Below, one piece after another: positions 1-64,000 of a DNA stretch of 64,000 nucleotides; the first letter of the stretch is position 1; every line of letters starts with the position of its first letter. Source of the DNA: Anaerolineae bacterium (GTDB lineage Bacteria; Chloroflexota; Anaerolineae; Aggregatilineales; Aggregatilineaceae). The DNA lies in contig JAHDLB010000008.1 of assembly GCA_018432315.1 (NCBI GenBank), positions 1 through 64,000 of the forward strand, in the 5' to 3' direction. The notes under the pieces were generated by a model. It did no database searches. It saw only the letters and a list, made by a program, of their open reading frames with translations, and was not told the origin of the DNA. Made by a program: the position numbers and the translations under genes.

Positions 1-141
1 CGTCGGCGCCCCGAACTTCTTGTCGATCGCCACGTTGCGCCCCTTCGGCCCCAGCGTCGTCATCACCGCCTTCGCCAGCGTGTCGATGCCCGCCTTCAGC
101 CCGCTGCGCGCGTCCTGGTCGAATACAAGTTGCTTAGGCAT
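1..141 (-). CDS. groEL: Chaperonin GroEL, N-terminal 47 residues (cut by window edge)
   Basis: This is the 5' end of the 60-kDa chaperonin, the ATP-driven cytoplasmic folding chamber that works with GroES. The minus-strand translation starts [20 protein letters not shown] and continues through [19 protein letters not shown], the invariant GroEL N-terminus including the nucleotide-contacting LGPKGRN segment. The ATG is at 141-139, preceded by an AAAGAGGAG-type ribosome site about 10 bases upstream. No groES lies immediately upstream, so this copy is transcribed alone or with genes beyond the window. Two CIRCE-like HrcA operators lie 180-240 bp upstream. Only the beginning is visible, so completeness cannot be judged. 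Confidence 0.97.
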
Positions 142-319
142 GAGTGATCTGCTCCTCTTTAGGTGTGTTCGATATGTATTGTGCAGCGATATGCCACATA
201 AAACGCGTTACACAAGTTACTTTGGCGCCAAAGCAATTGGCGTCCATCACTTTTATACCAGGTTCCCGACCGATTGAACGTAAGAAACGCATATAAAGCG
301 TATCAGAAATCGTTAAGAT

Positions 320-346
320 TTAGCACTATAGCCACCCGAGTGCCAG
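320..346 (-). promoter_or_regulatory. CIRCE-like HrcA operator 1
   Basis: The CIRCE consensus is TTAGCACTC, nine bases, GAGTGCTAA. Here TTAGCACTA (320-328), a nine-base spacer, then GAGTGCCAG (338-346) matches 15 of 18 arm positions with exact spacing. CIRCE is the binding site of the heat-shock repressor HrcA and typically controls groE and dnaK operons, which fits its place upstream of groEL. The hrcA gene itself is not in the window. Confidence 0.75.
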
Positions 347-352
347 CCAAGA

Positions 353-379
353 TTAGCAAAAGAACCGCGCGAGTGCCAG
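353..379 (-). promoter_or_regulatory. CIRCE-like HrcA operator 2 (degenerate)
   Basis: TTAGCAAAA (353-361), nine bases, then GAGTGCCAG (371-379). The left arm matches the CIRCE consensus at 6 of 9 positions and the right arm at 7 of 9. It begins exactly 33 bp after operator 1, about three helical turns, so two repressors could sit on the same DNA face. It is weaker than operator 1 and could be a decayed duplicate. Confidence 0.55.
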
Positions 380-496
380 TTTTGATCCGGCGGCGCGATC
401 GGCGCCTCGCGGGGCAGGTGGGCACCAGTAGGGTAAGCGTAGTTCTCCCGGCCCGTACCAGTCCTGAAGAATGTCGCACTAAGTGCGTATGTTATA

Positions 497-548
497 TCAG
501 ACTAAAGTCCGATGATCCGCGATCAGCTTTCTGTCAAGCTGAGTCTGA
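497..548 (+). promoter_or_regulatory. Structured leader upstream of the SH3b gene
   Basis: A perfect 7-bp outer inverted repeat, TCAGACT (497-503) with AGTCTGA (542-548), encloses TGATC-CGC-GATCA (513-525), flanked by AAAG (504-507) and CTTT (527-530). An alternative hairpin CAGCTT-N6-AAGCTG (524-541) shares bases with it. The block ends 13 bases before the ribosome site at 561-570. It could be a regulatory or stabilising 5' untranslated structure. No known riboswitch class is recognised. Confidence 0.4.
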
Positions 549-578
549 CGACCTCACATAAGGGGGAAGGAATCACAC

Positions 579-3428
579 ATGCACCGCAAGATCTGGATCA
601 CCTCTGTGCTGGCCCTGGCGCTGATGGCGACTGCCATTCTGGCGCCTGTCGCCTCCACGCCCCGTTTCGCCGAAGCCCGGCAGAACGGTAACCCGCTCGT
701 CTTCCTCAAGGACGGCGACCTGTGGTCGTGGACGCCCGGCGCGAGCAATTTCACCCAACTCTCGACCTGGGGCTATAACCAGCGCCCGGTCCTCTCTCCG
801 AACGGCGCGCAGATCGCTTACAATTCGTGGGCGACGATCACCGTCGAGGCCATCGGCGCCGGGCAGCCGGCCATGGGCCTGATTCCCAGCAACATCTGGG
901 TGATGGACCCGCGCACCGGCGACGCTTTCCGCGCTGCCGACCAACCCCCCGGGGCGGTCTTCAACGCCAACGAGGCGAACAACGTCGTCATGCGCGGCAC
1001 GCCCGCCTGGTCGCCGGACGGCACCCGGCTCGCCTGGTCCGAGCTGCTCGCGCCCGAATACCGCTACCAGCTCGTCGTATTCGATGTCAACGCGCGCACC
1101 ACGGCTGTCGTCGAGCCGAACCTGCCCTCGCCGTTCGCGGATGGCGGGTTCATCCCGATGCACGAGGTCAAGTGGGGCGGCGCCGGCATCGCCGTGATCA
1201 ACGTCGCGGTCAACTCGACCTCGTCCGATTTCGAAGAAACGCTGCTGCTCTACAACCCGACGGGCGGCTTGCGCCGGGAAACGGTGATCGGCAGCTCGGC
1301 GACCGAGTTCCTGTTCGTCAAAGAGTGGATGACCTACAACGGCCAGGAATACTTCGGCCTGGTTTACCCGTCCGGCAAGCGCTTCCTGCTGGACCCGGCG
1401 ACCGGCGATCAGCAGGAAATGCCTGCCCTGCCGGAGCTGTACAGCACCACCACGCCGAACAACAGCGCGACCGTGTTCGTCGAGCCGTTCGCCGACGACA
1501 ACGACAACCTGAGCGCGATCTGGTCCGCGGTGTATCCGAACCGGCAGGACCAGGAGCAGCTCAACTTCAGCGCGAACCCGGACAACATCACGATCTCGCC
1601 TGACGGCCAGACCTTGGCCTACGTCAGCGACATGATCAACATCTGGCAGAACGGCCAGAAGTCGACCATCCCCAACACCAGCGACAGCCTGCACCCGTGG
1701 AACGTGAGCGTCGTCTGGGGGCCGACCGCGTGGCGCGTGCGCACCGATTGGCCGTCCGATGGTGGAACGGGCGGCGGGCCGGTGGCGTGCTTCCTGCCGC
1801 CGCGCCTGGCGGCGGGCACTGCCGGGCAGGTGACGCCCGGCCTGCCGAACATCCTGCGCAGCCAGCCGCGCCGGGGCAGCGACAGCCTGATCCTGGGCCA
1901 GATTCCCGGCGGCGGCGTGTTCAACGTGCTCAACGGGCCGATCTGCGACTCCGAGGGGCGCTATTGGTGGCAGGTCAACTACCAGGGCACCGTCGGCTGG
2001 ACGCCTGAGGGCGAGGCCGGCATCTACTGGCTGCAGCCGTACGTGTCCAACCCGCCGCCCGTGACGTGCAACCTGTCGCCGCGCCTGACGGTCGGCGGGA
2101 CGGCCTACGTGACGCCGGGCCTGCCCAACCTGCTGCGCAGCCAGCCGCGCCGCGGCAGCGACAGCGTGATCCTGGGGCGCATTCCCGGCAACGGGTTCTT
2201 CACCGTGATCAGCGGCCCGCAGTGCGGCCCCGAGGGGCGCTACTGGTGGCAGGTCCAGTACGGCAGCCTGATCGGCTGGACCGCCGAGGGCGAAGGCTCG
2301 ACCTACTGGCTGGTGCCGTTCGGCTGCTTCAACAGCCCGGTTCCGCGGCTGGCGCCCGGCATGGTGGCCCGCGTGACCCCCGGCGATCCCAACCGGCTGC
2401 GCAGCGCGCCCGGCTCGAACAATTCCGTCGTGGGACAGGTTCCCGGCGGCGGGGTGTTCACCGTGTTGAGCGGCCCGCAGTGCGGCCCCGAGGGCTGGAC
2501 GTGGTGGCGCGTGCAGTACGGCTCGACCATCGGCTGGACGGCGGAAGGCCAGGGCAGCACCTACTGGCTGGAACCCTACGGCTACACCCCGCCGCCGCCG
2601 CCCCCGCCGGTCACCTGTGGACCCGCGCCGCGCTTGCAGGTGGGCGTTGCCGGGCGCGTGACCCCCGGCCAGCCGAACATCCTGCGCAGCCAGCCGCGCC
2701 GCGGCAGCGACAGCGCGATCATCGGCGAGATCCCCGGCACCGGCGTGTTCTCCGTCCTGGCCGGTCCGCAGTGCGGCCCCGAGGGGCACTACTGGTGGCA
2801 GGTCAACTACCAGGGGCTGGTCGGCTGGACGCCCGAAGGCCAGGGCTCGATCTACTGGCTGGAACCGTATCCCGGCGACGGCCCGCCGCCGTCGCCTGTG
2901 GCGTGCACGCTCCAGCCGCGCCTGACGGTGGGCGCCGCGGGCTACGTGCTGCCCGGCCCGTCGAACGTGCTGCGCAGCCAGCCCTACCGCGACGGCAACA
3001 GCCAGGTGATCGGCCAGATTCCGGGCAGCGCGTTCTTCCGCGTGCTCTCCGGGCCCCAGTGTGACAACGAGGGGATCAACTGGTGGCAGGTCAACTATCA
3101 GGGCGTCGTCGGCTGGACCGGCGAGAGCCAGGGGAGCAGCTACTGGGTGGCGCCGTTCGTGTGCGTCAACAGCGGCCCGACGCGGTTGGTGCCCGGCATC
3201 ACCGCCCGCGTGACGCCCGGCGAGCCGAACGTCCTGCGCAGCCAGCCCGGCACGGGCAGCGGCAGCGCGATCATCGGCGAGATCCCCGGCGGCGGCCAGT
3301 TCGTGGTGCTCAGCGGGCCGCAGTGCGGCAGCGATAACCGCATCTGGTGGCAGGTCCAGTACGGCAGCCTGATCGGCTGGACTGCCGAGGGCGAGCGCGG
3401 CGAATACTGGCTGGAGCCGATCGGCTAG
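579..3428 (+). CDS. Secreted protein: TolB/WD40-like domain followed by six SH3b-type repeats
   Basis: This 949-residue exported protein has a hydrophobic signal peptide at residues 1-33 ending near FAEA. Residues 35-390 read like a TolB/WD40-type propeller, with phrases such as SPNGAQIAYNS, SPDGTRLAWSE and SPDGQTLAYVS. From residue 404 to the end six SH3b-like repeats of about 85-97 residues follow. Each starts with Cys, has VTPG-PN-LRSQP, GxIPG, a second Cys in GPQC, then WWQV-Y and VGWT-EG. The two conserved Cys per repeat suggest a disulfide in each module. SH3b repeats usually bind cell wall or surface polymers, so a wall-associated role is inferred. The ribosome site GGGGGAAGG (562-570) supports the ATG at 579. 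A strong terminator follows, so it is probably monocistronic. Confidence 0.85.
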   Translation: MHRKIWITSVLALALMATAILAPVASTPRFAEARQNGNPLVFLKDGDLWSWTPGASNFTQLSTWGYNQRPVLSPNGAQIAYNSWATITVEAIGAGQPAMGLIPSNIWVMDPRTGDAFRAADQPPGAVFNANEANNVVMRGTPAWSPDGTRLAWSELLAPEYRYQLVVFDVNARTTAVVEPNLPSPFADGGFIPMHEVKWGGAGIAVINVAVNSTSSDFEETLLLYNPTGGLRRETVIGSSATEFLFVKEWMTYNGQEYFGLVYPSGKRFLLDPATGDQQEMPALPELYSTTTPNNSATVFVEPFADDNDNLSAIWSAVYPNRQDQEQLNFSANPDNITISPDGQTLAYVSDMINIWQNGQKSTIPNTSDSLHPWNVSVVWGPTAWRVRTDWPSDGGTGGGPVACFLPPRLAAGTAGQVTPGLPNILRSQPRRGSDSLILGQIPGGGVFNVLNGPICDSEGRYWWQVNYQGTVGWTPEGEAGIYWLQPYVSNPPPVTCNLSPRLTVGGTAYVTPGLPNLLRSQPRRGSDSVILGRIPGNGFFTVISGPQCGPEGRYWWQVQYGSLIGWTAEGEGSTYWLVPFGCFNSPVPRLAPGMVARVTPGDPNRLRSAPGSNNSVVGQVPGGGVFTVLSGPQCGPEGWTWWRVQYGSTIGWTAEGQGSTYWLEPYGYTPPPPPPPVTCGPAPRLQVGVAGRVTPGQPNILRSQPRRGSDSAIIGEIPGTGVFSVLAGPQCGPEGHYWWQVNYQGLVGWTPEGQGSIYWLEPYPGDGPPPSPVACTLQPRLTVGAAGYVLPGPSNVLRSQPYRDGNSQVIGQIPGSAFFRVLSGPQCDNEGINWWQVNYQGVVGWTGESQGSSYWVAPFVCVNSGPTRLVPGITARVTPGEPNVLRSQPGTGSGSAIIGEIPGGGQFVVLSGPQCGSDNRIWWQVQYGSLIGWTAEGERGEYWLEPIG
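1788..3425 (+). repeat. Six in-frame SH3b-encoding tandem repeats
   Basis: Tandem units begin at the first conserved Cys codon, near 1788, 2067, 2325, 2616, 2904 and 3162. Unit lengths are 258-291 bp; they differ mainly through proline-rich linkers such as PPPPPPP before repeat 4. Several DNA blocks are nearly identical, for example those encoding NILRSQPRRGSDS in repeats 1 and 4, consistent with recent duplication or gene conversion. Confidence 0.85.
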
Positions 3429-3467
3429 CCGAGCCCGGCGCGCCAATCACCCGCATCTGATACACAG

Positions 3468-3504
3468 ACTCCCCGGCGGCAACTCCGTCGCCGGGGAGTT
3501 TTTT
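3468..3504 (+). terminator. Rho-independent terminator after the SH3b gene
   Basis: A perfect 11-bp stem ACTCCCCGGCG (3468-3478) pairs with CGCCGGGGAGT (3489-3499) around a 10-base loop, followed by a run of T to 3504. This is the clearest intrinsic terminator in the window. Confidence 0.92.
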
Positions 3505-3519
3505 GTGATCGATGGCCTC

Positions 3520-3548
3520 TTCAACCGCCGCGATTTCTGCGCTAAGAT
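3520..3548 (+). promoter_or_regulatory. Possible galT promoter
   Basis: TTCAAC (3520-3525) and TAAGAT (3543-3548) are separated by exactly 17 bases, just after the upstream terminator and about 50 bases before galT. Both boxes are only partial matches to sigma-70 consensus, so position is the main support. Confidence 0.3.
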
Positions 3549-3599
3549 TAGGCATAGAGTTGTGCCTTTTGCAGCGCGCCATCAAAGGTTAGTGCGACC

Positions 3600-4643
3600 A
3601 TGTTTGATCCCAGCGAACACCCCCACCGGCGCTATAACCCGCTCACCGGCGAGTGGATTCTCGTGTCGCCGCACCGCGCCAGGCGGCCCTGGCAGGGCCA
3701 GGTCGAGGATACGCCGCCCGAAACCCGCCCGCAGTACGACCCGGCCTGCTACCTGTGTCCCGGCAACGAGCGCGCCGGGGGCAACCGCAACCCCGACTAC
3801 ACGCGCACGTTCGTCTTCGACAACGACTTTCCCGCGCTGCTGCCGGACACGCCCACCGACGAGCCGGACGATCACCCGCTGTTTCGCGTCCAGGGCGAGC
3901 GCGGGATCTGCCGGGTGATCTGCTTCAGCCCGCGCCACGACCTGACGCTGGCCCAGATGGAAACGGGCGACATCCGGCGCGTGGTCGATACCTGGGCCGA
4001 GCAAACCAGCGACCTGGGTGAGCGCGATTTCATCGGCTACGTGCAGATCTTCGAGAACAAGGGCGCGATGATGGGCTGTTCCAACCCGCACCCGCACGGG
4101 CAGATCTGGTCCACGGGGCGGATGCCGCGCGAGATCGAGAAGGAGATCGCCAGCCAGCGCGACTATTACGCGGCGCACGGCACGACGCTGCTGGCCGACT
4201 ACCTGGCCGAAGAACAGCGCCGCGCCGAGCGGATCGTCTACGCCAACGAGCATTGGACCGTCCTGGTGCCGTTCTGGGCGATCTGGCCGTTCGAGACGCT
4301 GCTGGTCAGCAACCGCCCGGCGCGGGACATCCCCGAGCTGGACACTGCCGAGCGCGACGCGCTGGCCGACGCGCTGCATCACCTGACGGTCCGCTACGAC
4401 AACCTGTTCCGCACCTCGTTCCCGTACAGCATGGGCTTTCACCAGCAGCCGGTCGTCGGCAGCCATTACCCGTACTGGCACCTGCACGCGCACTTCTACC
4501 CGCCGCTGCTGCGCTCGGCCACGGTCAAGAAGTTCATGGTGGGCTACGAGATGCTGGGCACGCCCCAGCGCGACATCACCGCCGAGCAGGCCGCCGCCCG
4601 CCTGCGCGAGCAGAGCGCCGTGCATTACCTGAACAGCCGCTGA
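3600..4643 (+). CDS. galT: Galactose-1-phosphate uridylyltransferase
   Basis: Leloir-pathway enzyme swapping UMP between UDP-glucose and galactose-1-phosphate to give UDP-galactose and glucose-1-phosphate, in the cytoplasm. The 347-residue length is typical. Residues 164-168 are HPHGQ, with His166 the uridylylated nucleophile of the family (the same number as in the E. coli enzyme). Cys50 and Cys53 (CYLCPGN) match the zinc-binding CxxC pair. The C-terminal [15 protein letters not shown] block is also typical. The start at 3600 gives the usual N-terminus [17 protein letters not shown]; the ribosome site is weak. galK follows 78 bp downstream. No galE or galM is nearby, so the epimerase must be elsewhere. 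Confidence 0.95.
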
Positions 4644-4721
4644 CCGGGTGCGAGGGCGGCGGAAGTGCAGTATAGTTGGCACCTGTAGGCTGATTTTCCT
4701 CGAACTGAATAGAGGCTTTGC

Positions 4722-5876
4722 ATGACCGTACGTGACACCGTTCTGGATAGATTTCGCGAGCAATTCGACGAGGCCCCGGCCCTGGTGGCGCGCGCGCCGG
4801 GCCGCGTCAACCTGATCGGCGAGCACACCGACTACAACGACGGGTTCGTGCTGCCCGCCGCCATCGAGCGCGCCGTCCACGTGGCGGCCCGCCCGCGCGC
4901 CGACTCGACCGTGACCCTGGTGTCGGTCGATTTCCACAGCGACACGCAGTTTTCGATCGACGACCTGGACGATCCCGACCTGCCCGCCTGGAGCAAGTAC
5001 CCGCGCGGGGCGCTGTGGTGGCTCCAGAACCGGGGGCACAGCCTGCCCGGCTTCGACGCGGTGATCGGCGGCGACATCCCGATCGGCGCGGGGCTGTCGT
5101 CGTCGGCGGCGGTCGAAGTGGTCATGATCGAGCTGGGGCTGGCGCTGACCGGCGCGGAGATGTCCCAGCAGGACAAGGCGCTGGCCGGGGTCGAGGTCGA
5201 GCACCAGTTCATCGGGATGCCGTGCGGCGTGATGGACCAGATGGCCTCGGCGATGGGCGTGGCGCAACACGCGCTGTTGATCGACTGCCGCAGCCTGGAC
5301 GTCCGGCAGGTGAAGATGCCCGCCGGGGCCAGCATCGTGATCATGGACACGGCCAAGCGGCGCGGGCTGGTCGATTCGGCGTATGCGCGCCGCCGCGAGG
5401 AGTGCGAAGCCGCCGCCGAGATCCTCGGCGTGGAGGCGCTGCGCGATGCCACCCGCGATGGGCTGGAGGCGGCCCGCGACCGGCTGTCGAGCGTGCTGTA
5501 CCGCCGCGCGCGGCACATTATCACCGAAAACCTGCGCGTGCAGGCGGCGGCGCTGGCCCTGGGCAGCACGCACGGCGGCGGCCTGAAAACGGCGGGCCAG
5601 GCGCTGCGCGACAGCCACGCCAGCCTGCGCGACGATTACGAGGTGAGCTGCTACGAGCTGGACGTGATGGTGGACATCGCCAACGCCCAGGCGGGCTGTT
5701 ACGGCGCGCGCATGACCGGGGCCGGCTTTGGCGGGTGCGCGGTGGCGCTCGTCGACGAGGGGGCCGTCGAGGCGTTCGTGGCCGCGGTGGGACCGGTCTA
5801 CGCCGAAAAGACGGGGCTGGAGCCGCACCTGTACGTCACCCAGGCCGCCGCGGGCAGCGGCGTCGAGCGGGTGTAG
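4722..5876 (+). CDS. galK: Galactokinase
   Basis: GHMP-family kinase that phosphorylates alpha-D-galactose with ATP to galactose-1-phosphate, the substrate of the upstream galT product. At 384 residues it has the usual length. Residues 27-41 carry the galactokinase signature GRVNLIGEHTDYNDG, the mid-protein PIGAGLSSSAAVEV loop binds ATP phosphates, and the C-terminal TGAGFGGCAVAL is GHMP motif 3. GAGG six bases before the ATG gives a clear start. A TATAGT box at 4671-4676 may give it its own transcription start in addition to read-through from galT. Confidence 0.95.
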   Translation: MTVRDTVLDRFREQFDEAPALVARAPGRVNLIGEHTDYNDGFVLPAAIERAVHVAARPRADSTVTLVSVDFHSDTQFSIDDLDDPDLPAWSKYPRGALWWLQNRGHSLPGFDAVIGGDIPIGAGLSSSAAVEVVMIELGLALTGAEMSQQDKALAGVEVEHQFIGMPCGVMDQMASAMGVAQHALLIDCRSLDVRQVKMPAGASIVIMDTAKRRGLVDSAYARRREECEAAAEILGVEALRDATRDGLEAARDRLSSVLYRRARHIITENLRVQAAALALGSTHGGGLKTAGQALRDSHASLRDDYEVSCYELDVMVDIANAQAGCYGARMTGAGFGGCAVALVDEGAVEAFVAAVGPVYAEKTGLEPHLYVTQAAAGSGVERV

Positions 5877-5999
5877 ATCGGGCAGATCGTTATACCGGGT
5901 GTGATCCGGGCGGGGCAGCACCCGCCCGTGCGTGGGTGGTGGATTCTGGATGGAAAGAAGGGCGTTCTGAGCGCACTAGAGACCGGGCTCGATCTTGAC

Positions 6000-6458
6000 A
6001 TGGGCATCTTTTTCGACGATTGGCAGGCGTGCCTGCGCTCCCACTATATCTACGTGATCCGCGCCGGCGACGCGGTGACCGAGCCGACGCTGCGCCACGT
6101 GCTGCTGCACAGCGGCCTGGACGAGGGCGAGCTGGAGGCATTGCGCGCCCAGGCTGAGGCGCTCGGCCCGCTGGACCCCGACGCGCCCGCCGAAGCGGTC
6201 CACGCGCCGGAGCAGGACGCCGCGCCCGCTGGTGATCCTGTCGGGGATAACCTCGCCGGGGACGTAGACGAGATCGCCGTGCCGGAAGCCGCGCTCGACG
6301 AGGCGGGCGCGCCGCCGGACGGTGAAGACGGCGAGCCGGACGGCGCGGGCTTCGACGGCGACGACGAGGGCGACGTCCCCGGCGACGACCTCTACGAGGA
6401 CGACGCCTACGAGGACGACGAGCCGCCGGTGGCGCCCAACCAGCTTTCGCTGTTCTAA
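6000..6458 (+). CDS. Small acidic protein with C-terminal beta-clamp-type motif QLSLF; function unknown
   Basis: The N-terminal 50 residues look folded (GIFFDDWQACLRSHYIYVIR, then a helical segment with HVLLHSGLDEGELEALR). The remaining roughly 100 residues are an acidic, low-complexity tail rich in Asp, Glu, Pro and Ala. The last five residues, 148-152, are QLSLF, the consensus clamp-binding pentapeptide (QL[S/D]LF) used by bacterial polymerases and repair proteins to bind DnaN. A disordered tail ending in such a motif suggests a clamp-tethered protein; this is inference. The frame stays open upstream to a GTG at 5901. ATG 6000 is preferred because the upstream residues look non-conserved, but no strong ribosome site supports either. 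tadA follows 34 bp downstream. No family was recognised. Confidence 0.7.
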   Translation: MGIFFDDWQACLRSHYIYVIRAGDAVTEPTLRHVLLHSGLDEGELEALRAQAEALGPLDPDAPAEAVHAPEQDAAPAGDPVGDNLAGDVDEIAVPEAALDEAGAPPDGEDGEPDGAGFDGDDEGDVPGDDLYEDDAYEDDEPPVAPNQLSLF

Positions 6459-6485
6459 CTGGCTCTTCCACTCGCTCGCGGAGCG

Positions 6486-6494
6486 TGATATAAT
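6486..6494 (+). promoter_or_regulatory. Extended -10 promoter of tadA
   Basis: TGATATAAT is a perfect extended -10 element (TGn plus TATAAT at 6489-6494). The best upstream -35 (CTTCCA, 6465-6470, 18-base spacer) is poor, as expected when the TG extension is present. Initiation about seven bases downstream falls near 6501, only a few bases before the ATG at 6505, so the message would be nearly leaderless. Confidence 0.6.
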
Positions 6495-6504
6495 GCCCCC
6501 CACG

Positions 6505-6966
6505 ATGGACGATGTCACCTGGATGCGCCACGCGCTCGACGAGGCGCGCCGCGCGACCGAGCATGGCGACGTGCCGGTTGGCGCGGTCGCCGTTCTGGAC
6601 GGCGCGATCATCGCGCGGGCGCACAACCGGCGCGAGATCGATGGCGACCCCACCGCCCACGCGGAGCTGCTCGCCATCCGGGAGGCTTCGCGGGTGATCG
6701 GCCATTGGCGGCTCGAAGGCGTCACGTTATACTGTACGCTTGAGCCGTGCGCGATGTGCGCGGGCGCGATGATCCTGGCCCGGCTGCCGCGTCTGGTGGT
6801 GGGCGCGCCCGATCCAAAAGCCGGCGCGGGGGGCAGCGTGATGGACCTGCTGGCGCATCCCGCGCTCAATCACCGGGTCGAGGTGACGCGCGGCGTGCTG
6901 GCGGACGAAGCCGCGGACCTGCTGGTGCGCTTTTTCACCCGGCTGCGCGCCGAGGGCCAGAAATAA
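6505..6966 (+). CDS. tadA: tRNA-specific adenosine-34 deaminase
   Basis: Cytidine-deaminase-fold enzyme converting A34 to inosine in the wobble position of tRNA-Arg(ACG), essential in most bacteria. Residues show the zinc site HAELLAIREA (the HAE motif with catalytic Glu) and LEPCAMCAGAM (PCxxC), plus the typical VPVGAVAVLDG start and a long C-terminal helix ending in FFTRLRAEGQK. The start is ATG 6505 or, four codons earlier, ATG 6493; the latter overlaps the TATAAT box, so 6505 is preferred. No Shine-Dalgarno sequence is visible. tRNA-Ser begins 20 bp downstream. Confidence 0.93.
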   Translation: MDDVTWMRHALDEARRATEHGDVPVGAVAVLDGAIIARAHNRREIDGDPTAHAELLAIREASRVIGHWRLEGVTLYCTLEPCAMCAGAMILARLPRLVVGAPDPKAGAGGSVMDLLAHPALNHRVEVTRGVLADEAADLLVRFFTRLRAEGQK

Positions 6967-6986
6967 CAACCGCATACAACCGTTTC

Positions 6987-7077
6987 GGAGGGGTGCCAGA
7001 GTGGTTGATTGGGGCGGTCTCGAAAACCGTTGTAGCGTTTCACGCTACCGTGGGTTCGAATCCCACCCCCTCCGCCA
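6987..7077 (+). tRNA. tRNA-Ser (anticodon CGA), with encoded CCA
   Basis: The 91-base cloverleaf has acceptor GGAGGGG pairing with CCCCTCC, a long class II variable arm (GTAGCG/CGCTAC) as expected for Ser, a T-arm GTGGG-TTCGAAT-CCCAC, discriminator G and encoded CCA. The anticodon loop reads ctCGAaa between CGGT and ACCG, so it decodes UCG. It sits 20 bp after tadA and 6 bp before the next gene. Confidence 0.96.
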
Positions 7078-7083
7078 GATTTT

Positions 7084-8109
7084 ATGAAACTCCCGTCCTC
7101 ATCCACGCTTTCGCTCTCGTTTCTACCGGGCCAGACATTCGCGCTGGCCTTGTGCATTCTGGCCCTGATCGCCGGGGCGAGCGAGGCCGCCGCGCGGCTG
7201 TGGCTCGACGGTTCGAGCGTGCCGGTCGCCGTCGGCAGCGCGAATACCACCTTCGACCAGAAAATCGGGCTGCTCGACGACCTGGCGGCGCGCGAGGGCG
7301 GCGTCGACTGCATCCTGCTGGGCAGCTCGGTCGTGCTCAACAGCCTCGACCCGGCGCTGATCGCCGGGGCGTATACCGCGCGGGCCGGCCAGCCGCTGAC
7401 GTGCTTCAACTTCGGCATCCCCGCGCTCACCGCCAGGACCGGCGGGCCTATCGCCGAGCTGCTCGTCGAGCGCTACCGGCCCCGGCTGCTGGTCTATGGG
7501 CTGACGCTGCGGGCGGTGGCCGAGGGCGCGTCGGATTCGGGGCGCATCTACGCCGACATCACCGGGACGCCCTGGGTGCGCTACGAGCGCGGCGCGTTCT
7601 CGGTCACCGGCTGGCTGACGGAACACTCGTCGGCGTTCCGGCATTACCTCGCCTATCGCAACTGGATGAAGCACGAGTTCGCCAACCGCCTCAGCGAGCA
7701 CAAGCGCGCCCCGCGCAGCGGCTACACGCCGTTCGTTTCCACGCGCCCGCTCGACCCGGCGACGATCAGCACGCCGCCCTATTTCGATCCCTTCGCCTTC
7801 TCGCCCCAGGAACTGGCCGGGCTGGACCGGGTGCTGGCGCTGCACGGTCAGACGCAGGTCGTGCTGGTCGACATGCCGCTGCCGCAGTTCTTCCGCGAGC
7901 AGTTCGACGGCGGCGCGGGGGCGTATGCGGCGTACATCGACGAGCTGGGCGCGCGGGCCGCGGCGGCGGGTGTGCCGTTGTGGCAGACCAACCCGCTCGA
8001 CATGATCCCCGGTGACGGTTGGGCACAGGACGGGCAGCACGTCAACGCGACGGGCGCGCGCATCCTCAGCCGCTGGCTGGGCGAGCGGCTTGCGCATGGG
8101 GAGGGGTGA
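7084..8109 (+). CDS. Membrane-anchored SGNH/GDSL-like protein 1 (DltD/AlgJ-like)
   Basis: A 341-residue protein with an N-terminal membrane anchor (about residues 15-35) and an extracytoplasmic SGNH-type domain. The nucleophile block is LLGSSVV (Ser81/Ser82), and the C-terminal catalytic pair is Asp316/His319 in DGQHVNATGAR, the DxxH pattern of SGNH hydrolases. Such proteins partner MBOAT acyltransferases to move acyl groups onto surface polymers (DltD, AlgX/J, PatB types). It is followed at 6 bp by a paralogue and then by MBOAT and ACP genes, so they form one unit. The ATG is only six bases after tRNA-Ser and has no visible ribosome site, so the start is the weakest part. The acyl acceptor is unknown. 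Confidence 0.75.
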   Translation: MKLPSSSTLSLSFLPGQTFALALCILALIAGASEAAARLWLDGSSVPVAVGSANTTFDQKIGLLDDLAAREGGVDCILLGSSVVLNSLDPALIAGAYTARAGQPLTCFNFGIPALTARTGGPIAELLVERYRPRLLVYGLTLRAVAEGASDSGRIYADITGTPWVRYERGAFSVTGWLTEHSSAFRHYLAYRNWMKHEFANRLSEHKRAPRSGYTPFVSTRPLDPATISTPPYFDPFAFSPQELAGLDRVLALHGQTQVVLVDMPLPQFFREQFDGGAGAYAAYIDELGARAAAAGVPLWQTNPLDMIPGDGWAQDGQHVNATGARILSRWLGERLAHGEG

Positions 8110-8115
8110 TCTGCC

Positions 8116-9174
8116 GTGACGCTGCGACGACTCTGGCGCGACTATCGACCCCGCACGCTGAAGCTCACGCCCCCGGCAGGCTACACGCTCGTCCTGGCGG
8201 CGGCCTTCGTGGCGATCTACGTTCTCCTCATCGAGGCCGTGCTGCGCGTGCCCGCCGTCCAGTCGAGGCTTCCCGCGCCGAGCGTGCGAAACCAGCACGT
8301 CGACTTCGAGATCAAGCTCCAGCGCCTGCGCGAGATGGGGAGCGTAGACTGCGTATTTCTCGGCACCTCGATCGTGGATCGCGGCCTGAGCCCGGCGGAT
8401 TTCGAGCAGGCGTACCAGGCCGCTGCCGGGCAGCCGATCACCTGCTTCAACTTCGGCGTAGACGGCGCGGGCGAGTATACGGGCGTGCTGCTGGCGCAGT
8501 ATGTCACGCGCGTGGTACAGCCGCGCCTGCTCGTGTTCGGCGTGTCGCCCCGGTTGGGCAATGACGGGGATGGAGGCTCGCTGGCCGCGCTGCCCTGGCT
8601 CAAATACCAGCAGGGCCAGTTCTCGCTGCACGGTTGGCTGGCCGAGCATTCCAGGCTCTACGGTTACAGCCGCCCGCTGGTCAATGCCTTTTTCAATACC
8701 CTCAGCGGGGACAGGCGAGCGTATCTCGACCGGATGATCCTGGCGAACGGGTTCTATCCCACCGACGAACGCATCACATTTCCCATTCCGTCCGGCGATC
8801 GGGGCCGCCTGGAGCGCTCGAACTACGCGATTAGCGAGGCGTGGCTGAGCCGGCTGGACGAAATGCTGGCCTTTCACCGCCCCCCGCAAACGCGCGTCGT
8901 CATCGTCGAAATGCCGGTCCATCCCGTGGCGCTGGAGGGCCGCGCCGACCGGCAGAGCGACTACGCGGATTCGATGGCGGCGATCGGGGCGCGCACCGAG
9001 GCGAAGGGCGTCCCGTTTTTCACGACCAACCACCTGGAGGCGTTGGTCGCCGATGAGAACTGGGCGGACTTCAACCACCTGAACGCGACGGGCGCGCGGG
9101 TGATCAGCCGCTGGCTGGGCGAGCGAGTCGGTGAGGCGGTCGAGGAGGGGGCATTCGGGGCCCTCGCAGATTAG
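8116..9174 (+). CDS. Membrane-anchored SGNH/GDSL-like protein 2 (paralogue of the preceding gene)
   Basis: A 352-residue protein with a transmembrane segment at about residues 23-42 and an SGNH-like domain. The nucleophile block FLGTSIVDRGLS places Ser85; the C-terminal pair is Asp318/His321 in WADFNHLNATGAR. It shares with its neighbour the CFNFG segment, the YGL/FGV strand, GWLTEHS/GWLAEHS and the NATGAR-ISRWLGER ending, so the two arose by duplication. The start is GTG 8116 with GGGGAGGGG just upstream. MBOAT follows 12 bp downstream. Role: probable acyl-transfer partner or esterase acting outside the membrane; substrate not deducible. Confidence 0.78.
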   Translation: MTLRRLWRDYRPRTLKLTPPAGYTLVLAAAFVAIYVLLIEAVLRVPAVQSRLPAPSVRNQHVDFEIKLQRLREMGSVDCVFLGTSIVDRGLSPADFEQAYQAAAGQPITCFNFGVDGAGEYTGVLLAQYVTRVVQPRLLVFGVSPRLGNDGDGGSLAALPWLKYQQGQFSLHGWLAEHSRLYGYSRPLVNAFFNTLSGDRRAYLDRMILANGFYPTDERITFPIPSGDRGRLERSNYAISEAWLSRLDEMLAFHRPPQTRVVIVEMPVHPVALEGRADRQSDYADSMAAIGARTEAKGVPFFTTNHLEALVADENWADFNHLNATGARVISRWLGERVGEAVEEGAFGALAD

Positions 9175-9186
9175 GACGAAATCACC

Positions 9187-10611
9187 ATGACAATCACTTC
9201 ATTCTCATTCGCCGGGTACGTGCTGCTCGTCCTGGCGCTGTATTACGCGCTGCCGCGCCGCCCGCAGAATATCCTGCTGCTGGTCGCGTCGTATACCTTC
9301 TACCTGACGTGGTCGTGGTGGTACGCGCTCGTGCTGGCGATCCTCACGCTGGCGAATTTCGCGCTGGCCGGGCGCATCCGCGCCGGGGGAACGCCCCGGC
9401 GGGCCGCGCTGTGGGCCGGGGTGGGGATCAACCTGGCGGCGCTGGCCGTGTTCAAGTACGAGGATTTCTTCGTGCCGGACCTGCTTGCCCGGCTCGACAC
9501 CTGGGGCGTGGAGAGCGGCGCGGGCGGCCTGTCCGTCCTGCTGCCGGTCGGCATGTCGTTCTACATCGTCGCCGTGATCTCGTACCTGATCGACGTGTAC
9601 CGCAAGCAGGTCGCGCCCGCCACCGATCTGGTCGACTTCGCGCTGTACATGGCGTATTTTCCCAAGCTGCTGTCCGGCCCCATCGAGCGCGCGCGGGACT
9701 TTCTGCCCCGGCTGGCCGCGCCCCGCGTGGTGGACAACGACCAACTGGCGCGCAGCTTCACGCTCATCGTGCTGGGGGCGGTGCGCAAGCTGGTGCTGGC
9801 CGACACGCTCACGCTTATGCTGCCGCGCGGCGTGTTTGCCAATCCCGACCAGTTCGGCGCGCCCCAGTTGATCGGCTACCTGCTGATCTATGCCCTGGCG
9901 CTGTACAACGATTTCGCCGGGTACACCAACATCGTGCGCGGCGTCAGCGGCCTGTTCGGGATCGAGCTGGCAGCCAACTTCGCCACGCCGTATTTCTCGC
10001 GCAACCTGACCGAGTTCTGGAACCGCTGGCATATCACCCTGTCGCACTGGCTGCGCGACTACATCTACTTCCCGACCAGCCGCGCCCTGCTGCGCCGCAA
10101 TCCCAGCCGGACCAACGTGCCCAACCTGCTGCTGCCGCCGATGCTGACCATGCTCGCCAGCGGGCTGTGGCACGGCCCCGGCTGGAGCATGCTGCTGTGG
10201 GGCGCGCTGCACGGCGTCTACCTCGTCGGCGAGCGCCTGCTGGCCCTGTGGCGACCGGCAGGCCCGCCCCAACACCAACCGCGCTGGCGCCAGACGCTCG
10301 CTATGCTATTCGTGGTGACGCTGGTCGTGCTCGCCTGGGTGCCGTTCCGCACGCCGGACGTGCCGCGCGCCCTCGAATACTGGCAGGGGATGCTCGATTT
10401 CTCGGACCTGCGCCGCCCGACGGTGCGAGTTTTTGTTGTCATTCTGCCCGCATTGTGGTTAGACTGGGTGCAGTACCGGCGCGGTGACGAGCTGGTGTTT
10501 CTGCGATGGCCGCGGCTGGCCCAGGCGGCGCTGCTGGCGCTGGCGATCCTGGCGTTGTTCCTGACGAGCCAGGTCGACACCGGCGCGCCGTTCGTTTACC
10601 AGGGATTCTAA
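9187..10611 (+). CDS. MBOAT-family membrane O-acyltransferase (DltB/AlgI-like)
   Basis: A 474-residue polytopic membrane protein with family landmarks in order: LPVGMSFYIVAVISYLIDVYR (residues 120-139), YFPKLLSGPIERARDFLP (157-174), FWNRWHITLSHWLRDYIYFP (277-296) and GLWHGPGWSMLLWGALHG (326-343). His329 in GLWHG is the expected catalytic residue. MBOAT proteins such as DltB and AlgI pass acyl groups across the membrane to an outside acceptor. Here the gene sits between two SGNH partners and an acyl carrier protein, the same set as DltB, DltD and DltC. Which acyl group and acceptor are used cannot be told from sequence. Confidence 0.92.
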   Translation: MTITSFSFAGYVLLVLALYYALPRRPQNILLLVASYTFYLTWSWWYALVLAILTLANFALAGRIRAGGTPRRAALWAGVGINLAALAVFKYEDFFVPDLLARLDTWGVESGAGGLSVLLPVGMSFYIVAVISYLIDVYRKQVAPATDLVDFALYMAYFPKLLSGPIERARDFLPRLAAPRVVDNDQLARSFTLIVLGAVRKLVLADTLTLMLPRGVFANPDQFGAPQLIGYLLIYALALYNDFAGYTNIVRGVSGLFGIELAANFATPYFSRNLTEFWNRWHITLSHWLRDYIYFPTSRALLRRNPSRTNVPNLLLPPMLTMLASGLWHGPGWSMLLWGALHGVYLVGERLLALWRPAGPPQHQPRWRQTLAMLFVVTLVVLAWVPFRTPDVPRALEYWQGMLDFSDLRRPTVRVFVVILPALWLDWVQYRRGDELVFLRWPRLAQAALLALAILALFLTSQVDTGAPFVYQGF

Positions 10612-10633
10612 CCCGTTCGAGGCGGTGTACACC

Positions 10634-10885
10634 ATGGACCGAACCGAAGTCAAAGACAAAATCCGCACCTTCGTGCTCAACGAGCTGATCCGCAATCCCG
10701 GCTATGGCCTGGGGGACGACGAGCCGATGATCACCGGCGGCCTGATCGATTCCTTCTCGCTGGCCTATTTTGGTGTGTACGTCGAGGAGACGTTCGACAT
10801 CTACATCCCCGACACCGATCTGACGGTCGCCAACCTGGATACGCTCAACCAGATGGTCGACCGCGTGATGCAGGACGCGTCCTGA
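10634..10885 (+). CDS. Acyl carrier protein (DltC-like position)
   Basis: An 83-residue four-helix carrier domain. The phosphopantetheine site is Ser40 in GGLIDSFSL, matching the DSF form of the DSL motif. The protein is acidic, typical of carriers. ATG 10634 is preferred over GTG 10625 because GAGGCGG lies at the right distance. It follows the MBOAT gene by 22 bp. A carrier directly after an MBOAT gene recalls DltC, which hands a thioester-bound group to DltB. No adenylation (DltA-like) enzyme is in the window, so the loading enzyme and cargo are unknown. Confidence 0.87.
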   Translation: MDRTEVKDKIRTFVLNELIRNPGYGLGDDEPMITGGLIDSFSLAYFGVYVEETFDIYIPDTDLTVANLDTLNQMVDRVMQDAS

Positions 10886-10930
10886 AACGGGGCGCGCGTT
10901 CCGGTGTATGGCACCGGTAAAGGGCGGCGT

Positions 10931-12289
10931 ATGTGGCGGCGCGTGATAGTGGTTGCGGGAGCGGGGCTGCTCGCGGCGGTGGCGGCGAGCGCGTGCGGAT
11001 CCGGCGCGCCCGCGTCTGTCGAGGCGCCGCGCGGCCTGGAGCCGACCATCGCGGCGCAAGCGGCCTCGACCGAAACGCTCATTTCGTCGCGTAGCGCGGA
11101 CGGCGCTTTACCCGACCAGGCCGCGCAGGCCACGCCCACCCCACAGCCGACGCGCGATCCGCTCCGCATCCAGCTCTGGTGGCCCGACGAGTTATATCCC
11201 AAAGCCGATACCGACGCCGAGCGGGTGCTGCTCGACCAGTTCGACGGCTTCCGGCAGACCTACGCGACGTATAACTTCGAGGTGCGGCGCAAGCGCGCCA
11301 GCGGCCTGGGCGGCATCCTGCCCACGCTGCGGACGGCGCTCCCGGTCGCGCCGCGCGCCGTTCCCGACCTGACGCTGATGCGCCGCTCGGACATGCTCGC
11401 CGCGGCCACCGAGGGGCTGATCGTGCCGCTCGAAGACTGGCTGCCCACCGACATCCTCAACGGGCTGGTACCGGGCACGCGCGCGCTCGGCGAGATCGAC
11501 GGCGTGCTGTACGGGCTGCCCTACGTGCTCAATATCTATCATGTGGTTTACCGTTCGTCGGTGTTCGACGAGCCGCTGCTGAGCTTCGACGACGTGCTCG
11601 ACCAGGCGCCGGAATACCTGTTCCCGGCGGGTGCCGGGACGGGCACGCTCGTCAGTTGGACGGTCCTGCTGCAATACCTGGCGGCGGGCGGCGCGCTGGT
11701 GGATGCCGGCGGCAATCCGGCCCTGGATCGAAATGCGCTGCTGGCGGTGCTGGACTATTACGAGCGAGCCGTCGCGCTGGGCATCTTCGATCCCGCGTTG
11801 CTGGATTACACGCAGTTCGACGTGTATTGGGACGCCTTCGAGGCCGGTGAAGCGAACATGGTGATGGTCGACACGGCGACCTACTTCAAGCGCCGCGAGG
11901 ACGTGCCGAACGTCGGGCTGGCGCCGGTGCCGACGCACGACGGGGATTCGCTGACCGCGCTGGATGGCTGGATGTGGGTGCTGACCACGCAGGACCCGGA
12001 CCACCAGCGGCAGGCGCGCGCGTTCCTGTCGTGGATGATGCGCATCAACCAGCACAGCACGTTAACCGAGGCGCTGGGGATGCTGCCGTCGCAGTTGGGC
12101 GCCCTGCGCCTGTGGGACGACAGCGAATACGCCGCCTTCGCCCAGGACCTGCTCGCCACCGCGCGGATCATCCCGGCGGCCCAGCGCAACAACGCCGCCG
12201 CCGTGGCGCTCGAAAGCGCCCTGAGCGACGTGCTGAACGGGACGCCCGCCCTGCAGGCCGCCGAGGACGCGCTGGCAAGCCTCGATTGA
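10931..12289 (+). CDS. Extracellular solute-binding lipoprotein (ABC transporter family 1-like)
   Basis: A 452-residue lipoprotein. The signal peptide MWRRVIVVAGAG has a lipobox ending VAASAC near residue 21, followed by a Pro/Thr/Ala linker with TPTPQPT. The body resembles sugar-type periplasmic binding proteins: IQLWWPDELY, EDWLPTDILNGL, ALGEIDGVLYGLPYVLN and LDGWMWVLTTQ, then DPDHQRQARAFLSWMM. No permease or ATPase gene is adjacent, which is unusual for a functional importer; it may use components elsewhere or serve another binding role. ATG 10931 is preceded by AAAGGGCGG; an earlier GTG at 10904 would spoil the signal peptide. It lies 45 bp after the acyl carrier protein on the same strand. 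Confidence 0.82.
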   Translation: MWRRVIVVAGAGLLAAVAASACGSGAPASVEAPRGLEPTIAAQAASTETLISSRSADGALPDQAAQATPTPQPTRDPLRIQLWWPDELYPKADTDAERVLLDQFDGFRQTYATYNFEVRRKRASGLGGILPTLRTALPVAPRAVPDLTLMRRSDMLAAATEGLIVPLEDWLPTDILNGLVPGTRALGEIDGVLYGLPYVLNIYHVVYRSSVFDEPLLSFDDVLDQAPEYLFPAGAGTGTLVSWTVLLQYLAAGGALVDAGGNPALDRNALLAVLDYYERAVALGIFDPALLDYTQFDVYWDAFEAGEANMVMVDTATYFKRREDVPNVGLAPVPTHDGDSLTALDGWMWVLTTQDPDHQRQARAFLSWMMRINQHSTLTEALGMLPSQLGALRLWDDSEYAAFAQDLLATARIIPAAQRNNAAAVALESALSDVLNGTPALQAAEDALASLD

Positions 12290-12358
12290 CCCCCGTGCCC
12301 GCGTGGTGGCGCGGTGCCTTCCCCCCGGTTCAGTCTTTCTCCGCCCGGCGACGGGCGC

Positions 12359-12727
12359 TCAGGGCAGCAGCTTCTCGATCTCGTTCAACAGGTCCGGCAG
12401 GCGGAGCGGCTTGGTCAGGTAGATGTTGGCACCGGCCTGCATCGCGCGCTCGATGGCCTCGGATTCGGTGCGCGCCGAGATGACCACGACCGGCAGCGTG
12501 GCAAACGCGGGAGTGGACCGCAGGCGGCGGCACACTTCGAAGCCGTCGATGTCGGGCAGCATCAGGTCGAGCAGCAGCACGTCGGGATGTACCTGCCGGG
12601 CCGTGTCCAGGCCGGCCTGGCCGCTGTACACGCCGTGCACTTCGAATCCCTTCATCGTGAGAAACGTCGTCAGCAGGTCCACCATGGTGGGTTCATCATC
12701 GACGATCAGGACGGTTTTGCCAGTCAT
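12359..12727 (-). CDS. Single-domain response regulator
   Basis: A 122-residue receiver domain with no output domain. Asp10/Asp11 (IVDDEP), phospho-acceptor Asp54 (LLLDLMLPDIDG), the switch region VVVISAR and the Lys in LTKPL are all present, so it should be phosphorylated by a histidine kinase and act by protein contact, as in phosphorelays or motility-type signalling. No kinase gene is adjacent. It lies 18 bp downstream of the GNAT-like pair on the same strand, so it may be co-transcribed with them. It converges with the solute-binding lipoprotein gene. Confidence 0.93.
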   Translation of the reverse strand: MTGKTVLIVDDEPTMVDLLTTFLTMKGFEVHGVYSGQAGLDTARQVHPDVLLLDLMLPDIDGFEVCRRLRSTPAFATLPVVVISARTESEAIERAMQAGANIYLTKPLRLPDLLNEIEKLLP

Positions 12728-12745
12728 GGTTCCTCTCTCTGCTTG

Positions 12746-13921
12746 CTACCGGGGCGCCAGCGCCCGCTCGTAGAAGCGATACTGTCGATAGCGTTCTCCC
12801 CCCAACGCGAGGACCAGGCGGTCCATCGGCTCGTTGGTTTCCAGCACCCAGCCCGCGTCCGCCGAGCGCCAGATCGTTTCGTCGTACAGCTCCTGAAAAA
12901 TCTCGAACAGCCGGGCGAACAGGGCGGCCTCGACCCCGATGCCCCGGTACCCTTCATTCACGCCCAGCAGCGCGATGCGAATCCGCGCGATTTTGGGCCG
13001 GATCTTCCAGTGCCACAGCGCCTGGGCCAGGCTGACGATCTCCGGCTTGCCGGGCCGCGGATAGACGCGGTGCAGCACCTGGTTGAGGTCCGGGAACGCG
13101 AGCAAAAACGCCACCGGCTTATCCTCGACGGACGCGAACAGGGTCAGGCGCGGCTCCAGGAAGCGGCCCAGGTCTTTCACCAACTCGTCCAACTCCTCGT
13201 CGGAGAGCGGGACGAATCCCCAGTTGTCGTCCCACGCCTCGTTGTAGATCGCCCGCAGCGTCTCCAGCTCCGCCTTGACGCGCCTGCCGTCGAGCGTGCG
13301 CACGGAGATCTTGCGGCGGGCGTTGTTCCGGCGCGCCACGCGCAGCGCCTGTTCGAGCGACTTGGACGCGTGAAACTTCTCCAGCGTGAAGTGATAACTG
13401 TACAGGTCCATCACTTTGTCGAAGCCGGGCGCGTTGTCGAGCAGGCGCGGGTAGTACGCGTAATTGTACGGGGTCAGCACGGCGGGCACGGCGTCGTAGC
13501 CGTTGAGCAGAACGCCGCATTCGTCATTCGTCGAGAAGCTGGCCGGGCCGCGGATCGCGTCGTAGCCCATCCCGCGGACGTGCGCCGCTGCCGTGTCGAG
13601 CAGCGCGTTGGCGACGTCCTGGTCGTCGATGGACTCGAACAGGCCGAAGAAGCCGATGTGCTCGTGGTGGAACTCGTTGTGGCGGTGGTTGACGAACGCC
13701 GCCACCGTCCCCACGGGCTGGTCGCCGCGCCACGCCATGAAATACTCGCCTTCCAGGTGTTTCCAGGTGGGGTTTTTGCGCTTGTCGAGCTTGTGCCGGA
13801 CCATCGACACCAACTGCGGCACCCAGTACGGGCTGCCCCGGTAATGGGTCCACGGAAAGCGCAGGAACGTTTCGTAATCCGCCTTCGACGCCACCTTGCG
13901 CACAGAAACCGGCGCGACCAT
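12746..13921 (-). CDS. GNAT-fold protein, copy 1 of a tandem pair; function unknown
   Basis: A 391-residue cytoplasmic protein. The N-terminal part has VGTVAAFVNHRHNE and GFFGLFESIDDQDVANALLDTAAAHVRGMGYDAIRGP, which reads like a GNAT acetyltransferase core (strand plus acyl-CoA helix). The C-terminal half, with VAFLLAFPDLNQVLHR, EGYRGIGVEAALFARLFEI and AGWVLETNEPM, looks like a second degenerate GNAT domain. Proteins of this double-GNAT type are common in environmental genomes with no assigned substrate. It is closely similar along its length to the upstream neighbour. A GGGGAG site lies just before the ATG at 13921. Confidence 0.72.
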   Translation of the reverse strand: MVAPVSVRKVASKADYETFLRFPWTHYRGSPYWVPQLVSMVRHKLDKRKNPTWKHLEGEYFMAWRGDQPVGTVAAFVNHRHNEFHHEHIGFFGLFESIDDQDVANALLDTAAAHVRGMGYDAIRGPASFSTNDECGVLLNGYDAVPAVLTPYNYAYYPRLLDNAPGFDKVMDLYSYHFTLEKFHASKSLEQALRVARRNNARRKISVRTLDGRRVKAELETLRAIYNEAWDDNWGFVPLSDEELDELVKDLGRFLEPRLTLFASVEDKPVAFLLAFPDLNQVLHRVYPRPGKPEIVSLAQALWHWKIRPKIARIRIALLGVNEGYRGIGVEAALFARLFEIFQELYDETIWRSADAGWVLETNEPMDRLVLALGGERYRQYRFYERALAPR

Positions 13922-13945
13922 CGTCTCCCCTTTCCCCTCGTTCCC

Positions 13946-15103
13946 TCAGACCAGCGACCGCTGGTAAAAGCGGTAGCGTTTGTACAGCTCGCCGTTGAAG
14001 GCGTCGCACAGGCGGATCATCGGCTCGTTGGTTTCGAGCACCCACCCGCCATCGGCATATTCCCAGTTGCCCATCGCGATCGCCGCTTTGAAGACCTCGA
14101 CGAACATCGCGGACTCGACGCCGATGTTGCGGTAGCCCTCCTCGACGCCCATCAGCATCACGCGAAACCGCGTGAGCTTGGGGCGCACTTTCCAGTGCCA
14201 CAACACTTGCAGCAGGCTGACGATCTCCGGCTTGCCGGGCCGCGGATAGGCGCGGTGCAGCACCTGGTTCATGTCCGGGATGCCGAGCAGGAAGGCGACC
14301 GGCCTGCCATCGACCTCCGCGAAGAAGGCCAGCCGCGGCTCGAAGAACCGGCCCAGGCCCGCCACCATCTCGTCGAGTTCTTCGTCCGAGAACGGGACGA
14401 ACCCCCAGTTTTTCTCCCAGGCTTTGTTGTAGATCTGCTTCAGCTTCCAGAATTCCTCTTTCAGGTTCTTCAGGTCCAGCGTCTTGACGACGATCCCCCG
14501 GCGCTTGTTGTTCAGCTCGGTGACGCGCAGCAGCTTGGCGAATTTCTTCTCGGCGCGGTTGACGCCCTCCAGCGTGAACTTGTAGCTGTAGAGATCCATG
14601 ACCTTGTCGTAGCCGGGCGCGTTCTCGATCAGCCGCTGGTAGTACGGGTAGTTATACGGCATCAGCACGCGCGGTGGATCATCGAAGCCGTCGATCAACA
14701 GCGCGCATTCGTCGTTGGTCGAAAACGTGGCCGGTCCGCGGATCGCGTCGCAGCCCCGCCCGCGGACGTGTTCGGCGGCAGTTTCGAGCAGGGCGGTGGC
14801 GACGTCCTGATCGTCGATCGTGTCGAACAGGCCGAAGAAGCCGATATTTTCGCTGTAATACTCGTTGTGGCGGTGGTTGACGAAGGCGGCGATGGTGCCG
14901 ACCGGGCGGTCACCTTGCCAGGCGACGAAGTACTCGCCGTCCATGTGGTGCCACGAGGGATTCTTCTGCTGGTCGAGGTGCTCGCGCTTCATCGACAGCA
15001 GGGTGGGCACCCAGTACGGGTTGCCCCGGTAGAGCGTCCACGGAAAATTCACGAGAGCATCGCGCTCACGTTTGGTTTCGACCTTGCGAACGACGAGAGC
15101 CAT
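13946..15103 (-). CDS. GNAT-fold protein, copy 2 of a tandem pair; function unknown
   Basis: A 385-residue paralogue of the downstream gene with the same ordered blocks: PWTLYRGNPYWVPTLLSM, VGTIAAFVNHRHNEYY, GFFGLFDTIDDQDVATALLE, RGPATFSTNDEC, NWGFVPFSDEELDEM and GGWVLETNEPMIRL. ATG 15103 is chosen because the protein then aligns with the start of its twin and GGGAG lies about 11 bases upstream; the frame extends to a GTG at 15121. The pair is separated by 24 bp and clearly arose by tandem duplication. Substrate unknown. Confidence 0.72.
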   Translation of the reverse strand: MALVVRKVETKRERDALVNFPWTLYRGNPYWVPTLLSMKREHLDQQKNPSWHHMDGEYFVAWQGDRPVGTIAAFVNHRHNEYYSENIGFFGLFDTIDDQDVATALLETAAEHVRGRGCDAIRGPATFSTNDECALLIDGFDDPPRVLMPYNYPYYQRLIENAPGYDKVMDLYSYKFTLEGVNRAEKKFAKLLRVTELNNKRRGIVVKTLDLKNLKEEFWKLKQIYNKAWEKNWGFVPFSDEELDEMVAGLGRFFEPRLAFFAEVDGRPVAFLLGIPDMNQVLHRAYPRPGKPEIVSLLQVLWHWKVRPKLTRFRVMLMGVEEGYRNIGVESAMFVEVFKAAIAMGNWEYADGGWVLETNEPMIRLCDAFNGELYKRYRFYQRSLV

Positions 15104-15229
15104 ACAGTAGTTATCTCCCACCCGCGACGATGATGACAGGTTCCGACAATCTTACTGCGCATAGAACGGACGGCAAAAAACGGCCTTTGGTTGCTTTGTC
15201 CAAACTTTCTCAAAAACGGCGGTTTTCTC

Positions 15230-15258
15230 TTGACAGTCCCCGGCGCGTCTGGTATGCT
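15230..15258 (+). promoter_or_regulatory. Sigma-70-type promoter of tRNA-Asn
   Basis: A perfect -35 TTGACA (15230-15235), a 17-base spacer and -10 TATGCT (15253-15258), placing initiation a few bases before the tRNA at 15270. Confidence 0.88.
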
Positions 15259-15269
15259 TTTGGGCACCT

Positions 15270-15344
15270 TCCTGAGTAGCTCAACGGCAGAGCATCCGGC
15301 TGTTAACCGGAGGGTTGTAGGTTCGAATCCTACCTCAGGAGCCA
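15270..15344 (+). tRNA. tRNA-Asn (anticodon GTT), with encoded CCA
   Basis: The 75-base cloverleaf has acceptor TCCTGAG pairing with CTCAGGA, D-arm with AGCTCAACGGCAGAGC, anticodon loop ctGTTaa closed by TCCGG/CCGGA, T-arm GTAGG-TTCGAAT-CCTAC, discriminator G and encoded CCA. A promoter lies directly upstream and a terminator directly downstream, so it is a free-standing single-gene unit. Confidence 0.97.
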
Positions 15345-15350
15345 CCCGCC

Positions 15351-15387
15351 AAGCCCCTACCCGCGCCGGTAGGGGCTTGTTGTTTTT
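15351..15387 (+). terminator. Rho-independent terminator of tRNA-Asn
   Basis: An 11-bp stem AAGCCCCTACC pairs with GGTAGGGGCTT across a six-base loop, followed by TTGTTTTT. It begins six bases after the tRNA CCA. The M29 peptidase on the opposite strand ends 24 bp further on. Confidence 0.9.
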
Positions 15388-15410
15388 CCGCACACCTCGC
15401 CCGGCGGGCG

Positions 15411-16517
15411 CTAGATCGTGAACTCGCCGTCCTTGTAGAACAGCTCGCCATCGACGATGATCTCGCCGCCCTGGCGCATGTCGCAGATCATGTCCCAGTG
15501 GACCGAGGACGCGTTCACGCTGCCGGTTTCGGCGTAGCCCTGCCCGACGGCCATGTGCACCGTCCCGCCGATCTTCTCGTCGAACAGGATCGTCCCGGTG
15601 AACTGCTGGATGTCGCGGTTGGTGCCGATGGCGAACTCGCCCAGCCGCCGCGCGCCCGGATCGCGGTCCAGCGTGGCGTTGAGGAACGCCTCGTTGGTGT
15701 CCGCTTTGGCCTCCACGACCAGCCCATCCTTGAACGTCAGTCTGGCGCCCTTGACCTCGTTGCCGTCATAGAACGCGGGATAGCTGAAGCGCACCCAGCC
15801 GTTGGCGCTGTCCTCGACCGGCCCGGTGAAAATCTCGCCGTCCGGGAAGTTCTCCTTGCCGCCCGCGTTCCAGAACAGGCGCCCCTCGATCGACATTTCC
15901 AGGTCGATGTGCTCGCCCTTCACCTGGAGCCGCTTCTTGCCCTTCAGCCAGTCGATCAGCCGCTGGTGGGAGTCGTAGACGGCTTTCCACGCGCCGACGG
16001 GGTCGTCGAGGTCGACCTTGCACGCGCCGTACAGGAAATCCTCGTACTGGCGCAGCGACATCCCCGCGCCCTGGGCATAGGCGAAGGTGGGGAACTGGGT
16101 GGTGCAGCGGCGCAGCGTCTTGTCGGCCTGGCGCTTCATCTGGATCGTGATCAGCGCGGCGTGCGCGGCGGCCCGCGCCGACTGGCGGTCCAGCGGGTAG
16201 GCCGAGCGGTTGCGCATGTTCTCGTCCGCCTCGATGCGGATCACGACGTCCGCCTCGCGGTACATCAGCTCCAGCATGGGGTTGACCGCCGCGAGCTGCT
16301 CCAGGCTCGCCGTCGAGCCGAGCGCGATCGGGTCTTCCTGGCTCATGTGGATGTAGACGAAGGGCAGCCCGCCCGCGCGCAGCGCCTCGTCGTACAGCGC
16401 CTGGGCCAGCGGCTCGCCCGCCGGGGATTTGCTGCGGATCAAAACGCGGTCGCCCGGCTTGACCTCGGTCGAATAGTTGATCAAGACCTGCGCCATTTTC
16501 TGAATGCGGTTATCCAT
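15411..16517 (-). CDS. M29-family leucyl aminopeptidase (AmpS/AmpT type)
   Basis: Metal-dependent cytoplasmic exopeptidase of family M29. The 368-residue length and N-terminus DNRIQKMAQVLINYSTEVKPGDRVLI are typical and fix the start. Metal ligands and active-site blocks of the family are visible: FPDGEIFTGPVEDSANG, LGEFAIGTNRDI, LFDEKIGGTVHMAVGQGY and SSVHWDMICDM. It releases N-terminal residues from peptides during protein turnover. The gene stands alone, between tRNA-Asn and the APH-like gene. Confidence 0.93.
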   Translation of the reverse strand: MDNRIQKMAQVLINYSTEVKPGDRVLIRSKSPAGEPLAQALYDEALRAGGLPFVYIHMSQEDPIALGSTASLEQLAAVNPMLELMYREADVVIRIEADENMRNRSAYPLDRQSARAAAHAALITIQMKRQADKTLRRCTTQFPTFAYAQGAGMSLRQYEDFLYGACKVDLDDPVGAWKAVYDSHQRLIDWLKGKKRLQVKGEHIDLEMSIEGRLFWNAGGKENFPDGEIFTGPVEDSANGWVRFSYPAFYDGNEVKGARLTFKDGLVVEAKADTNEAFLNATLDRDPGARRLGEFAIGTNRDIQQFTGTILFDEKIGGTVHMAVGQGYAETGSVNASSVHWDMICDMRQGGEIIVDGELFYKDGEFTI

Positions 16518-16599
16518 CAGGGTTTTTTGCGTCCTTCCTGTGCGAAAAAAATAGCCGAACAGCCGGGCGGGATTGTACCACGATCTCCCGGCGGCAGGG

Positions 16600-17523
16600 T
16601 CACAGGCGCAGCCCGGTGCGCGCCTCGACGAACTGCAACAGCCCTTCCCACGCCGGGCCGATCTCGTCCAGCGCGGCCTCCATTTGTTCCTGGGGCAGCC
16701 GGGCCAGCCGCTCGCCGAGCGCCACCAGCAGGCGCAGCGCTCCGAAGACCTCCCAGAAGACGCGATCCATCAGCGGCCCGGCGGCGTCCTGGTAGGCGTC
16801 GATGAACTGATCGCTGAAGGCCACGCCGTATACGCTCAGCGCCGCGCTGGTATAGCCCACGTCGAAGCGGGGATCGGCCAGGCTAGCCTGTTCCCAGCCC
16901 AACACCGCGCTGACCTCCGTGCGGTTCGCGACGATCTTGCTCAGCGTGTAGTCGCCGTGAATGACCACCTGCGGCAGGTTCACGATCTGCGCGACCTGGG
17001 GCACCAGCCAGCCCAGAATTTCGGTCAGCTCGCCCGATTTCAGCCGCCGGACGCGCCGGGCCACGTCGTTGAACGCCAGCCGGAAGGGCCACACCGGCAG
17101 GTCGGGCGGGCGCTTCCAGGCGATCCGGTGCAGGGCGGCGAGCGTCTGCGCGAAGCCCGGCCCCACGCGGTAAAAGAACGCGCCGGGTTGGCCCTCGTCG
17201 CCGCGCCCCTCGACGTATTCCATCAGCAGGACGACGTAGCGTGTGTGATGGCTCCAGCCGAAGTAATAAACCTCCGGGACCGGGAACCGCTGCTCGCGCA
17301 GGGCCTGCATGGCGGTGAACGCGCGCCACGCGCGCGCCTGTTGGCTGGGCCGGTAGCGGTGCAGGATCACGCGCGGCGGCAGTCCCTCGCCGTCGAGCGC
17401 CAGCGCCAGGCTGCGCGCGCCCTGGCCCTCGGCCACGGGGATCGGGGTCGTGGGCGCTGCCCGGCCAAAGGCCATCTGCAGCAGGCAGGCCGTATCGGAA
17501 TGCGCTGGATCGTGTCCGGTCAT
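16600..17523 (-). CDS. Aminoglycoside-phosphotransferase-fold protein with altered metal-binding residues
   Basis: A 307-residue protein with the kinase-like APH fold. The N-lobe hints are RVILHRYRP and YVVLLMEYVEG (hinge), and the catalytic loop is VVIHGDYTLSKIV at residues 187-198. His189 and catalytic Asp191 are kept, but the Mg-binding Asn of HGDxxxxN is Lys196. The later Asp of the DWE-type motif is Gly209 (VLGWEQASLADPRFDVGY). Both usual metal ligands are therefore missing, so it may be a pseudokinase or use a changed mechanism. Its ATG overlaps the stop of the upstream TPR gene (ATGA), implying translational coupling. The substrate is unknown; antibiotic resistance should not be assumed. 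Confidence 0.78.
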   Translation of the reverse strand: MTGHDPAHSDTACLLQMAFGRAAPTTPIPVAEGQGARSLALALDGEGLPPRVILHRYRPSQQARAWRAFTAMQALREQRFPVPEVYYFGWSHHTRYVVLLMEYVEGRGDEGQPGAFFYRVGPGFAQTLAALHRIAWKRPPDLPVWPFRLAFNDVARRVRRLKSGELTEILGWLVPQVAQIVNLPQVVIHGDYTLSKIVANRTEVSAVLGWEQASLADPRFDVGYTSAALSVYGVAFSDQFIDAYQDAAGPLMDRVFWEVFGALRLLVALGERLARLPQEQMEAALDEIGPAWEGLLQFVEARTGLRL

Positions 17524-18794
17524 GCTGTCGTTTCGAGCGCCGAGTCGACCAGGTGCAGCATGGCGTCGAGACCCTTCACCGGCTCCGGCGCTTCACCGAG
17601 AAATTCCAGGCCGCTGCGCACCGTTTCGAGCAGGCCGCGCGGCGCGTTCTGGTCGATCAGCATCTGGAGCTGGCTCAGCGCCGCCTCCACGTCGCCCGTC
17701 GCCAGCAGCGCCTGGGCGTAATCGGCCCGCGTCCACTGGTCGCGCGGGTCGTCGTCGAGCTGGAGCACGGCGGCATCGATCACCTGCCGGAAAAAGTGCG
17801 CCGCGCGGTCCTGGTTGCCCTGGTGGTGGTAGAGCGTCGCCAGGTTGATGATCGGGTACGACTTGTTGGGCGTGACACGGTGGGCCTGTTCGTAGGCGTC
17901 GATCGCGGCGTTGTGGCGCCCCTGGCGGCGGTACAGCCCGCCCAGCGTGCCGTAATAGGACTCACCGTCGGCGTCGGTCAGGCGCGGGTCTTTGTGCAGC
18001 GCCTCGATCAGCTTGCGCTCGGCGGCGGCCCACAGGCGGTCGCGCTCGTCGTGCTGGCCGGGCGTGTCGAGCGTGTCGCCCTTGCGGCGCAGCGCCAGCC
18101 CCAGCGCGGCAATCGCCGGGGTGAAGCCCGCCTCCTGCTCCAGCGCCTGCTCGAGCAGCTCGATGGCCCGGTCGTATTCGCGCCGCGAGGTGTACAGGTA
18201 GCCGAGCAGGTAGTTGGCCGCGTGGTTGTCGGGATCGAGCGCGCGGGCGCTGTGCAGCATTTCGAGGGCGGTGTCGATGTTGCGGGCGCGGACCTGCTGC
18301 TCGGCCAGGACCAGCAGCGACAGCACGCGAAACGACTCGCGGCCCTGTTCCTTCACGGCCTGGATCTCGCGCCGGGTGTCGGCCACCATCCCTTCCAGCC
18401 GCTGGGTGAAGGCCGCCTCCATCTCGTCGAGGCGCTGCTCGCGCTCGGCCAGCCGGCGCTCGGTTTCCTCGGCGAACTTCGTCGTGGCGTCGGCCTGCCG
18501 CTGGATGGTGCTGCGCACCAGCAGCCCCCCGGCGGCCACCGCGATCGCGACCAGGACCGACACGCCTTCGAGGAAGCTCAGGATGCCGTCGGCGAAATTC
18601 ACCGCGTCGTTGGCGCGCTCCAGGATCGCCTCGGCATCGGTGACGGCGACTTCCTGGCCGGGGTCGAGCGTCACGCGCCGCTCGCTACGCAGCGCCACGA
18701 ACAACGCCAGCGCGGCCAGCGCCACCGCGCCCACGAGGAGAAAGAACTCTGCGTGCTGCCGGAAACGGCTCCGACCGCCGGAAGATGAAGACAC
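17520..18794 (-). CDS. Membrane-anchored coiled-coil and TPR protein
   Basis: A 424-residue protein with two hydrophobic segments: ALAALALFVALRS near the N-terminus and VSVLVAIAVAAGGLLV near residue 80. A charged coiled coil follows (ATTKFAEETERRLAEREQRLDEMEAAF), then TPR-like repeats (NIDTALEMLHSARALDPDN, REYDRAIELLEQALEQEAG, RHNAAIDAYEQAHRVTPNK, DVEAALSQLQMLIDQ). It probably scaffolds proteins at the membrane. Start GTG 18794 is chosen because AGGAG lies seven bases upstream; the frame is open further, but that part would overlap the next gene. Its stop overlaps the APH-like start by 4 bp, so the two products probably work together. Confidence 0.82.
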   Translation of the reverse strand: MSSSSGGRSRFRQHAEFFLLVGAVALAALALFVALRSERRVTLDPGQEVAVTDAEAILERANDAVNFADGILSFLEGVSVLVAIAVAAGGLLVRSTIQRQADATTKFAEETERRLAEREQRLDEMEAAFTQRLEGMVADTRREIQAVKEQGRESFRVLSLLVLAEQQVRARNIDTALEMLHSARALDPDNHAANYLLGYLYTSRREYDRAIELLEQALEQEAGFTPAIAALGLALRRKGDTLDTPGQHDERDRLWAAAERKLIEALHKDPRLTDADGESYYGTLGGLYRRQGRHNAAIDAYEQAHRVTPNKSYPIINLATLYHHQGNQDRAAHFFRQVIDAAVLQLDDDPRDQWTRADYAQALLATGDVEAALSQLQMLIDQNAPRGLLETVRSGLEFLGEAPEPVKGLDAMLHLVDSALETTA

Positions 18795-18898
18795 GGCTGC
18801 GCTCCTGGTCTGATGGCCCGTTGACTTAAGGATACGCCAGAAGCGCGGATCTGCAAACCGAACTGAAACTTTTGAGGGCTGCGCGGCGGCTGGCGCGC

Positions 18899-19858
18899 TC
18901 AGTCCGCGCCCAGGCCGGACACGTCCCAGAACGTGACCGTGCCGTCGAGGTCGGCGCTCGCCAGGGTGGCGCCGTCGGGCGACCAGGCCAGCGCGAAGAA
19001 GGTCACCCCCTCCCGCCGGAACTCTGTCGCTGCGCGCCCGGTTTCGGCGTCCCACACGATCACGGCGCCGTCGCGGCCCGCCGTGGCGAGGAACGGCCCC
19101 TCCGCCGGCCAGACGACCGCGCTCACGCTGTCCTCGTGATCACCCAGGCTTGCCAGTTCGTCGCCGGTGGCCGGGTCCCACAGGCGGACCGACGTGTCCC
19201 AACTGGCGGTGGCGATCTGCGCGCCGTCCGGCGACCACGCCACCGAGGTCACGCCGTCGCCGTGGCCCTCCAGCACGGCGAGCGCTTCGCCGCCCCTGGC
19301 ATCCCACACGCGGGCGGTCTGGTCGGCGCTGCCGGTGGCGATCTGCGTCCCGTCCGGCGACCACGCCACCGCCGTCACGCTCTTTTCGTGACCTTCCAGC
19401 ACGGCGAGCGTCTGGCCGCCTCCCGCGTCCCACACGCGGGCGGTGTGATCGGCGCTGCCGCTGGCGATCTGCGTCCCGTCCGGCGACCACGCCACCGCGA
19501 AGACCCAATCGGTGTGGCCGGTCAGGGTGGCGGTGGCCTGCCCGGTGGCCGCGTCCCAGATGCGTAGCGTCTCGTCGAGGCTGGCGCTGGCGATCTGCGC
19601 GCCGTCCGGCGACCAGGCCAGCCCGCGCACGGGTTTGCTGTGGCCGCGCAGCACGCGGATCTCGGTCAAATCGGCGTCGTAGAGCCGGATGTCGTTGCCA
19701 TCGGATACTGCCAGCATGTCGCCGCCGTAGGCCAGGGCGCGGACGTCCTCCAGGTGAAGGGTGGGCGGCGCGTCCTGGGCCAGCGCTGCCGGGTGCGCGA
19801 GGGGCGCGGCGAACGCGAGCCAGGCTGTGATCAGGATCGCAAGCGTGTGCTTTGTCAT
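18899..19858 (-). CDS. Secreted seven-bladed WD40 beta-propeller
   Basis: A 319-residue protein: signal peptide (ILITAWLAFAAPLAHPAALA, cleavage near AQD) followed by seven WD40 blades. Six blades end in a clear WD-type dipeptide (RIWDAATG, RVWDAGGG, RVWDARGG, RLWDPATG, VIVWDAETG, TFWDVSG) and one in LYDAD. The repeated SPDGxQIAxxSxDxTxRxWD units are very alike, suggesting recent internal duplication. A single closed propeller with no other domain points to a protein-binding role at or outside the membrane. Start ATG 19858 is preferred over 19864 because AGGCGGG is then six bases upstream. It precedes the TPR gene by 104 bp on the same strand. Confidence 0.88.
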   Translation of the reverse strand: MTKHTLAILITAWLAFAAPLAHPAALAQDAPPTLHLEDVRALAYGGDMLAVSDGNDIRLYDADLTEIRVLRGHSKPVRGLAWSPDGAQIASASLDETLRIWDAATGQATATLTGHTDWVFAVAWSPDGTQIASGSADHTARVWDAGGGQTLAVLEGHEKSVTAVAWSPDGTQIATGSADQTARVWDARGGEALAVLEGHGDGVTSVAWSPDGAQIATASWDTSVRLWDPATGDELASLGDHEDSVSAVVWPAEGPFLATAGRDGAVIVWDAETGRAATEFRREGVTFFALAWSPDGATLASADLDGTVTFWDVSGLGAD

Positions 19859-20025
19859 GGTCATCCCGCCTAAGAGAAAACGAGTCGCGACACGGACAAT
19901 GATAGCCAACATCCGGGCTGTGGCAAAGCGCCGCGGCCCGTCACGCCTGCAACTCGCCCGCTGGCAGTCCGTATAGGAGAATAAGGCCTGCTGGTACGCA
20001 GGCGCACCCGTTAGGAGCTACTGGA

Positions 20026-21135
20026 ATGAAACGCATTGTGTTTGTCGTGTTGATCGCCCTGTTTGCCCTGCCGCTGAGCGCGGCCACCGCGCAAGACGGC
20101 GGCGAAGTGCCGCCGCTCACCTACGCGGACGTGGCCGGCCAGTTCAGCGCCCTCGAAGAAGAGGCCAGCGCCGCTAGCCAGGAAGTCATCGATCTGTTCC
20201 TGGCTGGCGAGCTCGATGCACTCTACGCGCGGCTGAACGAGGAGGCGCGCGCCGAGATCACGCTCGACATGATCGAGCAGGCGCATGCCTTCCTGACCGC
20301 CGGCGCGCCGGTCGGTGAACGGCTCGATGGCCGCGCGCTGATGGTGACGCGCGAGCTAACCATAACTCGTGGAATCTACGCCTGGGGGGAGATTCAGGTC
20401 ACCTTCACAGTTGCGTTCGATTCGTCCGGAGAAATAGCCGGGCTGGATTTCCAGCCGGTTCAGCCCTTGCCCGACGATCCTGCCGTGGGTATCGAGGTCC
20501 CGGTGAACTTCCGGCTGCCGTTCGATGGCCTGTGGTTCGTGGGGTGGAGTGGTCCGGATCCGCTGCACAATTACCACGTCATCGCGCCGCCGCAGCGCCA
20601 CGCCTACGACTTTTTGATCTGGCGGGATGGCAGCACGTTTTCCGGCGATGGCAAGTCGAACGAGGATTATTACGCCTACGGCCAGCCGGTTCTCGCCCCG
20701 GCGAACGGCACCGTCGTGCGCGCCGTCGATGACCTGCCGGACGTGAAGCCGCAGGTCGAGACGGATGCCGAACATCCGGCGGGCAACCACGTCGTGATCC
20801 AGGTGGCGCGTGACGTCTACCTGTTCATCGCGCACCTGCAGCCGGGCAGCTTGCTCGTCGCGGAGGGCGATACCGTGGTCGCCAGGCAGGAAATTGGCCG
20901 GGTGGGCAATTCCGGCAATACGACGGAGCCGCACATTCACATTCACCTGCAAAACCTGCCCGACATGTTCGCGGTGGACGAGGACGGGGCGATCACCGGC
21001 TTCACCGACGCGATCGGCCTGCCGCTGGCCTTCTCGGACATCGAGGTGAACGGCAATCCGTTCGCGCGAGGCGTGCCGCTGGGCGGGCAGTTCGTCCAGC
21101 CGCGGGCCGAAGCGCCGTGCTGCTCGGGGTTCTAA
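20026..21135 (+). CDS. Secreted M23-family metallopeptidase with N-terminal DUF3887-like domain
   Basis: A 369-residue exported protein with signal peptide ending near AATAQ. Residues 45-140 look like a DUF3887/NTF2-type domain (VIDLFLAGELDALYARLNEE). The C-terminal half is a LytM/M23 zinc peptidase: RHAYDF (HxxxD zinc ligands), GQPVLAPANGTVV, NHVVIQV, YLFIAHLQPGSLLVAEGD, IGRVGNSGNTTEPHIHIHL (HxH). M23 enzymes cut peptidoglycan cross-bridges or other peptides; the catalytic residues look intact. TTAGGAGC ten bases before the ATG supports the start. The C-terminal CC is unusual but could be an artefact of a short tail. Confidence 0.9.
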   Translation: MKRIVFVVLIALFALPLSAATAQDGGEVPPLTYADVAGQFSALEEEASAASQEVIDLFLAGELDALYARLNEEARAEITLDMIEQAHAFLTAGAPVGERLDGRALMVTRELTITRGIYAWGEIQVTFTVAFDSSGEIAGLDFQPVQPLPDDPAVGIEVPVNFRLPFDGLWFVGWSGPDPLHNYHVIAPPQRHAYDFLIWRDGSTFSGDGKSNEDYYAYGQPVLAPANGTVVRAVDDLPDVKPQVETDAEHPAGNHVVIQVARDVYLFIAHLQPGSLLVAEGDTVVARQEIGRVGNSGNTTEPHIHIHLQNLPDMFAVDEDGAITGFTDAIGLPLAFSDIEVNGNPFARGVPLGGQFVQPRAEAPCCSGF

Positions 21136-21154
21136 CCCGCCCGCGGGCGTGAGA

Positions 21155-22393
21155 TCACTCGTCGCGGCGAGCGCGGCGCCGCCGGCGCACGTCGAACGGG
21201 TCCGGGGCGCGCTCCGGGTCGGCGATCAGGCGCGGCATGGTGGGGGCGTCTGCCTCCGGCGGCGGGCTGGCCGGGCGGTGCTCGGCGGTTTCGCGCGCGG
21301 AGCCGGTCCAGGTGGGCTGGCCGCCGCCGGGCTGGACCACGACGATCGGCGGGGTGGTGTGGTCCGGCCCCGGCGCGCCGCCGCGCTGCATGACGTAGAA
21401 CAGTTGGAACGCCTGCTCGTAGGGCAGGTTCAGCTCGCGCGCCAGCTCCTTGATCGCCAGCAGCGTCTGCGAGCCTTCGCGGGCGCGAGCCCACTGCGCC
21501 TGAACCGCCTGCTTGACCTGCTGCGGCGCGCGGACGTGCACCGTCACCGGGCGGTCCGAGGCCGGGAACAGGCCCAACGCCGACCGCGCCGCGAGCTGGC
21601 CGACGATCACGCCTTCCAGCGAGGCGATGTCGCCCAGCGCGTGCTGCCCGGCGACCGGGTCGAGCAGGCTCAGGTGCTTGCGCACGATGTCGCGCACGTC
21701 GCGCGCCAGCATGGCGGCGAACTGCTCCGGGCTGCGCATCTGGCGCAGCGTGGCGAAATAGCCGGCGTCGGCGCGCGCCGGGTTGTAGGTCATCACCACC
21801 GACACCTCGATATCGACCGGCAGCGCGTCGGAGTCCAGCACGTCATCGACCAGCTCGGTGACGGCCACCGTGTTGAAGTCCACGTACGGGCGGGCGCGGG
21901 TATTCCGCCGCCAGGGCACGATCAACCGGCCCGGCTCCAGGTACTCGATCGTGTAGCCGTCGTAGTCCTCGATCACCCAATAGCGATTCTCCGGCACGGT
22001 GACGATCCAGCGGCAGGTGAGCGGCGCGGCCAGGTAGCGCAGGAAGACCAGCGCCCCCAGCCCGATCAGCGCCAGCCCGGCCCCCAGCACGACCGTCCCA
22101 CCGGCACCGGCCACCGCCAGAACGATCGCGGCCACGAGGCCCAGCGCGGCCAGCGCCCCGCCATAGAGCGCGCCCTGCCGGATCTTGAACTGCCACCAGG
22201 CCATGCTGTCCACCCCGGCGCGCGCGCGCAGGCTGGCCGGGCCGCGCGCGATCCCGGCGGGCGACCCGCCGTACAGCGGCGGCGGCAGCGGCGCGGTGTA
22301 GCCCTGGCGCGGGACGGCGTGATCGTACCAGTCACCCTGGGCGCCGGGCGGCGGGGTGGGATGCTGGGGATGGGGCGAGCGTTGGTTGGTCAT
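21155..22393 (-). CDS. SPFH/Band-7 domain membrane protein
   Basis: A 412-residue protein. A Pro-rich cytoplasmic N-terminus (residues 1-60) is followed by two hydrophobic segments (about 72-96 and 98-118). An SPFH-like domain follows, with TCRWIVTVPENRYWVIEDYDGY, GRLIVPWRR, VDIEVSVVMTYNP and a helical region rich in Arg and Glu. It ends in a Pro-rich tail and a very basic DVRRRRRARRDE end. SPFH proteins form membrane-bound rings or microdomains and often guard or organise proteases. No NfeD-type partner is adjacent. It converges with the M23 gene. Confidence 0.8.
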   Translation of the reverse strand: MTNQRSPHPQHPTPPPGAQGDWYDHAVPRQGYTAPLPPPLYGGSPAGIARGPASLRARAGVDSMAWWQFKIRQGALYGGALAALGLVAAIVLAVAGAGGTVVLGAGLALIGLGALVFLRYLAAPLTCRWIVTVPENRYWVIEDYDGYTIEYLEPGRLIVPWRRNTRARPYVDFNTVAVTELVDDVLDSDALPVDIEVSVVMTYNPARADAGYFATLRQMRSPEQFAAMLARDVRDIVRKHLSLLDPVAGQHALGDIASLEGVIVGQLAARSALGLFPASDRPVTVHVRAPQQVKQAVQAQWARAREGSQTLLAIKELARELNLPYEQAFQLFYVMQRGGAPGPDHTTPPIVVVQPGGGQPTWTGSARETAEHRPASPPPEADAPTMPRLIADPERAPDPFDVRRRRRARRDE

Positions 22394-22520
22394 GCGCGTT
22401 TGTCCTGCATTTGGCGTGCCCCTATTGTACTCGATTGGGACGCGGCGGGGCGCAGGCGTAAAGGATTTCGCACAAACGAGGGCCGGGCCGGGACACTACG
22501 CCCGGCGCGGGCTTCCGCGT

Positions 22521-22526
22521 TATAAT
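22521..22526 (+). promoter_or_regulatory. -10 box of the YtxH-like gene
   Basis: A perfect TATAAT lies about 40 bases before the start codon and is followed by GGAGAGA at 22553-22559, a usable ribosome site. No convincing -35 is seen. Confidence 0.5.
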
Positions 22527-22565
22527 GGCGTCAGGACCGGATCAGGCGGACAGGAGAGACAGGCC

Positions 22566-22823
22566 ATGCGGCGATTGCTGGCATTTTTCGGCGGGGTGCT
22601 CGGCGGGGGCGCGATCGGGACGGTGACCGCGCTGTTGTTCACGCCGGCGTCGGGCGACAGCATGCGGCGCGGGCTGCGCCGGCGCTACCAGGGCGCGCTG
22701 GCGGCGGGCCAGGCCGCCGCCGACCAAAAACGCCAGGAACTTGAGGCGCAACTGGTCGCCATGACCGGGCCGCACGCGCCCGACTCCCCAATGCTGAACC
22801 GCGACCGGCCCCCGGCGCGCTAA
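22566..22823 (+). CDS. YtxH-like small membrane-anchored protein
   Basis: An 85-residue protein. It starts with a Gly-rich membrane segment (LLAFFGGVLGGGAIGTVTAL), then the YtxH hallmark LLFTPASGDSMRRGLRRR, then an amphipathic Ala/Gln/Glu helix. YtxH proteins are general-stress-associated small envelope proteins of uncertain mechanism. A TATAAT box lies upstream. The gene end overlaps the convergent peptidase gene by 4 bp. Confidence 0.78.
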   Translation: MRRLLAFFGGVLGGGAIGTVTALLFTPASGDSMRRGLRRRYQGALAAGQAAADQKRQELEAQLVAMTGPHAPDSPMLNRDRPPAR

Positions 22824-24718
22824 TCCTCCGCCGGCTGGACGGTCAGCTTGTAGCGCGCCTCGGCGGACGTGAAGGGCGCCATCGCACCGACGACCAGGGT
22901 GACCGATCCGCCGTCCGGCACGGTGACCCGCGCCCGCCCGGTGTTCAGCGCGTCGAGCGCCACCCGCTCGACGGTCGTCCGGCCCGCCGGGCCGTGGGTG
23001 ACGACGGCGACGGTCCAGTGCTGGGGCACCGTGCCGGTGATGCGCAGGAAGCCGTCCGGCGCCCACACCGATTGATCGCTCTCGGCGTCGTCGCGGTAGC
23101 CCAATTCGGCGATCCCGACGTCGTCCAGCACCACGCCATCGAAGCTGGCCGTGCCGTCGGTCAGGTACTCGAAACGGATCAGCACCGGCCCGCCCGCGTA
23201 ATCGCTCAGGTCGATCCGCTCCTCGACCCAGCCCTCCGACTCGCCCGCGTAGTACAGGCCCGGCGCGTTCGAGCCGTCCCGCTGCGCCCGGTCGCCGCCC
23301 ACGATGCTCCAACTCGCGCCCCCGTCGCCCGAGACGAGCACGTGCAGCCAGTCGTATTCGTCCTCGATAGCCCACCACCCGTTGAAGACCAGCGTCGCCG
23401 CGTCCAGCCCGGCGAGATCGAACGCCCCGGTGAGGCGCGCCGCGCCATTGATGGCGTTGTACGACCACCACATCCCGCTGCCGGAGTGCGGCGTCATGCT
23501 CACTGGCGACGCCTGGTCGGCGCCGTCGAAGCTGACGTCGTAGACGCCGGGCCGGTCCAGGCGGCTGTACACCGCGCCGTACTGGTTGACGGACTCGAAG
23601 CGCGGGTAGGCCGCCGCCAGGTCGAGCGGGCGCGGGCGGATGCGGATCGGCAGGTCGAGCGTCTGGTAGTAGAAGCGCCCGTCGCCCACGTACGGATCGT
23701 CCAGGTAGTTCGCCAGAATCCAGTCGGCGAAGACCTCGTCGACCGAGGCCGCCGCGCCGGTTTCGACCAGCGCGTGCTGGATGCCCGCCAGCCCATCGTG
23801 AGGGTGTGACGCCATGTGGCGGATGAAATCCAGGCCGAAGCGCTCGTACAGGTACACGGTCCACAGGTAGGCCGCGCCGTAGTAGCGCCCCATGTCGTAG
23901 CCGGTGAGCGTCCAGCCGTTGAGGTGGTGATCCGGGTTGCGCAGGAAGTCGCGCATGTTCTCGCCGCTGATGTAGCGGGGATGGAACCCGGCCAGGTGCT
24001 CGGCGAGCTGGGACAGGCCCTCGTTGAGCCAGCGCTCCTCGTTGCCGTCCACGTGATGCTGGATCAGGTGCTGGTGCTCGTGCGTCAGCGTCGCCAGGTA
24101 CGGCTGCGAGTTGACCGGCGCGAGGTCCAGGTTGACGTACAGGATTTCGCGCTGGTTGCTGTCCGGGCAGAGGAACCGGGGGCACTGGTCCACCGGGTTG
24201 AACGCGCCCACGACGCTGGCGTTGATCGTCGCCTGGTGCAGAATGTGCAGGCGGCTGTCGCCATCGATGCCGGGGATCCACTCGTCGCCATAGATGGCGT
24301 TGTTCATCGGCCAGATGTGATCCTCGAAATAGCGCGCGGCAGCGTCCAGGCTCGCCTCGTCCACGCTCACGCCGTCCTCGAACCAGAAATAGGCGTGCTC
24401 GGTGCGGCTGTGCAGGACGAACGTCGCCAGCGCGCCCTCCGACGGGCTGAGGCCCCTGAACTGCTCGGTATCGCCCACGGCGTACTCGCGCGTGGGGAAG
24501 GGGCCGTAGACCTCGGCGTAGGTGCTGCGGCCCACGTCGATCAGCCAGTCGGCCTCCGAGCGAAAGCGCGGCACGCTCGGCGCGTCGTCCCAGGCCAGCA
24601 CGTCGGCGCGCTTGCCGTCCTGGGCGCGGGCAGGGGGCGCGATCTGCGCGGCCAGCGCCAGCGCGAGCAGCAGCGCGACGGCGATCCGGGCGGTGCGGCG
24701 GGTGGCGGGGGAAGACAT
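22820..24718 (-). CDS. Secreted HExxH metallopeptidase with C-terminal jelly-roll domains (copy 1)
   Basis: A 632-residue exported protein with a signal peptide ending near ARA-Q. The zinc site is THEHQHLIQHH (HExxH at about residues 213-217), followed by RWLNEGLSQLAEHL, in which the downstream Glu is the likely third ligand (gluzincin-like). The C-terminal half carries an immune-inhibitor-A/MAM-like domain (LDAATLVFNGWWAIEDEYDWLHVLVSGDGGASW). A short beta domain with VTVPDGGSVTLVVGAMAP follows. Start ATG 24718 keeps a good signal peptide with GTGAAAGG upstream; GTG 24736 is possible. The next gene upstream is a paralogue, so the pair was made by duplication. Substrates unknown. Confidence 0.85.
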   Translation of the reverse strand: MSSPATRRTARIAVALLLALALAAQIAPPARAQDGKRADVLAWDDAPSVPRFRSEADWLIDVGRSTYAEVYGPFPTREYAVGDTEQFRGLSPSEGALATFVLHSRTEHAYFWFEDGVSVDEASLDAAARYFEDHIWPMNNAIYGDEWIPGIDGDSRLHILHQATINASVVGAFNPVDQCPRFLCPDSNQREILYVNLDLAPVNSQPYLATLTHEHQHLIQHHVDGNEERWLNEGLSQLAEHLAGFHPRYISGENMRDFLRNPDHHLNGWTLTGYDMGRYYGAAYLWTVYLYERFGLDFIRHMASHPHDGLAGIQHALVETGAAASVDEVFADWILANYLDDPYVGDGRFYYQTLDLPIRIRPRPLDLAAAYPRFESVNQYGAVYSRLDRPGVYDVSFDGADQASPVSMTPHSGSGMWWSYNAINGAARLTGAFDLAGLDAATLVFNGWWAIEDEYDWLHVLVSGDGGASWSIVGGDRAQRDGSNAPGLYYAGESEGWVEERIDLSDYAGGPVLIRFEYLTDGTASFDGVVLDDVGIAELGYRDDAESDQSVWAPDGFLRITGTVPQHWTVAVVTHGPAGRTTVERVALDALNTGRARVTVPDGGSVTLVVGAMAPFTSAEARYKLTVQPAED

Positions 24719-24797
24719 GGCGTGTGCGCCTTTCACTCGGCGGTCTGGAGAGGGCGAGGGCGGGCGAACCGGCCCGCCCCCACGCGCGCGGGATGGC

Positions 24798-26792
24798 TTA
24801 TGGCAGCGGTTCCACGCTGAAGCTGTAGACGGCGGGCTCGGTCGTGACCGGCGCCAGGCCGGAGACGACGATCGTCGCGTCGCCGTAGTCGCCGCCCACG
24901 GTGAACTCCCAGTCGCCCTCCGGCGCGTCGTCCGGCCCCAGCCAGCGGATCACCGGCGCGTCCGCCTGCGCCGGCTGGACGATCTGCACCACGAACTGCT
25001 GCGGCAGGACGTTGTCCATCCGCACCCAGCCCGCGCTCGTCCAGCCGGCGTCGCCGGTTTCCGCGTCGTCGCTGAAGCCGATCTCCGGGACGCTGATGTC
25101 GTCGATCAACAGGCCGGGCTGCGTCACGGCGTCGTCGGTGATGTACTCGAAACGGACCTGAACGGTCTGGCCGGCGTAGGGCGACAGGTCGACCGTCTCC
25201 TGGATCCAGCCGCCACTCTCGCCCGTGTAGCCCGGCCCGTAGGCGTTGCTGTGCGGGTTGTCGTTGGTGGTGTGGGCCGTTTCCAGCGGGGTCCAGGTGG
25301 CGCCGTCGTCGGTCGAAACCATGACGTAAGCGTAATCCCACCCGCGCTCGATGTGGTACCACGTCCAATAGCTGAGCGTCGCCGCCCCGACCCCGGTCAG
25401 GTCGAAGGCGCGCGTCAGATGGCTGTCGCTCTCGTCGCCCCGGTTGGACCACCACATGTGCGTTCCGCTGTGCGCCTCCGCCGGGACGATGGACACCGTC
25501 GCGCTGCCGTCGAAGGTGAAGCGCAGGTGCTCCGGCTCGGTGCCGCCCACCACGCGCAGGTAGTGCGCGCCCCACTGCGGCGCGCCGAGCGTCTCGGTCC
25601 CCGCGCCGGGCGTCACCTGGCGGGTGATGCGCGCCGCGTTCAGCGCGTCCAGCTCGGAGAACGTGTACGTGTAGCGGCCATCGCCCACCGCCGGATCGTG
25701 CAGCAGGTTCGTGGCGACCCAGTCCGCGAACAGGTCCACCGCGGTCACCGGCTCGCCGGTGGCGGGATCGGTCGCGCCGATGGCGGCCAGCGCGTTATCG
25801 ACGCTCTCCATGCCGTTTGTCGGATCGCTGACCAGCGTGGTGGTCGCCGCCTCGCCATAGCGCTCGTAGAAATAGGCCGCGAACAGGAACGCCGCGCCGT
25901 AGTGCAGGCCGCGGTTGTCTTCTTCCGGCCACGTGTTGAGCTGGATGTCCGGCGAATTGAGGAACGGCGCGGCGAAGTTGCTGGCCCCATAGCCCGTGAT
26001 CAGCGCCGACAGCTCCGACAGGCCCTCGTTCAGCCAGGTGTCCTCGTTCTTGTCGACGTTCCAGTGCACCATGTGCTGGAACTCGTGGGCGAGCACGCCT
26101 TCGTAATAGGGCGTGCCGATGGCCCAGTCCATCGCGTCCAGGTTGACGAAGAACATCTCGCGCTCGTTGGAGTTGGGTACGGCGGCGGACGGGTACTGGC
26201 TGCTGCTGCCGTAGTACGCCGCCACCCACGATCCCAGGTTGCGCGCGTGCAGGATGTACAGGTGCGGGTCGCCGTCGATGCCGGGCAGGGCTTCCGTCCC
26301 GAAGACCTCGTGCACTTTGGGCCGGATCAGGTTCTCGAACGCGTCCGCCGAGCGCCGGACCGCGTCCGGGTCCACCTGCTCGCCGACCTCGACGAACATG
26401 TACACGTGGTCGGTCTTGTAGACCAGCTCGGCGTCCACCTCGAACTCGTAATCGGCGTCCAGGTTGTCCGCCCAGAAGGTCACCACGTCGCCAATCGGGC
26501 GCTCCGGCGGTGGGCTGGCCGGAGGGTCGGGGATCTCGGTCACGCCCAGCAGGCGCCTCGCCAGGTCGATCCGGTCGCGCGGGGGGATGATCGTGTTGCG
26601 CAGCAGGTCGAGCGTCGCGCTGCCGGGCGCGCCTTCGCTGGCGGGCACGCCGCCATCCTGGGCGACACCGTCCGCCGGCGGCAGCGCCGGGCTGGCGGCG
26701 ATTGGCCCCGGCGCGGCCAGCGCCAGCGCCACGACGCTCATCACGACCAGCGACAGCACGGCGCGAAATGGGAAACGAGATGGAGTTGACAT
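24798..26792 (-). CDS. Secreted HExxH metallopeptidase with C-terminal jelly-roll domains (copy 2)
   Basis: A 664-residue exported paralogue of the downstream gene. A signal peptide at residues 8-34 ends near AAS. The zinc site is LAHEFQHMVHW (residues 234-244, HExxH) with TWLNEGLSELSALI after it. The shared blocks are PGIDGDPHLYILHARN, NSNEREMFFVNLDAMDW, GAAFLFAAYFYERYG and VFADWVATNLLHDPAVGDGRYTY. Near the C-terminus an immune-inhibitor-A-like domain appears (TWYHIERGWDYAYVMVSTDDGATW). The start is supported by AAGGA seven bases before ATG 26792. It is divergent from fur across a 139-bp gap. It probably degrades extracellular protein; the exact specificity is not deducible. Confidence 0.86.
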   Translation of the reverse strand: MSTPSRFPFRAVLSLVVMSVVALALAAPGPIAASPALPPADGVAQDGGVPASEGAPGSATLDLLRNTIIPPRDRIDLARRLLGVTEIPDPPASPPPERPIGDVVTFWADNLDADYEFEVDAELVYKTDHVYMFVEVGEQVDPDAVRRSADAFENLIRPKVHEVFGTEALPGIDGDPHLYILHARNLGSWVAAYYGSSSQYPSAAVPNSNEREMFFVNLDAMDWAIGTPYYEGVLAHEFQHMVHWNVDKNEDTWLNEGLSELSALITGYGASNFAAPFLNSPDIQLNTWPEEDNRGLHYGAAFLFAAYFYERYGEAATTTLVSDPTNGMESVDNALAAIGATDPATGEPVTAVDLFADWVATNLLHDPAVGDGRYTYTFSELDALNAARITRQVTPGAGTETLGAPQWGAHYLRVVGGTEPEHLRFTFDGSATVSIVPAEAHSGTHMWWSNRGDESDSHLTRAFDLTGVGAATLSYWTWYHIERGWDYAYVMVSTDDGATWTPLETAHTTNDNPHSNAYGPGYTGESGGWIQETVDLSPYAGQTVQVRFEYITDDAVTQPGLLIDDISVPEIGFSDDAETGDAGWTSAGWVRMDNVLPQQFVVQIVQPAQADAPVIRWLGPDDAPEGDWEFTVGGDYGDATIVVSGLAPVTTEPAVYSFSVEPLP

Positions 26793-26892
26793 GCGGTTAT
26801 CCTTACCTGTTCGATCCAGCCAATCAAGCCCGTGTGTCGTAAGATTATACGGGATTTCGCCCCCGACCTGCCCAACGGCCCGGCCTATGGGC

Positions 26893-26898
26893 TATAAT
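26893..26898 (+). promoter_or_regulatory. -10 box of the Fur-family gene
   Basis: A perfect TATAAT sits 34 bases before the preferred start of the regulator. No consensus -35 is seen. On the other strand a second TATAAT (26849-26844) is well placed for the divergent peptidase gene, so this short gap probably serves both. Confidence 0.5.
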
Positions 26899-26931
26899 CC
26901 GTGATGACGTATGACACAGGGACGAATTGTG

Positions 26932-27387
26932 ATGCCGCACCTTATCGACGAAGCCGAAGCCCTGCTGCACGCGCGCGGGTTCAAGGTCACCCCGCAGCGC
27001 ACGCTGATCCTCCAGGTGATGGCCGGGCAGACCAGCTACCTGGACGCCGACGAGATTTTCGCGCTGGCCCACACCCAGGACGCCAGCATCAGCCTCGCCA
27101 CCGTCTACCGGACGCTCAACCTGTTCGCGGAGTTGGGGCTGATCGATCACCGCTACGTGGAGCCGGAGCACCGCCGCGAGGTGTTCCGCATGTCCGAAGG
27201 GCCAGAGCAGCACTACCTGACGTGCGTGCGCTGCGGCAAGCGCACGGTGATCCACGCCGACCTGCTCAACCAGATGGCGAACGAGCTGGTGCGGCGCAAA
27301 GGCGTCAGCGTGATCAGCGCCTGCGCGTGTTTCACGGGCTACTGCGCCGAGTGCACCGCCGCGCTCAAGCGCCAGAAGCGGGGCTAA
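26932..27387 (+). CDS. Fur-family metal-responsive repressor
   Basis: A 151-residue Fur superfamily regulator. The winged-helix part has the typical VTPQRTLILQVM and ISLATVYRTLNLFAELGLI (recognition helix). The C-terminal part has CVRCGKRTVIHAD and CAEC, two CxxC pairs for structural zinc, plus acidic/His residues in EQHYLTC. Whether it senses iron, zinc, manganese or peroxide cannot be decided by eye. ATG 26932 is preferred because AGGGA lies nine bases upstream; ATG 26911 is also in frame but has no ribosome site. The stop overlaps the convergent glycosyltransferase gene by 4 bp. Confidence 0.92.
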   Translation: MPHLIDEAEALLHARGFKVTPQRTLILQVMAGQTSYLDADEIFALAHTQDASISLATVYRTLNLFAELGLIDHRYVEPEHRREVFRMSEGPEQHYLTCVRCGKRTVIHADLLNQMANELVRRKGVSVISACACFTGYCAECTAALKRQKRG

Positions 27388-29579
27388 TCCCCCGCCTGCC
27401 GGAAGGCGATCCAATCGTAGGCCAGCGCCAGCGGGCGCGGATCGCTCGACAGCCCCTCATCCGCCGCTGAGATCACGCCATCCGCCGTCAGCGAGAACAC
27501 CAGGTCGCCGCCCGACCGCTCGACCAGCGCGGCGGGGATCGTGACGGTGTACTCGTGCCAGCCGCCGGGCGCGGCGGTGAACTGCCCCAGGCGCTCGGCG
27601 TTGGCGACGACCGTCACCGTGCGCGGCTCGGCGAACGCGGTGGCGCGCACCGTCAGCGTGTAGCTGGGCCCGGCGGGCAGGCTGGCGTGCACCAGCGCTT
27701 CGACGCCGCCCCCCGCCCAGCGCGCCGGGGTACCGCCGACGTCCTCCGGCCAGTACCAGCCGTGGCCGGTGAAGCCCTCGTCGCCGGGCAGCCCCAGGTC
27801 GATCGTGTATTCGCCCGGCCCGGTTTCCGGCGGGATGCGCGGCGGGCAGCCTTTGGGATGGCTCGTCGTGCGGTAGAGCACGGCGTCCTTCTCGACCTCG
27901 ATGAAACACAGCGACGGGTGCCCGTTGAACAGTGCCAGCGTTTCGAGCGTGCGCTCGCGGTCCATCCAGTCCTGGTGCACCACCACGTAGCCGACCGGCC
28001 AATCGCGGATGATCTCGCCCAGCTCGCCGATGACGCGGTCGGCGACCAGCGGGCGCACCCCGGCCAGCCAGCCCATCAGCGGCGACTGCTCGTAATAAAG
28101 GTGCTGCGTCAGCGGGATGCGCGACAGCAGGCCGCTGACCATGCGCTTCTCGTGAACCGGACCGTAAGCCATCGCTTCCGGGTGCGATCCGATCAGCCGC
28201 CAGCCGGTGTACGGGCCGGACGGCACCTCCAGCACGACGTAATCGTAATCGTCGTAATGCTCGCCGCGCATCATGGTGTAGAAGGCGTATTCGGTCGGTG
28301 GCTCGGTGGCGGGATAGGGCTTGAAGATGCCCAGGTCCACCGCGAACGCCAGCACGACGACTCCGGCCAGCAGGGAACGAACCGACCGCGCGCGCAGCCG
28401 CCGGACCCACGGATCGAACGACCACGCCAGGAAGACGATCAGCGCGGTCGTGGCCGGGGGCAGGAAGCGGATCGGCGTGCGCATCTGGCCGTGAAACGCC
28501 TCGTGCACCAGCCGGAAGGGCAGCGGGACGCGCGTCCCGAAGGCGTCCAGGTCCGGCCCCAGGGTGAGCGCCAGCGGCAGGATCGCCGCGCCCAGCCAGA
28601 ACCAGCGCAGCCGGTTCGCGCCGCGCACGACCAGCGCGAGGATCGTCAGCGCGATCAGCAGCACGCCCAGCGTTTCGTCGCGCTCGAAGCCGAGCCGCTG
28701 CGCGCTGCCCAGGTCCGGCGCGTAGAGCGCGCGCAGCGGCAGCGAATAGTAGCGCAGCGTCAGCAGGCGGGCCGGTTCCAGGTCGCTGGTGTCGAAGTCG
28801 AGCGTGGGGCGCAGCGGCCCGAAGATCCACGACAGCGCGAACGTGACCGCCAGCGCCAGCGCGCCCAGCGCCGCCAGCCGGACCCGCGCCCGGCGATCCG
28901 GCATCTGGGCCAGCGTCAGCAGGGCGAACGGGGCCAGCAGCAGCCCGGCCCAGAAGACGATCAGCGTGTCGGTCAGCCACATGCCCCACAGCCCCAGCCC
29001 GGCCAGCGCGGCCCACAGCGGCGAGCGCGTGGCGGCGACCCGCTCCCACAGAATCAGCGCGACGGGCAGCCAGAACACGGTGATCAGGTTGAGGTGGCCG
29101 CTGGCCGCGTGGTCCAGCATGTAGGGCGACCATCCCAGCGCGATCCCGCCTATCAGCGCGACGGCGCGGCTGGTGCCCTGGCGGCGCAGCAGGATATACA
29201 TCAGCCAGCCGGTCAGCACCAGGCAGAGCCAGATGATCAGGTTGGCGGTTGGCAGGTGGCCGATCAGCGGTTCCAGTGCGGCGTACACCGGCAGCCAGGA
29301 CGCGGTCAGCGAGTGGTACGACAGGTTGTGCTCGAACGGGGCGAGCACCATGTCGGTATAGAACGGGTCCTGCCCAGTGGCGACGGCGTGGCGCACCCAC
29401 CATAGATTCCAGTGGAAATGGTAGTAGTCCCATTCGCCGTTGTACATGGCCGGGACGCGCGACCCCAGGTGGCTGACCAGCGCGTAGAGCGTGATCGTGC
29501 TCAGCAGCGCGAAGAAGACCACCACCAGGATCGCGCCCCGGATGGTCGTCCGGTTGGGGCGGTATTGCCAGGACAGCAT
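27384..29579 (-). CDS. Polytopic membrane glycosyltransferase-like protein with C-terminal beta domain
   Basis: A 731-residue membrane protein with about ten transmembrane helices in residues 15-430. It resembles GT-C glycosyltransferases: an acidic early loop (AMYNGEWDYYHFHWNLWW) and a long extracellular loop with LAPFEHNLSYHSL. The C-terminal 300 residues are soluble and end in a carbohydrate-binding-like beta domain (SYTLTVRATAFAEPRTVTVVANAERLGQF). It probably transfers sugar from a lipid carrier to a surface molecule; donor and acceptor are unknown. ATG 29579 is preferred (GAGGA seven bases upstream) over the longer frame from 29609. Confidence 0.72.
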   Translation of the reverse strand: MLSWQYRPNRTTIRGAILVVVFFALLSTITLYALVSHLGSRVPAMYNGEWDYYHFHWNLWWVRHAVATGQDPFYTDMVLAPFEHNLSYHSLTASWLPVYAALEPLIGHLPTANLIIWLCLVLTGWLMYILLRRQGTSRAVALIGGIALGWSPYMLDHAASGHLNLITVFWLPVALILWERVAATRSPLWAALAGLGLWGMWLTDTLIVFWAGLLLAPFALLTLAQMPDRRARVRLAALGALALAVTFALSWIFGPLRPTLDFDTSDLEPARLLTLRYYSLPLRALYAPDLGSAQRLGFERDETLGVLLIALTILALVVRGANRLRWFWLGAAILPLALTLGPDLDAFGTRVPLPFRLVHEAFHGQMRTPIRFLPPATTALIVFLAWSFDPWVRRLRARSVRSLLAGVVVLAFAVDLGIFKPYPATEPPTEYAFYTMMRGEHYDDYDYVVLEVPSGPYTGWRLIGSHPEAMAYGPVHEKRMVSGLLSRIPLTQHLYYEQSPLMGWLAGVRPLVADRVIGELGEIIRDWPVGYVVVHQDWMDRERTLETLALFNGHPSLCFIEVEKDAVLYRTTSHPKGCPPRIPPETGPGEYTIDLGLPGDEGFTGHGWYWPEDVGGTPARWAGGGVEALVHASLPAGPSYTLTVRATAFAEPRTVTVVANAERLGQFTAAPGGWHEYTVTIPAALVERSGGDLVFSLTADGVISAADEGLSSDPRPLALAYDWIAFRQAGD

Positions 29580-29739
29580 ACGTTCCTCGCCTGTGCGGTG
29601 ACGTGTCAAACGGGGGCATTATACCCCGTTGCCCGGCGGTGACCAGTCGCCGCGTGCCGGGCCGGGCACCAGCGTGGTTTTCCCGCGCCGATCGGGTACA
29701 CTCCTGCGCACGAGCACCACGAGACGCGAAAGGACCGCT

Positions 29740-30696
29740 ATGCCTCCCTCCGACATGCCGCACATCCCCGTTCTGCGCGACGCTGTGCTGGACGCGCTTC
29801 GCCCCGGCCACCTGCCCGCCGGGCGGTTCGTGGACGGCACGGTCGGCGCAGGCGGCCACGCTGCGGCGATCCTGGAATCCGCGCCGGATGCGCGCCTGCT
29901 CGGCCTGGACCGCGACCCGGCGGCGCTGGCCCTGGCGCGGGACCGCCTCGCCCCGTTCGGCGAGCGCGCCGCGCTGGTTCACGCCAGCTACGAGCAGGTG
30001 GCGGCGCACGTCGCGGCGTGGCTGGGGGAAGGCGCGGGCGTGGACGGGATTCTGCTCGACCTGGGGATCTCGTCGATGCAGGTGGACGACCCGGCGCGCG
30101 GGTTCGCCTTCGCGCACGAGGGGCCGCTGGACATGCGCTTCGACCCGACCGCGCCCGGCCCGACCGCCGCCGAGATCGTCAACACGTGGCCCGCGGACGA
30201 TCTGGCCGACATCCTGTTCCGCTATGGGGAGGAGCGCAACAGCCGCCGCATCGCGCGGGCGATTGTGGCGGCGCGCCCGCTGGCGACGACGCGCCAACTT
30301 GCCGAGGTGATCGCCGCGGCCCAGCGCGGCCCCCACGAGAAGATCCACCCGGCGACGCGCGCGTTTCAGGCGCTGCGCATCGCGGTCAACGACGAGTTGG
30401 GGGCGGTGGAGCGCGTCCTGCCGGTCGCGATCGATCTGCTGCGGCCCGGCGGGCGGCTGGCCGTGATCAGCTTCCACAGCCTGGAAGACCGCATCGTCAA
30501 GCAGACCTTCCGGCTCGAAGCGACGGACTGCATCTGCCCGCCGCGCCAGCCGGTGTGCACGTGCGGCCACGTGGCGCGGGTCACGCTCGTGACGCGCAAG
30601 CCGGTCACCGCCGGCGCGGACGAGATCGCGCGCAACCCGCGCAGCCGCAGCGCCAGGCTGCGCGTCGTCGAGCGCCTGGGCGAGGCGGCGGGGTGA
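29740..30696 (+). CDS. rsmH: 16S rRNA (cytosine-1402-N4)-methyltransferase
   Basis: A 318-residue SAM-dependent methyltransferase (formerly MraW) that modifies C1402 in the ribosomal P site. The family blocks are [30 protein letters not shown] (SAM loop), [47 protein letters not shown] and [18 protein letters not shown]. It usually lies in the dcw cell-division cluster beside mraZ and ftsL; here it stands alone between a glycosyltransferase and a DUF1295 gene, as in many Chloroflexota. The ribosome site AAAGGA supports ATG 29740. Confidence 0.96.
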
Positions 30697-30702
30697 CGCG
30701 GC

Positions 30703-31485
30703 TCACGTCTTCGGAATGCGCGGGAAGAAGGCGCTGGTGCGGGCGATGTAGTCCGCGTATTTGGGCTTCTGCTTCATCGAGCGCTCCAGCATGGCGACGC
30801 CGGAGACGTTGATCAGCAGGTAGGTCATCAGCGCCGGGCCGAAGATCGTCAGCGCGCCCCAGCCGGTGCTCAGCGCGATCAGGTAATACGCCCACCACTG
30901 GGCCGCGTCGCCGAAGTAGTTCGGGTGCCGGGTGTAGCTCCACACGCCGCTGTCGAGCACCTGCCCGGCGTTGTCCGGGTTCGCCTTGAAGCGCTTCAGG
31001 TGCCAGTCGCCCACCGCCTCGAAGAAAAAGCCGATGGTCCACAGCATGGCGCCCAGGATATCCAGCGGGGTGAGCGCGTCCGGCGCGTCGAAATAGTGCG
31101 CGGCCAGCAGCGTGGCCGAGATCAGCCACATGATGGCACCTTGCAGCAGGAACACCTGGAAGTAGCTGATCCACCAGTAGTTTTTGCCGTACTGCCGCCG
31201 CCAGTTCTGGTAGCGCGGGTCTTCGTCGTGACCCCAGTTGCGCGCCAGGATGTAGCCCGACAGCCGCAGTCCCCACATGCCAACCAGCGCCAGGATCAGC
31301 AGTTTGCGCCCGGTGTAACCGTCCTCGGCCAGGATGAAATAGACGACGGAGAGCACCACGAACCCCAGGCCCCAGAAAATATCCACGATGCTGGCGTCGC
31401 GCTTGATCACGCTGGCGATCCAGATCAGCGTCATGTAGATCAGCACGGCCAGCCCACCGGCTGCCCACACCTCAAAGAAGGACAT
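30703..31485 (-). CDS. DUF1295-family membrane protein (steroid 5-alpha-reductase-like)
   Basis: A 260-residue polytopic membrane protein with about six helices. The C-terminal SGVWSYTRHPNYFGDAAQWW is the diagnostic DUF1295/isoprenylcysteine-methyltransferase-fold block; the fold also covers NADPH-dependent double-bond reductases. MKQKPKYADYIARTSAFFP closes the protein. ATG 31485 fits the usual N-terminus (SFFEVWAAGGLAVLIYM) and follows a GGAAAGG/AGAAAG stretch. It lies 12 bp after the broken hepT gene on the same strand. The substrate is unknown. Confidence 0.83.
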   Translation of the reverse strand: MSFFEVWAAGGLAVLIYMTLIWIASVIKRDASIVDIFWGLGFVVLSVVYFILAEDGYTGRKLLILALVGMWGLRLSGYILARNWGHDEDPRYQNWRRQYGKNYWWISYFQVFLLQGAIMWLISATLLAAHYFDAPDALTPLDILGAMLWTIGFFFEAVGDWHLKRFKANPDNAGQVLDSGVWSYTRHPNYFGDAAQWWAYYLIALSTGWGALTIFGPALMTYLLINVSGVAMLERSMKQKPKYADYIARTSAFFPRIPKT

Positions 31486-31496
31486 GGATAATCTTT

Positions 31497-31840
31497 CTAC
31501 CTTTCCCTCAAAATTCGAGATAGTTGATCTACCAATGGCGGCAAATTCGCGGTCACGGTATCCCACACCAGATCGAGGTTGATGTCGAAATACGCATGAA
31601 TGAGCCGGTTTCTCATTCCGACGATGTCAGCCCAGGGGATCTCCGGATACGTGGATCGGGTGTTTTCACCGATTCGTGAAGCTGCTTCACCCACAATCTC
31701 AATATCCTTGATGATCGCCAACGCCAACATCCGATTAGCTTCAAGTCTTCGCGGCTCACACCTTGTGTGAAACGAATTGCTTCTTGGGCCGCTTCCAACA
31801 TGTGCTCCAGGCGGATAGTATCCTTATCCGACGTGTTCAT
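31497..31840 (-). pseudogene. hepT: HepT-like RNase toxin (HEPN domain), frameshifted
   Basis: Toxin half of a MntA/HepT pair. The 5' part encodes MNTSDKDTIRLEHMLEAAQE and on to VSREDLK. The 3' part, in another frame, encodes MLALAIIKDIEIVGEAASR and then GMRNRLIHAYFDINLDLVWD, containing the HEPN RX4HxY catalytic motif (RNRLIHAY). One missing base near 31737-31741 separates the halves; adding it would give a continuous protein of about 114 residues, the normal HepT size. Either the toxin is inactivated, the read is wrong at this point, or frameshifting restores it. The start overlaps the end of mntA by 17 bp. Base use is less GC-rich than nearby genes, in keeping with horizontal transfer. Confidence 0.8.
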
Positions 31841-32129
31841 ATTGCACCTCGGCTTCCTCGAGCACCTGTTGGCGGAAATGGCGGCTCAAATCCTTGGGCG
31901 TTCGCAAATCTACGCGCCGCCCCATAATTTCGGACAGTTCGCGCTCCATACGCGCGATGTCGAACAGCCCGACCACAGCATCTGGCTCGAATTCGACCAG
32001 CATATCGATGTCGCTGTCGGGTCGAAAATCATCGCGCAGGACGGAACCAAACAGCGAAAGTTTGCGGATCCGGTTGCGCTGGCCGAAATCGACGACAGCC
32101 CGGCGTGGAACAGGAATGCGTGCGGTCAT
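31824..32129 (-). CDS. mntA: MntA-like nucleotidyltransferase antitoxin
   Basis: A 101-residue minimal nucleotidyltransferase. LSLFGSVLRDDFRPDSDIDM carries the GSxxR...SDxD signature of the DNA polymerase beta superfamily, with both catalytic Asp residues present. In studied pairs MntA AMPylates the Tyr of the HEPN motif in HepT and so silences the toxin. It is encoded directly before and overlapping hepT, the usual order for this family. The ribosome site AGAGGAA is close to the ATG. It lies 6 bp after the end of the 32136 peptidase gene. Confidence 0.9.
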   Translation of the reverse strand: MTARIPVPRRAVVDFGQRNRIRKLSLFGSVLRDDFRPDSDIDMLVEFEPDAVVGLFDIARMERELSEIMGRRVDLRTPKDLSRHFRQQVLEEAEVQYEHVG

Positions 32130-32135
32130 TTCCTC

Positions 32136-34055
32136 TCACTTTCCCCCAACTCGTGCCGCGTAGGGGCCCGGAATGGGGCCGCGCGGCTCCGGCAGATCGC
32201 GGCTGGTGGACGCGGCGAACCGGGCCGCCATGTCGAGCTTCGCGTCGAGCGGCGCGTCGCCGTCCACCGCCATGAACCGCTCGCGCACGATGAACGTCAC
32301 CAGGTGCCCGCCCTCGCGCTCGACCACCGCCGTATCGACGTTGCCGGTTGTCCAGATCTGCACGCCGGGCTGAAACTCCAGCTCATTGACCGCCAGCCAC
32401 TCGCCGATGGTGGCGTAGATCGTCCGCGACTCGGTGATCCGGATCACCTGGCCCTGGGCGTTGTGGTACAGCATCTGGGCGACTGTGCCGCCCGACGGCG
32501 CGTGCAGCGCGACGAACGCCGCCCCCTGGGTGTCTGCGTCCAGGCCATAGACGCTGTCCAGCTCGAACCCGGCGGGCGCGCCGCGCGGCGTCACCGGCCT
32601 GAACGGCAGATCGACCTGCCGGATCTCGTCGCGGATGTTGTACTCGGTCTGGTAAAACGGGTCGCGCAAGGGCATCTTCGCGGGGTCAGTCACGGCCTCG
32701 ACGCGGGGCGCGGCGTAGTTCGGCGCGGCGAGGTTGTACGCGATCCCGCTCGGCTCGGCGGTCGCCTCGGCCACGGCGTAGGTGTAGCGCGCGGTGGCGC
32801 AGCCGGCCTCGTTGGGCGGGCGCGTCAGGTTGAGCACCACCAGGTAGACGCTGTCGTACCCGTCGAAGTCGAGCGTCACGGCGCGCCCCGGCGGGAAGAC
32901 GTCCGCCTCCGCGCCGCGCAGCCCGACCACGATCCCCTCCACGCCGGGATCGTCGCTGCTCAGCGTGACGGTATGCCGCCCCGCGCCGGGCGCCAGCCCG
33001 ATGTAGTCCATCGCGTAGCGCTGCACCCCGTCCGCGGGCGACCACTCGCCCGGCCCATCGACCGACTCCTGCAGGCGCGCGGTGGGGAAGTCTGCCCCGC
33101 CCACAAAGCGGCGCAGCAGCACGTTCAGCGCAAAACGGCGCACCTCGTTGTCGAACGTGGTGCCGTAGGCGGCCAGCGTCTCGTCGAACGGCTCGTAGCC
33201 TGCGCCGTCGGCCATCGCCAGCCAGATGTCGCGCACGATGCCGGGACCGTGCTGCTCGGCCAGCGTCTGGTTGAAGACCCACATCCCGTACCAGTGCAGC
33301 CCGGATTCCACGCGGTTCACGCCGCCATAGCGCAGCATGCACGTGTCCGGCGACTTGAACACCGCCTCCGCCGATTCCAGGTTGTCGCGCAAGTCGGGGA
33401 AGACCTGGGTTTCCATCCAGTTGGCGGTCGCTTCGTACCACCAGCTCATGGGGTGCATGCCGTTGATCGCGATCTGGATGGCGTGGTTGAACTCGTGCGC
33501 GGCGATGATGCGCAGCCAGTCTTCGGGCGGCCACACGCGCAGCCCGGCGGGTGGGCTGGGATCGATGAAGTCGTTCTCCAGCACCATGTAGCCATAGGCG
33601 GCCTGCTGCTCGGTGCGCGCCGTGTTGGGATTGTCGCCCACGAAGCCGCCATCCGGCGAGACGTAGCCCGCCAGGTTTTTGCTGAACAGCTCCATGAGGT
33701 ACACGTCGAAGCGATCGTCACCGCCTTCGCCGCGATCGGGCAGCGGCGCGGGCCAGCCCATGCGGTCCACCTGGGCGGTCCAGGCGGTTTCCATCACGCG
33801 GCCCACCTCTTCCACCCAGTCAGGCGTCCCGCTGCTGGAGCGGTCGGCAGGCGGCACCGCGTCGATGCCGTGCAGCGTGTAGTGAATCACGAAATGGGGC
33901 GTGCCGTGCGTGAACGCCTCGCCCGAAAGCGCGGGGCGGGGCTGTGCCGCGCCGGGCCGCGCCTCTGCGAGCGGGGCGGCGACCAGCGCCAGCGCGAGGA
34001 TCGCGCCGGTCAGGATGCTCATGCGCCGGATGTGCCGTGCAGCCATCATGCTCAA
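32136..34055 (-). CDS. Secreted HExxH metallopeptidase-like protein (MXAN_6640-type)
   Basis: A 639-residue exported protein: basic N-terminus and hydrophobic segment (SILTGAILALALVAAPLAEA). The zinc site is IAAHEFNHAIQIAI (HExxH at residues 187-191), followed by YEATANWMETQVFPD, whose Glu may be the third ligand. The remainder is beta-rich with no named domain. It differs from the tandem pair at 22820-26792 in sequence but has the same plan (signal peptide, HExxH, beta-rich C-terminus). The start is ambiguous: TTG 34055 has AGGTGAG five bases upstream, while ATG 34049 is six bases downstream. It heads the minus-strand run that ends in mntA-hepT. Confidence 0.78.
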   Translation of the reverse strand: MSMMAARHIRRMSILTGAILALALVAAPLAEARPGAAQPRPALSGEAFTHGTPHFVIHYTLHGIDAVPPADRSSSGTPDWVEEVGRVMETAWTAQVDRMGWPAPLPDRGEGGDDRFDVYLMELFSKNLAGYVSPDGGFVGDNPNTARTEQQAAYGYMVLENDFIDPSPPAGLRVWPPEDWLRIIAAHEFNHAIQIAINGMHPMSWWYEATANWMETQVFPDLRDNLESAEAVFKSPDTCMLRYGGVNRVESGLHWYGMWVFNQTLAEQHGPGIVRDIWLAMADGAGYEPFDETLAAYGTTFDNEVRRFALNVLLRRFVGGADFPTARLQESVDGPGEWSPADGVQRYAMDYIGLAPGAGRHTVTLSSDDPGVEGIVVGLRGAEADVFPPGRAVTLDFDGYDSVYLVVLNLTRPPNEAGCATARYTYAVAEATAEPSGIAYNLAAPNYAAPRVEAVTDPAKMPLRDPFYQTEYNIRDEIRQVDLPFRPVTPRGAPAGFELDSVYGLDADTQGAAFVALHAPSGGTVAQMLYHNAQGQVIRITESRTIYATIGEWLAVNELEFQPGVQIWTTGNVDTAVVEREGGHLVTFIVRERFMAVDGDAPLDAKLDMAARFAASTSRDLPEPRGPIPGPYAARVGGK

Positions 34056-34135
34056 GCCAACTCACCTCACCAACGGACGTCGTTTGCTGTGCTTCGATCA
34101 TACACGAGGACCGATCGGGACGACAGGCGGCGCGC

Positions 34136-34972
34136 TCAACCGAGCGCGCGCAGCCGGTCCACCAGCCGGGCCAGCGCGTCCTGGTAGGGCGTGTCGACGA
34201 AGGTGATGTGCTGGATGCGGCGCAGTCGGTACGGCACGCGGCAGGCATCGACCAGGACCGGGACGATTGGCTTGCCCTCGTCCAGGTAGTAATGCACCTC
34301 GTCGGCGACGTGCGGCGACTCGACGCTGCTCGACGAGAGCACGACGATCATCGCGCTGCACGCTTCAAGGGCGGTTTCGATGGCCGCGGACCAGATCGTC
34401 CCGACCTCGATCTTGCGCTGGTCCAGCCAGACGTCGATTCCCTGGGTGGTGAGGTCGTCGGCCAGCCGGAAGACGAACGCCTGATCCTGGCGCGAATAGC
34501 TGACGAAGACCTGCGTGGGGCCGGCGGTGGTCCCCCGGTCGGACAGGTGGGGGATCAGCTTGTTCTCCTGGTTCAGCAGCTTGTCGATGACGTGGGCGTT
34601 GATCTCGGCGAAGGTTTCCGGGTGGGCCTTGATGTGCTCCTCGAACAGGTCGCGATCGATTTCGAGCACCATCACCGACCCCTGCACGACGATATCGGCC
34701 TGCCGCGGGCGGTCCATCAGTAGGGCGATCTCACCGAACAACTGGCCCCGGCCCAGCGTGTCCAGCACGTGCCGGGCGCCGTCGATCAGCTTGCTGACCT
34801 CGACCTGTCCGTTCACGATCACGTACAGGGTGTCGCCCGACTCGCCTTCGCGGACCAGGATTGTTTTGTCCGGGTACTCGGTCAGGCGGGCCTGTTCGTA
34901 CAGGGCGGTGATGCTCTCGCTGCTGAGACGGGGAAAGACGGCCCGGAGCACGTCGATTGCTGAAGATGGCAT
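34136..34972 (-). CDS. Cyclic-nucleotide-binding domain fused to a TIR domain
   Basis: A 278-residue cytoplasmic fusion. Residues 20-125 form a CRP/PKA-type cyclic-nucleotide-binding domain whose phosphate cassette LFGEIALLMDRPRQA (78-92) keeps Gly80, Glu81 and Arg90, so ligand binding looks possible. Residues 154-272 are a TIR domain (VFVSYSRQDQAFVFRLADDL, GIDVWLDQRKIEVG, SSSSVESPHVADEVHYYL), with Glu225 at the place of the NAD-cleaving glutamate. This domain pairing is seen in the PycTIR effectors of Pycsar anti-phage systems, where cyclic pyrimidine nucleotides switch on NAD depletion. No cyclase is encoded nearby, so that role is inferred. The start lies 2 bp after the upstream GNAT stop, with GGGAG upstream; last gene of a three-gene operon. 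Confidence 0.88.
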   Translation of the reverse strand: MPSSAIDVLRAVFPRLSSESITALYEQARLTEYPDKTILVREGESGDTLYVIVNGQVEVSKLIDGARHVLDTLGRGQLFGEIALLMDRPRQADIVVQGSVMVLEIDRDLFEEHIKAHPETFAEINAHVIDKLLNQENKLIPHLSDRGTTAGPTQVFVSYSRQDQAFVFRLADDLTTQGIDVWLDQRKIEVGTIWSAAIETALEACSAMIVVLSSSSVESPHVADEVHYYLDEGKPIVPVLVDACRVPYRLRRIQHITFVDTPYQDALARLVDRLRALG

Positions 34973-34974
34973 CG

Positions 34975-35922
34975 CTACTCCCGCCAGGCCTGCTGGCGCC
35001 CATCCCGCCACCAAATGGCGACTCGACCGCAGTCCACGGCGGAAAAACCGAGATGATCCAACAGCCGCCGGGCCGGGTTGCGCGTGGTCACCCCGGCGGT
35101 CAGCGTGATGATTCCCTGGGCGCGGCACGCCTGAAGCCCGCGGACCATCAACGCGCGGCCCAACCCCTGCCGGCGGTGGCGCGGGTGGACGGCCAGGTCC
35201 ACCAACCGGCCCGCCTCGTTTTCGACGGCGGAGATCACCACGTGGCCGACCGGCTCGCCGTCCCGATTCACGGCGACGAGCGTGGTCGCCGCGCTCCAAT
35301 CGTCCAGCAGGTCGCCGGCGCGCAGCCGGTGCAGGGTGCGCGCGACGTGGACGTGGGGCACGACGACCGCTTCGAGATCGCCCTCGTGCGCGGCGGCGGC
35401 CACCTGCTCCAGCGCGGAGCCGTAGGCGTCGTCCCACGGCGTGATCCGGTAGCCGTCCGGGGGCGCGACCACGGGCAGCGGCACGGGGCCCAGGCGGCGC
35501 TGCATGCGGCAGCGCTCGAAGAACAGCGCGCCGTGCTCGAGGAAGGCGCTCCACACGCCCGGCGACTCGTCGCGGGCGCGCGCCTCGATTACCTCCAGGG
35601 TGGGCACCTGGGACAGCGTGTGAAACACGTGATGCCCCAGCACGGCGCCCGTATCGCGTGATACGGCGGGCTCGGCGTACAACATGACGACCTGCACCCG
35701 CGTCCGGCCCGCGTCCTGCCACTTCCAGGCGGACAGGCCGCGCAGGGCCTGGCGCTCGTCGTACAAGCCCACCGCCGCCAGCCTGCCGAGCGCCAGCGCG
35801 TCACGGACCTGGGCAATGCTGCGGTCCACGTTCCGCCCCGAATGCACGGCTCGCACCCGTAGTAAGGTTTCCCCTTCGGCGTCGAGCCGGTAGAGGGGCT
35901 TGACTGTAGGCAATACCCGCAT
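34975..35922 (-). CDS. GNAT-family N-acetyltransferase (two-domain)
   Basis: A 315-residue protein. The C-terminal half (about 160-305) is a clear GNAT domain with TLVAVNRDGEPVGHVVISAV and VDLAVHPRHRRQGLGRALMV, the latter being the Q/RxxGxG/A acetyl-CoA loop, then NPARRLLDHLGFSAV. The N-terminal half is probably a degenerate GNAT-like domain. It is the middle gene of a tight operon: 17 bp after the hypothetical gene and 2 bp before the CNBD-TIR gene. Acceptor unknown. ATG 35922 is used; GGAAGGG is immediately adjacent, so a slightly later start is possible. Confidence 0.85.
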   Translation of the reverse strand: MRVLPTVKPLYRLDAEGETLLRVRAVHSGRNVDRSIAQVRDALALGRLAAVGLYDERQALRGLSAWKWQDAGRTRVQVVMLYAEPAVSRDTGAVLGHHVFHTLSQVPTLEVIEARARDESPGVWSAFLEHGALFFERCRMQRRLGPVPLPVVAPPDGYRITPWDDAYGSALEQVAAAAHEGDLEAVVVPHVHVARTLHRLRAGDLLDDWSAATTLVAVNRDGEPVGHVVISAVENEAGRLVDLAVHPRHRRQGLGRALMVRGLQACRAQGIITLTAGVTTRNPARRLLDHLGFSAVDCGRVAIWWRDGRQQAWRE

Positions 35923-35939
35923 CCCTTCCGTAGGTCTGG

Positions 35940-36602
35940 TCAGTCGGTCGCCCGTGCGACTTCTTCCCAGAGATCGGCTGCCGGGTCCCCCGCGTGGGCG
36001 GCCAGATAGCCGCGCACGTATCCCCGGTCCAGCCCGCGCTGCAGCGCGTCGTCCTGCACGGCGAGCTGAGTCCGGATGCTGTCCTGGAGCAGCAGCCGCT
36101 GCGTCTCGAGGAGCTTACGCCGCTCGCGCCCGATCTGCCAGTTCTGCCACAGGGCCGCCAGCGTGGCGGTCGTTTCGGCGGCGGTCTGGATTAACTCGAG
36201 GGCGCGCTGGGCCTGGGCCAGCCGGGCCGCGGTCGCGCTCCGGGCGGGGATTCGCGCGGCGCGCGGCGGGTGAATGGCGGGGACCGGCACCGGGTCCGCC
36301 GGGACGCCGCGCAGCGCCGCGTACTGCCGCCACGCGGCAGCCTGCCCGCCGATCAGGTCCAGGTCGCGCAGCGGGTCCTGCGAATCCAGCAGGGTGAACA
36401 GGCGCGGCAGCACGCTCTGCCGCACCATCAGCGCGCCTTCACGCGGGTCGCTGGCGTAGGCCGCGTCGACAACCGGGCGATCCAGCGGGACGAAGCTGTA
36501 GCGCAGCACGGCGATCCGCACCCAGAGCAGCGCGTCGGGCGGCTGTTCGACCTGGTGCAGCGTATACAACCGGACGTAGTGAACGAAGGACAGGTTGTTC
36601 AT
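35940..36602 (-). CDS. Hypothetical helical protein, first gene of the CNBD-TIR operon
   Basis: A 220-residue protein not recognised. The N-terminus MNNLSFVHYVRLYTLHQVEQ and an early YSFVPLDRPVVDAAY segment look globular. Residues about 140-200 form a long amphipathic helix or coiled coil (RLAQAQRALELIQTAAETTA through RRKLLETQRLLLQDSIRTQL). There is no signal peptide or transmembrane segment. ATG 36602 is preferred because GAGGG lies seven bases upstream, giving a cleaner start than the longer frame. Its tight linkage to a GNAT and a CNBD-TIR gene is the only clue to function. Confidence 0.7.
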   Translation of the reverse strand: MNNLSFVHYVRLYTLHQVEQPPDALLWVRIAVLRYSFVPLDRPVVDAAYASDPREGALMVRQSVLPRLFTLLDSQDPLRDLDLIGGQAAAWRQYAALRGVPADPVPVPAIHPPRAARIPARSATAARLAQAQRALELIQTAAETTATLAALWQNWQIGRERRKLLETQRLLLQDSIRTQLAVQDDALQRGLDRGYVRGYLAAHAGDPAADLWEEVARATD

Positions 36603-36737
36603 GCCAAAGCCCTCTGCAACTCCTGCCCCGATTCTAGCACGCTTCGGGCTGTCCATGAACTATTATGAACAAAACGCCTACACGCGCCAGCCGTGCCCGC
36701 GGCACGCTTCATAGGAGGGGACTGACGCAGGCGCGTT

Positions 36738-37187
36738 TCAAGAGGGTTCGGGTAGGTGGACGTTTTGGAGCACGCTCAGCACGTACTGAAACGTCTCCAT
36801 TTGCTCCTGCGTGATCGACTCTTCGATCAGGCGCGAGAGCCGGTTGGCGACGTGCTCCACCTGGGGGCGCAGGGCGCGCCCGCGCTCGGTCAGGAAGACC
36901 CGCACGCTGCGCCGGTCGTGGGTATCCACCTGGCGGTGCAGCAGGTCTTTTTCCTCCATGCGGTCGAGCAGGGCGGTCATCGACGACGGGTGGCGGCAGA
37001 CCTCGTGCGCCAACTGCGAGGCGCTGGTGCCGTCCTCGTCGTACAACGCGCGCAGGGCGTACCATTCCAGCAGGCTGAGCCCCAGCGGCGCGATCAACCG
37101 CTCGTACACCTGCTCGAGCTGGCGGTAGGCTTGCTCGAGGTTCGTTGCCATGCAACCGTCAAAACGTAGGGAAGGAGTCTCGTTCAT
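36738..37187 (-). CDS. MarR-family transcriptional regulator
   Basis: A 149-residue winged-helix regulator: LSLLEWYALRALYDEDGTSASQLAHEV, HPSSMTALLDRMEEKDLLHR (recognition helix), then the wing DTHDRRSVRVFLTERGRAL. It is divergent from an ABC-2 type exporter across 144 bp, the classic layout for a ligand-responsive repressor of an efflux system. ATG 37187 lies only eight bases after a TACAAT box with no ribosome site, suggesting a leaderless message; ATG 37151 is the next in-frame choice. Confidence 0.9.
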   Translation of the reverse strand: MNETPSLRFDGCMATNLEQAYRQLEQVYERLIAPLGLSLLEWYALRALYDEDGTSASQLAHEVCRHPSSMTALLDRMEEKDLLHRQVDTHDRRSVRVFLTERGRALRPQVEHVANRLSRLIEESITQEQMETFQYVLSVLQNVHLPEPS

Positions 37188-37194
37188 GCCGTGT

Positions 37195-37224
37195 ATTGTA
37201 CTCCACATAACGCTTTGGTGACAA
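37195..37224 (-). promoter_or_regulatory. marR promoter
   Basis: Reading the minus strand, TTGTCA (37224-37219), an 18-base spacer and TACAAT (37200-37195), placed so that transcription would begin at or just before the ATG. It shares the gap with the divergent ABC gene, whose -10 candidate TATACT is at 37290-37295. Confidence 0.6.
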
Positions 37225-37331
37225 ACTAATCCGGCGCGCGGTTTCCCGCCGTCCTGCTGACGCCGCCGCCCCCCGGCTCGAACCGGCGGTATACTCGAAA
37301 GCGACACCCTGAATGGGACGCGGAGAGCGCT

Positions 37332-38246
37332 ATGGCCGTTTATGACGTGGTCGACCTCACCAAGATTTACCCCCGGCAGACGACGCCCGCCAACGACCGG
37401 CTCACGCTCAGCGTGGCCGAGGGCGAGATCTTCGGGCTGTTGGGCGACAACGGCGCGGGCAAGACGACGCTGATCCGGCAGATGGCGAACCTGCTGGCGC
37501 CGACCAGCGGGACGATCCGGCTGTTCGGCCAGCCGCTGGGCGCGGCGCCGCTGTACGTGCCGGGCCACATCGGGTACATGCCGCAGGACGGGCTGGCCCT
37601 CAACAACCTGACGGTGGGCGAGACGCTCTACTTCACGGCGCACCTGCGCGGCCTGGATCGCCGCGACGCTCGCGCCGAGCGCGATCGCCTGCTCGACCGG
37701 CTGGACCTGGGCACCGCGCGCGACAGGCTGATCGTCCGGCTCAGCGGGGGCCAGCGCCGCCTGGCGATGCTGGCGACGACCATCGCCGCCTCGCCGCCCG
37801 TGCTGCTGCTCGACGAGCCGACCAACGACCTCGATCCCCTCCACCGGCGGCTGGTGTGGGACCTGGTGCGCGAGATCAACCGCGAGCAGGGCCTGACGAT
37901 CATCCTGGTGACGCACAACGTCATCGAGGCGGAGCGCGTGATCCAGCGCGTGGGCATCATGCGCGGCGGCAGGCTGATCGCGGTGGGACGCCCCGGCGCG
38001 CTCAAGGCCGGGCTCAACCGGCAGCTCCGGCTGGAGATCGTGTTCGCGCCGGGCAGCCCGCCCGCGCTGCCGCCCGGCCCCGCCCCGCGCGAGGTGGTGC
38101 CGGGTCGCTGGCAGTTTCTCATCGAGCGCGAGGCCGCGCCCGCCTACCTCGCCGCGCTCAACGGAAACGAGTCCGTCGAGGATTTCAGCCTGAGCACCGC
38201 CACGCTCGAGGACCTGTTCCTGGCGCTCGCGGAGCAGCCCGTATGA
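37332..38246 (+). CDS. ABC-2 type exporter, ATP-binding subunit
   Basis: A 304-residue ABC ATPase with Walker A GDNGAGKTTL, Q-loop GYMPQD, signature LSGGQRRL, Walker B VLLLDEPTNDLD and H-loop ILVTHN. The C-terminal 70 residues form the accessory domain typical of drug or polymer exporters (DUF4162-like). It overlaps the permease gene by four bases (ATGA) and is divergent from marR, so a substrate-inducible export function is inferred; the substrate is unknown. The ribosome site GGAGAG supports ATG 37332. Confidence 0.93.
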   Translation: MAVYDVVDLTKIYPRQTTPANDRLTLSVAEGEIFGLLGDNGAGKTTLIRQMANLLAPTSGTIRLFGQPLGAAPLYVPGHIGYMPQDGLALNNLTVGETLYFTAHLRGLDRRDARAERDRLLDRLDLGTARDRLIVRLSGGQRRLAMLATTIAASPPVLLLDEPTNDLDPLHRRLVWDLVREINREQGLTIILVTHNVIEAERVIQRVGIMRGGRLIAVGRPGALKAGLNRQLRLEIVFAPGSPPALPPGPAPREVVPGRWQFLIEREAAPAYLAALNGNESVEDFSLSTATLEDLFLALAEQPV

Positions 38247-39007
38247 ACGCCCGCCGCCGCACGCAGTCGTTCCCGGTCCAACTGTGGGACCTGACGCTGA
38301 TCCAGCTCGCCAACTGGCGGTGGTCGTGGCGCGGGATGCTGCTCACCAGCGTGATCGCGCCGCTGCTCAGCACGGCGGCCCTGGGCACCTTCGCCGCGCG
38401 GGACGATCCCGACACGCTGGCCTACATCCTGACCGGCAACGTGGTATTCGCGCTGCTGTTCGGCACGTTCGACAAGGTGGCGACGCATTTCGCCTACATG
38501 CGGCTGGTGGGGCGGCTGGACTTCTTCGCCACGCTGCCCGTCTACCGCGCGGCGCTCATCCTGGCGACGGTGACGGCGTTTCTCGTGCTCGCGCTGCCCG
38601 CCGTCGCGGTGACGCTGCTGGCCGGGCAGGCCATGCTGGGCCTGACGCTGGCGCCCAGTCCGTGGCTGCTCGTTGCCGTCCCGCTGATCGGCGTGTCGCT
38701 GTGCGGGCTGGGCGCGCTGGTGGGCATCCTGGTGCGCTCGCCGGAGGAGGTGGGCAGCCTCAGCTCGCTGATCACGTTCGTGCTGCTGGGCTTCGGCCCG
38801 GTGATCATCCCGCCGGACCGCCTGCCAGACATCATCGAGACGCTGAGCGTGCTCTCCCCGGCCACCTACGCGGCCTCGGCCCTGCGCCAGACGGTGCTCG
38901 ACATGCCGGACCGCATCCCGCTGGCGGTGGATTTTCTCGCCCTGGCCGGGTTCCTGGCCGGATCGCTGTGGGTGGTGGGCCGCCGGATGGACTGGCGCTC
39001 AACGTGA
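38243..39007 (+). CDS. ABC-2 type exporter, permease subunit
   Basis: A 254-residue polytopic membrane protein with six predicted helices, including LTSVIAPLLSTAALGTF, AALILATVTAFLVLALPAVAVTLLAG and SLSSLITFVLLGFGPVIIPP. The block SPATYAASALRQTVLDMPD near the end is typical of ABC-2 permeases. The ATG overlaps the stop of the ATPase gene. Its 3' end overlaps the convergent protease gene by nine bases. Confidence 0.9.
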   Translation: MNARRRTQSFPVQLWDLTLIQLANWRWSWRGMLLTSVIAPLLSTAALGTFAARDDPDTLAYILTGNVVFALLFGTFDKVATHFAYMRLVGRLDFFATLPVYRAALILATVTAFLVLALPAVAVTLLAGQAMLGLTLAPSPWLLVAVPLIGVSLCGLGALVGILVRSPEEVGSLSSLITFVLLGFGPVIIPPDRLPDIIETLSVLSPATYAASALRQTVLDMPDRIPLAVDFLALAGFLAGSLWVVGRRMDWRST

Positions 39008-39613
39008 CCGGACGCGCTGGGGCGCGGCCAGCGCCCGCTTGAGGAAGCGCGCCACCACGTGCAGCGGCACGGCAAAGCCGACGTCCGGCCCGGCGATCAT
39101 CGTATTGATGCCGATCAGCCGCCCGGCCACGTCCACCAGCGGGCCGCCGGAGTGGCCGGGGCGCATGTGCAGGTCGAGCGCGATCCACTCGTGGTGGGCG
39201 CGGGGGATCTCCGGCAGACCGGCGCCCATGCCGATCACCACGCCGCCGGTCACCGCGCCGGCCACGCCCCACGGGTGCCCGACCGCCATCACCCACTGGC
39301 CGGGCCGCACCCGCCGCGAGTCGCCCAGCTCGACGGTCGGCAGATCGCTGGCCGTGACCACCAGCGCGGCGAGATCGCGGTCGGGATCGGACGCGAGGAT
39401 CGTCGCCGGGAGCGTCCGGCCATCCGGCAGGGCGACGCGCAGCGCCCCGCGCCCGGCGATGACGTGCGCGTTGGTGACGATCAGGCCGTCCGCGTGCCAG
39501 ATCGTGCCCGCGCCGAAGCCCTGGCCGCCGTTGCGAATCTGCACCAGGGCGCTCTGCGCCCGGTCCACGACCGGCGGCAGTTCGGCGTTGAGTTGTTCCC
39601 AGACTGTGGGCAT
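38999..39613 (-). CDS. Trypsin-like serine protease, HtrA-like without PDZ
   Basis: A 204-residue chymotrypsin-fold protease: catalytic His in IVTNAHVIAG, Asp in DPDRDLAALVV and Ser in RPGHSGGPLVDVAG, so the triad is complete. There is no signal peptide and no PDZ domain, so it is either cytoplasmic or exported by another route. It lies 34 bp after the larger HtrA-like gene on the same strand and was probably made by duplication followed by PDZ loss. Confidence 0.88.
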   Translation of the reverse strand: MPTVWEQLNAELPPVVDRAQSALVQIRNGGQGFGAGTIWHADGLIVTNAHVIAGRGALRVALPDGRTLPATILASDPDRDLAALVVTASDLPTVELGDSRRVRPGQWVMAVGHPWGVAGAVTGGVVIGMGAGLPEIPRAHHEWIALDLHMRPGHSGGPLVDVAGRLIGINTMIAGPDVGFAVPLHVVARFLKRALAAPQRVRSR

Positions 39614-39647
39614 CGTCGCCTCCTGGATCGTGGTGGGGCGAGCGGGA

Positions 39648-40544
39648 TCAGGCCCGCTCGCCGATGGTTACCGTCACGTCCTGCACCTGGCCGCCGCGCA
39701 CGACGCGCACCGGGACCGCCTTCCCGGCCCGGTCGCCGCCCAGCAGCGCCAGCAGGTCGTCCATGTGGTGCACGGGGTGGCCGTCCAGCGCGACGATCGT
39801 GTCGCCCAGCATCAACCCGCCGGCGTCCGCCGGGCTGCCCGGCTCGACCGACGCGATCAGCAGGCCGGTTTCCTGCCCGATCTGCCCGGCCAGCGCCTCC
39901 GGCAGGCGGACCGGTTGGGCGCCCACGCCGAGATAGCCGCGCCGGATGTGCCCGTGCGCCAGCAGCGCGTCGGCCACGGCGCGCACCGTCGCCGCCGGGA
40001 CGGTCACGCTGATGCCGCGCAGCAGCGCCGACGTATTCAGGCCGAGCACCTGCCCGGACGCGTCGACCAGCGGCCCGCCCGAAAAGCCGGGATACATCAC
40101 GACGTCGGTCTGCAGATAGCGGTCGATCTGCCCCCCGGCGGGCGTGCGCCAGCTCTCGCCCAGCGCGCTGACGATTCCCAGCGTCGCCTGGACGCTCCGC
40201 CCCGGGCGGCCCAGGGCCAGCACCAACTGCCCCACGCCCGGCCCGTCGCCGGAGGCCCAGGCCGCGGGAGTCAGGCCGCCGCCGTCGGCGCGCAGCACGG
40301 CCAGGTCGGTGCTCGGATCGCGCCCGACCAGCGCCGCCGGGCGCGTGCTGCCGTCCGGCAGGCCGACCGTGATTCGCTCATCGCGCGAGAGGACGTGGTG
40401 CGCCGTGACGATCAGGCCGTCCGCCGACCAGACGACGCCGGTCGCCGGGACACGCCGCCGGCCTTCGACCCGCACGACTGCCGGTCCGGCAGCCTCGACG
40501 GTCGCGGCCATGTCTTGTGAGAGGGTTTGTAGTACAGAGGTCAT
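39648..40544 (-). CDS. HtrA-like serine protease with one PDZ domain
   Basis: A 298-residue protein. Protease domain at residues 1-200: catalytic His in IVTAHHVLS, Asp in RDPSTDLAVLRA and Ser in YPGFSGGPLVDASGQVLG. PDZ domain at residues 205-298: RRGYLGVGAQP, LLIASVEPGSPADAGGLMLGDTIVALDG. Unlike classical DegP/DegQ it has no signal peptide or membrane helix at its N-terminus (MTSVLQTLSQDMAATVEAA), so it should be cytoplasmic. AAGGAG nine bases before ATG 40544 fixes the start. It heads a two-gene unit with the PDZ-less protease. Confidence 0.92.
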   Translation of the reverse strand: MTSVLQTLSQDMAATVEAAGPAVVRVEGRRRVPATGVVWSADGLIVTAHHVLSRDERITVGLPDGSTRPAALVGRDPSTDLAVLRADGGGLTPAAWASGDGPGVGQLVLALGRPGRSVQATLGIVSALGESWRTPAGGQIDRYLQTDVVMYPGFSGGPLVDASGQVLGLNTSALLRGISVTVPAATVRAVADALLAHGHIRRGYLGVGAQPVRLPEALAGQIGQETGLLIASVEPGSPADAGGLMLGDTIVALDGHPVHHMDDLLALLGGDRAGKAVPVRVVRGGQVQDVTVTIGERA

Positions 40545-40748
40545 TTGAACTCGCTCCTTGCTGTGTAAGGTTGTGTGGTCGTCTATTGGCGATCATACGG
40601 CAGGCGGCGCGGCGCGACATCGCCTCTTTGGCGAGAGCATGCCCGGCAAAACGGGCGGGGACCCGCCCAAACGGTCAGGTAAAAATCAGCCCTGGCGGGG
40701 GCGTCCGTGTTACAATGGATGGATATGCACGCGAGAGGAGCGATCGCT

Positions 40749-41600
40749 ATGCGCCTGTTGACTGTCCTGGTCCTGATCGCCGGGCTGCTGATGAGCACCC
40801 CGCGCGCCGCCCGCGCCCAGTCCTGGGAGGACACGCGGACGTTCCCGCTGCCTGACGAGGATACGCCTTTGTGGCTCGATCTCGAGGTCGACGTCGCCGC
40901 CGTGACCGTCACCGGCGTCGAGGACATCGACGCGATCGAGGTGGCGCTGGCGGTCGAGGGCTGGTCCGAAGACGAGATCGATTTCGTGACCGACTATGCC
41001 GAAGGGCGCCTGATCGTGCAGGTGAAGGTGATCGCCGAAGAGCGCAACGCGTTCGGCGGCGGACGCTCGATCGCGCTCGCGGTGCGCGTCCCGGCGGCGC
41101 TGGAACTGTCCGCGAGTGTGAACGTGGGCGAAGTAACGGTGACCGGGATCACTGTGGTCAACAGCCTGGACATCCGCACCGACGTCGCGGCGATCGCCGT
41201 GCAGGCGGCGCTGGGTGAGGGCGATCACACGCTGGAATCGAACGTGGGCGCGGTCCGCTTCGAGGGCTCGCTGGCAACGGGCGCGCTGGTGATGCTCGCC
41301 AGTGTGGGCGACGTGGCCTTCACCGGCGCGATCGGGCCGGACGGTTATCTCGACGTGGGGGCCGAGGTCGGCGCGGTGACGCTCGTGGTAGAGCCCGGCA
41401 GCGCGTTCCGGCTCGATGCGCAGGCTAGCCTGGGGCAGATCGCCGGTGACCTGCCGCTCCGCGATCGCATTGAGGAAAACGGCCTGCTCGACCAGATGGT
41501 GCAGGGCGTCTACGGCGACGTCGACCAGCCGCAGGCGACGGTCCGGATTCACGCTGACGTGGGCGACATCACACTCGAAGAAGCGACAGCGGGCCGGTAG
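40749..41600 (+). CDS. Exported DUF4097-like beta-solenoid surface protein
   Basis: A 283-residue protein with a signal peptide (LLTVLVLIAGLLMSTPRAARA, cleavage near AQS). The mature part is regular beta structure with short repeats such as LSASVNVGEVTVTGI, LESNVGAVRFEGSL, VMLASVGDVAFTGAI and LDVGAEVGAVTLVV. This matches the DUF4097/adhesin-like single-stranded beta-helix family, often found with anti-sigma or cell-envelope stress genes. GAGAGGAGC before ATG 40749 supports the start; a TACAAT box lies at 40711-40716. Function not deducible. Confidence 0.78.
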   Translation: MRLLTVLVLIAGLLMSTPRAARAQSWEDTRTFPLPDEDTPLWLDLEVDVAAVTVTGVEDIDAIEVALAVEGWSEDEIDFVTDYAEGRLIVQVKVIAEERNAFGGGRSIALAVRVPAALELSASVNVGEVTVTGITVVNSLDIRTDVAAIAVQAALGEGDHTLESNVGAVRFEGSLATGALVMLASVGDVAFTGAIGPDGYLDVGAEVGAVTLVVEPGSAFRLDAQASLGQIAGDLPLRDRIEENGLLDQMVQGVYGDVDQPQATVRIHADVGDITLEEATAGR

Positions 41601-41755
41601 CGGTCCGCCATTCCGAACAGGCGGGGAGCGGGGCTTGCTCCCCGCGCCTGACAGCCTCCACGCCCGCACCAGATTCCCCCCTCCGCATCCCAACGCGTTA
41701 CACTCTGGATGAGGATTGATAGCGTTATTGGTAACCGAATCAGGTTTGGCAACCG

Positions 41756-42622
41756 ATGAACTGGCAAGATCAGATCGAACGCGACCGGCAGTTTTTGCAC
41801 GAACAACTCAGCCATCTGGAGCACAAGCTCACGCGCCTGGAGAACGCCCGCGCCGCCTGCCAGAACTGCCTGGAGGCGGAGGGCCTGGATCGCCTGCTGC
41901 ACACCGCGCGCCTGGAAGAGACGATCCTGACGGGCCTGGTGATGTCCCAGTCCGGCGAGAACGCCTCACCGCTGGGCGGGCTGATTGTGACCGAAGCCGA
42001 GCGTTACAAGGCCGTGGCGCGCCGGCAGGCCGCCAACTGGCGGCGCGGCCAGCCGACTCCGTCCGCGTACTGGGACGCCGAAGCCTGCCAGGGCATCCTG
42101 ACGGACCTGCTGCGGCGGCTCCACGCGTGGCGGGCCGGGCGGCCCTATTACGCCGAAACAGGGGGCGGCATCCACGCCGGGCCGAACGGGTCCGCTAAAG
42201 CCGCGTCCAAACCGGCCTACGGCGGCAACAGCGATATCCATCCCTGGTACGTCTCGCAGCCGGACGTCTCGCGCGAGGAAGCGCCCATCCAGCACGCAGG
42301 TCACGAGAACGGCAGCGCGCTGGACGCCTTCCGCGCCCGGCTGTACACCGCGCTGCACAACGCCCAGTTCCCCGACGAGCACGTCGAGCTCGTGGTGCAG
42401 CCCGACGGGCTGGTCATCGCGACCGGCTTCGCTCACGACGACGAGCAGGCCGAACTGGCGGTCGAGGTCATGACCGAATTCCCCGGCGTGTGGCGCGTGC
42501 TGGCCGATGTCAAGGTCGTCGACGAGGCGCACTGCCCGGCGTGCCGCGCCCTGGCGGAGAGCCGCTCGCACGTCAAGCGTGGGCGCTGGCGTGGGGCTGG
42601 GCGCGATAGCGAGGCCGAGTGA
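41756..42622 (+). CDS. Hypothetical protein with coiled coil, two CxxC pairs and BON-like region
   Basis: A 288-residue cytoplasmic protein with no recognised family. Residues 1-32 form a coiled coil, followed by CQNC (Cys35, Cys38). The region about residues 185-255 (FRARLYTALHNAQFPDEHVELVV through VMTEFPGVWRVLADVKVVD) has the alpha-beta pattern of BON domains. HCPACRAL near the end gives a second CxxC (Cys260, Cys263). The two CxxC pairs could bind one zinc or act in redox switching. It precedes the FHA gene by 105 bp, separated by a terminator-like hairpin, so it is probably a separate unit. Confidence 0.6.
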   Translation: MNWQDQIERDRQFLHEQLSHLEHKLTRLENARAACQNCLEAEGLDRLLHTARLEETILTGLVMSQSGENASPLGGLIVTEAERYKAVARRQAANWRRGQPTPSAYWDAEACQGILTDLLRRLHAWRAGRPYYAETGGGIHAGPNGSAKAASKPAYGGNSDIHPWYVSQPDVSREEAPIQHAGHENGSALDAFRARLYTALHNAQFPDEHVELVVQPDGLVIATGFAHDDEQAELAVEVMTEFPGVWRVLADVKVVDEAHCPACRALAESRSHVKRGRWRGAGRDSEAE

Positions 42623-42641
42623 GATCGCCCGCGCCGACAAT

Positions 42642-42669
42642 CCCGCCGGTCGACCGGGTGGGGGTTTTT
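42642..42669 (+). terminator. Probable terminator between the CxxC protein and the FHA gene
   Basis: CCCGCCGG-TCGA-CCGGGTGGG forms an interrupted stem with a four-base loop, followed after two G by TTTTT. The internal mismatch lowers certainty. Confidence 0.5.
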
Positions 42670-42685
42670 CGCTTTTGCAGTGCCG

Positions 42686-42694
42686 TGCTAGAAT
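42686..42694 (+). promoter_or_regulatory. Extended -10 promoter of the FHA gene
   Basis: TGCTAGAAT carries the TGn extension plus TAGAAT (42689-42694). It lies 34 bases before the FHA start codon and just after the hairpin. The -35 region is T-rich (TTTTCG at 42666-42671) but not consensus. Confidence 0.5.
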
Positions 42695-42727
42695 GTGGGG
42701 CGAACTGTCAAAGACGAGGACCTGCAC

Positions 42728-43336
42728 ATGGCTGAAGGTGGCGGATTTTGCGAGATTCATGGGCCATTCGACCCGCCCCATACCGAGTGCCCCTACTGCG
42801 CCATCGACGACAAACAGCGCCGCGCCTACGGGCCGCCGCCAACGCGCGAACAGGCCGGTCGCCCGGCTGCGCCGCCGGATGAGGACTTCGTACGCGAGAC
42901 GGTCGAGCCGGACGCCGCGCCGGAGCCGGACTCCGACCCCAGCCTGACCGAGCTGGTGCCGCGCGTGCCCGCCGAGCCGGAGCCGCCCGCCGAGCCGGAA
43001 GAGGCGGGGCCGCCCGCGCCGGTGGGCTGGTTGGTGATCAAAGAGCCGCTCACGCGCCGGGGCGAGATCATCCGCATCGAGCCGAGCCAGAGCATCGGGC
43101 GCGAAGCCGATATCCGGTGGGACGATCCGCGCCTGTCGCGCCAGCACGCCCGGGTGACGCTCGAGCCGCCCGAAGACGATCCGGACGCGCCCCCGGTGTT
43201 CTTCCTGTGGCCCTACGCGCCGACCAATCCCGTATACATCAACGGGCGCCAGATTCGCGGGGCGACGCCGCTCCAGGAGAACGACGAGATCCGCCTGGGC
43301 GACACGCTGTTCGTCTTCAAACTGTTAATGGACTGA
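42728..43336 (+). CDS. FHA-domain protein with N-terminal zinc-ribbon-like motif
   Basis: A 202-residue cytoplasmic protein. The N-terminus FCEIHGPFDPPHTECPYC has a CxxH...CxxC arrangement able to bind zinc. A long Pro/Glu-rich linker (residues 30-100) leads to a C-terminal FHA domain: SIGREADIRWDDPRLSRQHARV with the phosphothreonine-binding GR...SRxH signature, then NGRQI and NDEIRLGDTLFVF. FHA domains read Thr phosphorylation, so a Ser/Thr kinase partner is implied but is not in the window. GAGGA seven bases before ATG 42728 fixes the start. The next gene, 8 bp downstream, is a PP2C phosphatase. Confidence 0.9.
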   Translation: MAEGGGFCEIHGPFDPPHTECPYCAIDDKQRRAYGPPPTREQAGRPAAPPDEDFVRETVEPDAAPEPDSDPSLTELVPRVPAEPEPPAEPEEAGPPAPVGWLVIKEPLTRRGEIIRIEPSQSIGREADIRWDDPRLSRQHARVTLEPPEDDPDAPPVFFLWPYAPTNPVYINGRQIRGATPLQENDEIRLGDTLFVFKLLMD

Positions 43337-43344
43337 GGAATCAC

Positions 43345-45249
43345 ATGGGCCAATCGCCATCGATTTCGCTCGAAGTCACCGTGGCTATGGCGACCGACAT
43401 CGGTCAGCGGCGCAAGCAGAACCAGGACGCTATCGGCCACCTGACGCCGACCGATCCGGATACGCTGGAGCGGCTGGGGCAGATCTTCGTGCTGGCGGAT
43501 GGCGTGGGGGGACTGAAAGGCGGTGACCTCGCCAGCCAGTACGCGGTCAGCACGATCATCGGTAGCTATTACGAGCAGGAAGAGGGCGATCCTGCCGAGC
43601 GCCTGGCGCGCGCCATCGCCGAGGCGAACAACGTGATCTACGCCGAGGGCCACGGGCAGGACGAACCGGAAGTGATGGCGACGACGGTCGTGGTGGCCGT
43701 GATTCGCGGGCGCGAGCTGGTCATCGGCAGCGTGGGCGACAGCCCGGCCTACCTGATGCGCGACGCCGAGGCCCGCCAGTTGACGCTGGATCACAACCTG
43801 GAGATGGCGCAGCGCGAGGCCGGAACCCCGCTCGGCGAGGGCGACCCGACCGGGCGCAAACTGGTCCGCGCGCTGGGCAACCAGCCATCGGTGAAGGTCG
43901 ATATCATTTCCGGGCCGGTGCGCGGCGGGGACCACGTGGTGCTGTGCAGCGATGGCCTGACGCGGTACGTCTCGCCGGAGGAGATCGAGCAGACGGTCGC
44001 CGTCACCGATCCCGACAGCGCCGTCGATACGCTCATCGCGCTGGCGAACGAGCGCGGGGGCGCGGACAACATCTCGGTGATCGTGCTGCGCCTGACCGAC
44101 GAGGAGTACACCGAGCACGGCGCTCCGCCGCCATTGGCCGAGCAGTCCGATTGGGAGCGCCGCGTGAATGCGGAGTTGTCGCGCCTGGACGAGCCGGTCG
44201 AGACGCCGAGCCGGCCCCACCCGCCGTCGCGGGCTCGCCAGCGGCGCGCGCAGGCCGCCGCCCGCCGGACAGCGCCGGTTTCGAGCGAGCAGATCGATCG
44301 GCTGTGGCAGTTGGCGCGCGAGAATCCCATCGTCAGCGGCGCGGGGTTGTTCGTGCTGCTGATCGTCTTCATCGCGATCATGCTGCTGGTGCTCACCTCC
44401 GGGGGCGACAGGCAGACGGACGAGCCGCGGGCGACGCAGGCGCCCCAGGTGGCCGATACCAACCTCACGGCCACGGCGCGCGTGTTCACGGCGGCGACCG
44501 TGCAGGCCCAGGCGCTCCAGACCAGCGAGGCCAACCAGGTCGCCACCGAAACCCAGGCCGCGATCCTGGCGCTGACGCCGCCGACGCCCATGCCCACCAG
44601 CGGCCCGCAGATGGCCGAGGGGATGTGGTTCCGCGTGCTCGATGGTGATCCGATCCCGGCGTATGACGAGCCGCGCCTGGACGCCGACGAAGCGAGCGCG
44701 CTGGAGCCGGGCGCGAATTATCGTATTTCGGGCGCGGAGCCTGAGACGGACAACGGCCCGTGGTATTGGGTGATCGACAACACCGGCGTCGAGGATCGCT
44801 GGGTGAACGGGCCGAGCCTGCACGCGCGCATCGTGGCGATCGATGAGGCGGGCAACCCGCTGCCGGACGACCAGCAGCCGCTGGACGTCCCGCCGCCGGG
44901 CGCGGGGCCGCTGCCGGTCCCGACCGTGACTCCGACGCTGCCGGGCACGCAGGGCACGCCCATCACGCAGCCCGCGCCCGGCGAAACGCCCGAAACGCCG
45001 TCGCCAACGGCCACGATCGGCTATGGCGTCGAGACGTGGGGCGTGGGGACGATCGTCGCGCTCAAGGGCCCGCTGACTCTGCGCGAGTCGCAGAGCGTCG
45101 ACGCGCCGCCGGCGGGCGATGCCGCCGAGGGCGAGGTCGGGACGGTGGTCGAGGGGCCGGTCCCGGCGGGCGGTCACTGGTGGTGGCGGGTCGAGTTCGA
45201 GGATGGCCGCGCCGGGTGGATCGCCCAGGTACTGCTGGGCGCGCCGTAA
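43345..45249 (+). CDS. PP2C-family Ser/Thr phosphatase with transmembrane helix and extracellular SH3b-like domains
   Basis: A 634-residue protein. Residues 10-245 form a PP2C/Stp-type phosphatase with metal-binding blocks GQRRKQNQDAIG, VLADGVGGLKGG, VIGSVGDSPAYL, VVLCSDGLTRYV and RGGADNISVIVLRL. After an Arg/Pro-rich linker comes one transmembrane helix (AGLFVLLIVFIAIMLLVLTS, about residues 332-351), then outside regions with two SH3b-like modules (VLDGDPIPAYDEPRLDADE, and LTLRESQSVDAP to WWWRVEFEDGRAGWIAQ). The phosphatase thus sits inside with a wall- or ligand-binding part outside, like a mirror image of PASTA kinases. It removes phosphate from proteins that the adjacent FHA protein could recognise. 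A terminator follows. Confidence 0.9.
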   Translation: MGQSPSISLEVTVAMATDIGQRRKQNQDAIGHLTPTDPDTLERLGQIFVLADGVGGLKGGDLASQYAVSTIIGSYYEQEEGDPAERLARAIAEANNVIYAEGHGQDEPEVMATTVVVAVIRGRELVIGSVGDSPAYLMRDAEARQLTLDHNLEMAQREAGTPLGEGDPTGRKLVRALGNQPSVKVDIISGPVRGGDHVVLCSDGLTRYVSPEEIEQTVAVTDPDSAVDTLIALANERGGADNISVIVLRLTDEEYTEHGAPPPLAEQSDWERRVNAELSRLDEPVETPSRPHPPSRARQRRAQAAARRTAPVSSEQIDRLWQLARENPIVSGAGLFVLLIVFIAIMLLVLTSGGDRQTDEPRATQAPQVADTNLTATARVFTAATVQAQALQTSEANQVATETQAAILALTPPTPMPTSGPQMAEGMWFRVLDGDPIPAYDEPRLDADEASALEPGANYRISGAEPETDNGPWYWVIDNTGVEDRWVNGPSLHARIVAIDEAGNPLPDDQQPLDVPPPGAGPLPVPTVTPTLPGTQGTPITQPAPGETPETPSPTATIGYGVETWGVGTIVALKGPLTLRESQSVDAPPAGDAAEGEVGTVVEGPVPAGGHWWWRVEFEDGRAGWIAQVLLGAP

Positions 45250-45270
45250 GCGCGCGGAGTCCGGGGAAAG

Positions 45271-45301
45271 AAAAACGGCTGCCTGAAGGCGCCGTTTTTT
45301 G
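45271..45301 (+). terminator. Terminator after the PP2C gene
   Basis: AAAAACGGC (45271-45279) pairs with GCCGTTTTT (45291-45299), with a smaller GCC/GGC hairpin inside. The T-run on the plus strand and A-run on the other allow it to work in both directions, so it may also stop the convergent gene at 45362. Confidence 0.82.
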
Positions 45302-45361
45302 TTCCGGAGATAAAGACGATCTCGGAAAAGATTTAATTCGTTGATGCCCCCGCGTCGCGCG

Positions 45362-45958
45362 TTATTCGCCAACCAGCCAGGCTGTCAGCCGCTGCCACAG
45401 GCCGCGCTTTTGCGGCTCGCGGATGTCGGTGTTGCCCATCTCGTCGATGGTGATGACCAACACCTGCCGCTTGCTGATCGCCGTCCGGAGGTCCAGGCTC
45501 TTTTTGTTGCGCGGGACCAGGTACGCGATCATCCAGTTGTTGCGCTCGTTGGAGCGGATGCTCGCCAGTTTCCACACGTCGTCGAAAAGCTGGATCGTGT
45601 CGATCAGCAGTTGGGTGCGCTCCTGCTTCGACAGCTCGCTGGTGCGCGCCCGCTGTTCCGCCACGCGATCGATCGGCGGCTCGCCAGGGTCTTCGACGGC
45701 GTACGAGTCGCGCGCCTGCGCCGGCTGCCGGAAGTCCTCGTCGGGGCCGGTGTCCGGCGGATCGTCGAACCGGTGCGTGCCGCTGCCGGTGCCGTGCGTG
45801 CTGGCGGTCCACTCTTGGCCCGGATACCCGGCAGGCGGATCGCCCGGCGCGGACGGGTGGTGAGGGCGGCGCGATCGCGGCGGGACTGGCGCCCCCCTGC
45901 CGTTGACCTGCCGCGGTGGTGATAACCGGCTTGGCGCTCGATGAGCATCCCTTGTCAT
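45362..45958 (-). CDS. Hypothetical protein with disordered N-terminus
   Basis: A 198-residue protein not recognised. The first 110 residues are Pro/Arg/Gly-rich and probably disordered. The C-terminal 90 residues look folded: QERTQLLIDTIQLFDDVWKL, NNWMIAYLVPRNKKSLDL, RQVLVITIDEMG, ending in a hydrophobic LWQRLTAWLVGE that could touch the membrane. The start is secure: AAAAGGAG lies seven bases before ATG 45958. The upstream 371-bp gap is unusually AT-rich for this genome. Confidence 0.72.
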   Translation of the reverse strand: MTRDAHRAPSRLSPPRQVNGRGAPVPPRSRRPHHPSAPGDPPAGYPGQEWTASTHGTGSGTHRFDDPPDTGPDEDFRQPAQARDSYAVEDPGEPPIDRVAEQRARTSELSKQERTQLLIDTIQLFDDVWKLASIRSNERNNWMIAYLVPRNKKSLDLRTAISKRQVLVITIDEMGNTDIREPQKRGLWQRLTAWLVGE

Positions 45959-46329
45959 GACGAGACTCCTTTTCCCCCCGATTTCGAAATAGGTGTTGCT
46001 CGATTTTTTGGCCCCGCATACCCACTTAATGATAACTACCGGTTCGCTTTTAACGTAGCAGATTCGATTATATTGGTCAATACATAGCGTCTTACGGTCG
46101 AATTAAAACGAAAAACGCGCTAGAAATTATCGGTCGTGGCTCAGTGGGTGTGAAAATTGACCGAAGGCTGGCCCGCACATGGCAGGAAATGATCGCGGTG
46201 GCGCGGCGCAGATCGCGCGTTGGAATGACGTCCCCCCAAAAGTGCCGCTCGAATAATCCGTTCTCGTTTCAAATCCTAACAGTTTTCAAACAAATTTTAA
46301 TCTGACATCATTTTAATGGAAAACAAACC
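45959..46329. other. AT-rich intergenic gap without a gene
   Basis: No open frame with coding character is seen. The DNA is far richer in A and T than its surroundings, with stretches such as AATTAAAACGAAAAACG and TTTTCAAACAAATTTTAA. It must hold the promoter of the 45362-45958 gene: on the minus strand TATAAT lies near 46074-46069. The part near 46180-46240 returns to high GC. No repeat, tRNA or known RNA was recognised. Confidence 0.55.
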
Positions 46330-47193
46330 TCAGGGCAAGCCATTCAGCGAATCTCCGTCCAGCGCCAGCGGACGCGCCCCGTTGGCGATCAACTGGCGGT
46401 TGCCGGGTGCCGGGCTGTCCACCGCGAACACGATCCGCCCCTGCTGCCCGGCGAAGCGAGCGGCGTGCAGGCTGCCGCTCTGCGCCCCGGCCTCGACTAC
46501 GATCACGGCGTGGCACAGCCCGCTGATCAGGCGGTTGCGGGCGACGAGCGCCGGGCTGTTGGGCGCGGCCTCGGGGTGGGTTTCGCAGAACAGCGCGCCG
46601 CTGTCCGCGATTCGGGCGGCCAGCCGGGCGTTGTGCGCGGGATAGATCGCGCCCAGGCCGCTGCCCAGCACGGCTAAGGTGCGCCCCCCGGCATCCAGCG
46701 CGCCGCGATGCGCCGCCGTGTCGATGCCCGACGCCAGCCCGCTGACGACCGTCCAGCCGCGAGCGGCCAGCTCCCCGGCCAGCCGGGACGCCAGCTCGCG
46801 CGCGGGGGCGGATGGCCGCCGCGTCCCGACCACGGCTATCGCCCGGTCGTCCTGGGGAAGGGTCGCGCCGCGCCGGAACAGGACCGGCGGCGGGTCGTCC
46901 AGCGCCTTGAGCGCCGCCGGGTAGTCCGCGCCGGTGTGCAGCAGGATCGCGATCCCGCTCGCCTGCCAGCGCGCGATGTCGGCGCGGGTGCGCGCCAGGT
47001 CCACCGCCCGGATCGCCGCCGCCGTTTTCGGGCCGACGCGCGGCACGGCCATCAGCGCGTCCGGCGGCGCGTCCAGAATTGCCGCCAGCGAGCCGAACGC
47101 GTCGAGCAGGCGGTCCAGCGTGCGCACGCCCAGGCCGGGGATCAGGCTCAGCGCCACCCACGGCGCGAGGTCGCCGGGCGGGGGGCCGGTCAT
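46330..47193 (-). CDS. dprA: DNA-processing protein DprA/Smf
   Basis: A 287-residue protein that loads RecA onto incoming single-stranded DNA in natural transformation. An N-terminal helix-hairpin-helix region (LIPGLGVRTLDRLLDAFGSL, VPRVGPKTAAAI) is followed by the Rossmann-like DprA core: IAVVGTRRPSAPARELASRL, VVSGLASGIDTAAHRGAL and LAVLGSGLGAIYPAHN. RNRLISGLCHAVIVVEA and SGSLHAARFAGQQGR also match. The usual C-terminal winged-helix domain is absent; the protein ends at ALDGDSLNGLP. The ATG overlaps the stop of the upstream MFS gene by four bases (ATGA). Confidence 0.94.
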   Translation of the reverse strand: MTGPPPGDLAPWVALSLIPGLGVRTLDRLLDAFGSLAAILDAPPDALMAVPRVGPKTAAAIRAVDLARTRADIARWQASGIAILLHTGADYPAALKALDDPPPVLFRRGATLPQDDRAIAVVGTRRPSAPARELASRLAGELAARGWTVVSGLASGIDTAAHRGALDAGGRTLAVLGSGLGAIYPAHNARLAARIADSGALFCETHPEAAPNSPALVARNRLISGLCHAVIVVEAGAQSGSLHAARFAGQQGRIVFAVDSPAPGNRQLIANGARPLALDGDSLNGLP

Positions 47194-48521
47194 GATCGGA
47201 TCCGGTCCCAGTCTTCCCGCAGCCGCATGAACTGCCACGCGCTCAGGCACGACAGCACCATCGTGATCCCGAACAGGGCCTCGAAGCCAATCGTCTTGGC
47301 GATCACGCCGCTCAGCGCGCCCACAATGCTGACCACGCCGATCCACGTGTTGAGCGTGCCCATGTACAGCGCGCGCTCGGTTTCGGGCGTCACGTTCAGG
47401 CCCAGCGCCATCAGGTTCGAGAAGATCAGCCCCTTCTGGATGGCGATCAGGCTGTAGACCGGCACGAGGTAATATTCCGCCGCGCTGCCGTGCACGCCGA
47501 CCAGCGGCGCGATCAGCAGCAGCGCCCAGCCCAGCCCCTGCGCGATCAGCCCGACCGCGACCGGCAGCCGGTTACCCACCCGCACGCTGAGCCGACCCGC
47601 GCCAATGCTGAAGATGGGCCGCAGAATCGAGCTGACCAGCAGATATGTCCCGGCCAGCTCCAGCCGCACGCCGAGCACCTGGTTGGCGTAGACGATCACC
47701 AGCCCGTTCGCCATGCTCGACAGCTCGAAGAAGGTCCGCCCCTGGACGTAGTGGCGGTAGTTGCTGTCGCTGCGCCAGATGCTGCGCACGACCTCGGTGG
47801 ACAGCTTCGGGTGGTGGACGTCCGCATCGGCGTCCGGTTCCTGCACCAGCGAGAACGAGAAGAACCCGAACATCTGCGTGAACCCGGCAAAGGCGAACAG
47901 CAGCCCGTAATTGATCGGGAAGTCGAAGCGCGCGCCGGGGCCGGTGAAGAACACGACCACCTGGGCGCCGAACACGGCCAGCACGCCGCCCAGCGCGCCC
48001 CGCCAGCCGAAGATCAGCCCGCGCTGGCGCGGGGGGATGATCTTGCCGATTACCTCGGTGAAGGGCAGCCCGGCGACGCCCGCCGCCGCCCCGCCGATGA
48101 TCGTGAAGGCGAGCAGCGTGCCGAGCAGGATCGTCGCATCGTTCACCAGCAGCACGACGACGGTCAGCACGATCCAGCCCACCATGCGCAGCAGCGCGGC
48201 GTAGTTGTACATCGGCAGGGCGCGGCGCGTGCGCTGGAGCCAGCCGACGGTCCAGATCTGCGGCAGCGACCACGTCGCCGCCTGCAGGGGGCCGATCAGG
48301 CCCAGGATCAGCGGGTTCGACGTCAGGTGGGCGGCGAACGCGGTCATGACGAGGTCCGGGCTGGCGACGGAATTGGTGGTGCCGATCATGATCGCGCCGT
48401 TGAGGATGCTCAGGCGGGTATTGCGGCGCGTGGCCTGGGTCAGGAGTCGGATACTCAATGCTAAACCTGCGGTTTTCCCTGGGGTTCGAGCCAATCGTGA
48501 CTGGCACAAGGGTAGCGCCAT
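47190..48521 (-). CDS. Major facilitator superfamily transporter
   Basis: A 443-residue polytopic membrane protein with about 12 helices in two halves separated by a charged loop (QEPDADADVHHPKLSTEVVR). The GWRGALGGVLAVFG and FIIGG-like helices fit MFS folds. The substrate is unknown. The start is uncertain: ATG 48521 has no clear ribosome site, and a TTG at 48458 with AGG upstream would remove 21 poorly hydrophobic residues. Its stop overlaps dprA, so both are translated together, although a functional link is not obvious. Confidence 0.8.
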   Translation of the reverse strand: MALPLCQSRLARTPGKTAGLALSIRLLTQATRRNTRLSILNGAIMIGTTNSVASPDLVMTAFAAHLTSNPLILGLIGPLQAATWSLPQIWTVGWLQRTRRALPMYNYAALLRMVGWIVLTVVVLLVNDATILLGTLLAFTIIGGAAAGVAGLPFTEVIGKIIPPRQRGLIFGWRGALGGVLAVFGAQVVVFFTGPGARFDFPINYGLLFAFAGFTQMFGFFSFSLVQEPDADADVHHPKLSTEVVRSIWRSDSNYRHYVQGRTFFELSSMANGLVIVYANQVLGVRLELAGTYLLVSSILRPIFSIGAGRLSVRVGNRLPVAVGLIAQGLGWALLLIAPLVGVHGSAAEYYLVPVYSLIAIQKGLIFSNLMALGLNVTPETERALYMGTLNTWIGVVSIVGALSGVIAKTIGFEALFGITMVLSCLSAWQFMRLREDWDRIRS

Positions 48522-48610
48522 GCTCGCACAAAGGCAAGGGATCTTGTGTTTTTGACCGGACGGCGCGACAATGGCAGGGACCGCACATCAGGACATCACG
48601 GTGAACGATC

Positions 48611-49261
48611 ATGACCGAGCACGCTCAGCGTATCCGGGTGAGTTGTGCCAGCCTGTGCCGCATCGAGCACCAGGGCCGGTACCTGCTGCTGTTGAACAGC
48701 AACCGCCGGGGCAAGGGGATCTACATCCTGTCGCCGATTGGCGGGGCGCTGGCCTATTACAACCCGGCGCGGCTGGCCGATTTCGACGCCATCCCCGAAG
48801 ACCCGACCGGCAGCGATCTGCGGCTGTCGCTGCCGCTGGACCGGCTCGACGCGTTCCGGCAGTGGTTCGCCAGCGGCCAGGAGCGCGAGCGCTCGCCGTT
48901 CCGCGAGCTGCACGAGGAGCTGGTCACCGAGTCCGGCCTGCTGCCCGCCCTCACGCCGGACGACGTCGACTGGTGGCACCTGTGGACCGTCGAGGAGGAG
49001 TCGCTCACCCAGCGCCAGGGCCAGACCGGCCTGCTGACTCACTACTTCCTGGAGATTTTCGGGGTCAAGTTCAAGACGGCGGCGGCGCTGGGTCCGCTGC
49101 TGGCCGCGCCGCCGGACACGGGCGTCGCCTGGGTCACCGCGCAGCAGATCGAGGCGCGCGGCACGCTGGCGATCGACGTCGATGGCGCGCTGCGCGAGGC
49201 GCGGATCAACGGGACGCTGCTGCTCGCCCCGCCGGAGCCGCCCGGTTTTCCTCTCGCCTAA
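48611..49261 (+). CDS. NUDIX-fold protein resembling SMODS-associated NUDIX domains
   Basis: A 216-residue protein. RIEHQGRYLLLLNSNRRGKG and SPIGGALAYY are followed by an insertion of about 55 residues and then SPFRELHEELVTESGLL, which carries the REUxEExGU half of the NUDIX box. The early GG with a long insert is unlike housekeeping MutT enzymes and recalls the NUDIX type found next to SMODS/CD-NTase conflict systems (Sa_NUDIX). No nucleotide cyclase is adjacent, so this is inference from domain look only. The end overlaps the convergent membrane-protein gene by four bases. Confidence 0.65.
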   Translation: MTEHAQRIRVSCASLCRIEHQGRYLLLLNSNRRGKGIYILSPIGGALAYYNPARLADFDAIPEDPTGSDLRLSLPLDRLDAFRQWFASGQERERSPFRELHEELVTESGLLPALTPDDVDWWHLWTVEEESLTQRQGQTGLLTHYFLEIFGVKFKTAAALGPLLAAPPDTGVAWVTAQQIEARGTLAIDVDGALREARINGTLLLAPPEPPGFPLA

Positions 49262-49788
49262 TACCACACGTCCCACGGGCTGTTGGGGTCGAACGCGCCG
49301 TAGATCACGGTCAGGCGCACCAGTTCGCTCCACACCACGAACGACGCCTGATCGCCGCTGAGTCGCCAGCGCAAGCGGCGCGGGATGCGCGCCCACGCAT
49401 ACGCGATCTGGCGCCGTTCCTGGCGGCTGGTGGTGCGCAGCAGGTGGACGTACCAGCGCGGCAGCGATTCGCGCAAGCTGGTCGTCTGCCACACGATGAA
49501 GCTCGCCGCGTACAGGACCAGGGCGAGCACGGTGAGGATGTCCGAGGGGAAGATGCGCCGCGCCACCGGGTTAGACTCGGCCAGGGCGCTGAGTACCACG
49601 CCCGCGCTGAGCGAGAACGTCGCGCTCGCCAGCAGCAGGCGGAGGGCCAGCGACGGGCGGTGCTCCTCGCCGTAGCGCTGGAGATGCCACATCAGCGGAT
49701 CGCGGTACAGCCCGCTCGCCACCGCGGCGTAGTAGACGGTGAACGCGCCGGAAACCAGGGTGACGAGCCAGAACATGCACGGGGCCAT
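49258..49788 (-). CDS. Hypothetical membrane protein
   Basis: A 176-residue protein with three likely transmembrane helices (about residues 5-28, 47-70 and 82-100) and a basic C-terminal region rich in Arg (TTSRQERRQIAYAWARIPRRLRWR). No family recognised. It converges with the NUDIX gene, overlapping by four bases. The ATG has no strong ribosome site; Met5 is an alternative start. Confidence 0.6.
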   Translation of the reverse strand: MAPCMFWLVTLVSGAFTVYYAAVASGLYRDPLMWHLQRYGEEHRPSLALRLLLASATFSLSAGVVLSALAESNPVARRIFPSDILTVLALVLYAASFIVWQTTSLRESLPRWYVHLLRTTSRQERRQIAYAWARIPRRLRWRLSGDQASFVVWSELVRLTVIYGAFDPNSPWDVWY

Positions 49789-49937
49789 AGCAGGTCAGGG
49801 CCGGAAACAGGCCATCGTCCCGCCGGCGACGAGGGCCGGCGCGCTGACGGCGATCCAGGAATAGGTCCGGTTTAGCATCGGCAGGTCACACCATCCGCAA
49901 AACGGGCACAAGCTCTACCTGCATTGTACTCCGCTTG

Positions 49938-51041
49938 TCAGTCGAACGTCACGCCCGTGAAATCGAGCGGCACCACCTGGAACCACGTGTTGCCCGGTTT
50001 CAGCGCCAACGGCTCGGTCGCGTCCTCGTCGGCCCAGAAGGTGAGCATGTCGTCTTCTTCCCAGCGCATCCAGTAGCCATCCACCCGCTGCCCGTCGCGG
50101 ATGAGCGTCGCCGGGCCCAGCGTCCAGATCTGGATCTCGATCGAAAAGCTCATGCTGCCGCGCCACTCGCTCTCGACGATGCTCAGGTCCGGCTGGTGGT
50201 GGGCGTAGATCAGCACCACGTTGGCGGCGGTGACCTGCTGGCCGGTGTTGGCGTCGGTGTGCGGCTCGCCGTCCACGCTGCGCGCATAGCGCCCGGCGGT
50301 GGGGTCGTAATCCCAGCCCACGCGGTCCGGCCCGTAGTCGACGACGACGCGCTCCGCCGGGGCGCCGTTGGCCGGGGGCGCCGGGTCGAAGCGCATGGCG
50401 TCCAGGCCGGCGGGCGGCTCGCCCAGCCCGTCCGCCTCGGCGCGCTGCCACACCGCCGCCGGGATGGTGAACAGGTTGTGCGGCACGTCGATCTCCGGGT
50501 CCCGGACGTAGAGCGGCGGGCCGACGGTGACGCCTTCGTAGGCTTGCGGGGCGATGGGCAGTGCCGCGATACGCTGGCGGATCGGCTCGCTGGCGCCGGA
50601 ATAGGCGAACAGCGCCCCGTACATGGCCGGGATCTCCAGGTCGATCAGGCGCGCGCTGCGCACCGACCCGGCGCGCGGCGGGGTGTGCGTCCAGAACAGC
50701 GCGGTGAAGCGCGTCAGGCTGCCCTCGGTGAGGTGCTCGAACACCAGGTCGGCCTGGGCGATCCCCGCCTGGGGCCGGACGATGTCCGGCGCGTTGGAGA
50801 TCTTCACGGCCAGCGGGCGTCGCGCCAGCGCGGCGGGATCGTCGACCGGCAGCCCGGTCAGCGGGTTGACCGGCCCCGGCCCGCCCGGCGTGACCGGCAG
50901 CGCCGCGACTCCGGCGGGCGGGGTGGGCGTCTCACTGACGACGATCACCTCGCGCGAGAAGGTCGAACAGCTCGCCGCGATCAGGGCGATGCTCAGCAGC
51001 GCGGCCAGCCCGGCCAGGGCCCACGCGGGGCGGCGGTGCAT
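49938..51041 (-). CDS. DUF3048 (YerB-like) lipoprotein
   Basis: A 367-residue lipoprotein. The signal peptide WALAGLAALLSIALIAASC ends in a lipobox, so the Cys becomes lipid-modified. The body shows the DUF3048 order: NPLTGLPVDDPAALARRPLA, IVRPQAGIAQADLVFEHLTE, RFTALFWTHTPPRAGSVRSARLIDL, and a C-terminal domain with VVLIYAHHQ and GNTWFQVVP. The role is unknown, probably on the cell surface. ATG 51041 is preferred; TTG 51068 is also open and has GAGG within it. Confidence 0.88.
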   Translation of the reverse strand: MHRRPAWALAGLAALLSIALIAASCSTFSREVIVVSETPTPPAGVAALPVTPGGPGPVNPLTGLPVDDPAALARRPLAVKISNAPDIVRPQAGIAQADLVFEHLTEGSLTRFTALFWTHTPPRAGSVRSARLIDLEIPAMYGALFAYSGASEPIRQRIAALPIAPQAYEGVTVGPPLYVRDPEIDVPHNLFTIPAAVWQRAEADGLGEPPAGLDAMRFDPAPPANGAPAERVVVDYGPDRVGWDYDPTAGRYARSVDGEPHTDANTGQQVTAANVVLIYAHHQPDLSIVESEWRGSMSFSIEIQIWTLGPATLIRDGQRVDGYWMRWEEDDMLTFWADEDATEPLALKPGNTWFQVVPLDFTGVTFD

Positions 51042-51242
51042 GGGGCGGTGGTGATTCCTCGATGACAATCTGCGCTCTCCATCCGGCGGCGGGCATTCCG
51101 CTCGACTTGCGTTACCCTGCCGAATCTAGCATATAATAACGATAGTATCGACGGTTTCGTGCATGGTTTGCGCTTCTGCACATGGGTGGATCCACGTGGG
51201 GTGGTGGAGATTCGTGCAGCCGGGCAGGCCCCCTTCGCCCGG

Positions 51243-51271
51243 TTGACTCGCGTTTTACGGCGGTGTATAAT
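51243..51271 (+). promoter_or_regulatory. Sigma-70-type promoter of the PATAN/GTPase operon
   Basis: TTGACT (51243-51248), a 17-base spacer and a perfect TATAAT (51266-51271): one mismatch in twelve. The message would have a leader of about 75 bases before ATG 51353. A second TATAAT at 51132-51137 and a 5-1-5 palindrome CGATA-G-TATCG (51140-51150) lie further upstream. Confidence 0.85.
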
Positions 51272-51352
51272 GCCAGCATTGTGTAAGGATTGTCAGTAAC
51301 GCTAGACGATACCCGCCGTATTAATCTTTCTCTCAGGGTAGGACGTGGTTCA

Positions 51353-52246
51353 ATGGCGCTCAAAGGAAATCTGGCCGATTTCAGCACTACCCAGATTCTC
51401 AACCTGATCAGCCTGGCGCGCAAAACGGGCACGCTGCGCGTGTACGCGCCGGTTGAGACGAATGAGATGATCACGGATGGCGCGGGTAACAAGCGGAAGA
51501 AGGTCGTGCCGGGCAAGGAACGGGCCAGCGCCGCTTTCCGCGAGGGCCGGTTGATCCTGGCCTCGATGGGCGAGCAGGACGGCCACCTCGCCAACGTGCT
51601 GCACAAAGCCGGCAAGCTCAACGCCGAGCAGGCGCGCGTCATTCGCGAGCGCGGCGCGAAGTATTCGGACAAGGCTCTGGCGCTGATGTTGATCAACGCC
51701 AACTACGTGACCCAGGCCGACGTCGTGCGCAGCATCCAGCAGCACACGCTGGATATCGTGTTCGACCTGATGATGTGGTCCAAAGAGCCGTTCGTGTTCG
51801 AGGAAAACGTGCTGCCGTCGCCGGAACGCATCACGGTCCCGATCGATCTGAAGAACGTGATCATCGAAGGCACGCGGCGGGCCCAGGAGGTCAGGCCGCT
51901 CGAAGAAGAACTGCCCAACCTGGATATGGCGCTCAAGTTCCCCGACACGCCGGGCGATAAGTTCCGCGGTATTCACCTGAGCGTCGAGGAGTGGCGCGTG
52001 GTGTCCTTCATCAACCCGAAGAACTCCATTCGCCAGGTCGCCAAAGCGTGCAACATGACCGACACCGAGATTCGCCGGGTTGTATACGGGCTGTTGCAGG
52101 CCGGGTTGGTCGAGCTGGTGCGCCCGCCGGGGATGCAGCCGCCGCCGGCCAAGGCAGCCGCCGGCGCCCGCCGTTCGACGCTGCAGGCGCCCGCTGTCAA
52201 GCGCAGCGTGGTTGAGCGCTTGATCGCCAAGATCAAGGAAACCTAG
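51353..52246 (+). CDS. PATAN/DUF4388 domain protein with C-terminal winged-helix-like region
   Basis: A 297-residue cytoplasmic protein. The N-terminal DUF4388/PATAN domain has MALKGNLADFSTTQILNLIS, KTGTLRVYAP and ASAAFREGRLILASMGEQDG. A middle helical region follows (YVTQADVVRSIQQHTLDIVFDLMMW). The region about residues 210-265 (LSVEEWRVVSFINPKNSIRQ, CNMTDTEIRRVVYGLLQAGL) looks like a winged helix. PATAN proteins link to two-component, chemosensory and GTPase signalling. It is directly followed by a small-GTPase gene, 53 bp downstream. ATG 51353 is supported by GGTAGGA upstream and by the conserved start. Confidence 0.85.
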   Translation: MALKGNLADFSTTQILNLISLARKTGTLRVYAPVETNEMITDGAGNKRKKVVPGKERASAAFREGRLILASMGEQDGHLANVLHKAGKLNAEQARVIRERGAKYSDKALALMLINANYVTQADVVRSIQQHTLDIVFDLMMWSKEPFVFEENVLPSPERITVPIDLKNVIIEGTRRAQEVRPLEEELPNLDMALKFPDTPGDKFRGIHLSVEEWRVVSFINPKNSIRQVAKACNMTDTEIRRVVYGLLQAGLVELVRPPGMQPPPAKAAAGARRSTLQAPAVKRSVVERLIAKIKET

Positions 52247-52299
52247 AACCATAGTATGATTTGTCCCAGGCTCTTAGTCACGGAAGAGTGAGATCGACC

Positions 52300-52842
52300 A
52301 TGCCCATGCAAACCGTCAAAATGGTCATCACTGGCCCCTTCAGCGCGGGCAAGACCGAATTTATCCGATCGATAAGCGAAATCGACGTGGTTACCACCGA
52401 CGAGGGAATCTCGCCCGAGTCGGCGGAGTACGGCACCAAAGAGCAGACGACGGTGGCGATGGACTTTGGCCGCATCACCGTCGACGACGACCTGGTGCTC
52501 TACCTGTTCGGGACGCCCGGCCAGCGGCGCTTCGATTTCATGTGGGAGATCCTGGCCGAGGGGATGTTGGGCTTCGTGGTCATGGTGGACAGCGCCAAGC
52601 CCGAAACATTCCGCGAGGCCAAGAGCATCCTCGAGACGTTCCGGGCCTACGCGCCGACGCCGTACGTCGTGGCCGCCAACAAACAGGATCATCCGGAAGC
52701 CTGGGTGCCGGACGATCTGCGCATCGCGCTGCGAATTGACGAGCACATCAAGCTGCTGCCGTGCGTGGCGACCGAAAAAGAGAGCGTCAAGAATGTGCTG
52801 CTGGAGCTGTTGTATTCCATCCTGGAAGAAATGGATTCCTAG
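52300..52842 (+). CDS. Small Ras-like GTPase (MglA/Srprb-type)
   Basis: A 180-residue GTPase with P-loop GPFSAGKTEFI (residues 11-21), the switch II region LYLFGTPGQRRFDFMW and G4 motif ANKQD. The bacterial FGTPGQ form replaces the usual DxxGQ. Proteins of this kind act as molecular switches for cell polarity or regulatory complexes, usually with Roadblock partners; none is seen here. Its place after PATAN suggests a pair. ATG 52300 has GGAAGAG upstream. Confidence 0.9.
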   Translation: MPMQTVKMVITGPFSAGKTEFIRSISEIDVVTTDEGISPESAEYGTKEQTTVAMDFGRITVDDDLVLYLFGTPGQRRFDFMWEILAEGMLGFVVMVDSAKPETFREAKSILETFRAYAPTPYVVAANKQDHPEAWVPDDLRIALRIDEHIKLLPCVATEKESVKNVLLELLYSILEEMDS

Positions 52843-52948
52843 ACAGCGCACCAGCCTGACCCGGCGGTAACGCTGCCGGACCCTGGCGGGCGCCACCCGT
52901 GGCCGGGGCGTCGCGCTGCACGCTTGCAGTCTGGAGGATATACCAGAC

Positions 52949-53764
52949 GTGCCATCACTTGTTACGGACCCAGGCATCATCCATTACGAAACCTACGGAC
53001 GCGGGCGACCTGTGCTGCTGCTGCACGGGTGGCTCGGGTCGTGGGCGCTGTGGCGCGACACGATCGAGGTGCTGGGACGCGAGTTTCGAACCTACGCCCT
53101 CGATTTTTTTGGCTTCGGCGAGTCCGGCGTCGTCCTGGACGACAACCGCCGGGGGCGCCGCGACGCGTTCACCGTCCCGACCTACGTCGAGATGGTCTAT
53201 CAGTTCATGGATCGCCTGGGCATCAAGAAGGCGCCCCTCATCGGCCACTCGATGGGGGGGACCGTCTCGCTGAGCACAGCCATTCGCTACCCCGAAAAGG
53301 TCGTCAAGGTGTGCGTGATCGGCTCGCCGATCGACGGCAGCTCGCTCAACCTGCTGCTCAAGCTGTCCGGCAACCCGACGCTGGCCTCGGTCTTCTGGCT
53401 CTTTGGCGGCAAGGGCCTGCTCCTGTTTTTGCGCGGCTACAGCTACTTCATGGCGAAGGATGGCCGCGCGATGTCGCGCATGATCGCGCAGGACGTGTCG
53501 AAGATCAGCATGGAGTCGTTCTTCCAGAGCATCGGCACGCTGCGCAAAACCGACTTGCGCCCCGACCTGAACCGAGTCACAGTATCGACACTGGGGATGT
53601 ACGGCCAGCGCGATATCATCGTGCGCCCCAGCGAAAACCGGGTTCTCAAGGCCGGCGTGCCGCACGCGCAGATCGAGTGGTTTCCCGATGCCGGGCATTT
53701 CATCATGATGGATTCGCCGGACCGGTTCATCACCACGCTGCGCACGTGGCTGCATAGCAAGTGA
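52949..53764 (+). CDS. Alpha/beta-hydrolase
   Basis: A 271-residue alpha/beta-hydrolase: oxyanion block VLLLHGWLGS, nucleophile elbow LIGHSMGGTV (Ser), acid in YGQRDIIV (Asp) and catalytic His in PDAGHFIMMDSPDRF. Esterase, thioesterase or C-C hydrolase activity is possible; the substrate is not deducible. The start is GTG 52949 with GGAGGA ten bases upstream. The beta-helix gene begins 13 bp downstream. Confidence 0.9.
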   Translation: MPSLVTDPGIIHYETYGRGRPVLLLHGWLGSWALWRDTIEVLGREFRTYALDFFGFGESGVVLDDNRRGRRDAFTVPTYVEMVYQFMDRLGIKKAPLIGHSMGGTVSLSTAIRYPEKVVKVCVIGSPIDGSSLNLLLKLSGNPTLASVFWLFGGKGLLLFLRGYSYFMAKDGRAMSRMIAQDVSKISMESFFQSIGTLRKTDLRPDLNRVTVSTLGMYGQRDIIVRPSENRVLKAGVPHAQIEWFPDAGHFIMMDSPDRFITTLRTWLHSK

Positions 53765-53777
53765 GCGGGGGGCCGCC

Positions 53778-55145
53778 ATGCGCAAATTCGTCATAGAAGA
53801 TCACCACCTGATCACCCCGTTCAACGAGCCGGCCTGCGACCTGAGCATTCTCAACAAACCGCTGAAAATCCACCAGGCCGACGTGCTCGACGAGGCGCTG
53901 GGGCCAACCCCCGCCGAGCTGGCGCTGGAGTCGGTCCACGATCTGCCGAGCTTCGCCCCCGAGGGCGGGGAGATCGTGGTCTACCGCGACAACCTGTATT
54001 TCGACAGCGAGTTTTTCGGCGAGTTCTTCGACCAGGCGCGGGCCAGCCGCCTGCCCAGCCGCGCCGTGCTGCCCGCCGATGATGCGGCCTGGATGAAATA
54101 CAGCATCCCGCTGTCGCGCCTGAAGCCGGTCAAAGACGTCAACGGGCGCCCGCTGTATTACCCGCTCGACCTGTGGTATTTCCCCGATGGCTACGTCGCC
54201 GAGCGCCATTGGCGCGATATCCCGATCTACAGCGACTACAAAGAGAAGGGCTACTACAACGTCCCGGACTCGATGAGCAACCTGCGCCCCGGCGGCATGG
54301 ACGGCGAAGCGGGCCGCGACCTGGACCTGACGCACCTGCTCACCGAGCGCTCGTGCCTGTCCATCGATAGCTGGGTCCACGTGTATTTCGCCAACATCAT
54401 CCTGGGCGTGTTCTCGCGCGGGAGCCGCTTCGAGGAATACCTGGCCCGGCACAACCTTTTCGCGCTGACCGTGCTGTTCCGCGCCATCCTGGAGCAGAAG
54501 CAGGTGATCTCGTGCTCCAAGCTGGTGCAGGTGGGCGAGGGCACGATCATCGACCCGTCGGCGGTGATCCTGGGGCCGACCACCATCGGGCGCGGGTGTT
54601 ACATCGGCCCCGGCGTGGTGATCGACAACTCGGTGATCGGCGATAACGTGAACATCGCGCAGGGCTGCCAGCTCATGCTGAGCGTGGTCGGCAACAACTG
54701 CTTCCTGCCGTTTCGCGCGTCGCTGTTCATGTCCACGCTGATGGAGTACACCATCGTCGCGCAGAACACCTGCCTGCAAATGTGCGTGGTGGGGCGCAAC
54801 AGCTTCGTCGGCGCGGGAACTACCTTCACCGATTTCAACCTGCTGCCGGCCCCGCTGCGCGCGATGAACGCTTACGGCGAGCTGGAGGACACCGGCCAGC
54901 CCGTGCTGGGCGGCTGTGTGGGGCACAACACGCGGCTGGGATCGGGGCTGGTGATCATGCCGGGCCGCGTGATCGAGTCCGACGTGGTGCTGTTTGCCTC
55001 ACCGGAGCGCCGCGTGATCAGCCGCAACATCACGTACGAAGAGAGCGACCATCACAAGGTGCGCGCGTCGATTGCCCGGCTGCACAAGCGGCGCTACCCG
55101 CGCAGCGTCGAGTCCGAAGACGCGCTGTTCGAGCCGTGGGAGTGA
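53778..55145 (+). CDS. Left-handed beta-helix (hexapeptide) protein, GlmU-like layout
   Basis: A 455-residue protein. Residues 1-250 form an unusual N-terminal domain (CDLSILNKPLKIHQADVLDE) that might be a divergent nucleotidyltransferase, but the GlmU signature is not visible. Residues 255-400 carry hexapeptide repeats: GTIIDPSAVILGPTTIGRGC, VIDNSVIGDNVNIAQGC, CVVGRNSFVGAGTTF and GCVGHNTRLGSGLVIMPGRV. These form a left-handed beta helix typical of acyl- or nucleotidyltransferases of sugars. It precedes a membrane glycosyltransferase, so envelope-sugar synthesis is a reasonable guess. Confidence 0.75.
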   Translation: MRKFVIEDHHLITPFNEPACDLSILNKPLKIHQADVLDEALGPTPAELALESVHDLPSFAPEGGEIVVYRDNLYFDSEFFGEFFDQARASRLPSRAVLPADDAAWMKYSIPLSRLKPVKDVNGRPLYYPLDLWYFPDGYVAERHWRDIPIYSDYKEKGYYNVPDSMSNLRPGGMDGEAGRDLDLTHLLTERSCLSIDSWVHVYFANIILGVFSRGSRFEEYLARHNLFALTVLFRAILEQKQVISCSKLVQVGEGTIIDPSAVILGPTTIGRGCYIGPGVVIDNSVIGDNVNIAQGCQLMLSVVGNNCFLPFRASLFMSTLMEYTIVAQNTCLQMCVVGRNSFVGAGTTFTDFNLLPAPLRAMNAYGELEDTGQPVLGGCVGHNTRLGSGLVIMPGRVIESDVVLFASPERRVISRNITYEESDHHKVRASIARLHKRRYPRSVESEDALFEPWE

Positions 55146-55192
55146 GGATCACCGGCGAACGCAGCCAGCAGCGTATCTTTCATCATCCACTT

Positions 55193-56830
55193 ATGTCTCA
55201 TTCGCTCCGCTACCTGTTCGTTGTTTTGCTGATTGCCGCGCTGTTCCGTACCTGGCTGATTCAAAACCACGGCGTGTCATTTGACTCGGATGAAGCTGTT
55301 GTCGGGTTGATGGCCCGGCACATCAACCAGGGCAAACCGATCCCCACGTTTTTCTACGGACAGGATTACATGGGCAGCCTGGATGCGCTCCTCGTGGCGG
55401 TGGGGTTCCGGGTATGTGGCGAATCGATTCAAACGAGCCGCCTGGTGCAGATGGCCCTGTACCTGCTCTCACTCATCACGGCGTGGGGGCTGGCCTATAC
55501 CATTACACGGAGTCGTCGTGTTGCAGGCATGACTCTGCTGCTGCTGGCGATCCCGACGGCGCTGGGCACGGTTTACACGGCAATCGCGCTCGGTGGATAC
55601 AACGAAATTGTGCTGTTTGGGAACGTGATCCTGCTGCTTGGCTGGCAGGTGACGGTCGAGGAGCGGCGCGAGGACTGGCGTTGGGCGCTGTTGGGATTGG
55701 TGGCCGGCCTCGGGTGGTGGACCAATGGCGCCATTGTCACGCCATGTCTCGCTGTGGGCGTGCTCGGGCTGCGCCACTTTTCGCCGAATCATTGGCGCAG
55801 ATATGGGCTGGCGGCTGCCGGGTTTCTGATCGGGAGCAGCCCCTGGTGGGTGTATAATCTGCAGCACAATGGGGCCGCGCTCTCCTTTCTGCTGGGCGGA
55901 TTCGGGGGAACATCTGACGATCAACTCGTGTCACCCGGCGAGTCGATGATCGGGTTGTTCGTGCTCGGATTCTCGGCTCTCTACGGACTGCGCTTTCCCT
56001 GGGACGTGCAGTTTCATGCGACGGTTGGGATGATGTTGGGGGTGCTGGTATATCTGGCGCTCGTGGTGGACGGGATCGCGGAACTCTGGGCGCGTCAGCG
56101 AGCGGCTCTGCAGCGACCTGCGGTGACACTGGCTGTCATCGGGCGCAGGAACCTGCCGGGAATCAATGCTCATTACTGGACATGGTTGGTATTTGGCGCC
56201 TTCATTAGCGTGTTTGCGTTCTCCTCGTTTTCCGACGCCACCGGTCGCTATTTGATGCCCCTATGGGTACCGGCGACGATGGGCGTGGCGCTTGGATTGG
56301 AGCGGCTGCGGCGGGGCGGTTGGCTGATTGCGGCGGCAGCGCTCGGCATTCTGCTGGTGATGCACGCGAGCAGTGTGATTCGCGCAACACAGCTCGAAAC
56401 CGGCCTCACGCCGCAACTGGTCGAGCGCTTGCGCACACCAGCCGGCGATGATGATGCCCTGCTCGCGTTTCTCGAAGAAGAGGGTTATACGCGCGGTTAC
56501 GCGAGCTATTGGACCTCGTTTCGAGTGATGTTCCGTGCCCGTGAGCGGGTGATTCTTGACACGGCGCTGCCCTACGATGAACGCGGCATCGGCGGCAATG
56601 ACAACCGCTATCAACCGTATGTCGCCGAGGTGAAGCGCGCCGAGCGAGTCGTCTGGATCACGCAGAATTTCCCCGAGTTGGACCGGCTGATTGCCGCGCA
56701 GCTCGACGAGGCGGGGATCAGCTACCGGATAGTGGATATCGGTCGCTACCGCGTGTATTATGATCTTTCGGAGCGCGTCTCCCCAGCAGATATTGATTTG
56801 ACCATCCCGCCGAGCACCAGCGTATACTAA
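55193..56830 (+). CDS. GT-C/GT39-like polytopic membrane glycosyltransferase
   Basis: A 545-residue membrane protein with about ten helices. The first loop has the acidic pair VSFDSDEAVVGLMARHINQG, as in ArnT/PMT-type enzymes where Asp/Glu contact the metal or lipid-sugar donor. FFYGQDYMGSLDALLVA follows. The C-terminal 100 residues are soluble. The DNA is visibly less GC-rich than its neighbours and its codon choice is more relaxed, suggesting later acquisition. ATG 55193 lies 47 bp after the beta-helix gene; no ribosome site is obvious, so the exact start is uncertain. Confidence 0.75.
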   Translation: MSHSLRYLFVVLLIAALFRTWLIQNHGVSFDSDEAVVGLMARHINQGKPIPTFFYGQDYMGSLDALLVAVGFRVCGESIQTSRLVQMALYLLSLITAWGLAYTITRSRRVAGMTLLLLAIPTALGTVYTAIALGGYNEIVLFGNVILLLGWQVTVEERREDWRWALLGLVAGLGWWTNGAIVTPCLAVGVLGLRHFSPNHWRRYGLAAAGFLIGSSPWWVYNLQHNGAALSFLLGGFGGTSDDQLVSPGESMIGLFVLGFSALYGLRFPWDVQFHATVGMMLGVLVYLALVVDGIAELWARQRAALQRPAVTLAVIGRRNLPGINAHYWTWLVFGAFISVFAFSSFSDATGRYLMPLWVPATMGVALGLERLRRGGWLIAAAALGILLVMHASSVIRATQLETGLTPQLVERLRTPAGDDDALLAFLEEEGYTRGYASYWTSFRVMFRARERVILDTALPYDERGIGGNDNRYQPYVAEVKRAERVVWITQNFPELDRLIAAQLDEAGISYRIVDIGRYRVYYDLSERVSPADIDLTIPPSTSVY

Positions 56831-56892
56831 GAGAATCGTGTTTGGGATAGTCCATCGTCCGCTTTAGCATCATTGAATTCAGGGAACCCGTT

Positions 56893-58023
56893 TTGAACGA
56901 CACTTTCGCCTTCATCATTCACCCGATCGATCCCAAGGCCGACGTCGCGCGCAAATACCCGCTGCTCGGCAAAATCCTGACCGAGGGTCAGATCAACTTT
57001 TTCTCGCGGTTCTTCCCGCCCGTGTACATCTCCGAGATCACTGGCGTGCGGTCGCAGGCGACCGGAAACGAGCTGACGGGCTGGTTCATCGCGTGCCCGT
57101 TCACGCCCAAGACCATGCTCAAGCTGCCCGTCGAGGCGGTGTACCGCAAGATCGTCGCGTGCGGGGGCCTGGCCGACAAGCTCGGCGCGCGGATGCTGGG
57201 CCTGGGCGCCTATACGTCCGTCGTGGGCGATGGCGGCGTCACGATCGCCGAGCGGTTGGCGATGCCGGTCACGACGGGCGACGCCTACACGGTGTATATC
57301 GCCGTGGCGGCGGTCCGCGAGGCCGCGCGCCGGATGGGGATCAGCATGGCGGGCGCGTCCGCTGCTGTCGTCGGGGCGACCGGCGCCATCGGCAGCGTGT
57401 GCGCCCAGGTGCTGGCCCGTGAAGTGCCGGACCTGATCCTGATCGGGCGGCGCGAGGACCGGCTGGCCTCTGTCGGCGAGCAGTGCGCCGGCCACATGGC
57501 GCGCGTCACGACCAGCACCGACGTCGCCAGCATCTACCGCGCCGACCTGATCCTGACCGTGACGAGCGAACCCGCCGCCATCATCCAGCCGGAGCACCTG
57601 AAGCCGGGCGCCGTGGTGTGCGACGTGGCCCGCCCGCGCGACGTGTCGCACCGGGTCGCCGAAGTGCGCGACGACGTGCTGGTGATCGAGGGCGGCATGG
57701 TCGAGGTGCCCGGCCCGGTCGATTTCGGGTTCAACTTCGGGTTCCCGCCCGGCAAAGCCTACGCCTGCATGGCCGAGACGATGGCCCTGGCGCTCGAAGG
57801 GCGCTACGAGGATTACAGCGTTGGCAAGCAGATCGCGCTCGAACAGGTGGAGGAGATCGGCGCCCTGGCGACGCGGCACGGCTTCCGCCTGAGCGGCTTC
57901 CGCAGCTTCGAGCGGGCCGTCACCGACGAGCAGATCGACGCCATCCGCCAGCGGGCCGCCGAGGTGCGGCGCGGGCGGCGCGGCGTGGCGACCACCATCC
58001 CGGCGATCCATCCGCGCGGGTGA
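56893..58023 (+). CDS. Homologue of cyanobacterial long-chain acyl-ACP reductase
   Basis: A 376-residue Rossmann-fold protein. Blocks shared with cyanobacterial AAR (my recall of the family) are LGLGAYTSVVGDGG (AAR has ALGGFTSI), PVTTGDAYTVYIAVAAV (TTGNTHTAY), AAVVGATGAIGSVC (VVGATGDIGS, the NADPH loop at residues 158-170), RREDRLASV, VIEGGMVEVPGPVDFGFNFG and KAYACMAETMALALEG. Cys292 aligns with the AAR catalytic Cys in MFACFAEA. AAR reduces fatty acyl-ACP to aldehyde. The length is somewhat longer than the usual 340. No aldehyde-deformylating oxygenase gene is adjacent, so alkane formation cannot be assumed. The start codon is TTG with AGGGAA upstream. Confidence 0.82.
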   Translation: MNDTFAFIIHPIDPKADVARKYPLLGKILTEGQINFFSRFFPPVYISEITGVRSQATGNELTGWFIACPFTPKTMLKLPVEAVYRKIVACGGLADKLGARMLGLGAYTSVVGDGGVTIAERLAMPVTTGDAYTVYIAVAAVREAARRMGISMAGASAAVVGATGAIGSVCAQVLAREVPDLILIGRREDRLASVGEQCAGHMARVTTSTDVASIYRADLILTVTSEPAAIIQPEHLKPGAVVCDVARPRDVSHRVAEVRDDVLVIEGGMVEVPGPVDFGFNFGFPPGKAYACMAETMALALEGRYEDYSVGKQIALEQVEEIGALATRHGFRLSGFRSFERAVTDEQIDAIRQRAAEVRRGRRGVATTIPAIHPRG

Positions 58024-58183
58024 GCGCGCGCCGGGCGGGAAAGCATTTCCACGAATTTTTCACATTTCTCCGCGTCGCCCTGGCTGGTGCCAGACCCGTT
58101 TCGCATGTATAGTTAATGTAGGCCAAGCATAGGCTTAAGGTTATAAAAAACAAGCCGATGCGCCTGACGGATTTTATCCTGGT

Positions 58184-58199
58184 ATCATAAACGTATGAT
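58184..58199. promoter_or_regulatory. 6-4-6 inverted repeat upstream of the response regulator
   Basis: ATCATA-AACG-TATGAT is a perfect inverted repeat 30 bases before the start codon. It could be an operator. No matching regulator is known in the window. Confidence 0.3.
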
Positions 58200-58228
58200 C
58201 GCACCCTACAGCACGGGAAGGTGGATGC

Positions 58229-59137
58229 ATGGGTAAAGGCAGAATCCTGGTCGTCGAGGATGACTTCGACATCTCCAACATGTTACGAATCTACTTCACC
58301 GGCCAGGGCTACGATGTGCAGGTCGCGCCGCGTGGCGGCGACGCGCTCACGCTGACGCGCAAGCAACTGCCGCAGTTGATCGTGTTGGACATCATGCTGC
58401 CCGATATGAACGGGTACGAGGTGTGTCGCGAGCTGCGCTCGACCACCCGCACCAGCCACATTCCGGTGATCTTTCTCACCCAGAAGGACGAGCGCAGCGA
58501 CAAAATCGCCGGGTTGGAGCTGGGCGCTGACGATTACATCACCAAGCCGTTCGACATCGAAGAGTTGAAGCTGCGCGTCAAGAACCAGATCGATCGCGCC
58601 GAGCGCGACAACTACACCGATCCAAACAGCGGCCTGCCCAGCAGCTCGCTCATCGAGGAAAAACTGCGCGAGCTGATGCGCGAGGACCGGGTCTGGACGT
58701 ATGTCGACCTCAAGCTGGTGCAGTACGACGCCTTCAAAGAGGTGTACGGCTTCGTGGCCGGCAACGAGGTGCTGCGCTTCATGGCGCTGATCACCGGCGA
58801 AGTGCTCGACGAGCACGGCACGCCGGACGATTTCGTAGGGCATGCCGGCAGCGACAACTTCGTCATCATCACCTATTCCGACCGGCCCAAGGCGGTGGTC
58901 GAAAAGCTGGCGGGGCAGTTTGCCGAAGACGTGAAACAACATTATTCGTTTATCGACCGCGAGCGCGGTTTCATGATGAAGGATCAGGAGAAAGTGCCGC
59001 TGATGACCCTGGCGGTTGGCTCGATCTCGAACGCGACGCGCCAGTTCGCCGACATTCGCGAGATCACCGAACTGGCCGCCGAGAACCGGCGCCGGGGCGG
59101 GGCCGACGCCGAGCCGCCGGTCGATACCGAGTGGTGA
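58229..59137 (+). CDS. Response regulator with degenerate GGDEF-like output domain
   Basis: A 302-residue protein. Receiver domain at residues 1-122 with Asp11/Asp12 (VVEDDFD), phospho-acceptor Asp54 (IVLDIMLPDMNG), and Lys in YITKPFD. The second domain (about 135-280) follows the GGDEF fold (DPNSGLPSSSLIEEKLRELM, GNEVLRFMALITGEVLDEHG), but the catalytic loop reads AGSDNF instead of GGDEF, so it should not make c-di-GMP and may bind nucleotide or protein. The ribosome site GGGAAGGTGG precedes ATG 58229. A giant GAF sensor follows 35 bp downstream, so the two probably work together. Confidence 0.9.
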   Translation: MGKGRILVVEDDFDISNMLRIYFTGQGYDVQVAPRGGDALTLTRKQLPQLIVLDIMLPDMNGYEVCRELRSTTRTSHIPVIFLTQKDERSDKIAGLELGADDYITKPFDIEELKLRVKNQIDRAERDNYTDPNSGLPSSSLIEEKLRELMREDRVWTYVDLKLVQYDAFKEVYGFVAGNEVLRFMALITGEVLDEHGTPDDFVGHAGSDNFVIITYSDRPKAVVEKLAGQFAEDVKQHYSFIDRERGFMMKDQEKVPLMTLAVGSISNATRQFADIREITELAAENRRRGGADAEPPVDTEW

Positions 59138-59172
59138 TCCGCCGGGGATGATTCGGCAGCGAGCAATCGGCG

Positions 59173-62100
59173 ATGGTTGAAGTTTATCTGATCGTTACGG
59201 GCATCATCTTTTTCGCCTGGCTGTACGCCCTGGTGCGCCAGACACAGGGCTATGCCGCGGATCAGCCTGCTTCGCTGCGCCCGGTTGTGCCGGTCAACCT
59301 GTTCGAGAGCGACGACGCGGTCGTCGTGGCCGAGGGGCGCGGGCGCATCGTCTACGCCAACGACTCCGCCCGCCAGTGGTTCGGCATCGACGGCGGCGCG
59401 CCCAACCTCGCCCTGATGTCCCGCCAGATCTACCCGCGCGACACGCTGCACGATCTCGTGGCCGGGGCGGGACACGCCACGTTCCGCCTGGGCCAGCGCC
59501 AGATCGAGGCCGTCTCGCACCCGATCCCCGGCCCGGCAGGCCAGCGGATCGTCGTCGTCATGCGCGAGATGACGTCGCGCGCGCTGCCCGCCTATTCCGA
59601 GTACGATCCCCTGCGCGCCCTGGCGATCGTGTCCGAGCTCAGCCACACGGTCGGCATCACGCTCGACCTCGACACGGTGCTCAACGCCGTGCTGCACAGC
59701 CTGGAGCCCGCCATCGCGTATGACGGCGCGGAGATCGCGCTGTGGGACGCGGCCACGGGCACCCTGCGCTCGGCAGCGCGCAGCGCGGTTCGCGCGCCCA
59801 CCGGCGCCCTGATCCCGCCCGGCAACCGGCCCGACACCGTCTCCCGGCCCGGTGAGGGCTACAGCGGCTGGATCGCGATGTACCGCCAGCCGCTGCTGAT
59901 CGAAGACGTGACCGAGCGCACCGACGTCCAGCCTGCCAGCCTGCAAGCCCGGTTCGCCAGCTATGCCGGCGTCCCCCTGATCGCGGGCGACCAGTTCGTC
60001 GGCACTCTGGAACTGGTCCACCACCAGCCCGGCGCGTTCACCCAGCGCGACATCGCCCTGCTGCAATCGATCGCGCCCCAGGCGGGCGCGGCGATCCAGG
60101 TCGCCCAGCGCTACCAGGAACAAACCGCCCGCGTCACCGAGCTGGGCGGGCTCCAGCAGATCGCCGACGCCATGAGCCAGCTTGGCGAGCCGGAAGAGAT
60201 TTACGGCCAGCTCACCCAGCGCATCGCCGCGTTGATGGACGTCGAGTTGTGCGGCGTGCTGCTCTACGACGAGGACGAGCAGATCTTCCGCAGCCAGCCG
60301 CCGTTTTACGGTGTGCCGGATTCGCTGGTCGCGCATTACCGGCTGGCGCTGGAGCCTGACTCCGAGCTGGCGAACATCTGGCGGCACCAGGCGTGGTGGT
60401 TCACCAACGACCCGGACTCGGAGATCATCCGGGCGCTGGGCTTCGACGACCTGCGCTCGGCGGTCGCGCTCAACACGGTCGGGCTGGTCCCGATGATCGC
60501 CGGGGCGCGGCGCGTCGGCCTGCTGCTGGTGGCCAACAAGCACGGGCAGGCCGGGCTGACCGAGGGCGATATGCGAGCGCTGATGTCGTTCGCGTCGCAG
60601 GCGGCGGTCGTGACCGAGAACGCGCGGTTGGTCACCGACCAGCAGCGCCGCGCGCGCGAGTTGGGCGGCTTGCAGCAGATCGCGCAGGCCATCGGCGTGA
60701 TGCGCAGCCCCGCCGAGTTGACCAGCCAGATCACGGCACGCATCGCCGCGCTGATGCAGGTGGACCTGTGCGGCGTGCTGCTCTACGATCCCCAGGACCG
60801 GCTGCTGGTCAGCCAGATGCCGTTCTTTGGCATGGACGACCAGGAGAGCGTCAATTTCTACCAGATTCCGTCCCCGCCCGGCGGCCCGGTGGCGCAGTTG
60901 TGGCAGGAGCGCGATACCTGGTTCAGCAACGATCTGCGGCGCGATCCGCGCGTCGCCGATACGGACCTGGCCCACCTGGCGGCAGCGGTCGGCATCCGGC
61001 AGATGACCATGGCGACGCTGGTCGTCGGCGGCAACCGGCTGGGCGTGATCCAGGTCGCCAACAAGGCCGACGGCTCGGACTTCACCGAAGACGACGCGCG
61101 CCTGCTGTCCATTTTCGCCGGGCAGGCCGCCATCCTGATCGACAACGCGCGCCTGTACCGCGAGATGCAGCGCCGCACGCACGAGGCCGAAGGGCTGCGC
61201 GCCGTCACCGAGATCGCCTCGCAGCTCGCCCCGCTGGAAGACACGCTGGAGCAGGTGTTGATCGCCGTCGCCAACCTGCTCGAGTCCGACGTGGTGGTGA
61301 TGGGGCTGGTCGACGAGAAATCGGGCGACCTGGTGATCGCGCCGGACACCGTCTGGGGCGCGGCGCTCGACGAGCCGCTGCGCATGGATGCCTACGGGCC
61401 GGGCTTCGAGGACAGCGTCCTGATCTCGCGCCGCCCGTTCATGAGCAACGCGCTGGCCGGTGACGAGCGCGTGCTGCCCGCCTATCGCGGGCTGGCGGAG
61501 CAGTTCGGGATGCGCAACGCGATCCAGGTGCCGATGGTCGTGCAGGATCGCTGCATCGGCGAGCTCGGCGTCGCCAACAAGGTGCGCGGCGAGGACTACA
61601 CCGCGTCCGACGTGGACCTGCTGGCGTCGATCGGCACGCAGGTCGCGGCGATGCTCGACCGGATGCAGCTCTACCAGGCCACCGACCAGGACCTGCGCGC
61701 CCGGCTCCAGGAACTCGACGCGCTGAGCCGCGTGAGCCACGCCCTCAGCCAGACGATCGAGCTGGAGCACATCCTGGACGTGATCCGCCAGGAAGCCCTG
61801 CGCTCGACGGGCGCGGCGGCGGCGAGCATCGTGCTGCTCACCGAGCCGGAAGACTGGCCGCTGCCCGACCAGCCGCTGATCGATCGCCGCTATGGTGAGG
61901 AAGACACCCTGCCCGATCTGGCGCCGGTCGAGCTGGCGGCGGTGCTGCGCGGCGAGGTGCTGCGCGTGGATGACTATTTCGACGCCGAGTACGAGGCCGC
62001 GCCGCCCAAAGCGCGCTCGGCCCTGGTCGTCCCGGTCATGCAGGGCGAGCAGCCCGCCGGCCTGATCCACCTCTACAGCCAGCGCCCGGACGTCTTCAGC

Positions 62101-64000
62101 CAGCAGGTCGTCGATTTCACCCTGGCGCTCACCGATCAGGCAAGCATCGCCATCAGCAACGCCCGCCGCTTCCACGAGCAGCTTGAGGTCAACCGGCAGC
62201 TTCGCGTCCGCGCCGAGCGCATGGGCCGCGTGTTCGAGTTGGGCGAGATGTTCCGCCAGGGCGCCAGCCTCGCCGAGACGCTCGAAGAGGTCGCGCACAG
62301 CATTCAGGAAACGGTCGGCTTCAACGTCGTGCTGATCAGCCAGGTGGACGAGCGCGAAGGCGTCCTGCGCCGCATCGCGCAGGCAGGGCTGCCGCTGGCC
62401 GTGTTCGAGGAAATGCGCCAGATCGCGCCGCCGCTCGAACAGGCGCGCGGGCTGATGCAGGACATTTACCGGATCGGCAACAGCTATTTTCTGCCCGCCG
62501 AGGGCAGCGAGGCGCTGCTGGCCGGGGTGCCCATCGTCCAGATCCTGCAGGAGCGCATGGGCGCCGGGCCGCGCGCCTGGGATCCGCAGGACCTGCTGCT
62601 GGTGCCGATCTACGGCGCGCGCGGGCGCATGCTGGGCATGATCAGCGTGGACGAGCCGCGCTCGGGCCGCCGCCCGGACGTGGACACGGTCGAGGCGCTG
62701 GAGATCTTCGCCAATCAGGCCGCGTTCAGCATCGAAAACTACCGGCTCATCACCCGCATCCAGCAGGAAGCCGAGGCCACCCGCCGCGAGCGCGACCGCC
62801 TGGCGCAGCTTCACCTCGTCGCCAGCGAGATCCAGCAGGCGCAGGACGTGCCCTCGCGCTTGCAGGTCGTGGCCGATGGCATCCGGCAGGCGGGCTGGGG
62901 CCGCGTGCTGATCACGCTGCGCGACGAGCACCTGGAGCCGACGGCGTTGATTCACGCGGGGTACGCGCCGGACGAAGCCGCTGACCTGTCGAAAAGCGTG
63001 GAGTCCGGCGAGGTGTGGCGCGCGTGGATCAACGATCTGGCATTCCACGAGCTGAAGCTCGGCGCGGGCTACTACCTGCGCTATGACCGGCCCTGGGTGC
63101 GGGAGCATGCCCTGCAGGGCGAGGACGTCGCGCCGGTGGCGGACGACGCGTGGCACCCCCGCGACGTGATCTACCTGCCGCTGATCGGCTACGACCAGAA
63201 GCGCATCATCGGCATCATCGCCATGCGCGACCCCGCCGACGGGCGCGCCCCGACCGAGGCGTCGCTCCAGCCGTTCGAGTTGTTCGCGTCCCAGGCGGCG
63301 GCGGCCATCGAGACGGCGCGCCTCTACGACGAAACCGTGCGCGCCGCCGAGCAGGAACAGCGCCTGAACGAAATCATGGAAGTGGTTTCGGGCGCGACCA
63401 GCCCCGAAGCCGTGATCCAGGCCATCGGGCGCGGCCTGCAGCAGATGGCGCCCTTCACGCGGATGAGCGTCGCGCTGTTCGACGAGGAGACGGGCCGCTT
63501 CGACGTGCTGCGCGCCGAGTTCGCGCCGGACGATTCGATCGCGGTGACGGCGGACGAGCCGCTGGACGTGGACGGCACGGCGACCGGCGCCGCCTATCGC
63601 GACATCGAGGCGCGCATCTACCAGCTCAAGCGCGAAGCCCGGATCCGCGAGGCGCGGCCCGACCTGCAGACGTGGTACGCCGACGGCGAGCGCACTACCC
63701 TGGTCGTGCCGATGGTCGCCGGCGGCCAGGTGATCGGGGCGCTGCGCCTGGGCACCGAGGCGGAGAACGCGCCCGGCTTCCGCGAAAACCTGGAGATGGT
63801 CCAGCGCCTGGCGAACCTGTCGGCGGTCGCGCTCGAAAATGCGCGGCTGTTCGAGGAGGTCGAGCAGCGCGCCGTCGAGTTGAACGCCCAGGCCCAGCGG
63901 CTGGCGCTGATCAACCGCATCGCGACCCGGCTGGCCCAGGCGATCACGCCCGGCGAGATCTACCAGATCGCGCTGTCCGAGATGCAGACCGTCTTCGGCG
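59173..64000 (+). CDS. Giant multi-GAF signal-transduction sensor (cut by window edge)
   Basis: At least 1609 residues are visible, with no stop before the window ends. One N-terminal membrane helix (VEVYLIVTGIIFFAWLYALV) is followed by a PAS-like domain (AVVVAEGRGRIVYANDSARQ). Then come at least eight GAF-type domains and the start of a ninth. Each begins with a helix such as LGGLQQIADAMSQLGEPEEI and ends in a phrase like FASQAAVVTENARL, FAGQAAILIDNARL or FANQAAFSIENYRL. GAF domains bind cyclic nucleotides, haem, bilins or other small ligands; no bilin Cys was searched for reliably. The missing C-terminus most likely holds a histidine kinase or another output domain. The start ATG 59173 has only a weak ribosome site. 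Confidence 0.88.
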   Translation, partial: MVEVYLIVTGIIFFAWLYALVRQTQGYAADQPASLRPVVPVNLFESDDAVVVAEGRGRIVYANDSARQWFGIDGGAPNLALMSRQIYPRDTLHDLVAGAGHATFRLGQRQIEAVSHPIPGPAGQRIVVVMREMTSRALPAYSEYDPLRALAIVSELSHTVGITLDLDTVLNAVLHSLEPAIAYDGAEIALWDAATGTLRSAARSAVRAPTGALIPPGNRPDTVSRPGEGYSGWIAMYRQPLLIEDVTERTDVQPASLQARFASYAGVPLIAGDQFVGTLELVHHQPGAFTQRDIALLQSIAPQAGAAIQVAQRYQEQTARVTELGGLQQIADAMSQLGEPEEIYGQLTQRIAALMDVELCGVLLYDEDEQIFRSQPPFYGVPDSLVAHYRLALEPDSELANIWRHQAWWFTNDPDSEIIRALGFDDLRSAVALNTVGLVPMIAGARRVGLLLVANKHGQAGLTEGDMRALMSFASQAAVVTENARLVTDQQRRARELGGLQQIAQAIGVMRSPAELTSQITARIAALMQVDLCGVLLYDPQDRLLVSQMPFFGMDDQESVNFYQIPSPPGGPVAQLWQERDTWFSNDLRRDPRVADTDLAHLAAAVGIRQMTMATLVVGGNRLGVIQVANKADGSDFTEDDARLLSIFAGQAAILIDNARLYREMQRRTHEAEGLRAVTEIASQLAPLEDTLEQVLIAVANLLESDVVVMGLVDEKSGDLVIAPDTVWGAALDEPLRMDAYGPGFEDSVLISRRPFMSNALAGDERVLPAYRGLAEQFGMRNAIQVPMVVQDRCIGELGVANKVRGEDYTASDVDLLASIGTQVAAMLDRMQLYQATDQDLRARLQELDALSRVSHALSQTIELEHILDVIRQEALRSTGAAAASIVLLTEPEDWPLPDQPLIDRRYGEEDTLPDLAPVELAAVLRGEVLRVDDYFDAEYEAAPPKARSALVVPVMQGEQPAGLIHLYSQRPDVFSQQVVDFTLALTDQASIAISNARRFHEQLEVNRQLRVRAERMGRVFELGEMFRQGASLAETLEEVAHSIQETVGFNVVLISQVDEREGVLRRIAQAGLPLAVFEEMRQIAPPLEQARGLMQDIYRIGNSYFLPAEGSEALLAGVPIVQILQERMGAGPRAWDPQDLLLVPIYGARGRMLGMISVDEPRSGRRPDVDTVEALEIFANQAAFSIENYRLITRIQQEAEATRRERDRLAQLHLVASEIQQAQDVPSRLQVVADGIRQAGWGRVLITLRDEHLEPTALIHAGYAPDEAADLSKSVESGEVWRAWINDLAFHELKLGAGYYLRYDRPWVREHALQGEDVAPVADDAWHPRDVIYLPLIGYDQKRIIGIIAMRDPADGRAPTEASLQPFELFASQAAAAIETARLYDETVRAAEQEQRLNEIMEVVSGATSPEAVIQAIGRGLQQMAPFTRMSVALFDEETGRFDVLRAEFAPDDSIAVTADEPLDVDGTATGAAYRDIEARIYQLKREARIREARPDLQTWYADGERTTLVVPMVAGGQVIGALRLGTEAENAPGFRENLEMVQRLANLSAVALENARLFEEVEQRAVELNAQAQRLALINRIATRLAQAITPGEIYQIALSEMQTVFG

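Follow-up and report, generated by a model that had tools for sequence, protein, structure and literature searches.

In the 64,000-nt stretch of DNA analyzed here, henceforth the window, two SGNH proteins, an MBOAT acyltransferase and an acyl carrier protein (ACP) are encoded side by side, and we lean toward reading the whole as a carrier-fed transmembrane acyl-transfer relay that serves a cell-surface acceptor. Because the ACP-linked MBOAT carries a fused FVYQGF terminus, lacks a GG[N/S] loop and co-occurs with a fatty-acyl-AMP ligase (FAAL), the locus is probably a hybrid of elements that the literature assigns to two distinct systems, with Dlt-like carrier feeding, a Pat/Alg-like fused tyrosine shuttle and a FAAL replacing DltA. 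The interpretation given in the initial annotation is supported in part; it had overlooked the C-terminal acyl-shuttle motif that sets this MBOAT apart from DltB.

The nearest named relatives of the genome place it in the class Anaerolineae of the Chloroflexota. The four genes form a tight run on the forward strand (7084-10885), and the ORF coordinates bear out the previously described intergenic gaps of 6, 12 and 22 bp. Two flanking genes had escaped attention. The first is a tRNA-Ser(CGA) gene (6987-7077, +; ARAGORN) that ends 6 bp upstream of SGNH1 and is, in the window's family, a kept neighbor between tadA and the ACP block. The second, the first gene 3′ of the ACP, encodes a solute-binding lipoprotein (SBP_bac_8; 10904-12289, +), found directly 3′ of the ACP in nearly all same-family relatives, with or without the MBOAT cassette. 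Since homologues in relatives share the same arrangement, we regard the four-gene order as more than chance. Elsewhere in the window, we noted two adjoining secreted paralogues that contain InhA-like MAM domains (22820-26792, −) and a hexapeptide-repeat transferase-like gene (53778-55145) upstream of a gene (56893-58023) related to long-chain acyl-ACP reductase (TIGR04058, 132 bits, under the cut-off) and to the N-terminal part of PigE.

The MBOAT (9187-10611, +) is the only one found in the whole genome and matches PF03062 with an E-value of 1.6e-18. Its AlphaFold2 model (pLDDT 88) has DltB as the closest solved folds (Z 29.9 and 29.8), the next family following at Z 23; the match at Z 29.9 spans 377 residues with an rmsd of 3.4 and leaves about 70 C-terminal residues outside. 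Despite DltB being the best fold match, the protein scores only 177 bits against the DltB equivalog TIGR04091, below the cut-off of 375. His282, His329 and Tyr471 are invariant across phyla in the homologue alignment.

Tyr471 lies in the C-terminal hexapeptide FVYQGF (residues 469 to 474; 10591-10608, +), an instance of the FXYXXF acyl-shuttle motif, and is invariant, as is Phe469, both among 11 close homologues and in a wider aligned set of 32. Among the loci fetched by MBOAT, 109 of 117 MBOATs end in FXYXXF. As defined previously, this motif is borne by the separate DltX in the Dlt system and is typically fused to the enzyme in CoA-fed MBOATs (PMC12148441). A six-frame search of the window for ORFs of ≥20 aa found none other than the MBOAT with an FXYXXF end, and hence no separate DltX. 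Given that the MBOAT beside the ACP itself ends in FVYQGF, carrier and fused shuttle are combined here. Counting against carrier feeding, several homologous MBOATs have the same C terminus but no nearby ACP (L048-L053). In other families, A-type MBOATs near an ACP-FAAL pair (L067, 9411-10838; L111, 10150-11589; L113, 8354-9796; L115, 8541-9968) lack a C-terminal FXYXXF, and no DltX-like FXYXXF peptide was found near them among ORFs of ≥20 aa. MBOAT relatives also occur on 26 IMG/VR viral contigs (L198-L223), one of which (L221) has a DltA-DltB-DltC-like run and is possibly host sequence.

A second feature of the MBOAT is the helix formed by residues 283 to 304 (..WLRDYIYFPTSRALLRR; 10033-10098, +), which aligns with the DltB segment that docks DltC. 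In the Dlt system, DltC rests on a horizontal DltB helix with Met302, Val305, Ile306, Met309 and Lys312, plus Arg317 (PMC11035591). Most surveyed MBOATs have a glycine-rich loop (IPLGG[NS]) at this position; the window MBOAT reads FPTSRALLRR, an unbroken helix in the model. In the MBOAT survey, an ACP lay within 4 kb of none of the 108 MBOATs with GG[N/S] versus 15 of the 36 without it, the ACP being credited, in the survey locus with two MBOATs, to the one it abuts. Since some loci had been fetched around the ACP, we repeated the count on MBOAT-fetched loci alone, where the contrast persisted (0/106 versus 3/7, p 1.5e-4). Of the DltC-contacting positions, M302-F295 and M309-L302 (DltB to window) stay hydrophobic, and V305-S298, I306-R299, K312-N305 and R317-N310 are unmatched. 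With the DltC contacts only partly conserved, we treat the helix as a correlate and not as proof of docking.

The ACP (10634-10885, +) comprises 83 aa counted from the ATG at 10634, with an in-frame GTG at 10625, and has its predicted phosphopantetheine site at Ser40 (10751-10753). It matches Pfam weakly (0.017), NF052616 at 6e-12 and the carrier PltL in the PDB at 6e-7, and falls below both DltC equivalogs (TIGR01688, 14.9 versus 52.35; PRK05087, 22.1 versus 68). An AcpS-type PPTase is encoded in the genome.

What might load this carrier? No adenylating gene or DltA is linked within the window's ACP block, and no DltA, linked or otherwise, was found in the genome above the cut-off, the best TIGR01734 match reaching 134.5 bits versus 559.85. 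The proposal of a Dlt-like logic that does without DltA is supported. The accompanying suggestion, that an enzyme encoded elsewhere charges the carrier, possibly with a fatty acid or a different acyl group, gains a candidate among the six AMP-binding genes of the genome: P0001 (G000:C3:125053-126777), a predicted FAAL-class ligase on a contig other than the window's, whose orthologue adjoins the orthologous ACP in the order's other families. P0001 is 61-65% identical to the ACP-adjoining ligases of four genomes (G030, G033, G038 and G041) whereas the paralogues from its own genome with a blastp alignment reach just 22-28%. In the PDB it matches FAALs (3kxw, 7r7g, 3pbk and FadD32) ahead of every other class, and FAAL-related models lead its NCBIfam matches, all below their cut-offs. 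By sequence, P0001 groups with the FAAL class, its nearest relatives being FAALs and not CoA ligases or enzymes that adenylate amino acids. Enzymes of this class form an acyl-AMP, transfer the acyl group to holo-ACP and reject CoA.

We surveyed gene order in 61 genomes, the window's own and 60 relatives. ACP and ligase are never adjacent within the window's family. Outside it, they are direct neighbors in 24 of the 30 genomes that hold both, and in two of the other six the ligase lies at a contig end. Three loci (L046, L047 and L055) show contiguous SGNH and MBOAT genes, then the ACP, then the ligase, which in L046 and L055 is truncated where the contig stops. With a FAAL-class ligase linked in these relatives, the absence of a loader beside the window's ACP is a loss of linkage, and the missing loader, which the initial annotation had taken as a defining feature, is not one. 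As for a linked DltA homologue in relatives, named there as evidence against the proposal, a linked adenylate-forming ligase is indeed present, albeit of the FAAL class and not DltA.

FAAL, ACP and MBOAT are retained and lost together across the order. Among the 61 genomes, 46 have both FAAL and ACP, two the FAAL only (these being 75% and 73% complete), none the ACP only and 13 neither; here we scored the weak ACP matches in G020, G027 and G028 (E 2e-8 to 7e-14) and a weak ligase match in G047 as absences, and the partial G059 ligase at the contig end of L046 as a presence. For FAAL and MBOAT the corresponding numbers are 43, 5, 1 (MBOAT only) and 12, the losses falling in several different families. 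Counting against the relay, four genomes from the window's own family encode FAAL and ACP, yet no MBOAT was found in them. Class-wide, in 121 genomes, an MBOAT occurs in 23 of 25 genomes with a FAAL versus 11 of 96 without (p 2e-14), and outside the window's order in 18 of 20 versus 11 of 95, all these counts and p-values being uncorrected for kinship.

Turning to the SGNH proteins, SGNH1 (7084-8109, +) consists of an N-terminal membrane helix and an SGNH domain with Ser82/Asp316/His319, and SGNH2 (8116-9174, +) is its paralogue at 35-39% identity, with Ser85/Asp318/His321. These residues agree with those initially assigned, as do His329 of the MBOAT and Ser40 of the ACP; the exception is the SGNH1 nucleophile, given as Ser81, which is Ser82 of the GxS motif G80-S81-S82. 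Up to an E-value of 1, neither protein has a Pfam or NCBIfam family match other than chance ones, so we checked the fold of SGNH1 by structure prediction. The model (pLDDT 85) shows an N-terminal helix (residues 15 to 41) and an SGNH hydrolase fold, and its Foldseek matches are SGNH/GDSL hydrolases, with DltD having the top query TM-score among the matches listed (0.49). Structural re-ranking against the PDB does not settle the subfamily, as general GDSL esterases lead and DltD is absent from the best 50.

Tree and alignment place the tandem SGNH duplication separately in the window's family, in G059 and in G026, that is, in at least three independent events, and the serine and DxxH are retained in nearly all complete copies. 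Relatives have one or two copies, many of them a single one. The doubling is thus real, yet not the defining feature it had been taken for. Since two SGNH-like proteins, AlgJ and AlgX, have distinct roles in alginate acetylation (cited in PMC12148441), a division of labor between SGNH1 and SGNH2 is plausible by analogy.

How does the locus compare with known systems? DltB (MBOAT), DltC (carrier) and DltD (SGNH), together with the adenylating DltA, attach D-alanine to teichoic acids. Like the Dlt set (DltA-DltB-DltC-DltD-DltX), the window has a carrier, a DltB-fold MBOAT, a membrane-anchored SGNH protein and a tyrosine shuttle motif; unlike it, it has an MBOAT-fused shuttle for DltX and two SGNH proteins outside the DltD sequence family, and the counterpart of DltA is a FAAL-class ligase encoded elsewhere in the genome. 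With MBOAT and ACP also far under the DltB and DltC cut-offs, we reject a Dlt D-alanylation system. The locus does show the features of MBOAT-SGNH acyltransferases, namely an MBOAT domain with the catalytic His329, a C-terminal FXYXXF and an adjoining SGNH protein with Ser and DxxH. It resembles the PatA/PatB and AlgI/AlgJ/AlgX O-acetylation systems in joining an FXYXXF-ending MBOAT to SGNH, alginate too having two SGNH-like proteins, but differs in that the run includes a carrier, a dedicated FAAL co-occurs and a helix replaces the GG[N/S] loop. MBOAT-SGNH pathways besides Dlt have no carrier protein and are presumably acyl-CoA users (PMC12148441), and we found no report of an ACP-linked MBOAT-SGNH system in the open-access literature. 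Lastly, lipopeptide and polyketide pathways likewise pair a FAAL-class ligase genomically with a free-standing ACP; in contrast to these, the pair described here is predicted to feed a membrane acyltransferase and not a polyketide or peptide synthase.

The order of the genes, their folds and key residues, the C-terminal hexapeptide, and the co-occurrence and linkage seen between genomes are observed here; we infer each catalytic step of the following relay, along with its donor, cargo, acceptor and the SGNH division of labor. The FAAL-class ligase would activate a carboxylic acid, probably fatty or otherwise lipophilic, as acyl-AMP and then load the acyl group onto the phosphopantetheine at Ser40 of the ACP. 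The loaded ACP would dock at helix 283-304 of the MBOAT on the cytoplasmic face, after which His329 would help the acyl group cross the membrane to Tyr471 in the MBOAT's own FVYQGF tail. From the resulting acyl-tyrosine, the group would pass to the catalytic serine of one or both SGNH proteins, which are predicted to be anchored in the membrane on its outer side. The SGNH proteins would then transfer it onto hydroxyl groups of a polymer at the surface, a glycan or another, possibly with a separate acceptor for each.

It is possible, if somewhat doubtful, that the same relay carries a small or polar acid instead (a hydroxy acid, an amino acid or a short chain), with the substrate of the FAAL-class ligase having changed. 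Known MBOAT-SGNH pairs carry acetyl or D-alanyl groups (PMC12148441), and carrier-linked MBOATs with small-unit loaders do exist elsewhere. In the Bacteroidota, a Chryseobacterium locus (L149, 3266-7685) and an Aquimarina locus (L191, 2-3373) combine, as the window does, a carrier with a fused shuttle. In both, the gene order is putative loader, ACP, MBOAT with an FXYXXF end, SGNH; the loaders, named from sequence rather than by profile, differ from the FAAL proposed here, being an FkbH-like gene and an adenylation domain, respectively. Against a small cargo, the ligase of the window's genome falls with the FAALs by both profile and PDB matches, and long chains are transferred by eukaryotic MBOATs.

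An unlikely alternative is that the SGNH and MBOAT genes make up a standard O-acetylation cassette of the PatA/AlgI type, fed by CoA, which inserted after the tRNA-Ser and ahead of a preexisting ACP-SBP block, with ACP and FAAL serving another pathway such as lipid N-acylation by two nearby GNAT proteins. The ACP-SBP block does occur without the cassette in many members of the window's family (e.g., L098-L102), from which it follows that the ACP had another partner or use there. Some of these cassette-less genomes have an A-type MBOAT without the C-terminal motif and in a few no MBOAT was found, which leaves room for the CoA-fed alternative. A search for cassette remnants in relatives without the cassette gave no convincing match, with one of 11 residues in G004 (E 0.06), and in G005 the ACP lies on a different contig from MBOAT and SGNH. 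Two tandem 391-aa GNAT proteins, encoded with a response-regulator receiver protein at 12359-15121 (−), follow the ACP-SBP block in many same-family relatives, and the top NCBIfam match of the ACP is an ornithine-lipid pathway carrier, though at 45.7 bits versus a cut-off of 130. Moreover, the fused FXYXXF, so far shown for the CoA-fed PatA, is typical of such enzymes.

What argues against this alternative is the order- and class-wide co-occurrence of FAAL, ACP and MBOAT, the contiguity of MBOAT, SGNH, ACP and FAAL in other families described above, and the window MBOAT's lack of the GG[N/S] loop seen in ACP-less MBOATs. Outside the window's family, no GNATs were found beside ACP-FAAL. In addition, the cassette abuts the ACP in two differing upstream contexts, tadA-tRNA in L042 and a cold-shock gene in L038. 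The idea that the tRNA-Ser, as a mobile-element site, explains the link to the ACP was rejected, because cassette and ACP are still joined in L038 and L039, where this tRNA is missing.

It is very improbable that the carrier is loaded by another ligase, G000:C51:118025-119122, which adjoins a carrier gene and gives the 134.5-bit DltA-model match, since that second ACP is its own neighbor and distant from the window's (24.8 bits), and since the ligase, which resembles those linked to exosortases, stays far under the 560 bits required by the DltA model.

Returning to the carrier-fed relay, this locus and its relatives speak for the compatibility of carrier feeding with a fused tyrosine shuttle, contrary to the published account (PMC12148441). 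They likewise argue that a fatty-acyl-AMP ligase can replace DltA and that the cargo may exceed acetyl or alanyl groups. We tentatively raise the possibility of a third class among bacterial MBOAT-SGNH systems. It would be fed by a carrier, have a fused tyrosine shuttle and draw on interchangeable loaders, a FAAL in Anaerolineae and FkbH-like or adenylation domains in Bacteroidota, to bring fatty or unusual acyl groups to surface polymers; its donor type might be read from the docking helix, by whether the GG[N/S] loop is there. If that marker holds, annotators could sort MBOATs by donor. For a phylum with poorly known envelope chemistry, the analysis singles out one particular loader, one tyrosine and one docking helix.
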